Shown one piece after another: positions 1 to 31,831 of a stretch of 31,831 nucleotides of DNA. Each line of letters starts with the position of its first letter. Position 1 is the first letter of the stretch. A program made the translations under genes and the position numbers. Under the pieces are notes generated by a model. It was not told where the DNA came from and made no database searches. It saw only the letters and a program-made list of their open reading frames with translations. The stretch comes from a virus, in the IMG/VR virus record IMGVR_UViG_3300020123_000145, positions 1 to 31,831 of that record. The stretch is one strand, 5' to 3'.

Positions 1-10
1 AGCTGCGGCA

Positions 11-796
11 GTGCATCGGCTCGCGTCCGCTTCTGACCTGCTTGCGCGCGCCAGGAGCGCCGGCGCTGAGAAGGTCATCGTTGCACTGAGCGGCGGCAAG
101 GACTCGCTCGTTTGCCTCGACCTGGCGGTCAAGGCGCTGGGCGCGTCGAACGTCGTCGCCTTCTTCATGTACCTCGTGCCCGGCCTGGCCATCGAGGAAA
201 CACCAGTACGCGCCGCGGCACGGCGCTACGGCATCGAGCTCCTGTTCGTGCCCCATTGGGACCTCGGGCGCATGCTCAAGTACGCCGTGCTGCGGCCGCA
301 CATCATCGGCGCGGAGAAGTGGCGCGAGGTTCGGCTGGCCGACATCGAGCTGCTGGTGCGAAAGCGCACCGGGCTCGACTGGATCGTCTACGGCCACCGA
401 ATGGACGAATCGCTCGAGCGCCGCGGGATGTTGCGCGGCTGCGGCGGGGTCGACGAGAAGCACCGGCGGGTGTACCCGCTCATGCACTGGAAGGGCGCCG
501 ACTCGCTGGCGTACCTGCGCCTGCATCGGATCCCGGTGCCGTCGATGATGGGCGGCGCGCGCAACGCCGGCGTCGAGCTGACACCCGAGTGCCTGCACTT
601 CCTCCGCGAGCACCACCCTGCCGATTATGAGCGCATCCTGTCGGTTCTTCCCCGACGCCGGCGCGGTGCTGTTCCGCGCCGAGAAGTACGGCAAGGCGCT
701 CACAGCTGCCGACCGTGTGGCGCGCGCGAAGAAGACGCAGGGCTCGGTCTCGCCGACATATCGCAGCTGGGCGACGATGATTCGGCGCTGCCATGA
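11..796 (+). CDS. PAPS-reductase-like PP-loop ATPase, C-terminus frameshifted, possibly 5'-partial
   Basis: Phosphoadenosine-phosphosulfate-reductase/PP-loop family protein, which binds ATP and activates a substrate by adenylation, often in sulfur or base-modification chemistry. The PP-loop SGGKDS is at residues 27-32 after a hydrophobic strand, followed by a YGHRMDESLERRG segment (128-139) and a conserved block RRVYPLMHWKGADSLAYLR. The reading frame is open to the window edge and the GTG at 11 has no visible Shine-Dalgarno, so the true start may lie upstream. After residue 213 (about base 650) the frame becomes Arg-rich and unlike the family, while the +1 frame continues as FPDAGAVLFRAEKYGKAL, which looks like the natural continuation. 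The shift point contains CTTCCCCGA. Target unknown; neighbouring ParB-like and zinc-ribbon genes suggest a nucleic-acid role, which is inference. Confidence 0.8.
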   Translation: MHRLASASDLLARARSAGAEKVIVALSGGKDSLVCLDLAVKALGASNVVAFFMYLVPGLAIEETPVRAAARRYGIELLFVPHWDLGRMLKYAVLRPHIIGAEKWREVRLADIELLVRKRTGLDWIVYGHRMDESLERRGMLRGCGGVDEKHRRVYPLMHWKGADSLAYLRLHRIPVPSMMGGARNAGVELTPECLHFLREHHPADYERILSVLPRRRRGAVPRREVRQGAHSCRPCGAREEDAGLGLADISQLGDDDSALP

Positions 797-1007
797 TCCG
801 CGCGATTCGGGGTATGCGCGCCATGGCGGCGCCGGCGTCAAGGTGTGCGAGCGGTGGCGGGCGCGCGGCGGCTTCGAGGCGTTCAAGGCAGACGTCGGCG
901 AGCGACCGGGGCGCGAATACTCGCTGCGTCGCATCGACGAGTCGAAGGGATACGAGCCGGGGAATTGCGATTGGGTGGCGCGCAAGGCGGAGGCGAAGGA
1001 CGAATGA
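627..1007 (+). CDS. HNH/AP2-like phage DNA-binding domain; probable frameshifted C-terminal part of the PP-loop gene
   Basis: Residues about 39-126 match the small phage family with the pattern SPxYxxWxxMxxRC ... YxxxGGxGxKVCxRW ... FxxDxGERP ... LxRIDxxxxYEPxNCxW, often labelled HNH- or AP2-like. Visible landmarks are SPTYRSWATMIRRC, GAGVKVCERW, VGERPGREYSLRRID and GYEPGNCDW. The first ~38 residues (FPDAGAVLFRAEKYGKAL) instead read like the missing C-terminus of the upstream PP-loop protein. The ATG at 627 lies inside that gene and has no good ribosome-binding site, so this may not be an independent start; a +1 frameshift product or a sequencing indel are both possible. The canonical paired catalytic His of HNH nucleases is not evident, so DNA binding is safer than nuclease activity. 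It ends in an ATGA overlap with the next gene. Confidence 0.7.
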   Translation: MSASCRFFPDAGAVLFRAEKYGKALTAADRVARAKKTQGSVSPTYRSWATMIRRCHDPRDSGYARHGGAGVKVCERWRARGGFEAFKADVGERPGREYSLRRIDESKGYEPGNCDWVARKAEAKDE

Positions 1008-1255
1008 GCGCAGTGGGGAAAGATTTTGCCGACCTGATGCGCGTATTCGAGAATTCGCCGCGCCCGCTCACGCCAGCCGAGCTCGATGCGTTCGCTAGCG
1101 ATGGCGTTCTCGGCGTGCGGCTGGCGGCGTCTTCTGAGAGCGGCGAGCGCCCGCCGGTCACGATGTGGTGCCCCGTCTGCGGAGCCGGCGAGTACGTGCA
1201 CCCTCGCCAATGGAAGAAGTGCGAGTGCGGTGCGACGAGTTTCTGGGTGGACTGA
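1004..1255 (+). CDS. small zinc-ribbon protein
   Basis: 83-residue protein starting at the ATG that overlaps the previous stop (ATGA). The C-terminal part holds CPVC, then CEC about 20 residues later, a treble-clef or zinc-ribbon-like arrangement, and ends GATSFWVD. The N-terminal half (DFADLMRVFENSPRPLTPAELDAF, split here by description) looks helical. No specific family recognised. Translational coupling to both neighbours (ATGA upstream, TGATG downstream) places it in one operon with the PP-loop and ParB-like genes. A nucleic-acid or protein-binding role is only inferred from the zinc ligands. Confidence 0.65.
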   Translation: MSAVGKDFADLMRVFENSPRPLTPAELDAFASDGVLGVRLAASSESGERPPVTMWCPVCGAGEYVHPRQWKKCECGATSFWVD

Positions 1256-2088
1256 TGCCCAAGCCGACCCGCATCACCGACGCGCCCGGCAAGAGGAAGA
1301 TTGTTCAACCGTCGAAGCCAACGCGCGCCACTGACCTTCTCGATGTCTCCGGCGGCATGCCTCCGCTGTCGAGCTTCCAGGGCTACCGGCAGGGGCGCGT
1401 CGCGCGCCGCGACATCAAGAACGCCGCGTACAACCCGCGCACCATCGACAAGGCTGCGCGCAAGGAGCTCGAGCGGATCATCCGCTCCAAGAAGCTGGTC
1501 TCGTCCCTGACGTGGAACGAGCGCACGGGAAACCTGGTCGGCGGGCACCAGCGCCTGTCGATCCTCGACGCGCTCGAGGGCTCGGAGAATTACTCACTCG
1601 ACTGCGACATCGTGGACGTGTCGATCGAGGAGGAGCGCGAGCTCAACCTGCTGCTGAACAACCCCGACATCCAGGGGACGTACGACCCGCTGAAACTCGA
1701 GGAGCTGTTCAACCTCGGAGTCGACTTCAAGGCGGCGGGTTTCAGCGAGCTGCAGATTCAGGCGATGTTTCCCGACTCCGACGCGGTCAACTCGATGTTC
1801 TCGATCGACAAGCAGCCGGCCGAGGTGCAGCAGGCACACGGCGATCTCGAGGAGCTGCAGGGGCTGCAAGAGGCCGAGAAAGATCGCATCCGCGCCGAGA
1901 AGAAGGCGCACCGCGAGAAGGCCAAGACCGAAGACGACACCGAGTTCCGCGTGCTCGTGGTGTTCGCGAACCGCGAGGAGCGCGAGCACTTCATGGAGCT
2001 GCTGGGCGAAGACCCGAACGGGCGCTACCTCGACGGGCGCGACCTGATGGCGCATCTGGAGGCCGAGAGAATGGAGCGGGCGCAGTGA
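1255..2088 (+). CDS. ParB/sulfiredoxin-fold (ParB N-terminal-like) protein
   Basis: 277 residues. Residues ~52-130 carry the ParB/Srx N-terminal domain: NPRTI (60-64), a helix with RKELERIIRSKKLV, then NLVGGHQRLSILDAL with the diagnostic GGHQRL at 96-101. Next come a VSIEEERELNLLLNN block and a helical region, then a charged coiled-coil stretch (~200-245), and a C-terminal segment FRVLVVFANREEREHF that recurs in phage members of this family. In phages these proteins usually sit near terminase and DNA-modification genes, and many lack a partition role. The start is the ATG sharing one base with the previous stop (TGATG). No DNA-binding helix-turn-helix of full-length ParB is evident, so plasmid-type partitioning is unlikely. 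Function may be CTP or ATP binding or nuclease-like; this is unproven. Confidence 0.8.
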   Translation: MPKPTRITDAPGKRKIVQPSKPTRATDLLDVSGGMPPLSSFQGYRQGRVARRDIKNAAYNPRTIDKAARKELERIIRSKKLVSSLTWNERTGNLVGGHQRLSILDALEGSENYSLDCDIVDVSIEEERELNLLLNNPDIQGTYDPLKLEELFNLGVDFKAAGFSELQIQAMFPDSDAVNSMFSIDKQPAEVQQAHGDLEELQGLQEAEKDRIRAEKKAHREKAKTEDDTEFRVLVVFANREEREHFMELLGEDPNGRYLDGRDLMAHLEAERMERAQ

Positions 2089-2285
2089 AGGCGAAGATCA
2101 CCAGGCCGGACGGCACGACTATCGAGCTCGAGGGGACCAGTGCCGAGGTGCAGACCGTGGTGACGTGGCTGTCTCCTGCGCCGGCTCCAAATATCATGGG
2201 CTCCGTCATGCACTCGATTCTGCAGCCGGACCCGCTTAAAGTTCCGGCGCCGTTCTTTCCGCCATCGGGTCCAGGCGTTCCCTGA
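2085..2285 (+). CDS. small hypothetical phage protein
   Basis: 66 residues from a GTG that overlaps the upstream stop (GTGA). It opens KAKITRPDGTTIELEGTSAE, a beta-rich pattern seen at the start of many short phage proteins, and ends Pro-rich (VPAPFFPPSGPGVP). No catalytic motif or membrane segment is visible. Kept as a gene because of translational coupling and because it fills the operon without a gap. Confidence 0.5.
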   Translation: MKAKITRPDGTTIELEGTSAEVQTVVTWLSPAPAPNIMGSVMHSILQPDPLKVPAPFFPPSGPGVP

Positions 2286-2287
2286 CG

Positions 2288-2470
2288 ATGAAGCACCAGT
2301 CGAAAGATCGAGAGCTGTTCCTGCGCGCCATGGATCGCATCTGGCAGCGCAGCCAGGCGGATGCCGCGCGCAGCGGAGAGCGCACCGATATCGACCAGCG
2401 GCTGATCGCCGACGCGAGAATGAACGGCTGGAAGGCCCCGGGCGAGCGGCCGGCGAAGGCGCGCGCGTAG
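2288..2470 (+). CDS. small hypothetical protein
   Basis: 60 residues, ATG start two bases after the previous stop. Highly charged and probably helical (KDRELFLRAMDRIWQRS), with a basic C-terminus (GERPAKARA). Its stop codon directly abuts the next GTG start. No family recognised. Confidence 0.5.
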   Translation: MKHQSKDRELFLRAMDRIWQRSQADAARSGERTDIDQRLIADARMNGWKAPGERPAKARA

Positions 2471-2749
2471 GTGGCGCTGCGGCATCTTCTGGAGTGGGCC
2501 TGCGATGCATGCGGCAAGACCGCGCAGACGACGCGCGAGGTCTCAGACCCGCATTTCAAAGTGGACGCATCCTGCTTCCCGAATGGTTGGCGCACCGTCG
2601 ACCTGTCGGCCGGCGTCGCTTCCGAGCGGCCGCAGCTGAAGGTGTATTGCGGCGCCGAATGCAACAAGGCCGGCTTCGACGCCTTCGAGGCCGGCGTGAT
2701 CGAGTCGGCGAAGCGCGACGCTCGCGCGCGCTGGTTCGGGAAGAAGTAG
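2471..2749 (+). CDS. small Cys-containing hypothetical protein
   Basis: 92 residues, GTG start immediately after the preceding TAG. CDACGK near residues 11-16 and a later YCGAECNKAGFDAF segment could form one zinc site (CxxC ... CxxxC). The rest is a mixed alpha/beta pattern ending in basic RARWFGKK. It resembles the small zinc-binding proteins that flank phage terminase genes, but no named family is recognised. Confidence 0.55.
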   Translation: MALRHLLEWACDACGKTAQTTREVSDPHFKVDASCFPNGWRTVDLSAGVASERPQLKVYCGAECNKAGFDAFEAGVIESAKRDARARWFGKK

Positions 2750-2751
2750 CC

Positions 2752-3000
2752 ATGGAGCAGGCCACCGCCAGCGCGCTCGCCCCCGCGCGGCCGCCGCGCA
2801 CCGCGCGCGAGGTTCTGCACCTGATGTTCGGCGAGAAGCACGCGATGCATACCGTGATCAGGTGCATGGTCGTGCGCCGAGTCGTGGCGACCGTCTGGTG
2901 CTCCTGCGGCGCGCGCTGGCGAATCAATGATCGGTCCGCGATTCAAGCGCTCGCCAATGCCCCGAAGGCGAGAATCTGGGGCACTCCATGTCGTGTGTAA
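2752..3000 (+). CDS. small hypothetical protein with CSC pair
   Basis: 82 residues starting at the ATG two bases after the preceding stop. Contains HLMFGEKHAMHTVIRCMVV and a WCSCGARWRINDRSAI segment; the CxC and upstream Cys/His could bind metal. No known family. The context is a run of short accessory genes just upstream of terminase. Confidence 0.5.
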   Translation: MEQATASALAPARPPRTAREVLHLMFGEKHAMHTVIRCMVVRRVVATVWCSCGARWRINDRSAIQALANAPKARIWGTPCRV

Positions 3001-3023
3001 TGCGCGGGCGCGCTCGGTGATAC

Positions 3024-3725
3024 GTGGGCCGCAATGTCCAGATGATCAAGTGCGGCGCGAAATCGCGTCGCAATAACGGCAAGCCTTGTGAGAATTGGGC
3101 GGTCCACGGCGCGAAACGTTGCCGCATGCACGGCGGCACGCATCCGAAGGGCGGCGCGGCGCCGCAGGCGCTGCAGCGGCTCAAGCACGGCCTGTTCGCC
3201 AAGACGTTGACGCCCGATGAAGAGGCGGCGTTTCACGACGCGCTCATGGAGGCGCTCGAGGACCCCACGAAGGCGATGCTCGCGGACGCCCAATTCCTTC
3301 GAGTGAAGGCGGCGACGGTCGCCAAGCGCGCCGACGCGACGGGCATGTACACCGGCAAACAGTCGGCGGTGAAGCGGACCGAGCCGATCATCGATCAGAA
3401 CACCGGGCGGCCGATGTTCTATAGGACCGACGACGGCGAATCGAAGCCGGCTGTCACCGTCACCGAGACCGTCAGCGCCGAGCGCTGCGACGTCATCGGC
3501 CCCGTCTCCGAGCTCCTGATGCGCGCCGCTCGACTGACCGAGGCGAGCGTGATGCTGAAGAAGAAAGCCGGTCTGGTCGGCGACGAGGAAGTGGGCTCTC
3601 TCGACGAGGAGACGATGGCGGACATCTTGCGGCGCGAGTTCAACGACGCCGGCGCGCTGCACCGCGAGGACGACGATGGCCCTGAGAAATCTACGGGGGC
3701 TGGCGGCTCGCGACAAGGAGGGTGA
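3024..3725 (+). CDS. terminase small subunit-like protein
   Basis: 233 residues. The N-terminus has Cys10, Cys22, Cys33 and the MHGGTHPKG motif (HGG at 36-38), a zinc-finger-like arrangement (CGAK ... PC ... CRMHGG) typical of a class of phage small terminases and terminase-associated DNA-binding proteins. The middle and C-terminus are helical, with conserved-looking VSELLMRAARLTEASVML and acidic tail elements. It would recognise phage DNA and regulate the packaging motor. GTG at 3024 has a weak GGTGAT upstream; an in-frame ATG at 3042 is the alternative start. Its 3' end overlaps the large-subunit gene by 50 bases, which supports the pairing. Confidence 0.75.
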   Translation: MGRNVQMIKCGAKSRRNNGKPCENWAVHGAKRCRMHGGTHPKGGAAPQALQRLKHGLFAKTLTPDEEAAFHDALMEALEDPTKAMLADAQFLRVKAATVAKRADATGMYTGKQSAVKRTEPIIDQNTGRPMFYRTDDGESKPAVTVTETVSAERCDVIGPVSELLMRAARLTEASVMLKKKAGLVGDEEVGSLDEETMADILRREFNDAGALHREDDDGPEKSTGAGGSRQGG

Positions 3726-5025
3726 GCGCGAAGCGAAGATCCTTCGCCTCTGGGTCCGGCACTTCCACCCGTACCAACGCGAGTTCATCTTCGACGACTC
3801 GCTGATCTCGCTGTGGAACAAGGCCCGGCAGATCGGCTTCTCGCACGCGATCGCGGGCAGCGCGCTCAAGGACGCGCTCACCCAGCACGACACCAACATC
3901 GTGCTGTCGGCGTCGCAGGAGTTGTCGAGCGAGGTCCTCGACAAGACCAAGGCGCACGCGCGCGCGCTGGCGTCGATGGGTCTCAAGCGCGCGCGGCCGC
4001 GCATCTCGAACGCGACGCGCATCGTCCTGCCGAACAAGGGACGCGTCATCGCGCTGCCGGCCAACCCGCGCACGGCGCGCTCGTTCACGGGCAACGTCTA
4101 CTTCGACGAGTTCGCATACCACGACGACCCCAAGCGCATCTGGGACGCCGCCGCGGCAATGAAGACGCGGAAGACGTCCCAGGGCAAACGAAAGATCCGG
4201 CTCGTCTCGACGCCGAACGGCGCGCAGGGGCTGTTCTACGAATGGTTCACGACGCCGCCGAAGGGCTGGCGTGTCGGCGCCGTCGACATCGACATGGCGA
4301 TCGCGCAGGGCATGCGCGTCGACCTCGATGAGCTGTGGCAGCTCGCCGGCGGCGATGAGCGCATCTTCTCGCAGTGGTATCGCCTCGCGTTCCTTGACGC
4401 GGCGATGCAGTACATCCCGACGGCGATGGCCGATCGTGGTCGCGACTGGAAAGGCAAGATCCCCGACCTGTCGCAGTGCGAGCTCTACGCCGGCTTGGAC
4501 GTGGGGCGCGAGAACGATCTGACGGTGCTGTCGGTGATCGCGGTGTTCAACGAGATGTACGCGTTCGTGCTGCCGTTCATGTCGTGCAAGCGCACCAAGT
4601 TCGCGGCGCAGAAGCAAATGATTCACACGGCGCGCGAGATGTACCGGTGGAACAGCCTGCATGTCGACGCCGGCGGCCTAGGTACGCAACTGGCCGAGGA
4701 GCTCGTCGAGGAATTCGGCGAGGACGAGTGCTTCCCGATTTGGTTCACGCTCGAGGAGAAAGCCGACCTGGCGACGCGCGCGCTGCGCTGGCATCGCGAT
4801 GCCCGGCTGAAATACCCGCGCGGCGAATACGGCCAGCTGCTGCACAAAGAGACGATCTCGGTGCGACGCGTGGTCACCCCGAATGGAAACGTGGTCTACG
4901 ACGCGCCGCGCACATCGAGCGGCCACGGCGATCGCTTCTGGGCGACGGCGCTGGCGCTGCGCGGCGCCGGCGAGCCGCAATCTCCGCTCGGGATGGGGAT
5001 GGATCCGCTGCTGGCGGTGGCGTGA
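3676..5025 (+). CDS. terminase large subunit, Mu gp28-like
   Basis: 449 residues; the DNA-packaging ATPase/nuclease. The P-loop region is KARQIGFS (49-56), the variant Walker A seen in Mu-type terminases rather than a classical GKS/T. Walker B is VYFDEFA (141-147), and the coupling motif is STPNG (178-182). The RNase H-like nuclease domain shows GLDVGREND (Asp275), LHVDAGG (Asp331) and SGHGDRFW (Asp419) as the likely metal-binding acidic residues. Length and motif spacing fit an intact enzyme. It starts inside the small-subunit gene (ATG 3676) and is followed after 7 bases by a small zinc-type gene. The type of packaging (headful or transposition-linked) cannot be settled from this alone. Confidence 0.92.
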   Translation: MALRNLRGLAARDKEGEREAKILRLWVRHFHPYQREFIFDDSLISLWNKARQIGFSHAIAGSALKDALTQHDTNIVLSASQELSSEVLDKTKAHARALASMGLKRARPRISNATRIVLPNKGRVIALPANPRTARSFTGNVYFDEFAYHDDPKRIWDAAAAMKTRKTSQGKRKIRLVSTPNGAQGLFYEWFTTPPKGWRVGAVDIDMAIAQGMRVDLDELWQLAGGDERIFSQWYRLAFLDAAMQYIPTAMADRGRDWKGKIPDLSQCELYAGLDVGRENDLTVLSVIAVFNEMYAFVLPFMSCKRTKFAAQKQMIHTAREMYRWNSLHVDAGGLGTQLAEELVEEFGEDECFPIWFTLEEKADLATRALRWHRDARLKYPRGEYGQLLHKETISVRRVVTPNGNVVYDAPRTSSGHGDRFWATALALRGAGEPQSPLGMGMDPLLAVA

Positions 5026-5032
5026 GGTCGCA

Positions 5033-5218
5033 ATGCCCGAGTGCTTCAAATGCAAGGTTTCGCTTCGCCGAGGCGAGTCCATGACTCCGGGCAAGCTGAA
5101 GGCGTACGTGCGCGCCGATCGGTATGGCGGAAAGAACCTCGGGGATGCCTCGCGTATCAACCATGTCGCGTACGTCTGCCCGAGCTGCCACAAGACGCGC
5201 GCGGTAGGGGCGGCATGA
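5033..5218 (+). CDS. small double-CxxC zinc protein
   Basis: 61 residues with CFKC (residues 4-7) and CPSC near the C-terminus, the classic pair of knuckles of a small zinc ribbon; between them lies a basic segment GKLKAYVRADRYGG. Opens at ATG 5033 after terminase and ends in an ATGA overlap with the next tiny ORF. Function unknown; nucleic-acid binding is plausible. Confidence 0.6.
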   Translation: MPECFKCKVSLRRGESMTPGKLKAYVRADRYGGKNLGDASRINHVAYVCPSCHKTRAVGAA

Positions 5219-5331
5219 TCGACGCCTGGCGCTTCTGCGTGTACATGTACGGTCCGACGCCGAAGGCCGTGACCGAGTTTCTGTTTCATGCGGTGCCCGT
5301 CGTGGTGCGCGAGTACCTGCGCAAGCAATAG
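5215..5331 (+). CDS. tiny hypothetical protein
   Basis: 38 residues beginning MIDAWRFCVYMYGPTPKAV and ending in a basic tail. The ATGA overlap with the zinc-protein gene is the main support. No motif recognised. It is followed by a 63-base gap that contains one arm of an inverted repeat. Confidence 0.4.
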   Translation: MIDAWRFCVYMYGPTPKAVTEFLFHAVPVVVREYLRKQ

Positions 5332-5352
5332 AGAACGTCGCAGACGACTGAG

Positions 5353-5376
5353 CCCGCTCTGCGCGGCAACGAAGCC
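5353..5376 (-). repeat. inverted repeat, left arm (24 nt)
   Basis: The reverse complement of 5353-5376 matches 5705-5728 at 22 of 24 positions (the only difference is TT versus CC in the middle). The arm lies in the gap upstream of the gene at 5395. Within it, CGCGGC (5362-5367) and GCCGCG (5374-5379) form a 6-bp hairpin with loop AACGAA, just before the GAGG ribosome-binding site at 5385-5388. Confidence 0.8.
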
Positions 5377-5394
5377 GCGGAAAGCGAGGCAGCG

Positions 5395-5661
5395 ATGGAA
5401 CGAGAGCTGAAGATCGGGGCATTCGTCAAAGTGGTCGACGAAGTGGGCGTCACGCACGACGGGCTCGTCACGAATCAGTGGGGCACCGCGAAGGTGAAGG
5501 ACGGCGACGCCGGCCCTTGCATCAACGTGCTCTACGTCGTCGACGACCCGGCTCGGCGCGATCCCTACGGCAACCAGATCGAGCGCCTGTCGTCGTGCTC
5601 GCACAAGCGCAGCACGTCCGCACCCGGCCGCTACTGGTACTTCCCCGACGAGACGTTCTAG
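5395..5661 (+). CDS. hypothetical protein inside inverted-repeat cassette
   Basis: 88 residues; beta-rich, beginning MERELKIGAFVKVVDEVG with HDGLVTNQWGTAKV, an SH3/KOW-like pattern, and ending in GRYWYFPDETF. GAGG at 5385-5388 precedes the ATG. The gene is bracketed by the two arms of a 24-nt inverted repeat (5353-5376 and 5705-5728). No family is recognised with confidence. It could be an accessory or cargo gene rather than a core phage gene. Confidence 0.6.
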   Translation: MERELKIGAFVKVVDEVGVTHDGLVTNQWGTAKVKDGDAGPCINVLYVVDDPARRDPYGNQIERLSSCSHKRSTSAPGRYWYFPDETF

Positions 5662-5704
5662 TTCCGCGCCCGACGCGGTGCCAATGAGGTGCCGTCAGCG
5701 TTCG

Positions 5705-5728
5705 GGCTTCGCCGCCGCGCAGAGCGGG
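5705..5728 (+). repeat. inverted repeat, right arm (24 nt)
   Basis: Partner of 5353-5376 (22/24 identity after reverse complement). It lies in the 87-base gap 5662-5748, seven bases before the AAGGAG ribosome-binding site of the lipoprotein-like ORF. The same gap also has a small CCGCG/CGCGG hairpin (5664-5678) without a T-run. Confidence 0.8.
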
Positions 5729-5748
5729 TTCTTCAAGGAGATCTTCTC

Positions 5749-5829
5749 ATGAGGCTTCTTTTCGTCGCGCTGTGCGCGCTTGCGTGCATCGGCTGTGTGT
5801 CCAGGTCGAGTGTCGGCGTCTCGCAATAG
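5749..5829 (+). CDS. lipoprotein signal fragment ended by in-frame TAG
   Basis: ATG 5749 has a good ribosome-binding site (AAGGAG at 5735-5740). It encodes MRLLFVALCALACIGC, a basic n-region, hydrophobic core and a lipobox-like CIGC (Cys16) or ALAC (Cys13), then ten residues to a TAG at 5827-5829. The frame stays open beyond the TAG and runs straight into the Cys-rich ORF ending at 6318, so this looks like the export signal of that protein. The 26-residue peptide could instead be a real short lipopeptide (entericidin-like in size), which I think less likely. Confidence 0.55.
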   Translation: MRLLFVALCALACIGCVSRSSVGVSQ

Positions 5830-5865
5830 GCGATCGACATTGCCGACGGCGGCGCGGATGCGGCG

Positions 5866-6318
5866 ATGGATATGGCAACGGTGTCGGACCTCTCCTTCGT
5901 TTGCCCGGACGGCGCCATTTGCGCGAGCCAGCCCGACGGCGGTTGCGATCCGATTCGCTGGGACACGTCGTGTGGCCCCGGGCTCGTCTGCGCCACGGAT
6001 GGCACGTGCGGCGTCTCGTGCGGCGGAGGAAACGTCGTGTGCAGCGCGCCGATGCTCTGCACGGTCTTCGGCGATGTCTCGCACAATTGCGTCCCGCCGT
6101 GTTCAATGGCTGGTCAGGTCGTCTATCGCCCAGCCCCGCACAACAACTGCGACGCGCGCGCGCTTCTGAAAGAGGAGCCCACCGGCAAATGCTTCGTTCC
6201 GTGCTGGTACGACGAGTGCACTTTGCTGGGCGACAACTTCTGCGGTGAGCCGATGAATCTCACCACGGTAAAAGACCGCAAGCGCCTATACGAAGCCTTC
6301 CAGCGAATCGTGCAGTAA
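5866..6318 (+). pseudogene. Cys-rich secreted domain, separated from its signal by an amber codon
   Basis: 150 residues from the first ATG after the TAG, in the same frame as the signal fragment at 5749. It holds 16 cysteines, with spacing such as CGPGLVC, CGVSCGGG, CVPPC and CFVPCWYDEC, which suggests a disulfide-rich exported protein. The linker between TAG and this ATG (AIDIADGGADAAMD) is Asp/Ala-rich, like lipoprotein linkers. No Shine-Dalgarno precedes 5866, arguing against independent initiation and for readthrough, suppression or a mutated gene (CAG to TAG is one change). It has no phage-structural look and could be host-derived cargo. If read through, the full product would be 189 residues plus the residue inserted at the TAG. 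Confidence 0.6.
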
Positions 6319-6323
6319 GGCTA

Positions 6324-6434
6324 ATGAACGCCATCTGGCGACGCCGACGCGCGTCGCCTACTCGCGCGCCGAGCGGCGATGCAGACGGGGAGGGCGGCGC
6401 GCGCCCGAACCGTCACGCGTTTCACCCATGGTGA
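6324..6434 (+). CDS. doubtful 36-residue ORF
   Basis: ATG 6324 five bases after the preceding stop; the product is Arg-rich (MNAIWRRRRASPTRAPSG). There is no ribosome-binding site beyond a weak AAGG in the preceding stop region, and no motif. It may be only leader sequence for the next gene. Listed because otherwise 6319-6445 holds nothing I can identify. Confidence 0.2.
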   Translation: MNAIWRRRRASPTRAPSGDADGEGGARPNRHAFHPW

Positions 6435-6445
6435 GCGGAGGCTAC

Positions 6446-6709
6446 ATGGAAGACGAGAAGTTGTTGCAGAAGCTCCAAGATGCGATCGAGACCGTCGTCG
6501 AGCAGCAGGCAGAAGCGCTCGAGCGCGGGATCATCATGGAGCCGGCGCAGCGCAGCGCGAAATGGGCCGAGGGGCCGATGGCCGATATCGGCTTCGCCCT
6601 GAACCTGCTCGAGAGCATCCGCAGCATCCGCGCGCGCAACAAGGTCGTGCAGCACATCGAGGCGCACCACGCCAAGGTGTCGGCCGCGGCGGCGAAGGGC
6701 AGCTCGTGA
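6446..6709 (+). CDS. small helical hypothetical protein
   Basis: 87 residues from ATG 6446, chosen over the upstream in-frame ATG at 6428 because GGAG (6437-6440) is well spaced to it. Helical throughout (EDEKLLQKLQDAIETVVEQQ; later ALNLLESIRSIRARNKVV), coiled-coil-like. GTGA overlap with the next gene. Family unknown. Confidence 0.55.
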   Translation: MEDEKLLQKLQDAIETVVEQQAEALERGIIMEPAQRSAKWAEGPMADIGFALNLLESIRSIRARNKVVQHIEAHHAKVSAAAAKGSS

Positions 6710-6996
6710 GCGAGGAGTTGATCCACGGCGTGCCGGCGGTGAACGAGCTCGCCGAGGCGCGCGCGAAGCGCCAGCGGTCGGTGATCAATGACGGCGCCTG
6801 CTTCGCCTTCGCGGCCTACGACTACGACGACGAGGGGATCGGCTTCACCGAAGACAAGGAGAAGCCGATCGTCGTCATCCTCGACAACGAGATGCTGACC
6901 GGGATCGCCATGAACGCGCACGATGCGATCGCGCTCGGCACCGCGCTCATCGACGCCGCGCGCGAGCACATGTTCCCCGGCGAGGTGGAGAAATGA
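6706..6996 (+). CDS. hypothetical protein
   Basis: 96 residues from a GTG overlapping the previous stop. Opens SEELIHGVPAVNELAEARAK and has a central acidic beta region (YDYDDEGIGFTEDKEKP) leading to IVVILDNEMLTGIAMNAHDA, then a C-terminal helix. Unrecognised. ATGA-type overlap (6993) couples it to the deformylase gene. Confidence 0.55.
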   Translation: MSEELIHGVPAVNELAEARAKRQRSVINDGACFAFAAYDYDDEGIGFTEDKEKPIVVILDNEMLTGIAMNAHDAIALGTALIDAAREHMFPGEVEK

Positions 6997-7538
6997 TCCG
7001 CCCGGTGCTGCCGTGGCCGCATCCGTTGCTCGGCCAGAAGGTTCCCGAGTGCACCACATTCGGCGAACCGCTCAAAGAGGTCGCGCGCGACCTGTTCGAT
7101 ACGGTGGCGGCGGCAGGCGGCGTCATGGGGTCGGCGCCGCAGATCATGGCCAAGGCGCGGCTCATCTACATCGCCAGGCAGGTGGCGGGCGAGCCGCTGT
7201 TCATCGCAAATCCGGTGATGCTCGAGCACGGCGAGCTCTTGCAGCACCAGCAGGAGAGCTGCATGTCCTGCCCCGGCATCACGATCGACATCCAGCGCTA
7301 CGCGTCCGTCGTGGTCGCCGGTCGCAACACCAACGGCGACGAGATCACCGTGCGCGCCAACGGGACGCTCGCGCAGGCGCTGCAGCACGAGCTGAATCAC
7401 CTCGACGGAAAGACCATCATCGAGTGCGCCAAGCGCGCGAAGCTCTGGTGGTACCGCGAGAAGATGAAAAAGTACGGCGGCCACCGCGGCAACCTGCTCG
7501 ACTATCGCGAGGGCGGAACGGCGCTCGCGAACGGCTGA
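6993..7538 (+). CDS. def: peptide deformylase
   Basis: 181 residues; removes the N-formyl group from nascent proteins. All three family motifs are present in order. Motif I is GVMGSAPQI (43-51) for GxGLAAPQ, degenerate but keeping APQ. Motif II is ESCMS (88-92) for EGCLS, with metal-ligand Cys90. Motif III is QHELNHLDG (131-139) for HExDHLxG, with His132, Glu133 and His136. Length is normal. Start ATG overlaps the upstream stop. Phage deformylases are known and may keep virion or photosystem-type proteins processed during infection; here the role is unspecified. The substitutions in motifs I and II make full activity uncertain. Confidence 0.88.
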   Translation: MIRPVLPWPHPLLGQKVPECTTFGEPLKEVARDLFDTVAAAGGVMGSAPQIMAKARLIYIARQVAGEPLFIANPVMLEHGELLQHQQESCMSCPGITIDIQRYASVVVAGRNTNGDEITVRANGTLAQALQHELNHLDGKTIIECAKRAKLWWYREKMKKYGGHRGNLLDYREGGTALANG

Positions 7539-7732
7539 TGAAGGATGCTGTGTTCCGCATTCGCATCTGGCCTGGGCGGTTGACGCCGCTAACGGTCGGG
7601 CTCGCATTCGGTCGCCGCGCCTGGGAAGAGTCGATGGCACCACCGCCCCTGGGATGGCCGCTTACGCTGCTGCACCAAGCGCTGCGTCTCGAGGACCTGG
7701 CCGTCGAATGGCGTCACATCGCGCGATCTTGA
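7538..7732 (+). CDS. small hypothetical protein
   Basis: 64 residues from the ATG sharing a base with the deformylase stop (TGATG). Sequence KDAVFRIRIWPGRLTPLTVG followed by Pro/Trp-rich APPPLGWPLTLLHQAL. No motif recognised. It sits ten bases before the portal gene. Confidence 0.45.
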   Translation: MKDAVFRIRIWPGRLTPLTVGLAFGRRAWEESMAPPPLGWPLTLLHQALRLEDLAVEWRHIARS

Positions 7733-7742
7733 GGGGCGTGAC

Positions 7743-9623
7743 ATGAAGCTCAAGCTCCTGCGAAAGACGCACTGCGACTACAACGCCGACCAGCTGCAGC
7801 GAAACAGCGACCTATTCAAGGGCGGCGACGAGTTCAAGAAGCGCGTCGCTCGGTACCTCATCAAGAATCAGCAGGAGCCGATCGAGGTCTTCCGTCAGCG
7901 CTGCGAGGCCGCGCACTACGTGAATTATTGCGGCCCTGTCGGGAACTACTTCGCCTCGTGGCTGTTCACGGCGGCGCTCGAATACCGGACCGAGCCGAAA
8001 GAGGTCGACGACTTCTACGCCGAGTTCCGCGAAGACGCCGACGGCAAGGGCACCGACTGGGATCACTGGTTGCGGCATCGCTTTATCGAGTGCCTCATCA
8101 ATCAGTGCACATTCTGGCGGATCGAGATGCCCACGACGCCGCCCGACGGCGCCGACCCTGATTCGCTCGCCGAGTGGAAGCGCCAGGGCAGGGGCCGCGC
8201 GACCGTCGTTCCGATGCCGGCCGAGACGATCACCAATTGGAAGAAGAAGCCCGACGGCAAGTCCTACGAGTGGATCGTCGAGCACACGAAGGTCGAGCAG
8301 TTCGAGGAATTCGGCGACGAGATCGAGACCGTCACCGAGACCTGGACGAAGTACAGCGCCGATGAGCCGGCTCGGCGCTGGCAGGCCGTGTACCTCAAGA
8401 CGCAGCCGCCCGGTCCCGACGACGACATCGCCGAGATCGACGGTCCGGAAGAGACCGTCGACGACGTCATCTGCATGCATGTGCCGAGCGAGCTCTACGT
8501 CATGGGGCTCATCGGGTCGGCCCAGCTCGAGAGCTTCCGCAAGCGTTGCGCGCTGTCGTGGTCGATCGATCGCACCTGCTACGCGATGCCCTGCTTCCAT
8601 CTGAAGGACAAGAGGCATCCGCCCAAGATGGGCGCCGGCTACTACCTGATGATCGGGGAGAAGGAGCAGGTCACCTATCCCGCCCCGACCGCGGCGCCGT
8701 ACGACACGATCAAGAGCTACGCGAGCGAGGTCAAGGACGAGATCCACCGCGTCGCGCAGCAAATGGCTCGCGGCGTCGAGAACAACGCGGCCGCGATCGG
8801 TCGCTCGGGTGAGTCGAAGCAGGCGGACGACGTGGCGACCGAGATCGTGCTCAGCGCCTACGGCAAGCACGTGCGCGACCCCGTCGAGCGCACCATGGAT
8901 CGCATCGCCAAGCGCCGCGGCGAGCAGATCGAGTGGACCGTCACCGGCATGTCCAGCTACCACGTCGTCGACATGGCGACGATGACCGAGATGGTCATGA
9001 CTTCCGAGACGATCCCCATCCCGTCCAAGACGCGCAAGCAGGAGCTCTACAAGCGCCTCACGTGGACGCAGATGCCGGACCTCGACGACGCGAAGAAGGA
9101 TGCGATCTCGAAGGAGATCGAGGCCGGCGTCACCGACGAAACGATGCAGGCGCAGACGGCGCCTCCTCCGCCGCCGGGCGCGCCGGGGGCACCGAAGGCG
9201 ACCGACGACGCGAACAACATGGACGACGGCGCCGCTGGCACCGAGGCGGTCGACGCGGTCTATCACCAGCTCGCCGACGACTTCGAGGAAAACGCGATCG
9301 CGTGGATCAAGAAAGCCCAATGGGACGGGCCCGTGGACGTGGCGCTCGACGAAATCGACTTCGATGGCAAGAGCGCCTGGCGCGCCGCTGGGCACAAGGC
9401 GAAGGTCGCGAAGTTCGCGAAGAAGATCGGCGCCGGCGACAAGAAGCCGATCATCCTGGTGAAGCCTCCGAAGGGCGGAAAGTACAAGGTCGCGGACGGC
9501 CATCACCGCGCCCTGGCCTATCTGCAGCTCAAGCAGCCGCCGCGCGCGTACGTCGCCACCGTGGACGAAGAAGGCTTCTCTGCAGCCATGCAGATGCACG
9601 CCGCGCAGAAGCATCTCTCTTGA
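7743..9623 (+). CDS. portal protein with C-terminal ParB-like domain
   Basis: 626 residues. Residues 1-~465 are a portal: the N-terminal FKKRVARYLIKN...VNYCGPVGNYFASWLFTAALEY region, a central clip/stem region, the IGRSGESKQADDVATEIVL segment (352-370) typical of portal crown/wing helices, and SKTRKQELYKRLTW (428-441). A Pro/Ala/Gly linker (471-486) follows. Residues ~510-615 form a ParB/sulfiredoxin-like fold: PVDVALDEIDFDGK, KPIILVKPPKGGKY, ADGHHRALAYL (584-594), ending in VATVDEEGF. The portal forms the dodecameric DNA gate at the capsid vertex. The ParB-like tail is an extra that resembles domains fused to portal or MuF proteins in other phages, where it is often thought to be injected or toxin-like; that role here is inference. 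Confidence 0.88.
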   Translation: MKLKLLRKTHCDYNADQLQRNSDLFKGGDEFKKRVARYLIKNQQEPIEVFRQRCEAAHYVNYCGPVGNYFASWLFTAALEYRTEPKEVDDFYAEFREDADGKGTDWDHWLRHRFIECLINQCTFWRIEMPTTPPDGADPDSLAEWKRQGRGRATVVPMPAETITNWKKKPDGKSYEWIVEHTKVEQFEEFGDEIETVTETWTKYSADEPARRWQAVYLKTQPPGPDDDIAEIDGPEETVDDVICMHVPSELYVMGLIGSAQLESFRKRCALSWSIDRTCYAMPCFHLKDKRHPPKMGAGYYLMIGEKEQVTYPAPTAAPYDTIKSYASEVKDEIHRVAQQMARGVENNAAAIGRSGESKQADDVATEIVLSAYGKHVRDPVERTMDRIAKRRGEQIEWTVTGMSSYHVVDMATMTEMVMTSETIPIPSKTRKQELYKRLTWTQMPDLDDAKKDAISKEIEAGVTDETMQAQTAPPPPPGAPGAPKATDDANNMDDGAAGTEAVDAVYHQLADDFEENAIAWIKKAQWDGPVDVALDEIDFDGKSAWRAAGHKAKVAKFAKKIGAGDKKPIILVKPPKGGKYKVADGHHRALAYLQLKQPPRAYVATVDEEGFSAAMQMHAAQKHLS

Positions 9624-9638
9624 CCTCTGCTTCGAGGT
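9623..9638 (+). promoter_or_regulatory. small hairpin enclosing a ribosome-binding site
   Basis: ACCTC (9623-9627), loop TGCTTC, GAGGT (9634-9638). The 3' arm contains the GAGG ribosome-binding site for ATG 9644, so the stem could reduce initiation there. Short stem; low confidence. Confidence 0.3.
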
Positions 9639-9643
9639 AACCG

Positions 9644-10267
9644 ATGCCAGCTCGCGCCTTCTCGGTCGTGAAATTCGTCGCCAACCCGACGCTGACGTCG
9701 GTGACCCCGACGGGTGGGTCGGCCACGACCTGGACGTACAAGATCGTCGCCTTGGATTCGTCGGGTCAGCCGACGGCGGCCAGTGCGGCGGTCTCGACGG
9801 CCGCGGGCGCGGCGACGCTCGACGTGACGCACTTCAACACGCTGGCGTGGACCGATCCGGCGGGCGCCGCGCAGATTCAGATCTATCGTACGGTCGCCGG
9901 CACGAGCCCGTCCACGCTGGGTCTCATCGGCACCGTGGCGGCCGGCGTGCAGACGTTCGTCGACAACGGCATCGCAGGCGATGGCAGCACGGCATCGGCG
10001 TCGAATTTGACCGGGAACGGCGCGCCGCTTGGCGTCGACGACCTCGACGATCTCAACGTGCAAATCGACGGCACGTTCACGGCGACCATCCAGATCCAGG
10101 GGCAAGTCGACGGCGCGTCCGGCTGGCTCAACGTCGGTTCCGCATTGACCGGCGTGGGCTCGGTCAATGCTTCGACCGTCTTCTATTCGAAGTTGCGGGC
10201 CAAGATGACGGCGTATACCTCGGGGACCGTCGTCGTCATCGCCGGAGGCCATAAGCGCCCGGCCTGA
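9644..10267 (+). CDS. head-region structural protein with Ig/FN3-like module (possible decoration)
   Basis: 207 residues. Residues ~10-120 are a beta-sandwich module (TWTYKIVALDSSGQPTAAS ... LAWTDPAGAAQIQIYRTVAG ... FVDNGIAGDGSTAS) that recurs in the genes at 13304 and 17203. Residues ~120-207 (VQIDGTFTATIQIQGQVDG ... YSKLRAKMTAYTSGTVVVI) resemble small capsid/decoration proteins of tailed phages. Its position between portal and MuF is unusual. It likely sits on the virion surface and may act in weak carbohydrate or cell-surface contact; that is inference. Confidence 0.7.
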   Translation: MPARAFSVVKFVANPTLTSVTPTGGSATTWTYKIVALDSSGQPTAASAAVSTAAGAATLDVTHFNTLAWTDPAGAAQIQIYRTVAGTSPSTLGLIGTVAAGVQTFVDNGIAGDGSTASASNLTGNGAPLGVDDLDDLNVQIDGTFTATIQIQGQVDGASGWLNVGSALTGVGSVNASTVFYSKLRAKMTAYTSGTVVVIAGGHKRPA

Positions 10268-10269
10268 GA

Positions 10270-11220
10270 ATGGATCGCTCCGCGGCGCGCGCGCGGAATG
10301 CCTCGAAGCGCCAGCAGCGTCTCAACGTACAGCGGATGCTCGCAGAGCACTCGCACCAGGCGGCCAATCTCTCGCGGCCCGTCATGGCGAAGATGCTGCC
10401 CGTGCTGGCGCAGGCGCAGCGCGAAACGGCCCGCGATCTGAAGGCGTGGTTGCGGCGCGCGCCGAACGCCGCCAACCGCTACACGGCCTATCAGCACAGC
10501 GCAGCTCTGCTGTCGCTGAAATCGGCCCTGGATACCATTCGGCGCATCGCCCCCGAGCTCCAGGGCGCGCTCGACGATATGGGCCGGGACGCAGGAATAC
10601 TGGCCGGCAATCATCTGGTCAATGAGGTCGGTCGACTCTCGTCGGTGTTCGACGAGGTAGAGGTCCGGCTGCCATTCAACCTTTCGTCGCTGATGGCGAC
10701 CGGAGAAGCATTCTTCAGCCCGAGGTTTCAGGCGACGGCGGCGCGCTATGCGGGCGCCGTCGGCGATGACATCCGCCGCGAGCTCGCGATCTCCATCGTG
10801 CGCGGCGAGAGCATCAATCAGCTGGTCGAGCGATTGGTGCAGCTCGGCGGCCCCAGTGGAGTGGTCGCACTTCGCGGTATCGCCGGCGACCCGGGCGCGG
10901 CTACCGAGTACATCTCCGAGGGTCTGTTCCGCCGCTATCGATGGTGGGCGGAGCGTATCGCGCGGACCGAGGTCGCCTACGCCTACGGCTATCAGGCGCA
11001 CCAGGGATTCTGGCAGGCAAAGAAACTGCTGCCTGATCTGCAGCGCCGATGGGACTCATCGGTCGACGCTCGCACCTGTCTCGAGTGCCGAGCGCTCGAC
11101 GGTGTTGTCGTCGATCTTGGTCAGATGTTCCCCGGCGGCATTGACGGCGCGCCGGCGCATCCATGCTGTCGCTGCCGCGTCGGAGCCTGGCGCGCGCACT
11201 GGTCCGAGTACTTCAGCTAG
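10270..11220 (+). CDS. MuF-like minor head protein (SPP1 gp7 / Mu gpF family)
   Basis: 316 residues. The C-terminal head-morphogenesis domain has ARTEVAYAYGYQAHQGF (231-247), then RRWDSSVDARTCLECRALDG (259-278) and APAHPCCRCRV (294-304), where Cys270, Cys273, His297 and Cys299/300/302 may bind metal. The N-terminus is basic and helical. The family is a minor capsid component, sometimes co-ejected with DNA. ATG 10270 starts two bases after the preceding stop. Position after portal fits. Confidence 0.85.
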   Translation: MDRSAARARNASKRQQRLNVQRMLAEHSHQAANLSRPVMAKMLPVLAQAQRETARDLKAWLRRAPNAANRYTAYQHSAALLSLKSALDTIRRIAPELQGALDDMGRDAGILAGNHLVNEVGRLSSVFDEVEVRLPFNLSSLMATGEAFFSPRFQATAARYAGAVGDDIRRELAISIVRGESINQLVERLVQLGGPSGVVALRGIAGDPGAATEYISEGLFRRYRWWAERIARTEVAYAYGYQAHQGFWQAKKLLPDLQRRWDSSVDARTCLECRALDGVVVDLGQMFPGGIDGAPAHPCCRCRVGAWRAHWSEYFS

Positions 11221-11253
11221 CTCCACTACATCGCACATCGCGATGCACGCGTC

Positions 11254-11278
11254 TCGACGGGCCACGGCGCCCCGTCGA
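11254..11278 (+). other. hairpin in the MuF-scaffold gap
   Basis: Perfect 8-bp stem TCGACGGG (11254-11261) / CCCGTCGA (11271-11278), loop 9 nt, in the 109-base gap 11221-11329. A TTTT tract follows eight bases later (11287-11290), not immediately, so terminator function is doubtful. A 10-nt palindrome CATCGCGATG lies at 11236-11245. Confidence 0.4.
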
Positions 11279-11329
11279 CGGCGTGGTTTTGCCCAGCGCT
11301 GCACGCGCGCGCAAGCGCGAGGAGACCGC

Positions 11330-12082
11330 ATGTCCGACAAGGAAAAGAAGCCCGAGGACGAGACCGAAGACCAGAAGGCCGAACGCGAAGCGGAAGCCGA
11401 CGCGAAGCTCAACGCCGCGATCAAGTCGCACATGGCGCGCGAGCGCAAGGCGCTCGAGAAGCTGATCGCCGACGGGCAGAACAAGATACTCGAGGCGCTC
11501 AAGGCGCAGATGCCCCAGCCGCCGGCGCCCGAGGACAAAGAGCAGAAGGCGAAGCCGGGCGACAAGGAAGATCCCAAGGTCAAGCTCGCCCTCGAAGAGA
11601 TCGAGAAGCTCAAGAAGTCGAGCGCCGAAGCCGAGGAGCGCGCGAAGGCCGCCGAGCTGCGCGAGCGCACGAAGACGACCGACGGCGAGCTGCGCAACCT
11701 GCTCGACGCGAAGGGGATCCGAGGCGCGCGCGCCGGGGCCGTAATCGCGCTGTGGAAGGCGAGCGACATGATCGCCTACGACGAGGACGGCAACGCCGTG
11801 CTCAAAGTCGAGCGCGCGCGCTCGAAGGGCGCCAAGGCCGAAGCGCTGGAGTTCGATCTCAAGAGCGGCGTCGAGGACTGGGCGAAGACCGAAGAGGCCG
11901 CCGAGTTCCTGCCGGCGCCGGGCGGGGATCGCAAGACGAGCACCGCGGGCAGCCGCGGCGCTGCCGACACGCGCCGCGCCGGCGTCCGCCGCGAGACGCC
12001 CGCGCTCAGTGACCAAGAAGCCGTCCGCCGCACCGCCGAGGACCTCGAGCGGGCCGGCGTCGACGTCAACGACCTGCTGTAA
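11330..12082 (+). CDS. capsid scaffold protein (scaffolding, possibly without protease)
   Basis: 250 residues from ATG 11330 after GAGGAG. Highly charged, low-complexity: EKKPEDETEDQKAERE..., coiled-coil heptads through ~20-130, then a LLDAKGIRGARAGAVIALW segment and acidic C-terminus. Composition, size and place directly before the major capsid gene match phage scaffold proteins, which direct procapsid assembly and then leave. No catalytic Ser/His/Asp protease signature is visible, so this appears to be scaffold only. Confidence 0.75.
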   Translation: MSDKEKKPEDETEDQKAEREAEADAKLNAAIKSHMARERKALEKLIADGQNKILEALKAQMPQPPAPEDKEQKAKPGDKEDPKVKLALEEIEKLKKSSAEAEERAKAAELRERTKTTDGELRNLLDAKGIRGARAGAVIALWKASDMIAYDEDGNAVLKVERARSKGAKAEALEFDLKSGVEDWAKTEEAAEFLPAPGGDRKTSTAGSRGAADTRRAGVRRETPALSDQEAVRRTAEDLERAGVDVNDLL

Positions 12083-12138
12083 CACGCGCCCCGCCCTCGT
12101 TCTGAGTCGCGGCGGCCGCTAAACCGAAGGAGGCACAC

Positions 12139-13176
12139 GTGGCCGACAATCCGCAGACTCTCACTGCGGTCCTTTCCGCGCTGGCGCAAAATTTCCGCCC
12201 GCGCGTCGTCAGGACCATCAACCGCCGGAGCGTTCTCTTGAAGACGCTCCCGGTCCAGCCCGGCGAGGGCAAGAACATCGCCGTCGACGTCGAGTTCGAC
12301 GGCATGGTCGTCGAGAATTTCAACGACGGCGACGACGTGACGAACTACGGTTCGGACGCGGTGGCGCCGGCGACGCTGGCGTGGGCGCTCTATCGCGCCA
12401 ACTTCCGCGTCGGCGATCTGGCTCGCGCGGCCGCCAAGACGTCGCGGAGCCCGCAGGGCCTGATGGCGCTGTGGGGCCGCAACCTGGTGAACGCGTCGGC
12501 GAAGCTGTCGTCGAACATCAACCTCGGCGGCTACTCCGGCAACGGCACGAGCAACGCGATCACCGGATTCGACACCGCGCTGCTCAACAACAACACGTAT
12601 ATGGGCATCGATCGCAGCCAGGCCGGCAACGCCGGCTTCCGTGGCAACGTGATCGACCCCGGCGTGCTCACGCAGGTGGCGCTCGACGACATCCGCGGCG
12701 ACATCAACAACACGATCTACACCGCGTGCGGCGAGCAACCGGACTTCGCCTTCTGCTCGCCGACGATCTTCAACATGCTGGGCGGGCGCTTCACGCAGCT
12801 GCGTCGGTTCCCCGACGAAGTTCGCGAGATCAACACCACGCGCGGCAAGGTCACGCTCGATGCCTCGGTGGGCGCGCTCGAGTTCGAGGGCTGCGTCTTC
12901 ATCAAGGACAAGGACGCGACCGCCAACCAGATCTACTACGTCAACTCGAACTACGTTCACTGGGAGTACCTCCCCCAGCAGGACGAGGGCGAGCTGACGC
13001 AGAACGAGCGCGCCGCGGACCTCGACGATGGCTACGGCCCCGCGCCGCTCGGCATGCGCGTCAAGATGCTGGCGGAGACCGGCGCCAGCAAGAAGGCCAC
13101 GGCGATGGTGTTCCTCAACCTCGTCGTCGAGAAGCCGAACACCTGCGGCCTGCGCAAGAACGTCGCGAACACCTGA
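12139..13176 (+). CDS. major capsid protein
   Basis: 345 residues from GTG 12139 behind a strong AAGGAGG (12129-12135 region). The sequence has a Mu/HK97-type major-head look: an N-arm, then NFRPRVVRTINRRSVLLKTL, GKNIAVDVEFDGMVVENF, WALYRANFRVGDLARAAAK, a P-domain-like FCSPTIFNMLGG, and TRGKVTLDASVGALEFEGCV. It forms the icosahedral shell. It follows the scaffold gene and is trailed by a large hairpin. No protease cleavage site can be assigned. Confidence 0.82.
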   Translation: MADNPQTLTAVLSALAQNFRPRVVRTINRRSVLLKTLPVQPGEGKNIAVDVEFDGMVVENFNDGDDVTNYGSDAVAPATLAWALYRANFRVGDLARAAAKTSRSPQGLMALWGRNLVNASAKLSSNINLGGYSGNGTSNAITGFDTALLNNNTYMGIDRSQAGNAGFRGNVIDPGVLTQVALDDIRGDINNTIYTACGEQPDFAFCSPTIFNMLGGRFTQLRRFPDEVREINTTRGKVTLDASVGALEFEGCVFIKDKDATANQIYYVNSNYVHWEYLPQQDEGELTQNERAADLDDGYGPAPLGMRVKMLAETGASKKATAMVFLNLVVEKPNTCGLRKNVANT

Positions 13177-13229
13177 TCCACCACCTCTCGAATCGAGGCC
13201 AGCCCCTGGCAGGCTTCGCCTACCAATAG

Positions 13230-13282
13230 GCCAGCCGAGCGGCCGCGCGGGATCTACCTGGTCCCGCCGGCCGCCGGCTGGC
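13230..13282 (+). other. large stable hairpin downstream of the major capsid gene
   Basis: Left arm 13230-13252 pairs with right arm 13262-13282 over 21 base pairs, interrupted only by one-base bulges at A13238 and C13246; the 9-nt loop is TCTACCTGG. The stem is almost entirely G-C. No T-run follows (next bases AATCCATT), so it may be a partial or non-classical terminator, an RNA-processing or stability element, or an RNA structure lowering expression of downstream genes relative to capsid. The rest of the 13177-13303 gap shows only the AAGGAG ribosome-binding site for ATG 13304. Confidence 0.85.
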
Positions 13283-13303
13283 AATCCATTCAAGGAGCGC
13301 ACG

Positions 13304-14131
13304 ATGGCAACCCGCATCCGCAATGTCAGCCCGGAGATCGCTCTCCTGGCGCCCACCATCAATGCGCTCCGCCAGCAGATCGGCGCGGGTGCGTCGTATC
13401 ATTTGGACGCGCTGGAATACACGGTGACGGCGGCCACCGCCGTCGACTTGCCGACGTCGATCGCGCTGCTCAACCAGATCGCCGCGGTCTACGCGCTGCA
13501 CATCCCCGACACGCTGGCGCAGCTCATCGCGGATACGGTGAACGTCAACGCGGCGGCGGCGGCCGTCGATCTGGCGACGTCCCAGACGCTGGCGAACGCG
13601 CTCAAGACCGCGTTCAACGCTCACCTGGCGCAGTCGGGCGTGCATTACAACAACGATGTGGTGTTCTCGCAGCCCGCCGCGCCGACGGTCGCGCCGCAGG
13701 GGACCACGGGCGCGGCGACCGTTTCCTACGGCGTGGTCGCCGTCGATGGGGCCGGCCGCGTCACGCAGGTGAGCTCGAACGGCACGACCTCCAGCGCGAA
13801 CGCGACCCTGTCGCTCGCCAACTTCAACCGCGTCTCGTGGGCGAAGCAGGCAGGCGCTTCGGCCATCAAGATCTACCGCACCGCCGGCGGCCCCTCGCAG
13901 GGCCTGATCGCGACGCTGGCGGGCTCCGCGGTGGAGCTCGACGACACGGGCCTCGCGGGCGACGCCTCGACGGCCCCCGCCGTCAACCTGACCGGCAGCA
14001 CGGTCACGGCGGCGAACGCGACCGACCTCGCCTCGACGCAGACGCTGGCGAACGCGCTCAAGGCGTCGCTGAACGCGCACATCGGATCCGCGCCCTCCCC
14101 GGGCAGCATGATCCGCGTCGTGAATCCGTGA
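13304..14131 (+). CDS. capsid-adjacent structural protein: internal repeats plus Ig/FN3-like module
   Basis: 275 residues; ATG 13304 follows AAGGAG. Helical repeats of pattern AVDLxTSxxLxNxLxxxxNAH occur near residues 43-67 (divergent), 84-112 (VDLATSQTLANALKTAFNAH) and 232-260 (DLASTQTLANALKASLNAH). An Ig/FN3-like module (~123-230) is inserted between the last two, ending YRTAGGPSQGLIAT ... DTGLAGDASTAPAVN. Located after the capsid gene, it could be a head fibre or decoration, or neck protein. Not a recognised named family as a whole. Confidence 0.6.
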   Translation: MATRIRNVSPEIALLAPTINALRQQIGAGASYHLDALEYTVTAATAVDLPTSIALLNQIAAVYALHIPDTLAQLIADTVNVNAAAAAVDLATSQTLANALKTAFNAHLAQSGVHYNNDVVFSQPAAPTVAPQGTTGAATVSYGVVAVDGAGRVTQVSSNGTTSSANATLSLANFNRVSWAKQAGASAIKIYRTAGGPSQGLIATLAGSAVELDDTGLAGDASTAPAVNLTGSTVTAANATDLASTQTLANALKASLNAHIGSAPSPGSMIRVVNP

Positions 14132-14661
14132 AGTTTCACGCCAAAGAAGTCGCCCTCGACTTCGTTCTCGACGGGCACCGGTACGTCGTGCCCAAGGGCC
14201 ACAACGTCGAGATCCCCGACCGCATCGCCTACTGCATCAAGGCGCAGGGCACGCGGCTCGAGGAGGGCGAAGTCGCCGCGGCGCCGTGCGTGCACGGCGA
14301 GGCGCCCGTGCGCGCGCGTCCGCCGATGCGGCGAGACGCCAACGGTCGCCCGTTGCCGCCCACGATGGATGAGGTGTTGGCAGCGGGCTACACGCGCGAC
14401 GCCGCGCACCGGATCGTCGAGCGCGAGCAGGAGGCTCATCGACTCGGGCGTGGCATCTACGCGCGCCCCGAGGAGGATTCGTCCGTCGAGGACGAGCTGG
14501 CGGAGGCCATCGGCGAGGAGTTGCCCGAGAAGGGCGACGGCGACGAGGCCGACGAAGCGGACGACGCCGTCGAGAAGACCCTGGCCGATCTCGAGCGGCA
14601 GGGGATCAAGATCCCCGGCAAGAAGCCGGGGAAGAAACCTCGCCTGAGCTCGGTGGAGTAA
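14128..14661 (+). CDS. hypothetical head/neck-region protein
   Basis: 177 residues from a GTG overlapping the previous stop (GTGA). The N-terminal ~50 residues (ALDFVLDGHRYVVPKGHNVE then IPDRIAYCIK) form a beta-rich domain found in small phage proteins after the capsid gene. The middle is Arg/Pro-rich. The C-terminus is acidic then Lys-rich (IPGKKPGKKPRLSSVE). Role unknown; the low-complexity tail may be disordered. Confidence 0.5.
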   Translation: MKFHAKEVALDFVLDGHRYVVPKGHNVEIPDRIAYCIKAQGTRLEEGEVAAAPCVHGEAPVRARPPMRRDANGRPLPPTMDEVLAAGYTRDAAHRIVEREQEAHRLGRGIYARPEEDSSVEDELAEAIGEELPEKGDGDEADEADDAVEKTLADLERQGIKIPGKKPGKKPRLSSVE

Positions 14662-14667
14662 GAAGCG

Positions 14668-15042
14668 ATGTCGTTCACGCTTCCGCAGCGCGTGGCCATC
14701 CGCGAGTATCTCGGATGGTCGCAGCTGTTCAAGCAAATCGATCCGCGTCTCGAAGGGCAGATGGACAACCTGCCCATCACCACGCCCGACGCGGTCACCA
14801 CGGTCGTGGCGCTGCTCGCCGATCTCGCCGCCATCGACACGGCGCTCCAGAACGCGGCGATGACCAACCTGACGCTGTCGAAGGCCGAGGACGTGATCTT
14901 CCTCGGTGGTGAGCAGCTCTCCGAATTGCGGCGGCAGGGGCGCATGAAGATCCAGCAGCTGTCGATCATCTTCGAGCTCGAGCCCAAGCGGGATTACTAC
15001 GAGACCGGAGACTCGATGGGCGGCGAGATCCAGCTGGGGTAA
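14668..15042 (+). CDS. head-tail connector-like protein
   Basis: 124 residues; FTLPQRVAIREYLGWSQLFK at the N-terminus, a central helical ALLADLAAIDTALQNAAM, then KAEDVIFLGGEQLSELRRQG and a C-terminal strand region. This mostly helical plan and position between capsid and the gp10-like gene fit a head completion or connector protein. Named family uncertain. Confidence 0.5.
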   Translation: MSFTLPQRVAIREYLGWSQLFKQIDPRLEGQMDNLPITTPDAVTTVVALLADLAAIDTALQNAAMTNLTLSKAEDVIFLGGEQLSELRRQGRMKIQQLSIIFELEPKRDYYETGDSMGGEIQLG

Positions 15043-15045
15043 TCC

Positions 15046-15777
15046 ATGAGCGTCCGCGACAATGTGCTTCCGCCGCTCGATGCGGCGCGAGCGGTCATCG
15101 CGGGCCTCGGCTTGCGGCGCTTCTCGGTCACGTTGCGCCGGCGAGTCTGGAGCGGGGCCACGATCGGCGCGGGCACGCCGACGAATTTCGATATCGTGCT
15201 CACGCCGACCCCGAAGGTGCGGTTCAAGTCACCATTCGCACGGCAGATGGAAGCGATCTTCGCCGCCGGCGGAAAGATCGAGGACCGTTACTTCCTGATC
15301 GACAAGATCACCCCGTTCTACAACGTCAACGGCGTCACCGGCGGCTACACGCCGGATCAGCTCCAAATGAAGGTCGGCCCCGATCTGCAGAACGTCGAGC
15401 CGATCGTGGTTCTCGTCGGAGACGACGGGCTCGCGAAGGAATGCACCCAGGTTCTTTTCGAGGAGGACCGCGCCTTCGGACATTCGATGGTCGTGCAGGA
15501 GACCAATCGACCCAGCGTTCGCCTCGTGTCGCTCGCTATCACGCCGAACCCGGCGGCGCTCACGCGGCCGGCGACGTTGCAGATGGTCGCCCAGGGTACT
15601 TTCAGCGACGGCAATCAGTACCCGGTGACGCCACTCGTGAAGTGGACGTCGAGCGCCGCTGGAGTCGCGACCATCAATGTGCTCGGCGTCGCCGCCGGCG
15701 TCTCTCCCGGCACGTCGAACATCGGAGCGAGCATCGGGACGATTGCGGCTCCCGTGTCAGTACTGACGGTCAGCTGA
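15046..15777 (+). CDS. head-closure/neck protein with C-terminal Big2-like Ig domain
   Basis: 243 residues. Residues 1-~155 form the conserved-looking neck part (RRFSVTLRRRVWSGATIGAG; FKSPFARQMEAIFAAGGKIEDRY). Residues ~158-243 look like a bacterial Ig-like (Big2) domain: VSLAITPNPAALTRPATLQM, then VAQGTFSDGNQYPVTPLVKW, TSSAAGVATINVLGVAAG and VSVLTVS. It fills the neck position before the HK97 gp10-like gene. The Ig tail is an addition beyond the expected size. Confidence 0.6.
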   Translation: MSVRDNVLPPLDAARAVIAGLGLRRFSVTLRRRVWSGATIGAGTPTNFDIVLTPTPKVRFKSPFARQMEAIFAAGGKIEDRYFLIDKITPFYNVNGVTGGYTPDQLQMKVGPDLQNVEPIVVLVGDDGLAKECTQVLFEEDRAFGHSMVVQETNRPSVRLVSLAITPNPAALTRPATLQMVAQGTFSDGNQYPVTPLVKWTSSAAGVATINVLGVAAGVSPGTSNIGASIGTIAAPVSVLTVS

Positions 15778-15790
15778 TCGGGGGCTGGCC

Positions 15791-16243
15791 ATGGCCAACG
15801 TGTTCGAGATCAACGAGCGCGAGCTGGCGGCGAAGTTCCGAGAGATCGAGTCGAAGCGCCCGGACGCCATCAAGCGCGGCATTGCCTCGGCCGTTCTTGC
15901 CAGTGCAGAAGTCGTGGCGCGCGCGGCGCCGAAAGACCTCGGCACGCTGAAGCAATCGGTGCGCGGCGTCGTTCAGTCGCCCGGCGGGTACGTGGTCGTC
16001 GATGCGCCTCATGCAGGCATCGTCGAAATGGGGTCTCGTCCTCACTGGACTGCGCTGAAGAACCTGATCCCGTGGTGCGTGCGGCATTCATCGCCGGAAG
16101 AAGGCGTGCGCTTCGCGCGCGCACTGCAGCAGAAGATCGCGCGCGAGGGCACCAAGCCCACCTACTTCATGCGCAAGACGATCCCGCTGCAGCGCCGGAT
16201 TCTGAAGGCCGAGGTCGAGCGCGAGCTGCACGCCGGAGGATAG
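15791..16243 (+). CDS. HK97 gp10-like neck/tail protein
   Basis: 150 residues: IKRGIASAVLASAEVVARAA PKDLGTLKQSVRG, a VDAPHAGIVEMGSRPHW core (the YAxxVExGTxPH-type signature of the gp10 family) and C-terminal PTYFMRKTIPLQRRIL. The family caps the tail-proximal neck in tailed phages. ATG 15791; spacing and order relative to the terminator gene fit. Confidence 0.8.
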   Translation: MANVFEINERELAAKFREIESKRPDAIKRGIASAVLASAEVVARAAPKDLGTLKQSVRGVVQSPGGYVVVDAPHAGIVEMGSRPHWTALKNLIPWCVRHSSPEEGVRFARALQQKIAREGTKPTYFMRKTIPLQRRILKAEVERELHAGG

Positions 16244-16246
16244 CGC

Positions 16247-17158
16247 ATGGCAGCTGAGCCCGAGATCGAGGCCGTGCGCGAGCAGCTGGCCTCGTGGCTG
16301 CTGTCGCAGCTGCAGACGCAGTTTCCGACGGTGGAGATCTTGTCGTCGTGGCCGAATGGCCCCGTGCTGCCCGAGTTTGCGATCCTCGTGCAGGCCACCG
16401 GCGAAGCCGATTTGATGATGCACGCCCCGCGCGTCTGGACGGTCTCGAACATCGTCGGCGCGAGCGGCACCGTGACCTATGCGTACGGCCACGCCTACGG
16501 CATTCAGCTCGAGCTGGACGCGTGGGCATCTTCGAAACCAGATCGCGATGCGCTCCAGCTGGCGATTCGGCGCGCGCTGAATCAACCGCCGCAGGCGACG
16601 ATCACCGGCGCCGAGGATGGGCGCCCTCGTCTGAGCCGGCGCGCGAACCTGACGCTGACCGTCGGGAACCTGTTCAACGCGCCGTTCACCTATCGCTTCC
16701 ATGCTGTGCCGACTATCGATGAGAACAGCGGCGTCGCGCAGCGGAACGAATGGCGCTCGCACTTCCGCGGCACCGCTGATGGGCCGCTGCTCGAGCAGGA
16801 CACCATCGCGATGATGCTCCGCCTGCACTTGACGGGACAGATCGGCCCGGGCGCGCCCGGCGCCGGCCCGGCGAAGCAGGCGATCGCCGCCGACCGGCCA
16901 GGCGCGCAGACGCAGACCATCGTGGCGCCGAACCGCGGCGCGCTCGGGCCAGGGCAGACGCTGCAGCTCAAGGCGTACGCCGTCGCGCGCGGCGGCGTCA
17001 TCACGGACGTGACCGCGACGGCAACATGGGGATCGTCCGACGTCACCAAAGCGACCGTGAGCTCGTCCGGTCTCGTCACGCGCGTCGCCGCCGGCGGCGC
17101 AACCATCACGGCGACGTCCGGCGGGTTCCCCGGCACGTGCGTCGTCGCCACCGCCTGA
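16247..17158 (+). CDS. tail terminator protein with C-terminal Big2-like Ig domain
   Basis: 303 residues. Residues 1-~205 are the terminator-type part (LLSQLQTQFPTVEILSSWP; IQLELDAWASSKPDRDAL; FTYRFHAVP). Residues ~222-303 are an Ig-like Big2 domain: TIVAPNRGALGPGQTLQLKA, VITDVTATATWGSSDVTKAT, VSSSGLVTRVAAGGATITAT, ending CVVATA. The terminator caps the growing tail. The Ig domain is about a third of the protein and unlikely to be needed for that job, so it probably projects outward. Confidence 0.7.
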   Translation: MAAEPEIEAVREQLASWLLSQLQTQFPTVEILSSWPNGPVLPEFAILVQATGEADLMMHAPRVWTVSNIVGASGTVTYAYGHAYGIQLELDAWASSKPDRDALQLAIRRALNQPPQATITGAEDGRPRLSRRANLTLTVGNLFNAPFTYRFHAVPTIDENSGVAQRNEWRSHFRGTADGPLLEQDTIAMMLRLHLTGQIGPGAPGAGPAKQAIAADRPGAQTQTIVAPNRGALGPGQTLQLKAYAVARGGVITDVTATATWGSSDVTKATVSSSGLVTRVAAGGATITATSGGFPGTCVVATA

Positions 17159-17202
17159 CAACGCGGCCGTAGCCGCATCCGTACCGCCCCCAGGAGGGTC
17201 CA

Positions 17203-19053
17203 ATGGGTGTTTTCGTCTCGTCGGCATCGGCCGCCGGCAAGCCTGGCGTTTTCGCCATTCTCGTCTCGCCGCCGCGCACCATTCGCGGCATCAGCCTCGG
17301 CTACGTCGGCTACGTCGCGCAGTTCGACGCCGGCCCGTCGAACGTGGGCTACCTGCCGCAGGACGGCGACGACCTGGTGCAGACCTACGAGCCCAAGGGC
17401 GTGCCCCGCAAGAAGTCGGGCTGGTACGGCCTCATCGGCCAGCTGTCGGCGCCGTGGTTCATCGTGCGCGTCAACGGCGGCAGCGCCGGCATCCCGGCAC
17501 CGAGCGCGCTGACGGCGAACGTGACCGGCACGCCCGGCGCTGCCACGGTGTCGTGGGTCATCACGGCCCTGAACGCCAGCGGCGAGACCGTCGCCTCGCA
17601 GACCATCACCGTCACGACCGCGAACGCGACGCTGAGCTCGTCTCCGGTGCAGCTGGCGTGGGCGGCGGTTCCGGGCGCCACGGGCTACAGCGTCTATCGC
17701 ACCGTCGGCGGCCCCTCGCAGGGCCGCATCGCGACCAACCAGGCCGGCGTCACGCTGACGGACAACGGCATCGCCGGCGGCGGCCAGACCGCGCCGGCGA
17801 CGAACGGGACCGGCTACGTCTCGTCGCAGCTCGAGCTTCTGGGCACGGGCGGAAGCGTCGTCTTCACCGCGAAGTCGCCGGGCGTGTGGGCGAACCAGGT
17901 GAGCGTACAGACCCTGGCCGCGTCCGACGGCGTGGCCAACCACCGCGACATCGTGGTCACGCTGACCGACCCCATCACGAAGCAGACGCAGGAGACGTAT
18001 CGAAACGTCGCGCTCACGCAGAACATGGCGGCGCTCCTGCTCAACTCGCGCCTGCTCGCGTCGATCACGTGGACGGGCACGATCACGGTCTGGCCGACGA
18101 ACGGAACGAGCAACATGACGGGCGGCTCCGACGGAGCGACGCCGATCGCCGCCGACTACACCGCGGCCATCGACCAGCTGGCCCTCTCGGGCAACGTGCG
18201 CGTGGTCGTGACCGACGACTGCGGCGATTCTATTCGCGGCGCCGTGCAGGCGTACGTGCAGACGCACTGCACGAACCTGTACAACCGCGTCGGGCACCTG
18301 CACGGCATCAAGACGAACACGCAGGCACAGGTGCTCACCGACAAGGCGAACTACACCAACGAGACCTGCACCTACTACGGGGCCTGGGTCCAGGTCTACG
18401 ACGACTCGGGAACGACGCTCGTCGACGTGCCGCTGTCGATCTTCGGCGCGGTGATCCGCGCGAACATCCCGGTGCACTGGTCGATCGCCAACCACGACAC
18501 ACAGGCGACGAAGTACCTGCAGAACATCAAGGGCGTCTCGACGGCGACGACGTTCTCGGTGTCGTCGGACACCGTGCAGACCACGATGACGACGAACCAG
18601 GTCGTCATCCCGATCCAGGGCGTGGGGCCGCAGCCCGGCACGACGGGCCCGTGGCAGCTGCTGCACGGGCGCAGCTGCAACCTGAACAGCGGCTACATCT
18701 GGGAAGTCACGACGTGGTATCGCATCTACCTCGTCACCGCGCTCGCGCCGCAGCTCGACCCCTACGTCAACGGTCCGAACGATCTGGCCACGGGCCAGGA
18801 GATTCAGGCGATCATCAACGCCTGGCTCGAGGGCGAGGTCGCGCTCAAGCACCTGTCGACGTCGCTGGGCCCCGACGGCGTCACGATCCTGCCGCCATAC
18901 TCGACGGACATCTTCGGCGTCAACACCGGCACCTCGATGGCCAACGGCGACTTCTACATCAGCATCGACGGCCACACGCCCGGCGTGCGCGAGCGCCTGA
19001 TCCTCATGCTCAACGTCGGCGAGACCGTGAGCGTCCGCCGTCAGTCGAACTAA
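17203..19053 (+). CDS. contractile tail sheath protein with inserted Ig/FN3-like module
   Basis: 616 residues, intact. The N-terminal sheath part (VFAILVSPPRTIRGISLGYV; PWFIVRV at 84-90) is separated from the next sheath block (VVFTAKSPGVWANQVSVQTL, 219-238) by an Ig-like module at ~98-203 that resembles those at 9644 and 13304. The C-terminus (YIWEVTTWYRIYLVTALAPQ, VRERLILMLNV) matches contractile sheath domains. The sheath contracts to drive the tube through the envelope. GGAGG precedes ATG 17203. The insertion point lies between two sheath subdomains and so probably leaves contraction intact. Confidence 0.9.
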   Translation: MGVFVSSASAAGKPGVFAILVSPPRTIRGISLGYVGYVAQFDAGPSNVGYLPQDGDDLVQTYEPKGVPRKKSGWYGLIGQLSAPWFIVRVNGGSAGIPAPSALTANVTGTPGAATVSWVITALNASGETVASQTITVTTANATLSSSPVQLAWAAVPGATGYSVYRTVGGPSQGRIATNQAGVTLTDNGIAGGGQTAPATNGTGYVSSQLELLGTGGSVVFTAKSPGVWANQVSVQTLAASDGVANHRDIVVTLTDPITKQTQETYRNVALTQNMAALLLNSRLLASITWTGTITVWPTNGTSNMTGGSDGATPIAADYTAAIDQLALSGNVRVVVTDDCGDSIRGAVQAYVQTHCTNLYNRVGHLHGIKTNTQAQVLTDKANYTNETCTYYGAWVQVYDDSGTTLVDVPLSIFGAVIRANIPVHWSIANHDTQATKYLQNIKGVSTATTFSVSSDTVQTTMTTNQVVIPIQGVGPQPGTTGPWQLLHGRSCNLNSGYIWEVTTWYRIYLVTALAPQLDPYVNGPNDLATGQEIQAIINAWLEGEVALKHLSTSLGPDGVTILPPYSTDIFGVNTGTSMANGDFYISIDGHTPGVRERLILMLNVGETVSVRRQSN

Positions 19054-19094
19054 CCGCGGCGCGCCCGCGCAACCAATCACCGTAGAGGTTCCCC

Positions 19095-19556
19095 ATGGCT
19101 GACGCTGACGTTGGCGTGCCTCCCATTGGCGGCGACGATCTCACGTGCCGCCTCTTCATGAACAATTCGCGGTTCGGCGAGGACCTGATCGTGTCCGTGA
19201 AATTCTCGCCGAAGTCGAAGGTCTACGAAGACAAGCACATCGGCAACAAGGTCTTCAAGCTCGACTATCGCGTCTTCGGGTGGAAGGGCGATCTGTCCTA
19301 CGACTACAAGACGGACAAGATGGTCGCGGCATATCTCGCGTTCATCAACGCGAAGATGACCCCGGGCTCGGCGCCGGTCAACGTCGGCCTGTTTTTCGCT
19401 GTGCAGCAGCGCGACGCGGCGGCGGCCAAGCCGGGCTATCTCTTCTCGCCCGTCGTCTTCGATCTCGACATCAATGCGCCCGGGCTCGACGAGCGCATCC
19501 GCCAGGGCGTGTCGTTTCACGCCGAGCAGTTCAAGCCGATGGTAGTCTCCGGCTAA
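19095..19556 (+). CDS. tail tube protein
   Basis: 153 residues directly after the sheath: FSPKSKVYEDKHIGNKVFKL, DYRVFGWKGDLSYDYKTDKM and PVNVGLFFAVQQRD, an overall beta-rich plan. Size and position fit the tube (Mu/P2-like) that stacks as hexameric rings under the sheath. Followed after 11 bases by the first chaperone. Confidence 0.75.
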   Translation: MADADVGVPPIGGDDLTCRLFMNNSRFGEDLIVSVKFSPKSKVYEDKHIGNKVFKLDYRVFGWKGDLSYDYKTDKMVAAYLAFINAKMTPGSAPVNVGLFFAVQQRDAAAAKPGYLFSPVVFDLDINAPGLDERIRQGVSFHAEQFKPMVVSG

Positions 19557-19567
19557 CCGGAGGATTC

Positions 19568-20122
19568 GTGCCGAAGAAGAAAGAGATCGTCTGCCTCGGG
19601 CTGCTGCCGTCGGGGCGCGCCGTCCGCGTCGTCAAGATGAATAGCAAGCGGATGCTCGACATGATCGAGCGCGTGGGCTCCATGGCGCCGATGCCGCGCG
19701 CCGGCGAAAAGCCGCCCGAGCTCGACGGCAAGGCAATGGCCAAGATGTCGAAGGCCACGCAGCGCGCGACCATCGCGATGTGCGTCAAGGGCATCACGCT
19801 CGATCCGGTCACGCTCGTGATCAAGAAGCGGCCGCCGACGGAAGAGGAGCGCGCGGCAGGCACGGACGCCGAGGTCGAATACGTCGACGTCGACGCATCG
19901 CTCGCGCCGTACAAGGACACCGAGGCGAAGGAGTTCAAGCGCTGGGTCCCGCTCGGCGAGCAGCAGCTCGAGGACGAGGCGAACGAAGACGGTCTCTACA
20001 TGCACGACCTCTTCGATGACCCCGCAGAATGGAATGCGGTTCTGAATCGCATCAAGCACGCCGGAGGTAGCAGCAGCATCGACCCTTTCGTGGGCAAGAT
20101 GCTGAAAACTTCTGCTGGGTGA
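19568..20122 (+). CDS. tail assembly chaperone, first frame (G-like)
   Basis: 184 residues from GTG 19568 after GGAGG. Opens KKKEIVCLGLLPSGRAVRV and contains an acidic, mixed body. Located between tube and tape measure, it matches the two-frame chaperone slot (lambda G/GT). A canonical -1 slippery heptamer CCCTTTC at 20083-20089 lies near its 3' end, in register X XXY YYZ (gaC-CCT-TTC), and the -1 frame is open from 20071 into the next gene. The zero-frame stop is at 20120. Confidence 0.75.
   Translation: MPKKKEIVCLGLLPSGRAVRVVKMNSKRMLDMIERVGSMAPMPRAGEKPPELDGKAMAKMSKATQRATIAMCVKGITLDPVTLVIKKRPPTEEERAAGTDAEVEYVDVDASLAPYKDTEAKEFKRWVPLGEQQLEDEANEDGLYMHDLFDDPAEWNAVLNRIKHAGGSSSIDPFVGKMLKTSAG
20083..20089 (+). 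promoter_or_regulatory. programmed -1 frameshift slip site (CCCTTTC)
   Basis: Heptamer C-CCT-TTC in the correct register of the gene ending 20122. Last -1-frame stop upstream is TAG at 20068-20070, so any -1 shift must occur after it and before 20122; the heptamer falls in that window. Slippage would join residues ...SSSIDPF to RGQDAENFCWVIGVLMVYGH. No downstream pseudoknot was checked. Confidence 0.75.
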
Positions 20123-20352
20123 TCGGCGTGCTGATGGTCTACGGACATCAGCAATGGTCGGCGCTCAAGAAGTGCGATTGGGGCACGCTGTCGTTTCTCT
20201 ATCACTCGGTGGCGCTCGTGAAGAATCGCGAGAACGAAACCGCCGAGCAGCACAAGCGCAGAGCCATCGCGGAAGCCGAGGCCGATCGAAAACGGGCCGA
20301 GGACGAGCGCAAGGGTAGGCGCGCCCCATGGACCGGAGTCCGATATGGCTGA
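20119..20352 (+). CDS. tail assembly chaperone, -1 frame extension (T-like)
   Basis: 77-residue ORF in the -1 frame, opening at a GTG that overlaps the upstream stop (GTGA), but more likely expressed as a fusion through the slip site at 20083. Contains VIGVLMVYGHQQWSALKKCD, followed by a charged helix rich in Glu/Lys/Arg and ending PWTGVRYG, as in T-half chaperones. Its 3' end overlaps the tape measure start by eight bases. Confidence 0.7.
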   Translation: MIGVLMVYGHQQWSALKKCDWGTLSFLYHSVALVKNRENETAEQHKRRAIAEAEADRKRAEDERKGRRAPWTGVRYG

Positions 20353-21961
20353 CGCCGATACGATCTACCGCGTCCTCACGGTCTACGACGCGGACACGTC
20401 GAAGGGCGACGCCAATCTCAGCCGTTTCGCCAGCACGCTCGACCACGTCGCGCACCTCGCCGGCGAGGTCAAAGACTTCATCGGCGGGATGATCGAGCGC
20501 GTGATCGAGGTCGGCTCCGCCGCCGAGCAGGCGAAGATCAGCATCGCGGGCCTCTTCTCGGCGACGGGGTTGACGTTCGGCAACAACTTCAACACCGCGC
20601 TCGAAATGTCGTCCGAGATCCTGAAGACGATGCGCAAGGACGCCGCGGCGCTCCCGGGCACGTTCGAAGATTTGACGAACATCTTCCAGCGCGCGATCCC
20701 CGGCGGCGCGAACGCGGGGAAGTCGGCGAACGACATCGAGCACATGTCGTCGCAGATGATGGCTGTCGGCAAGGCGTTCGGCATGAACGCCGATTTCATC
20801 GGGCGCGAATTCGCCGAGATGATGGAGGGCCGCGCGAGCGCGCGCGTGACGCTGTTCGCGAAGATGCGCCAGTTCATGGGGCCGGACATGGACGCGCAGA
20901 AGTTCAATGCGCTCGCCGCGCCCGACAAGTGGGAGCGCATTCAGCAGGCGCTGTCGAAGTTCAACCCGATGATCCAGGAATACGCGACCACCTGGGACGC
21001 GGTTTCGACGACGGCCGAGAGCTATCTGACGAACATCATCCGCGTCGGTTCCGCCGGCGTGTTCGATGCGCTCAAGCAGGACCTGGCCGATCTGAATGGT
21101 TGGTACGAACGCAACGAGACGCAGATCCTCGCCGTCTCGCGCGCGATCTTCGACGACCTCGGCGGTGCCATCAAGTTCGTGATCGAGATGGTCCGCGGCG
21201 GCGTCGAGACGGTGCTCGAATTCATGCAGGACTTCGGCCTCGCGAGCGATTCGGCGGACGCCGTGCAGAAGCTCGTGAGCGCGCTCGAGATCGCGGCCGT
21301 GGTCATCGGCGCCGTTACGGCGCTGACGGTCACATGGAAGATCGCGCAGTGGGCGCTCAACTTCGCGCTGATCGCCAACCCCATCGGCCTGGCGGTGATC
21401 GCCATCGGCGCGCTCGCCGCCGGCATCACGATTCTGATCGCGAAGATGCAGGAGTACCTCGACGTTTGGGAGATCTTCCGCACCGACGCCGGCGTGCGCA
21501 CGATGGCAAAGGCGGCGGGGTTCGGCTGGATCGTCGGCGACATGACCAACGACGAGGCGATGCATGCGCACGTGCGCGCGCTCGGGACGTACGCCGGCCA
21601 CCGCGAGGCGCTGCGGCGCGAGCAGGGCGACGACGGCACGATGGCGCAGATCAAGCACATGTTCGGCATCACGCCGACGGCGGTGTCGCACGGAAACATG
21701 ATGAATCCGACGACGGCGATGCAGTGGTTCATGCCGGGGATGGATTTGTCGAAGGCGGGCATGCCGGACGCCAAGGCGCTTCTCGACCGCGCCGGCAAGC
21801 CGGTCACGGTGCACAACACGACGATCGGCAGCATCAACCTCTACAACAACATCTACGACGCCGAGGACCCGGCGCGCGTGATCGTGCACCTGACGTCGAA
21901 GGCCGTGCGCGACGGCGTGGAGCGCCCGCACCAGAGCCCCAGCGTCTTCGTGGGCCGCTGA
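20345..21961 (+). CDS. tape measure protein
   Basis: 538 residues, ATG 20345. Long, mostly helical; hydrophobic transmembrane-like stretch ~314-366 with the recurrent tape-measure motif IANPIGLAVIAIGALAAGI (343-361). The C-terminus (HNTTIGSINLYNNIYDAEDP) is beta-rich. Sets tail length; at roughly 1.5 angstroms per residue from family knowledge, a tail near 80 nm would be expected, which is inference. Shorter than many siphovirus tape measures, but normal for a short contractile tail. Confidence 0.85.
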   Translation: MADADTIYRVLTVYDADTSKGDANLSRFASTLDHVAHLAGEVKDFIGGMIERVIEVGSAAEQAKISIAGLFSATGLTFGNNFNTALEMSSEILKTMRKDAAALPGTFEDLTNIFQRAIPGGANAGKSANDIEHMSSQMMAVGKAFGMNADFIGREFAEMMEGRASARVTLFAKMRQFMGPDMDAQKFNALAAPDKWERIQQALSKFNPMIQEYATTWDAVSTTAESYLTNIIRVGSAGVFDALKQDLADLNGWYERNETQILAVSRAIFDDLGGAIKFVIEMVRGGVETVLEFMQDFGLASDSADAVQKLVSALEIAAVVIGAVTALTVTWKIAQWALNFALIANPIGLAVIAIGALAAGITILIAKMQEYLDVWEIFRTDAGVRTMAKAAGFGWIVGDMTNDEAMHAHVRALGTYAGHREALRREQGDDGTMAQIKHMFGITPTAVSHGNMMNPTTAMQWFMPGMDLSKAGMPDAKALLDRAGKPVTVHNTTIGSINLYNNIYDAEDPARVIVHLTSKAVRDGVERPHQSPSVFVGR

Positions 21962-23380
21962 GTGCTCGCCAACGCCTTCACGCCGGATGGTCTTCCGCCC
22001 GAAGGGATCGTCATCCACCCGCGCTCCTGGTGCGAGCTCCTGACGAGCGTGGACGGCAACGACGTGGCAACCGGGATCCAGCCGTCGCATATGACGCACC
22101 ACCGCGGCTCGCACAACAAGGCCGACGAGGTTCGCGTCAACCTCGATTTCACGGCGTTCAGCTTCCCGCTGCGGCTCGTCCAAGGTGCGACGCTGGATCT
22201 GTATTACGGGCTCGTGGAGGAGGCCGGCGACTCGGTGCGTTCCGACGCCAACCATCGCTTCACCGGCATCGTCGTCGACTACTCGACTGATCTGCAGGGG
22301 CGCGTGGCGTCGCTCGAGGCGCAGGATCTGTCGTGGCTGCTGCGCCGGCCGAAGTACCCGGTGCGCAAGACGCTGGTGACCGACTCCAGCGGCGCACTGA
22401 CCGGGCAGACGATCGACCCGACGCCGAAGTACATCGACTCGCTGCAGACCAACATCGAGCGGCTGATGTCGATCGTCCCCGAGTTCATGGACAAGACGGT
22501 CGAGCCGCCGCTGACGCTGCGCAAGACGAATGCGCTGCTGAGCGCGAACATGTCGAAGCTGGTGAACGGACGTGCGCTGAACGCCCCGATCCAGCTGCAC
22601 CCCGATTGCACCGTCTGGCAAGGCATCGAGCACCTGTGCGGCCTGTTCGGTTTCCATGTGCGCGTCGAGCTCCGCGAGATCGTCATCCGCACCGCGGAAG
22701 AGGTCTTCGCGGGGCGTTCGCCGAAGTGCACCTTCGTGTTCGGCGGCAACAACGCGAACGCGTTCGGTCCGACGTTCCGCAAGAAGCCGATCCAGAACCG
22801 CAACGGCATCCGCGTGGTGTGCCTCGACCCCGAGACCCGCCAGGTCAAGACGGGCGTCTATCCGCCGGAGAGCATCCAGCGGCAGATCTCAAAGAAGCAG
22901 CCGCGCCGCGGCCGCGTGGCACCAAAGTCCCCGACGCATAGGAAGCCCACGTCCGAGCCGCCGCCTCCTCCTCGCGATGTGCTCGAGATCGACCCGCACA
23001 GCTACACGCAGGACGCGCTCGACGAGATCGCCAAGTCGATCTGGCTCGAGCGCTCACGGCAAGAGGCAGACGGCACCGTTCCGACCCCGCTGTGGTCGCA
23101 AGATTTACTCGACCTCTCGAACGGTGACCTGATCAGCGTCAAGGTGAATCAGGACATCGCCAAGCAGATCGAGTCCATTGGCGATGACCATGCGGCATCG
23201 CAGCTGCTGCAGGACCAGATGGGAATCGAAAAGACGGCCGCCGATGCGCTCGTGCGCGCCGCGCGCAAGCCATCGCGCGATGACTGGTACTGCAAAGAGA
23301 TCACATTCGAGCATCCGAGCGAGCACCTGGCGACGGTCCATTTCATCAACCTGATCGACGTCAATATTCCGGGGGCGTGA
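21962..23380 (+). CDS. baseplate hub protein (gpD-like)
   Basis: 472 residues from GTG 21962 immediately after the tape-measure stop. Beta-rich, with DANHRFTGIVVDYSTDLQGR, LHPDCTVWQGIEHLCGLFGF, IVIRTAEEVFAG, and a Pro-rich linker (~333-346) before the C-terminal part. The body fits hub proteins (Mu gp44/P2 gpD family) that trimerise at the tail tip and hold the spike. Followed by the spike gene in TGATG-type coupling. Confidence 0.7.
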   Translation: MLANAFTPDGLPPEGIVIHPRSWCELLTSVDGNDVATGIQPSHMTHHRGSHNKADEVRVNLDFTAFSFPLRLVQGATLDLYYGLVEEAGDSVRSDANHRFTGIVVDYSTDLQGRVASLEAQDLSWLLRRPKYPVRKTLVTDSSGALTGQTIDPTPKYIDSLQTNIERLMSIVPEFMDKTVEPPLTLRKTNALLSANMSKLVNGRALNAPIQLHPDCTVWQGIEHLCGLFGFHVRVELREIVIRTAEEVFAGRSPKCTFVFGGNNANAFGPTFRKKPIQNRNGIRVVCLDPETRQVKTGVYPPESIQRQISKKQPRRGRVAPKSPTHRKPTSEPPPPPRDVLEIDPHSYTQDALDEIAKSIWLERSRQEADGTVPTPLWSQDLLDLSNGDLISVKVNQDIAKQIESIGDDHAASQLLQDQMGIEKTAADALVRAARKPSRDDWYCKEITFEHPSEHLATVHFINLIDVNIPGA

Positions 23381-24084
23381 TGAGAGGCGCGCGCGCGACC
23401 GAATCGCTCGAGTCTGCATTCCAGCAGCTCAAGGAAATGCTCTCGGGCGCGGCGCTGCGCGCGGTGGCCGGTCTGAAGGATGCTGGAGCCATTGCCACGG
23501 CCATTGTCGGCGACGACACGGCGCAGCCGCACACCGTTCATTCGCAAAAGCATGACGTCTGGACGCTGTTCACCGACGTGCTGACCGGGATCAGTGGGGT
23601 GGGCCGCCTCTACGCGCCCGCTGGCGTCCTGTGGCGCTTCACGCCCAAGGGGATGGGCGCGATCGTGGTGCGCGCGCGCAAGATGCTCGGCGCCGGCGCC
23701 GCGCTGGTCATCCCCGACGGCGGGGATGGCAGCTCGCAGGTTGTGCCTGGATTCGACGACGGCACGAACCTCGACAAGGACAACGCTGGCATCTTTCTGC
23801 CCGAGGGCTGGCACATCGAGAGCACCGGCGACCGCGTACGCCTGGTGGCAAACTCCGGTGGAACGAAGTGCATCGTCGAGCTCCAGAAGGGCGGGAGCAT
23901 CGTCATTACGCCGTCGAGCGGTCAGACGGTGCAGGTGGGCGGAAACGCGCAATCGGGCGTGCGCGGTGAAGATCTGGAGACGTGGTTGATGAGCCACACC
24001 CACGGCACGCCGGTCGGGCCGTCGAGCACCCCGGTACAGCCGTTCACGCCGACGATCCTATCGAGCGTGGTCAAGCTGGTCTGA
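23380..24084 (+). CDS. baseplate spike protein (gpV/gp45-like) with HxH tip motif
   Basis: 234 residues (ATG 23380; GTG 23377 also possible). Central beta segments (AGIFLPEGWHIESTGDRVRL; GGSIVITPSSGQTVQV) resemble a triple-stranded beta-helix. The C-terminus SHTHGTPVGPSSTPVQPF contains the HTH (HxH) motif that in P2-type spikes binds iron at the needle tip. Acts as membrane-piercing tip. Stop/start overlap with the next gene at 24082-24086. Confidence 0.8.
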   Translation: MRGARATESLESAFQQLKEMLSGAALRAVAGLKDAGAIATAIVGDDTAQPHTVHSQKHDVWTLFTDVLTGISGVGRLYAPAGVLWRFTPKGMGAIVVRARKMLGAGAALVIPDGGDGSSQVVPGFDDGTNLDKDNAGIFLPEGWHIESTGDRVRLVANSGGTKCIVELQKGGSIVITPSSGQTVQVGGNAQSGVRGEDLETWLMSHTHGTPVGPSSTPVQPFTPTILSSVVKLV

Positions 24085-24689
24085 TGGCTCTTAGCCTCAC
24101 CAAGCTGCGCAACGAGCTGCTGAAAGTCATCGACCCGAACGATGCGCATTTCGTCGGCTTCCCGACGAACGCTACCGATTTCGCCAACAACTGGGCGAAC
24201 GCATACGACACGTACGCGCGCGACGCGCAGGACGTCAGCACCGACCCGGTCGTCACGACGTACAAGAGCGCGATGGCCGGCAAGCTCCAGACGCTGAATG
24301 TTCCGGCCGGCCTTATCGCCACGGCGGCGCAGGCATTCGACGACGCACTGAAGGCGTATTGGATGGGGCCGGCAGGAACCACAGGCGCGATATTCGCCAC
24401 TCTCGTCGTGCCCACACCAGCGGCAGCCTGCGCGAGCGTTGGCGGAAACGGAACCTGGGCCGCGGAAGCATCGAGCATCGTATCTTCTTTCACGGCCGGT
24501 ATTCTGCAGGCTTCGATGCTGACGCTTCTCGCGATTCCGTCGAACGATCCACAGGTGAAGGCGACCGCGTTGGCCAATGCCCTTCATACCGCGACGACAT
24601 CGGCCGTAAAAGTAACGATCACCGGAACGGATACGACGCCACCTCCATCGGGTCCGCAGGCCATCACGAACACCTGCACGATCTCGTAG
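24084..24689 (+). CDS. hypothetical baseplate/tail protein
   Basis: 201 residues from ATG 24084. Helical first half (LTKLRNELLKVIDPNDAHF; NWANAYDTYARDAQDV) and Ala/Thr-rich second half, including PTPAAACASVGGNGTWAAEA and TTPPPSGPQAITNT. No known family. Genes of similar size and position are baseplate components in related module orders; that is inferred only from context. Confidence 0.55.
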   Translation: MALSLTKLRNELLKVIDPNDAHFVGFPTNATDFANNWANAYDTYARDAQDVSTDPVVTTYKSAMAGKLQTLNVPAGLIATAAQAFDDALKAYWMGPAGTTGAIFATLVVPTPAAACASVGGNGTWAAEASSIVSSFTAGILQASMLTLLAIPSNDPQVKATALANALHTATTSAVKVTITGTDTTPPPSGPQAITNTCTIS

Positions 24690-24705
24690 AGCCGAGAGGA
24701 CGACG

Positions 24706-25782
24706 ATGCCCGATCCGTTGCTCGCACTGGGGGATACGTCGGGCGACGGCTCGACGATCCCGTTCATCATCGAAGAGGCGACCGGGAACAATCGGATCAA
24801 GGTCACTCTCGACAATCACGATGCCCCGATGGGCATGCCGCGCGAGCAGCCGGCTTTCAGTCTCGGCGGAGAGAACGAGACGCACACGATTCGGCTCGAC
24901 GGGCGACAAACGCCGATCGTGCACACGCGGTTCACGGTCTGGGAGCCCGTCGAGATTCACGGCCACATTCGAGATACGCTCGATGGTGGCAATGGCTCCA
25001 GCTTCTTCGGGCGCGCGCAGAACATTGTCAAAGATCTGCAGCAGATTTTCGACAACCAGCGCAAGTGCACGCTGAGCTGTGGCCCCTTCACCTGGAGCGC
25101 GTTTCCCAAGAAGTGCAGGATTCCAGTCGAGGGCGTCAGCGATTTCACCTACGAGCTGAAATTCGAGGTCCTGTCGCGCCCGGGGTTCTCGCCTCCGAAG
25201 CGCGATCAAGATCAGCTCCTCGAATCGTTTCCATATGACTTGGCGGCCCAGGCGCGTGCCACCCTCGCCGCCGACCGGGTGGCGCTGCTCGCGCAACAGA
25301 TCTTGGTGAGCACCCAAGTTGCATTGGCCACGATGTTCGACCAGGTCGACACGGCGCTCGGCGATACAATGGCGGCGGCGCAGGCGTTCGAGAATGCCGG
25401 AGACAAGGGGATCGCCGAGGCGAATACGCTGTCGGCGCGCGCGGCCCAGGCGAGCGCGCAATGCGACATCATGCTGTCCTCGCTGAGCTCGAGCGACCCA
25501 GCCACGTCATTGACCACGACGGCCCAGGATGCCTCAGCATCATTTGAGGCCGCGGTATACGCGAGCATCGCGGACGTTTACGCGACGAAGCAGGATATGC
25601 GGCGCTTGCAGTACACGGCGCGGCAGCGTATCCGCTCGACGACACAGGTCTACAAGGTGGCACCTGGCGACACGCTGGAATCGATCGCCACGACGCAGTT
25701 GGGGTCGCCGGCGCGCGCTCATGACCTTGGCTATCGACCGCAGGATCTGGTTCCCGGAAAGCTGATCCGCATCCCAGCGTAG
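24706..25782 (+). CDS. LysM-bearing baseplate protein (gp53/XkdP-like)
   Basis: 358 residues. N-terminal beta domain (IPFIIEEATGNNRIKVTLDN; FTVWEPVEIHGHIRDTL), middle helical/Ala-rich segment (~185-300), and C-terminal LysM motif VYKVAPGDTLESIATTQLG ... LVPGKLIRIPA at ~315-358. LysM binds glycan/peptidoglycan or organises baseplates, as in T4 gp53 and PBSX XkdP. Located between the spike and J genes, which fits. Confidence 0.75.
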   Translation: MPDPLLALGDTSGDGSTIPFIIEEATGNNRIKVTLDNHDAPMGMPREQPAFSLGGENETHTIRLDGRQTPIVHTRFTVWEPVEIHGHIRDTLDGGNGSSFFGRAQNIVKDLQQIFDNQRKCTLSCGPFTWSAFPKKCRIPVEGVSDFTYELKFEVLSRPGFSPPKRDQDQLLESFPYDLAAQARATLAADRVALLAQQILVSTQVALATMFDQVDTALGDTMAAAQAFENAGDKGIAEANTLSARAAQASAQCDIMLSSLSSSDPATSLTTTAQDASASFEAAVYASIADVYATKQDMRRLQYTARQRIRSTTQVYKVAPGDTLESIATTQLGSPARAHDLGYRPQDLVPGKLIRIPA

Positions 25783-25792
25783 CGGAGGTTCC

Positions 25793-26461
25793 ATGGCGCT
25801 TTCGCTCGTGCAGGTCTATGCGCGCTCGGGCTGGCGCGTGCGCGCGGTCTATGCCGGCGGCAACCCTTCCGGTGCCGTGCCAACGGACTTCGTGTTCGCG
25901 CGTCAGGATGGCGGCCCCACGACGGTGACGGCATTGGCCGTTGTGGTCGTCGACGGTAATTCGGTCGAGTTGGCGACGAGTGAGCGCCTGATCTCCGGCG
26001 TCATCTACACGGTGACGTGGAGCGGGACCACGCTTTCGTTCTCGTTCTTTCCTCAGATCGAGCTGGCGCCCAGCGTTCAGGCCCCAGACGACGATCCTGA
26101 TGCCGAGGCGAATGGCGTCGATTGGGCATGGATCAGCGGCAATCCGACGGCGAGCGGCGATTGCCCGCGGCGCAGCGGCATCGCCTGCGTCGAATACGAC
26201 TTGCCCAATCGCGCGGTCTTGATTCCGGGCGAGCTCGTGCAGGACCAGACGGCCGGCGGCGGCCTCCTCTTGAAGGTCAACGGGGCGATGACCGACGCGG
26301 AATTGCAGCGGGCCGCGGGCGGACTCGAGAACGAATTCAAGCGCGATCGTCGCGTCAAGGACTGTAACGTCGATACGACGTCGAGCACCGACGGCTCGGT
26401 GAATTTCAATGGCCAGGTGCAAACGCGCGCCGGCCAGCAGGCACTCGTGAGGAGCCAGTGA
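25793..26461 (+). CDS. putative baseplate wedge protein (gpW/gp25-like C-terminus)
   Basis: 222 residues from ATG 25793 behind GGAGG. N-terminal beta-sandwich (VRAVYAGGNPSGAVPTDFVF; YTVTWSGTTLSFSFF), followed by LPNRAVLIPGELVQDQ and a C-terminal region LKVNGAMTDAELQRAAGGLE-NEFKRDRRVKDC resembling the end of gp25-type wedges (RL..DPRV-type). Directly precedes the J gene, where gpW normally sits. Family assignment is tentative. Confidence 0.5.
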   Translation: MALSLVQVYARSGWRVRAVYAGGNPSGAVPTDFVFARQDGGPTTVTALAVVVVDGNSVELATSERLISGVIYTVTWSGTTLSFSFFPQIELAPSVQAPDDDPDAEANGVDWAWISGNPTASGDCPRRSGIACVEYDLPNRAVLIPGELVQDQTAGGGLLLKVNGAMTDAELQRAAGGLENEFKRDRRVKDCNVDTTSSTDGSVNFNGQVQTRAGQQALVRSQ

Positions 26462-26462
26462 C

Positions 26463-27653
26463 ATGAACCTCCCGACGGTGCAGCAGGTCGCGCAATTCAT
26501 CGACAATGCGATGCGCCAGGCCATCGATCCCAATGGCACGGGCGCATATGACAATTCAGCTGGATCCGATAATGCCGCGTTGATCTCCGTTTTGACCCAG
26601 GTGGCGATGGGGACGTACAATTACGCCGCCGATCGAAAGCGCGCCTCGGTTCCGTCGGCGGCGACGGGCAGCGATCTCGACGACATTCTGCGCGACGATT
26701 ACCTCGACGGACGCAAGGGCACGAACGCGGCGACCACGACGCTCTATCTGAAGCGCACGGCGGGCGGTATGCCTGCGACCTCCATTCCCGCGGGGACGCG
26801 CTTCGGTTCGCAGAACACCGGGACGACGCAGGCGGTGCAATTCGAAGCTACGACGACCGTCGCCGCTGCGTCCGCCCTGGATCGCGTTCCCGTTCCGGTC
26901 GTATGTCTGATTGAGGGCTCGGTCGGAAACGTCCAGCTGGTGGCGATCAACCAGATTCTTGACCAGCTTGGAGATCCGAATTGGTTCCTGTACGTTCCAG
27001 CCCCGGGCGATCCGGTTCTCGGCTCGAAGCCTGCGCCCGATACGGTTTCCGGCGGGGCCGACGAGGAGACCGACGATCAAGCCAAGGCGCGGGTGTTGGT
27101 TCGGCCCGCGCGGGTGGCCAAGGGTACGGCGGCGGGCGTCTATAAGGGCACCACTGACGTTGGTGGCATCGCGACCGCCGTTCCTGTCGAGGTCGGCGAT
27201 GGAACCGGCATCGTCTATGCGGGCGACATCAACTTCAACCTGTCGTCGGCACAGCAGCAGGCGGTGGCGACGAACCTGGAAGATTGGCGCCCGTTCGGCG
27301 TTCCTGTCGCCGCCCGGGCGATGAATGTCATCCCGGTGCAGGTGACGCTTCAGATCTACATGCAGCGGCCGATCAAGAACTACAACATCAACCAGCTGCT
27401 CGCGAACGCGCAGGCGGCAGTGCAGCACTACTTCGACGTCGAGCGAAAGCGCCCCGACGAGTACTTCATCAATGCGATCCAGACGGCGGCGGGGAAATCG
27501 AATCCCGAGACCCAAACCGTCATCGTGCTCTCGCCGGCTACGGATCAGAAGCGGCCGGCCGACAGCACCTACGGATCGATCATCGCGTTGACTCGGTACA
27601 CCGTCTCGGCGGCGACCATCTCGATTCAATTCTTTGATCCGCAGACGTCCTAA
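26463..27653 (+). CDS. baseplate J-like protein
   Basis: 396 residues. Features of the J family: DLDDILRDDYLDGRKGTNAA near the N-terminus, SIPAGTRFGSQNTG, AINQILDQLGDP, the GGADEETDDQAKARVLVRPA repeat-type motif (~199-218), then ARVAKGTAAGVYKGTTDVGG and a C-terminal YTVSAATISIQFFDP. Forms part of the baseplate wedge. Starts one base after the preceding stop (ATG 26463). Confidence 0.85.
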   Translation: MNLPTVQQVAQFIDNAMRQAIDPNGTGAYDNSAGSDNAALISVLTQVAMGTYNYAADRKRASVPSAATGSDLDDILRDDYLDGRKGTNAATTTLYLKRTAGGMPATSIPAGTRFGSQNTGTTQAVQFEATTTVAAASALDRVPVPVVCLIEGSVGNVQLVAINQILDQLGDPNWFLYVPAPGDPVLGSKPAPDTVSGGADEETDDQAKARVLVRPARVAKGTAAGVYKGTTDVGGIATAVPVEVGDGTGIVYAGDINFNLSSAQQQAVATNLEDWRPFGVPVAARAMNVIPVQVTLQIYMQRPIKNYNINQLLANAQAAVQHYFDVERKRPDEYFINAIQTAAGKSNPETQTVIVLSPATDQKRPADSTYGSIIALTRYTVSAATISIQFFDPQTS

Positions 27654-27668
27654 CCGGCAGAGGTCGAT

Positions 27669-28223
27669 ATGACGGTGCCCTATCCTGGCAACCAGTTTGC
27701 CAACGACCAGCCGGAGACGGATCAATACGGCGGCCGTTCCGACGGTGGGAACACATTCGATGCGCAGGCGTGGACGTGGATCACGGGGCTGCTTCGCGCG
27801 ATCACGATCAGCTACTTCGCCCACGTCCGGGTCAGCTACGACGTCGGCGTGTCGATCGTGCAGGAGGGCGTGGCCGTCGGCGATGTGTTGGCCGTGGACC
27901 TCTCGCGCGATGCCACCGATCCGGTGACCCAGTTTTCGATTCCATGGGTTGGGAAATACACCTCGATCGTTGCCGCGGCCGGCACGCCGAAGATCAACGG
28001 CGTCTGCGTCCAGGCGGCAGCATCGCAAGGCAAGGCGCTATATGCGCGCGGTGGGCTGCTGCCGAAGGCGATCACTGGACTTGGATCGGTCGCCGCCGCT
28101 TCGCTCGTCAGCGTCGACCCGGTGACGAACAAGCTGCGCGTCTTCGTCGCCGGAGATGAATCGCTCGGGTACTCGTCACCGAACGGAAACGTGTTCCTGC
28201 AGTTCTCCGGTCGTGTGGGGTAA
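27669..28223 (+). CDS. hypothetical tail/baseplate-region protein
   Basis: 184 residues, beta-rich with YFAHVRVSYDVGVSIVQEGV, AVGDVLAVDLSRDATDPVTQ and VFVAGDESLGYSSPN. Position between J and the I-like gene. Not recognised; it may be a small structural protein. Confidence 0.5.
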   Translation: MTVPYPGNQFANDQPETDQYGGRSDGGNTFDAQAWTWITGLLRAITISYFAHVRVSYDVGVSIVQEGVAVGDVLAVDLSRDATDPVTQFSIPWVGKYTSIVAAAGTPKINGVCVQAAASQGKALYARGGLLPKAITGLGSVAAASLVSVDPVTNKLRVFVAGDESLGYSSPNGNVFLQFSGRVG

Positions 28224-28226
28224 GCA

Positions 28227-29057
28227 ATGAACCTGTCGCGTGGTGCTCTCGATCTGACGAACGGGCAGAAGTACATGCTCGATGGCAGCGAGATCCCATT
28301 TCCGACGCTGCAATCGATTCAGCGGCTTCTGCCGTCGTATGCGCAGGGCGACAACGCCGGCGCAATGCGCGATGCCGTGCTCACGGTCATTCGGAAACTG
28401 GCCAACAAGATCTGGGCCGACACGGGATCGAATCAAAACGGGTTCGTTTCGCCGCGCTATGCCGACGGTCCGATGCTCGACCTGTGGGGCTTCATCGAGA
28501 AGAACCCGCGCATTATCGGCGAGGACAACGGTACCTACCGCACGCGTCTTCTCTCTGACACCGACGGAATCACACCGAATGCAATCCGCAACGCAGTCGT
28601 CGCGATCGCGGCGAAATTCGGAGCATCCGTCGCGTTTCAAGAGCCGGCGAGCGATGGCGAGTTCTGGACGGCGGACGACCCGAACGCGGAAGCGTGGTGC
28701 TCGTTTTGGCAGTCGGACAGCGCGATCTATTGGAACTACGATCCGACGGTCATCAATCAGACCACGGGCGGCTTCTGGGAGCCCGACAGGGCTGGTGCGC
28801 AATTCTGGGTGCTCATGCAGATCGGCGCTGGATCGGATGCGCTGACGCCGCATTGGACCAACGACGCGACGACGATCCCCAACTCCGATTACGACGACCC
28901 TCAAGACTTCTGGGCGGACAACGCCAACGACTACGGATACTGGGGCTTCGACGGCGACCCGCTCGAAGTTCAGATCGTTTCTGAAGTCGAGGCGCGCCGA
29001 GCATTCGCCATCGCCTGGATGCTGATCGAATCTCCCTTCCTCAACGCCGCCTACTGA
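28227..29057 (+). CDS. putative tail protein I / baseplate-associated protein
   Basis: 276 residues from ATG 28227. The N-terminal half has MLDLWGFIEKNPRIIGED and YRTRLLSDTDGITPNAIRNA, which look like the J/I-family domain; the second half is aromatic and acidic (FWTADDPNAEAW; GFWEPDRAGAQFWV; FWADNANDYGYWGF). In P2/Mu-like modules the I gene follows J and connects to fibres. Tentative. Confidence 0.5.
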   Translation: MNLSRGALDLTNGQKYMLDGSEIPFPTLQSIQRLLPSYAQGDNAGAMRDAVLTVIRKLANKIWADTGSNQNGFVSPRYADGPMLDLWGFIEKNPRIIGEDNGTYRTRLLSDTDGITPNAIRNAVVAIAAKFGASVAFQEPASDGEFWTADDPNAEAWCSFWQSDSAIYWNYDPTVINQTTGGFWEPDRAGAQFWVLMQIGAGSDALTPHWTNDATTIPNSDYDDPQDFWADNANDYGYWGFDGDPLEVQIVSEVEARRAFAIAWMLIESPFLNAAY

Positions 29058-29070
29058 CGGAGAGTCATCA

Positions 29071-30237
29071 ATGAGCAATTCCGATCGCGTTCTCAACGTG
29101 GGCGCCTCGGCGCGCGCCTCGGATGTCCAGGCCATCGCCGATGTTGCTGCGCTCGCCGACGATCGCGCGCTCGAGATCTTGGTGACGCCGGGGGCGACGC
29201 CGAAGAAGGTCATCCCGCTGAGCGAGGAAACCGCATCGCTCAATCCTCGGCTTCTGGTGGTCGGGCAAGACATCGATGGCGGCGTCGCGAATGCCAAGGT
29301 GCGCGTTCGCCCCTGCTTCTATGACGCCGGCGTTTCCGGCGCGCCGTACACGATCGGGCTGTCGACGAGCTCGAAGGCGAATCAGGACTCGCCGGCGTTC
29401 GGCAACAACTCCTCGGGGTCGACTCGATACGATCTCCTGTACGCGACGATCAGCTACGGCACGCCGACTACGGTAAGCGTTCGTCAGAAGCCAACGGCGG
29501 GAACTGCGCCGGTGTCGGCCCTGCTCACGGTTCAGAACGACATGCTGATCACGCTCGGAATCGTTCCGAACGTCGCCTCCGGCAATCCACTCGCATCGCT
29601 GCCGGCGGACTCTGGATCCGGGAAAGCCGCCGTCTACAACTTCGGCCTGGCCATGGTGGCGATCGCCAACGGCTTCTCCGGCGGCGCGATCAATCAGGCG
29701 AGCATCACGCCGCTCTGGAACGGCGGGTGGATCCAGCGCCAGCGCATTCAGAATAACCTGACGGCTTCGTTGTATGCGGGCGCGGCGAACGAGAAGCCGA
29801 CGACCCCGGTCACGGACCGATTCGGCGCGTTTCGGAAAATGTTCGCCCACATGAAGGTGCTGTCGACGACGCCGACGTCGAGCGCGAGCGGGGTCATCGT
29901 CGACAATTCGATCGATTGGCGTCGCCGTCTGATTCTCGCGTTCATTACCTACATGGGAAGCGCCGGAACCAGCGGCGCCAATGCGAGCCTCGAAACCGCG
30001 AACGCCCTCAACCTGGCAGGCGCCAATCCGACGACGATCCAGAAAGTGTTTTCGGGCGCCGGTTCGGCGGCGACGCTGTTCAATATCTCGTACAGCGGCG
30101 GAGCCGTAAATTTCTCCGTCGATACGAGCGGCGTGATTCGCCTCTTCAAGTCGGGGACCGTGCCGGCGGACGGAACGAACGGAGATCTGGTCTCGATCGA
30201 TCTTTTCTACAGCGACCAGTTCACGGCGGGGATGTAA
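29071..30237 (+). CDS. tail fibre / receptor-binding-like protein
   Basis: 388 residues. Ala/Gly/Ser/Thr-rich, with SNSDRVLNVGASARASDVQA at the N-terminus and beta-type low-complexity repeats throughout (YTIGLSTSSKANQDSPAFGN; FSGAGSAATLFNISYSGG). Last + strand gene of the structural run. No chaperone gene for fibre assembly follows; the next gene is on the opposite strand with only 4 bases between. Receptor recognition is inferred from position and composition. Confidence 0.65.
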   Translation: MSNSDRVLNVGASARASDVQAIADVAALADDRALEILVTPGATPKKVIPLSEETASLNPRLLVVGQDIDGGVANAKVRVRPCFYDAGVSGAPYTIGLSTSSKANQDSPAFGNNSSGSTRYDLLYATISYGTPTTVSVRQKPTAGTAPVSALLTVQNDMLITLGIVPNVASGNPLASLPADSGSGKAAVYNFGLAMVAIANGFSGGAINQASITPLWNGGWIQRQRIQNNLTASLYAGAANEKPTTPVTDRFGAFRKMFAHMKVLSTTPTSSASGVIVDNSIDWRRRLILAFITYMGSAGTSGANASLETANALNLAGANPTTIQKVFSGAGSAATLFNISYSGGAVNFSVDTSGVIRLFKSGTVPADGTNGDLVSIDLFYSDQFTAGM

Positions 30238-30241
30238 GGGT

Positions 30242-30748
30242 TCACTTCGAGGCGAACGAGATCCACGCATCTGCGACGAAACGCTTCGTTTGCCCAGGCT
30301 CGTCGAGATTGTCCGTGGACAGGTTGCCGTCGAAGCGGATGTGCAAGTTGGGCTCTGGGGTCAGCCAGGAAATCGAACCGACGAAGACCTGTCCCGGGTC
30401 AAAGCCTCTCTGTTTGTCGCGATAACTCCAGGACGTCGCTCCTTTCGGCGGAAAGGAAAACGTCGACGGGAAACTACCTGGCGGAGTCCCCCAAAACGCG
30501 AGGTTCACTCCCTCGGATCGGCCACAGGCCGCATCCATGCAAAGCGCAGTGGCCGACGACGCAACAGCAAAGCGAACATCGGCTTCGCTGAACGACTGAC
30601 AGGTGCCGTCATTGGCGTACGAGCGGATCTCGTAGTCGTACGGTGCGCTCACGTGGAGCGTGCATACGGGCTCTACGGCTGGAACACCCGCCGCCGCGCA
30701 TCCCGCCGCCGTTGCAATAGCCGATAGAGCCAGAAGCACGTTCTTCAT
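30242..30748 (-). CDS. lipoprotein-like exported protein (opposite-strand moron candidate)
   Basis: 168 residues on the minus strand. N-terminus MKNVLLALSAIATAAGC gives a basic n-region, hydrophobic core and AAGC lipobox-like site (Cys17); four other Cys (29, 50, 70, 75) could form disulfides. The body is beta-rich (YEIRSYANDGTC; HIRFDGNLSTDN). The start at 30748 has AGGAGG about 12 bases upstream. It is the only opposite-strand gene in the window, convergent with the fibre gene, with local GC of about 55% in one line I counted. This is the usual profile of a moron expressed from its own promoter. Confidence 0.7.
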   Translation of the reverse strand: MKNVLLALSAIATAAGCAAAGVPAVEPVCTLHVSAPYDYEIRSYANDGTCQSFSEADVRFAVASSATALCMDAACGRSEGVNLAFWGTPPGSFPSTFSFPPKGATSWSYRDKQRGFDPGQVFVGSISWLTPEPNLHIRFDGNLSTDNLDEPGQTKRFVADAWISFASK

Positions 30749-30782
30749 CTGCGTTGTTCGCCTCCTCTCCAGTCAACAAGCG

Positions 30783-30813
30783 TACCCCTCCCTCTATTTC
30801 CGGATCAACTGCG
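30783..30813 (-). promoter_or_regulatory. weak promoter candidate for the opposite-strand gene
   Basis: On the minus strand, TTGATC and TACGCT are separated by 18 bases and lie upstream of the AGGAGG ribosome-binding site of the gene ending 30748. Only 4/6 and 3/6 matches to sigma70-type boxes, so low confidence. The 87-base gap 30749-30835 holds nothing else identifiable except CAGGAG before ATG 30836. Confidence 0.25.
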
Positions 30814-30835
30814 GCATTTCGCCACAGGAGCATGC

Positions 30836-31354
30836 ATGCGGAAGCTATCTGCATTCTTCGCGCTCGTCGTCGCGATGCTGGCCCAGTCAGCGCGCGCCGA
30901 TCAGCCGGTCACCGCGCGCTGGCTGCGCCTGGGCACGGCCTTCTCGTCGAACCAATGCCCGAGCTCGCAGATCTGCCTGTGGACCAAGAACGACGGGACG
31001 CTGCACTTCGGCTATCTCGGCACTGACTCCGCGCTCGGCAACGGCGGCGGCACGGTGCCTCTCACCGACGCCGCCACGATCAACACCGACGCATCACTGG
31101 GCGCTGTCTTCACCGTCACGTTGGCCGGCAATCGCACGCTCGCCAATCCCACGAACCTGAGCCCCGGCGGCACGTACATGTGGATCATCACGCAAGACGG
31201 CACGGGCTCGCGCACGCTGACCTACGGCACCAATTTCAAATGGCCGAGTGGCACGGCGCCGACGCTGACGACCGCGGCCGGCTCCGTCGACATGGTCACC
31301 GCCGTATATGACGGCACGAAGCTCCGGGCCGTCTTCAATGGTGACTTCCGATGA
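30836..31354 (+). CDS. signal-peptide protein with tail-fibre-like C-terminal domain
   Basis: 172 residues. Residues 1-21 form a type I signal peptide (MRKLSAFFALVVAMLAQSAR then A), with an ARA/DQ cleavage-like site after Ala21. The C-terminal ~90 residues (TLAGNRTLANPTNLSPGG; IITQDGTGSRTLTYGTNFKW; TAAGSVDMVTAVYDGTKLRA) strongly resemble the repeat domain at the ends of phage tail fibre proteins. A virion-type domain behind an export signal is unexpected. CAGGAG is 5 bases upstream of the ATG. ATGA overlap with the next gene implies co-translation. Confidence 0.75.
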   Translation: MRKLSAFFALVVAMLAQSARADQPVTARWLRLGTAFSSNQCPSSQICLWTKNDGTLHFGYLGTDSALGNGGGTVPLTDAATINTDASLGAVFTVTLAGNRTLANPTNLSPGGTYMWIITQDGTGSRTLTYGTNFKWPSGTAPTLTTAAGSVDMVTAVYDGTKLRAVFNGDFR

Positions 31355-31831
31355 AGCGCGCCGTTCTCTTTCTCGCGCTTCTTTCGGCGTGCAGCAGCCA
31401 ATCGTGCAGCGTCATCCCGGTCGGTTTCTTTGGCAGCCACGGCGCCAACACGCAGCTCAATCTCGACTTCTCGTCGCCGTCCCTGCCGGCGGGCGCGATC
31501 GCCACGCGCACCGGCCAGAACGTCTATGCGCAGACGGGGACGAACGCCGTCCAGCTGGTCACGACCGCCGACGTGCCCGAGAACCGCGGCACCTCGACGG
31601 GATGGGGGCACTGGACGTGGCGCACCTCGACGGCCGAGATCGCCGCGCCGAACAATTTCGCCTCGGTCTGGACCATCGCGACCGGCAACGGCGTCCGCAC
31701 GGCCGCCGGCACCGTCGGGCCAGACGGGTCCACCAACGGCACCCTCATCTACGACGTCAGCCCCGACGATCCGGCGAAGCTGACATACGCCGGCGGAACG
31801 GCGACGACGAACTTGGTCATTCAGGCGAGCG
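31351..31831 (+). CDS. lipoprotein with phage structural-like domain, 3'-partial
   Basis: 160 codons visible; the frame remains open to the window edge. MKRAVLFLALLSAC carries a textbook LSAC lipobox (Cys14) after a basic n-region, followed by CSSQSC. The region after ~35 (NTQLNLDFSSPSLPAGAIAT, ARTGQNVYAQTG-type) resembles the N-terminal part of phage minor structural proteins with DFxxPSLPAG. It overlaps the preceding gene by ATGA. C-terminus is outside the window. Confidence 0.65.
   Translation, partial: MKRAVLFLALLSACSSQSCSVIPVGFFGSHGANTQLNLDFSSPSLPAGAIATRTGQNVYAQTGTNAVQLVTTADVPENRGTSTGWGHWTWRTSTAEIAAPNNFASVWTIATGNGVRTAAGTVGPDGSTNGTLIYDVSPDDPAKLTYAGGTATTNLVIQAS

What the first reader, a model, noticed from the sequence alone, without database searches (positions are those of the whole stretch)
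30836..31831. Signal-peptide and lipobox proteins carrying tail-fibre/virion-like domains
Seen: two coupled genes start with a type I signal (30836) and an LSAC lipobox (31351) yet continue as sequences like phage fibre ends (IITQDGTGSRTLTYGTNFKW) and minor structural proteins (LDFSSPSLPAG). Virion proteins are not normally exported before lysis. Inference: phage-derived receptor-binding-like domains shown on the host surface, perhaps as decoys, receptor blocks, or envelope-anchored fibres captured on release. With the lipoprotein at 30242 and the split lipoprotein at 5749, this may be a surface-display set; I regard it as the best candidate for a new system.
Basis: partly seen in the sequence, partly recalled or inferred. 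Interest (0 to 1): 0.8.

Follow-up and report, generated by a model that had tools for sequence, protein, structure and literature searches.

The report
Exported phage fibre-tip protein plus lipoproteins
A tailed phage carries, beside its tail-fibre site, a small protein that joins a bacterial export signal to a phage fibre tip, next to two lipoproteins; it may be used to coat the host's own surface and keep other phages off, but that has not been tested.

Summary
The observation largely holds. ORF 30836-31354 has a good Shine-Dalgarno site, a textbook signal peptide (MRKLSAFFALVVAMLAQSARA|DQ) and, from residue ~71, a genuine phage fibre-end module (PHROG 1e-8, 107 IMG/VR relatives, confident fold matching many viral fibre proteins). 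Among 148 distinct module proteins with a readable N-terminus, only this one has a signal by my rule. ORF 31351 (cut by the contig end) has a lipobox; its 'minor structural protein' likeness found no database support. The minus-strand gene at 30242 is a predicted lipoprotein. In two relatives (51.5 and 60.7 kb records, both with integrases) a different, MopE-motif lipoprotein sits at the same place and strand, followed by fibre-type genes without signals. The relative with the closest terminase (L173) carries another signal-peptide protein in its head operon. So: a positionally conserved lipoprotein at the fibre locus, plus an apparently rare exported fibre tip. Best mechanism (inferred): receptor masking / superinfection exclusion, in the manner of T5 Llp but using a fibre tip. 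Main rivals: a lysogenic-conversion adhesin (compare Bdellovibrio MAT fibres), a virion protein, or an end-of-contig accident. The 'surface-display set' is plausible, not shown.

The parts
29071..30237 (+). Last gene of the tail operon (388 aa)
   Evidence: Homologues at the corresponding place in G387/G388 (34% identity) and G394 (E 4e-33)
30242..30748 (-). Predicted lipoprotein (168 aa, MKNVLLALSAIATAAGC), the only minus-strand gene I recognise in the window; position and strand shared with lipoproteins of relatives
   Evidence: relatives; no sequence homology to them
30749..30835 (.). 87-base divergent intergenic region, presumed to hold both promoters (inferred)
   Evidence: no sigma-70-type match found
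30836..31354 (+). SP-fibre gene: 172 aa, signal peptide + about 50-aa linker with two Cys + fibre-end module
30836..30898 (+). Signal peptide, residues 1-21, predicted cut ARA|DQ
   Evidence: sequence; own rule and shuffles
31046..31351 (+). Fibre-end module, residues 71-172
31351..31831 (+). Lipobox gene, cut by the contig end; start overlaps the previous stop (ATGA)
   Evidence: no homologue
31381..31392 (+). Lipobox LSAC, residues 11-14
   Evidence: sequence

Best explanation
These are envelope-targeted accessory ('moron'-like) genes at the fibre locus of a probably temperate tailed phage. Shown from sequence: a complete signal peptide on a fibre-end module; a coupled downstream lipobox gene; a divergent lipoprotein gene whose place and strand recur in relatives. 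Inferred: the SP-fibre is sent by Sec to the periplasm or surface, its tip binds the envelope structure that the phage family uses as receptor, and the lipoproteins are anchored in the membrane; together or separately they mask or jam the receptor, so that the infected or lysogenic cell and its debris do not adsorb further phage (superinfection exclusion).
For: Signals in three adjacent genes and in none of 31 other window genes tested. Module identity by PHROG, alignment and fold; it lies within 25 aa of the C-terminus in 141 of 148 module proteins, the end expected to face the receptor, and only the window copy has a signal. A minus-strand lipoprotein directly behind the tail-end gene in window, G387/G388 and G394, encoded against the late operon. 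Both longer relatives carry integrases. Precedent: T5 Llp is encoded next to the receptor-binding protein pb5, lipoproteins behind gpJ in other phages are likely exclusion proteins, and purified pb5 added to cells blocks T5 by itself (PMC9586334). Even numbers of cysteines outside the lipobox in 30836 (2) and 30242 (4) would fit an oxidising compartment, a weak point.
Against: No functional test. Relatives have fibre-type genes without signals after the lipoprotein, so the exported fibre is not conserved. 31351 is incomplete and without homologues. The window lipoprotein is not alignable with the relatives' MopE-motif lipoproteins, so only position is shared. Nothing shows surface exposure rather than a periplasmic location.
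Confidence: 0.38

Rival explanations
1. Lysogenic-conversion adhesin: the prophage gives its host an exported fibre-tip adhesin for attachment to other cells, prey or surfaces, comparable in principle to the surface MAT fibres of Bdellovibrio.
For: Phage-fibre-like adhesins with signal peptides exist in a predatory bacterium and are surface-displayed (PMC10769870). Relatives have integrases and MopE-motif lipoproteins, which from general knowledge suggest a Myxococcota-like host, a group with predators.
Against: The protein is small (151 aa mature) and has no MAT-like ~130-aa N-terminal domain or long shaft to project it. The host is only inferred.
Confidence: 0.22
2. Virion protein: the gene at the fibre locus still encodes a short tail or decoration protein; the hydrophobic N-terminus is uncleaved, or serves attachment, or export is incidental.
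For: Position matches the fibre cassette of relatives; small module proteins without a signal are common in phages, e.g. 131-134 aa.
Against: Complete n-, h- and c-regions with an AxA site, and a lipobox on the coupled gene; 147 other module proteins lack any such N-terminus.
Confidence: 0.2
3. Accident: a recent fusion of a signal-peptide gene with a fibre end, or a misassembly in the last kilobase, with no function.
For: Seen only once; the end of a linear metagenomic contig; no reads available to check.
Against: Open frame with proper SD, GC3 0.86 and 0.90 like the phage genes, coupling of the two genes, and synteny up to 30242 with relatives.
Confidence: 0.15
4. Spanin-like lysis pair (inner-membrane protein plus outer-membrane lipoprotein).
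For: A signal-peptide gene overlapping a lipoprotein gene resembles Rz/Rz1 gene order.
Against: 30836 is a beta fibre fold with no coiled coil predicted and its hydrophobic start ends in a cleavage site; 31351 is at least 160 aa.
Confidence: 0.03

Closest known systems
C-terminal fibre-end module of tailed-phage fibres and minor tail proteins (PHROG 9017, 4549, 7760; e.g. Caulobacter phage S2B gp10, cyanophage PSS2 fiber protein, Streptomyces phage Kromp gp21)
   Same: Sequence (about 42-71% identity over the module), fold and C-terminal position
   Different: All others examined start without a signal peptide
T5 Llp and Cor-type superinfection-exclusion lipoproteins
   Same: Phage lipoprotein gene next to tail-end / receptor-binding genes (30242, and the lipoproteins of G387 and G394)
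   Different: No sequence similarity found; larger (168-253 aa); MopE motif in the relatives; no receptor known; the exported fibre tip has no counterpart in the T5 system as described in PMC9586334
MAT (mosaic adhesive trimer) surface fibres of Bdellovibrio bacteriovorus
   Same: Phage-fibre-like tip on an exported protein
   Different: Phage-encoded here, far smaller, no ~130-aa N-terminal domain, no long trimeric shaft

Membership tests
Phage fibre-end module (tail-fibre PHROGs) | Significant profile match and C-terminal position | tested here: met
Phage fibre-end module (tail-fibre PHROGs) | Fold of known fibre proteins | tested here: met
   rmsd 1.1-1.7 A over about 100 residues in several viral models; phage spikes in the PDB with modest TM-scores
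Phage fibre-end module (tail-fibre PHROGs) | Protein is part of the virion | not testable with these tools
   needs virion proteomics
Llp/Cor-type superinfection-exclusion lipoproteins | Lipobox signal on a phage gene next to tail-tip / receptor-binding genes | tested here: met
   30242 and the same slot in G387 and G394
Llp/Cor-type superinfection-exclusion lipoproteins | Sequence membership in a described family | tested here: not met
   no PHROG, Pfam, NCBIfam or isolate-phage match for 30242; so not filed as a member
Llp/Cor-type superinfection-exclusion lipoproteins | Blocks adsorption by binding the receptor | not testable with these tools
   needs experiment
MAT superfamily | Signal peptide | tested here: met
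   (own rule, not SignalP)
MAT superfamily | Conserved ~130-aa beta-rich domain after the signal, and a long trimeric shaft | tested here: not met
   only about 50 low-confidence residues lie between signal and module; so not a member
Rz/Rz1-type spanins | Membrane-anchored coiled-coil i-spanin plus o-spanin lipoprotein | tested here: not met
   beta fibre fold; the only helix in the model is the signal

The most novel reading that the evidence does not exclude
A phage lineage runs an envelope programme at its fibre locus: it exports a copy of a receptor-binding fibre tip, with lipoproteins, so that the infected or lysogenic cell is masked by the phage's own adhesin. Receptor masking by an exported fibre tip, rather than by a small inhibitor lipoprotein, would be a distinct exclusion strategy.
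Probability: 0.25. Interest if true: 0.75.

Novelty: new variant of a known kind. Interest (0 to 1): 0.5.

Why it matters
Exclusion lipoproteins beside receptor-binding genes are described mainly from coliphages (PMC9586334). A lipoprotein kept at the same place in an uncultured, probably temperate phage group, plus an exported fibre tip, would suggest that the strategy is broader and can reuse the phage's own adhesin. It also marks a small, testable protein for finding the receptor of an uncultured phage.

Tried and rejected
Downstream start without signal: no start with a convincing SD before the module. Chance signal: about 0.8% per gene by shuffling, three adjacent. Wider occurrence of signal + module: none among 147 other readable distinct proteins from viral contigs, isolate phages and prophages of the Pseudomonadota genomes searched. 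Signal-peptide half alone in viral contigs: nothing. Homology of 30242 to the relatives' lipoproteins: not significant. Homology of 31351 to the relative's tail protein L209:6172-7383: not significant. The L173 signal-peptide protein: no profile or phage homologue; a 23% genome match (L241) was inspected and judged spurious. Single-sequence fold of 30836 was useless (pLDDT 36). Sigma-70-type promoter in the divergent region: none found. Spanin reading rejected. Papers on signal-peptide virion proteins: nothing closer than the Bdellovibrio MAT work and a phage endolysin with a signal peptide.

Full report
WHAT THE WINDOW IS. The window is a whole linear virus record, 65.6% GC, covering the late region of a tailed phage: large terminase 3676-5025 and portal 7743-9623, Mu-F-like head gene 10270-11220, major head protein 12139-13176 and tape-measure-like 20345-21961, baseplate-J-like 26463-27653, tail-end gene 29071-30237. 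I read it as contractile-tailed from the baseplate genes and gene order; no sheath family match was obtained for 17203-19053.

THE OBSERVATION. ORF 30836-31354 starts at ATG with ACAGGAG 5 nt upstream. Residues 1-21 are a complete signal peptide; residues 71-172 are a fibre-end module. ORF 31351 overlaps its stop (ATGA), has a lipobox (LSAC14) and is cut by the contig end. By a simple rule of my own (not SignalP), 30242(-), 30836 and 31351 score as exported and none of the 31 other genes tested does; residue shuffles score in 35-43 of 5000 trials each. The rule is crude. The rate of such starts in flanking viral ORFs (5 of 1274, two of them from this window) is a rough background only, since that ORF set was mechanical.

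THE MODULE IS A REAL PHAGE FIBRE END. It matches tail-fibre PHROGs (best 1.2e-8), 107 viral contigs and 16 isolate-phage records, many annotated as fibre or minor tail protein. In nine isolate proteins read, it is at the extreme C-terminus and none has a signal. With an alignment of 64 sequences the module folds with pLDDT mostly above 90. Foldseek finds 267 viral matches at E<=1e-3, several at rmsd 1.1-1.7 A over about 100 residues, a number of them named tail fibre, and phage spike proteins in the PDB (one at E<=1e-3, TM-scores modest, partly because the N-terminal third is poorly modelled). Over all loci fetched, 164 distinct module ORFs were seen, 148 with a readable N-terminus, 141 with the module within 25 aa of the C-terminus, and only the window protein has a signal.

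THE SECOND PROTEIN. For 31351 every search failed.

RELATIVES AND SYNTENY. Terminase searches found L173 (53%), L174/L195 (50%) and L213 (48%). The records of the last three, G387 (51.5 kb), G388 and G394 (60.7 kb), contain homologues of the tail-end gene. In G387/G388 the gene directly behind it, on the opposite strand, is a predicted lipoprotein (L209:4108-4869; MRIIWGLVAACAAGGC...), and in G394 likewise (L219:2373-3047; MRSLILLLALALAAC...). These two are homologous (33%, 2e-11) and carry the MopE metal-binding motif. The window's 30242 lipoprotein occupies the same place and strand but is not alignable with them. Behind the lipoprotein the relatives carry fibre- or tail-type genes without signals. 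So the lipoprotein position is conserved while its content turns over, and the window differs in having exported proteins next to it. G387 and G388 give the same ORFs here and should count as one. Both G387 and G394 have tyrosine integrases, so the group is probably temperate. The MopE motif and Cys-rich lipoproteins suggest a Myxococcota-like host from general knowledge; the host was not tested.

A SECOND EXPORTED PROTEIN. L173, the closest terminase relative, has a 202-aa protein (L173:3517-4125) with a clear signal peptide (MSLLRITLVLVALCGIARA|Q), a good SD, and a start overlapping the portal stop, between the portal and Mu-F-like genes. It has no detectable homologue, so calling it fibre-like would be a guess. 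My notebook entry calls it fibre-like; that wording is too strong. It does show that a signal peptide inside a structural operon is not confined to the window in this group.

MECHANISM. Shown: signals, module, conserved lipoprotein position. Inferred: export by Sec, binding of the tip to the envelope, receptor masking. The precedent is T5, where the exclusion lipoprotein Llp is encoded beside the receptor-binding protein pb5, and purified pb5 added to cells itself blocks infection; lipoproteins behind gpJ in other phages are likely exclusion proteins (PMC9586334). The alternative, an exported fibre tip as an adhesin, has precedent in the Bdellovibrio MAT proteins (PMC10769870). A virion role is not excluded. 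No promoter of the scanned type was found in the 87-base divergent region, which says little at this GC content.

LIMITS. One genome with the signal + module arrangement; the last gene is incomplete; signals were called with a home-made rule; the survey of module proteins is limited to close and moderately close relatives; Myxococcota genomes were out of reach; the 5749 lipoprotein with its in-frame TAG was not pursued.

VERDICT. Observation partly confirmed (signals and first module yes, second domain no); interpretation partly supported. New variant of a known kind, with moderate interest that would rise if export and receptor masking were shown.

Noticed in passing
L173:3517-4125 (+): 202-aa signal-peptide protein coupled to the portal gene inside the head operon of the closest terminase relative; no homologues found.
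   Followed up: partly
L209:4108-4869 (-) and L219:2373-3047 (-): Homologous MopE-motif lipoproteins in two relatives at the same place and strand as window 30242, while the window copy is unrelated in sequence: a slot with turnover of content.
   Followed up: yes
window 5749-6318 (+): Cys-rich lipoprotein-type gene (MRLLFVALCALACIGC...) with an in-frame TAG at codon 27; decay, read error or recoding not resolved.
   Followed up: no
window 7743-9623 (+): Portal protein carries a C-terminal ParB-like stretch (PHROG 1033, 1e-6) that the shorter L173 portal (478 aa) appears to lack.
   Followed up: no
window 6993-7538 (+): Phage-encoded peptide deformylase (Pfam 7e-32).
   Followed up: no
window 2-796 (+): PAPS-reductase-family gene at the start of the contig.
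   Followed up: no
L219:6388-6993 (+): Another signal-bearing, lipobox-like protein downstream of the fibre gene in G394 (MKHLRAFVLFLACLIATTPAC...), possibly lysis-related; no PHROG match.
   Followed up: no
window 30945-31028 (+): Linker of the SP-fibre (NQCPSSQICLWTKNDGTLHFGYL) weakly resembles the start of peptidase-inhibitor family I36 (E 0.0056, below cut-off), a family I know as secreted.
   Followed up: no
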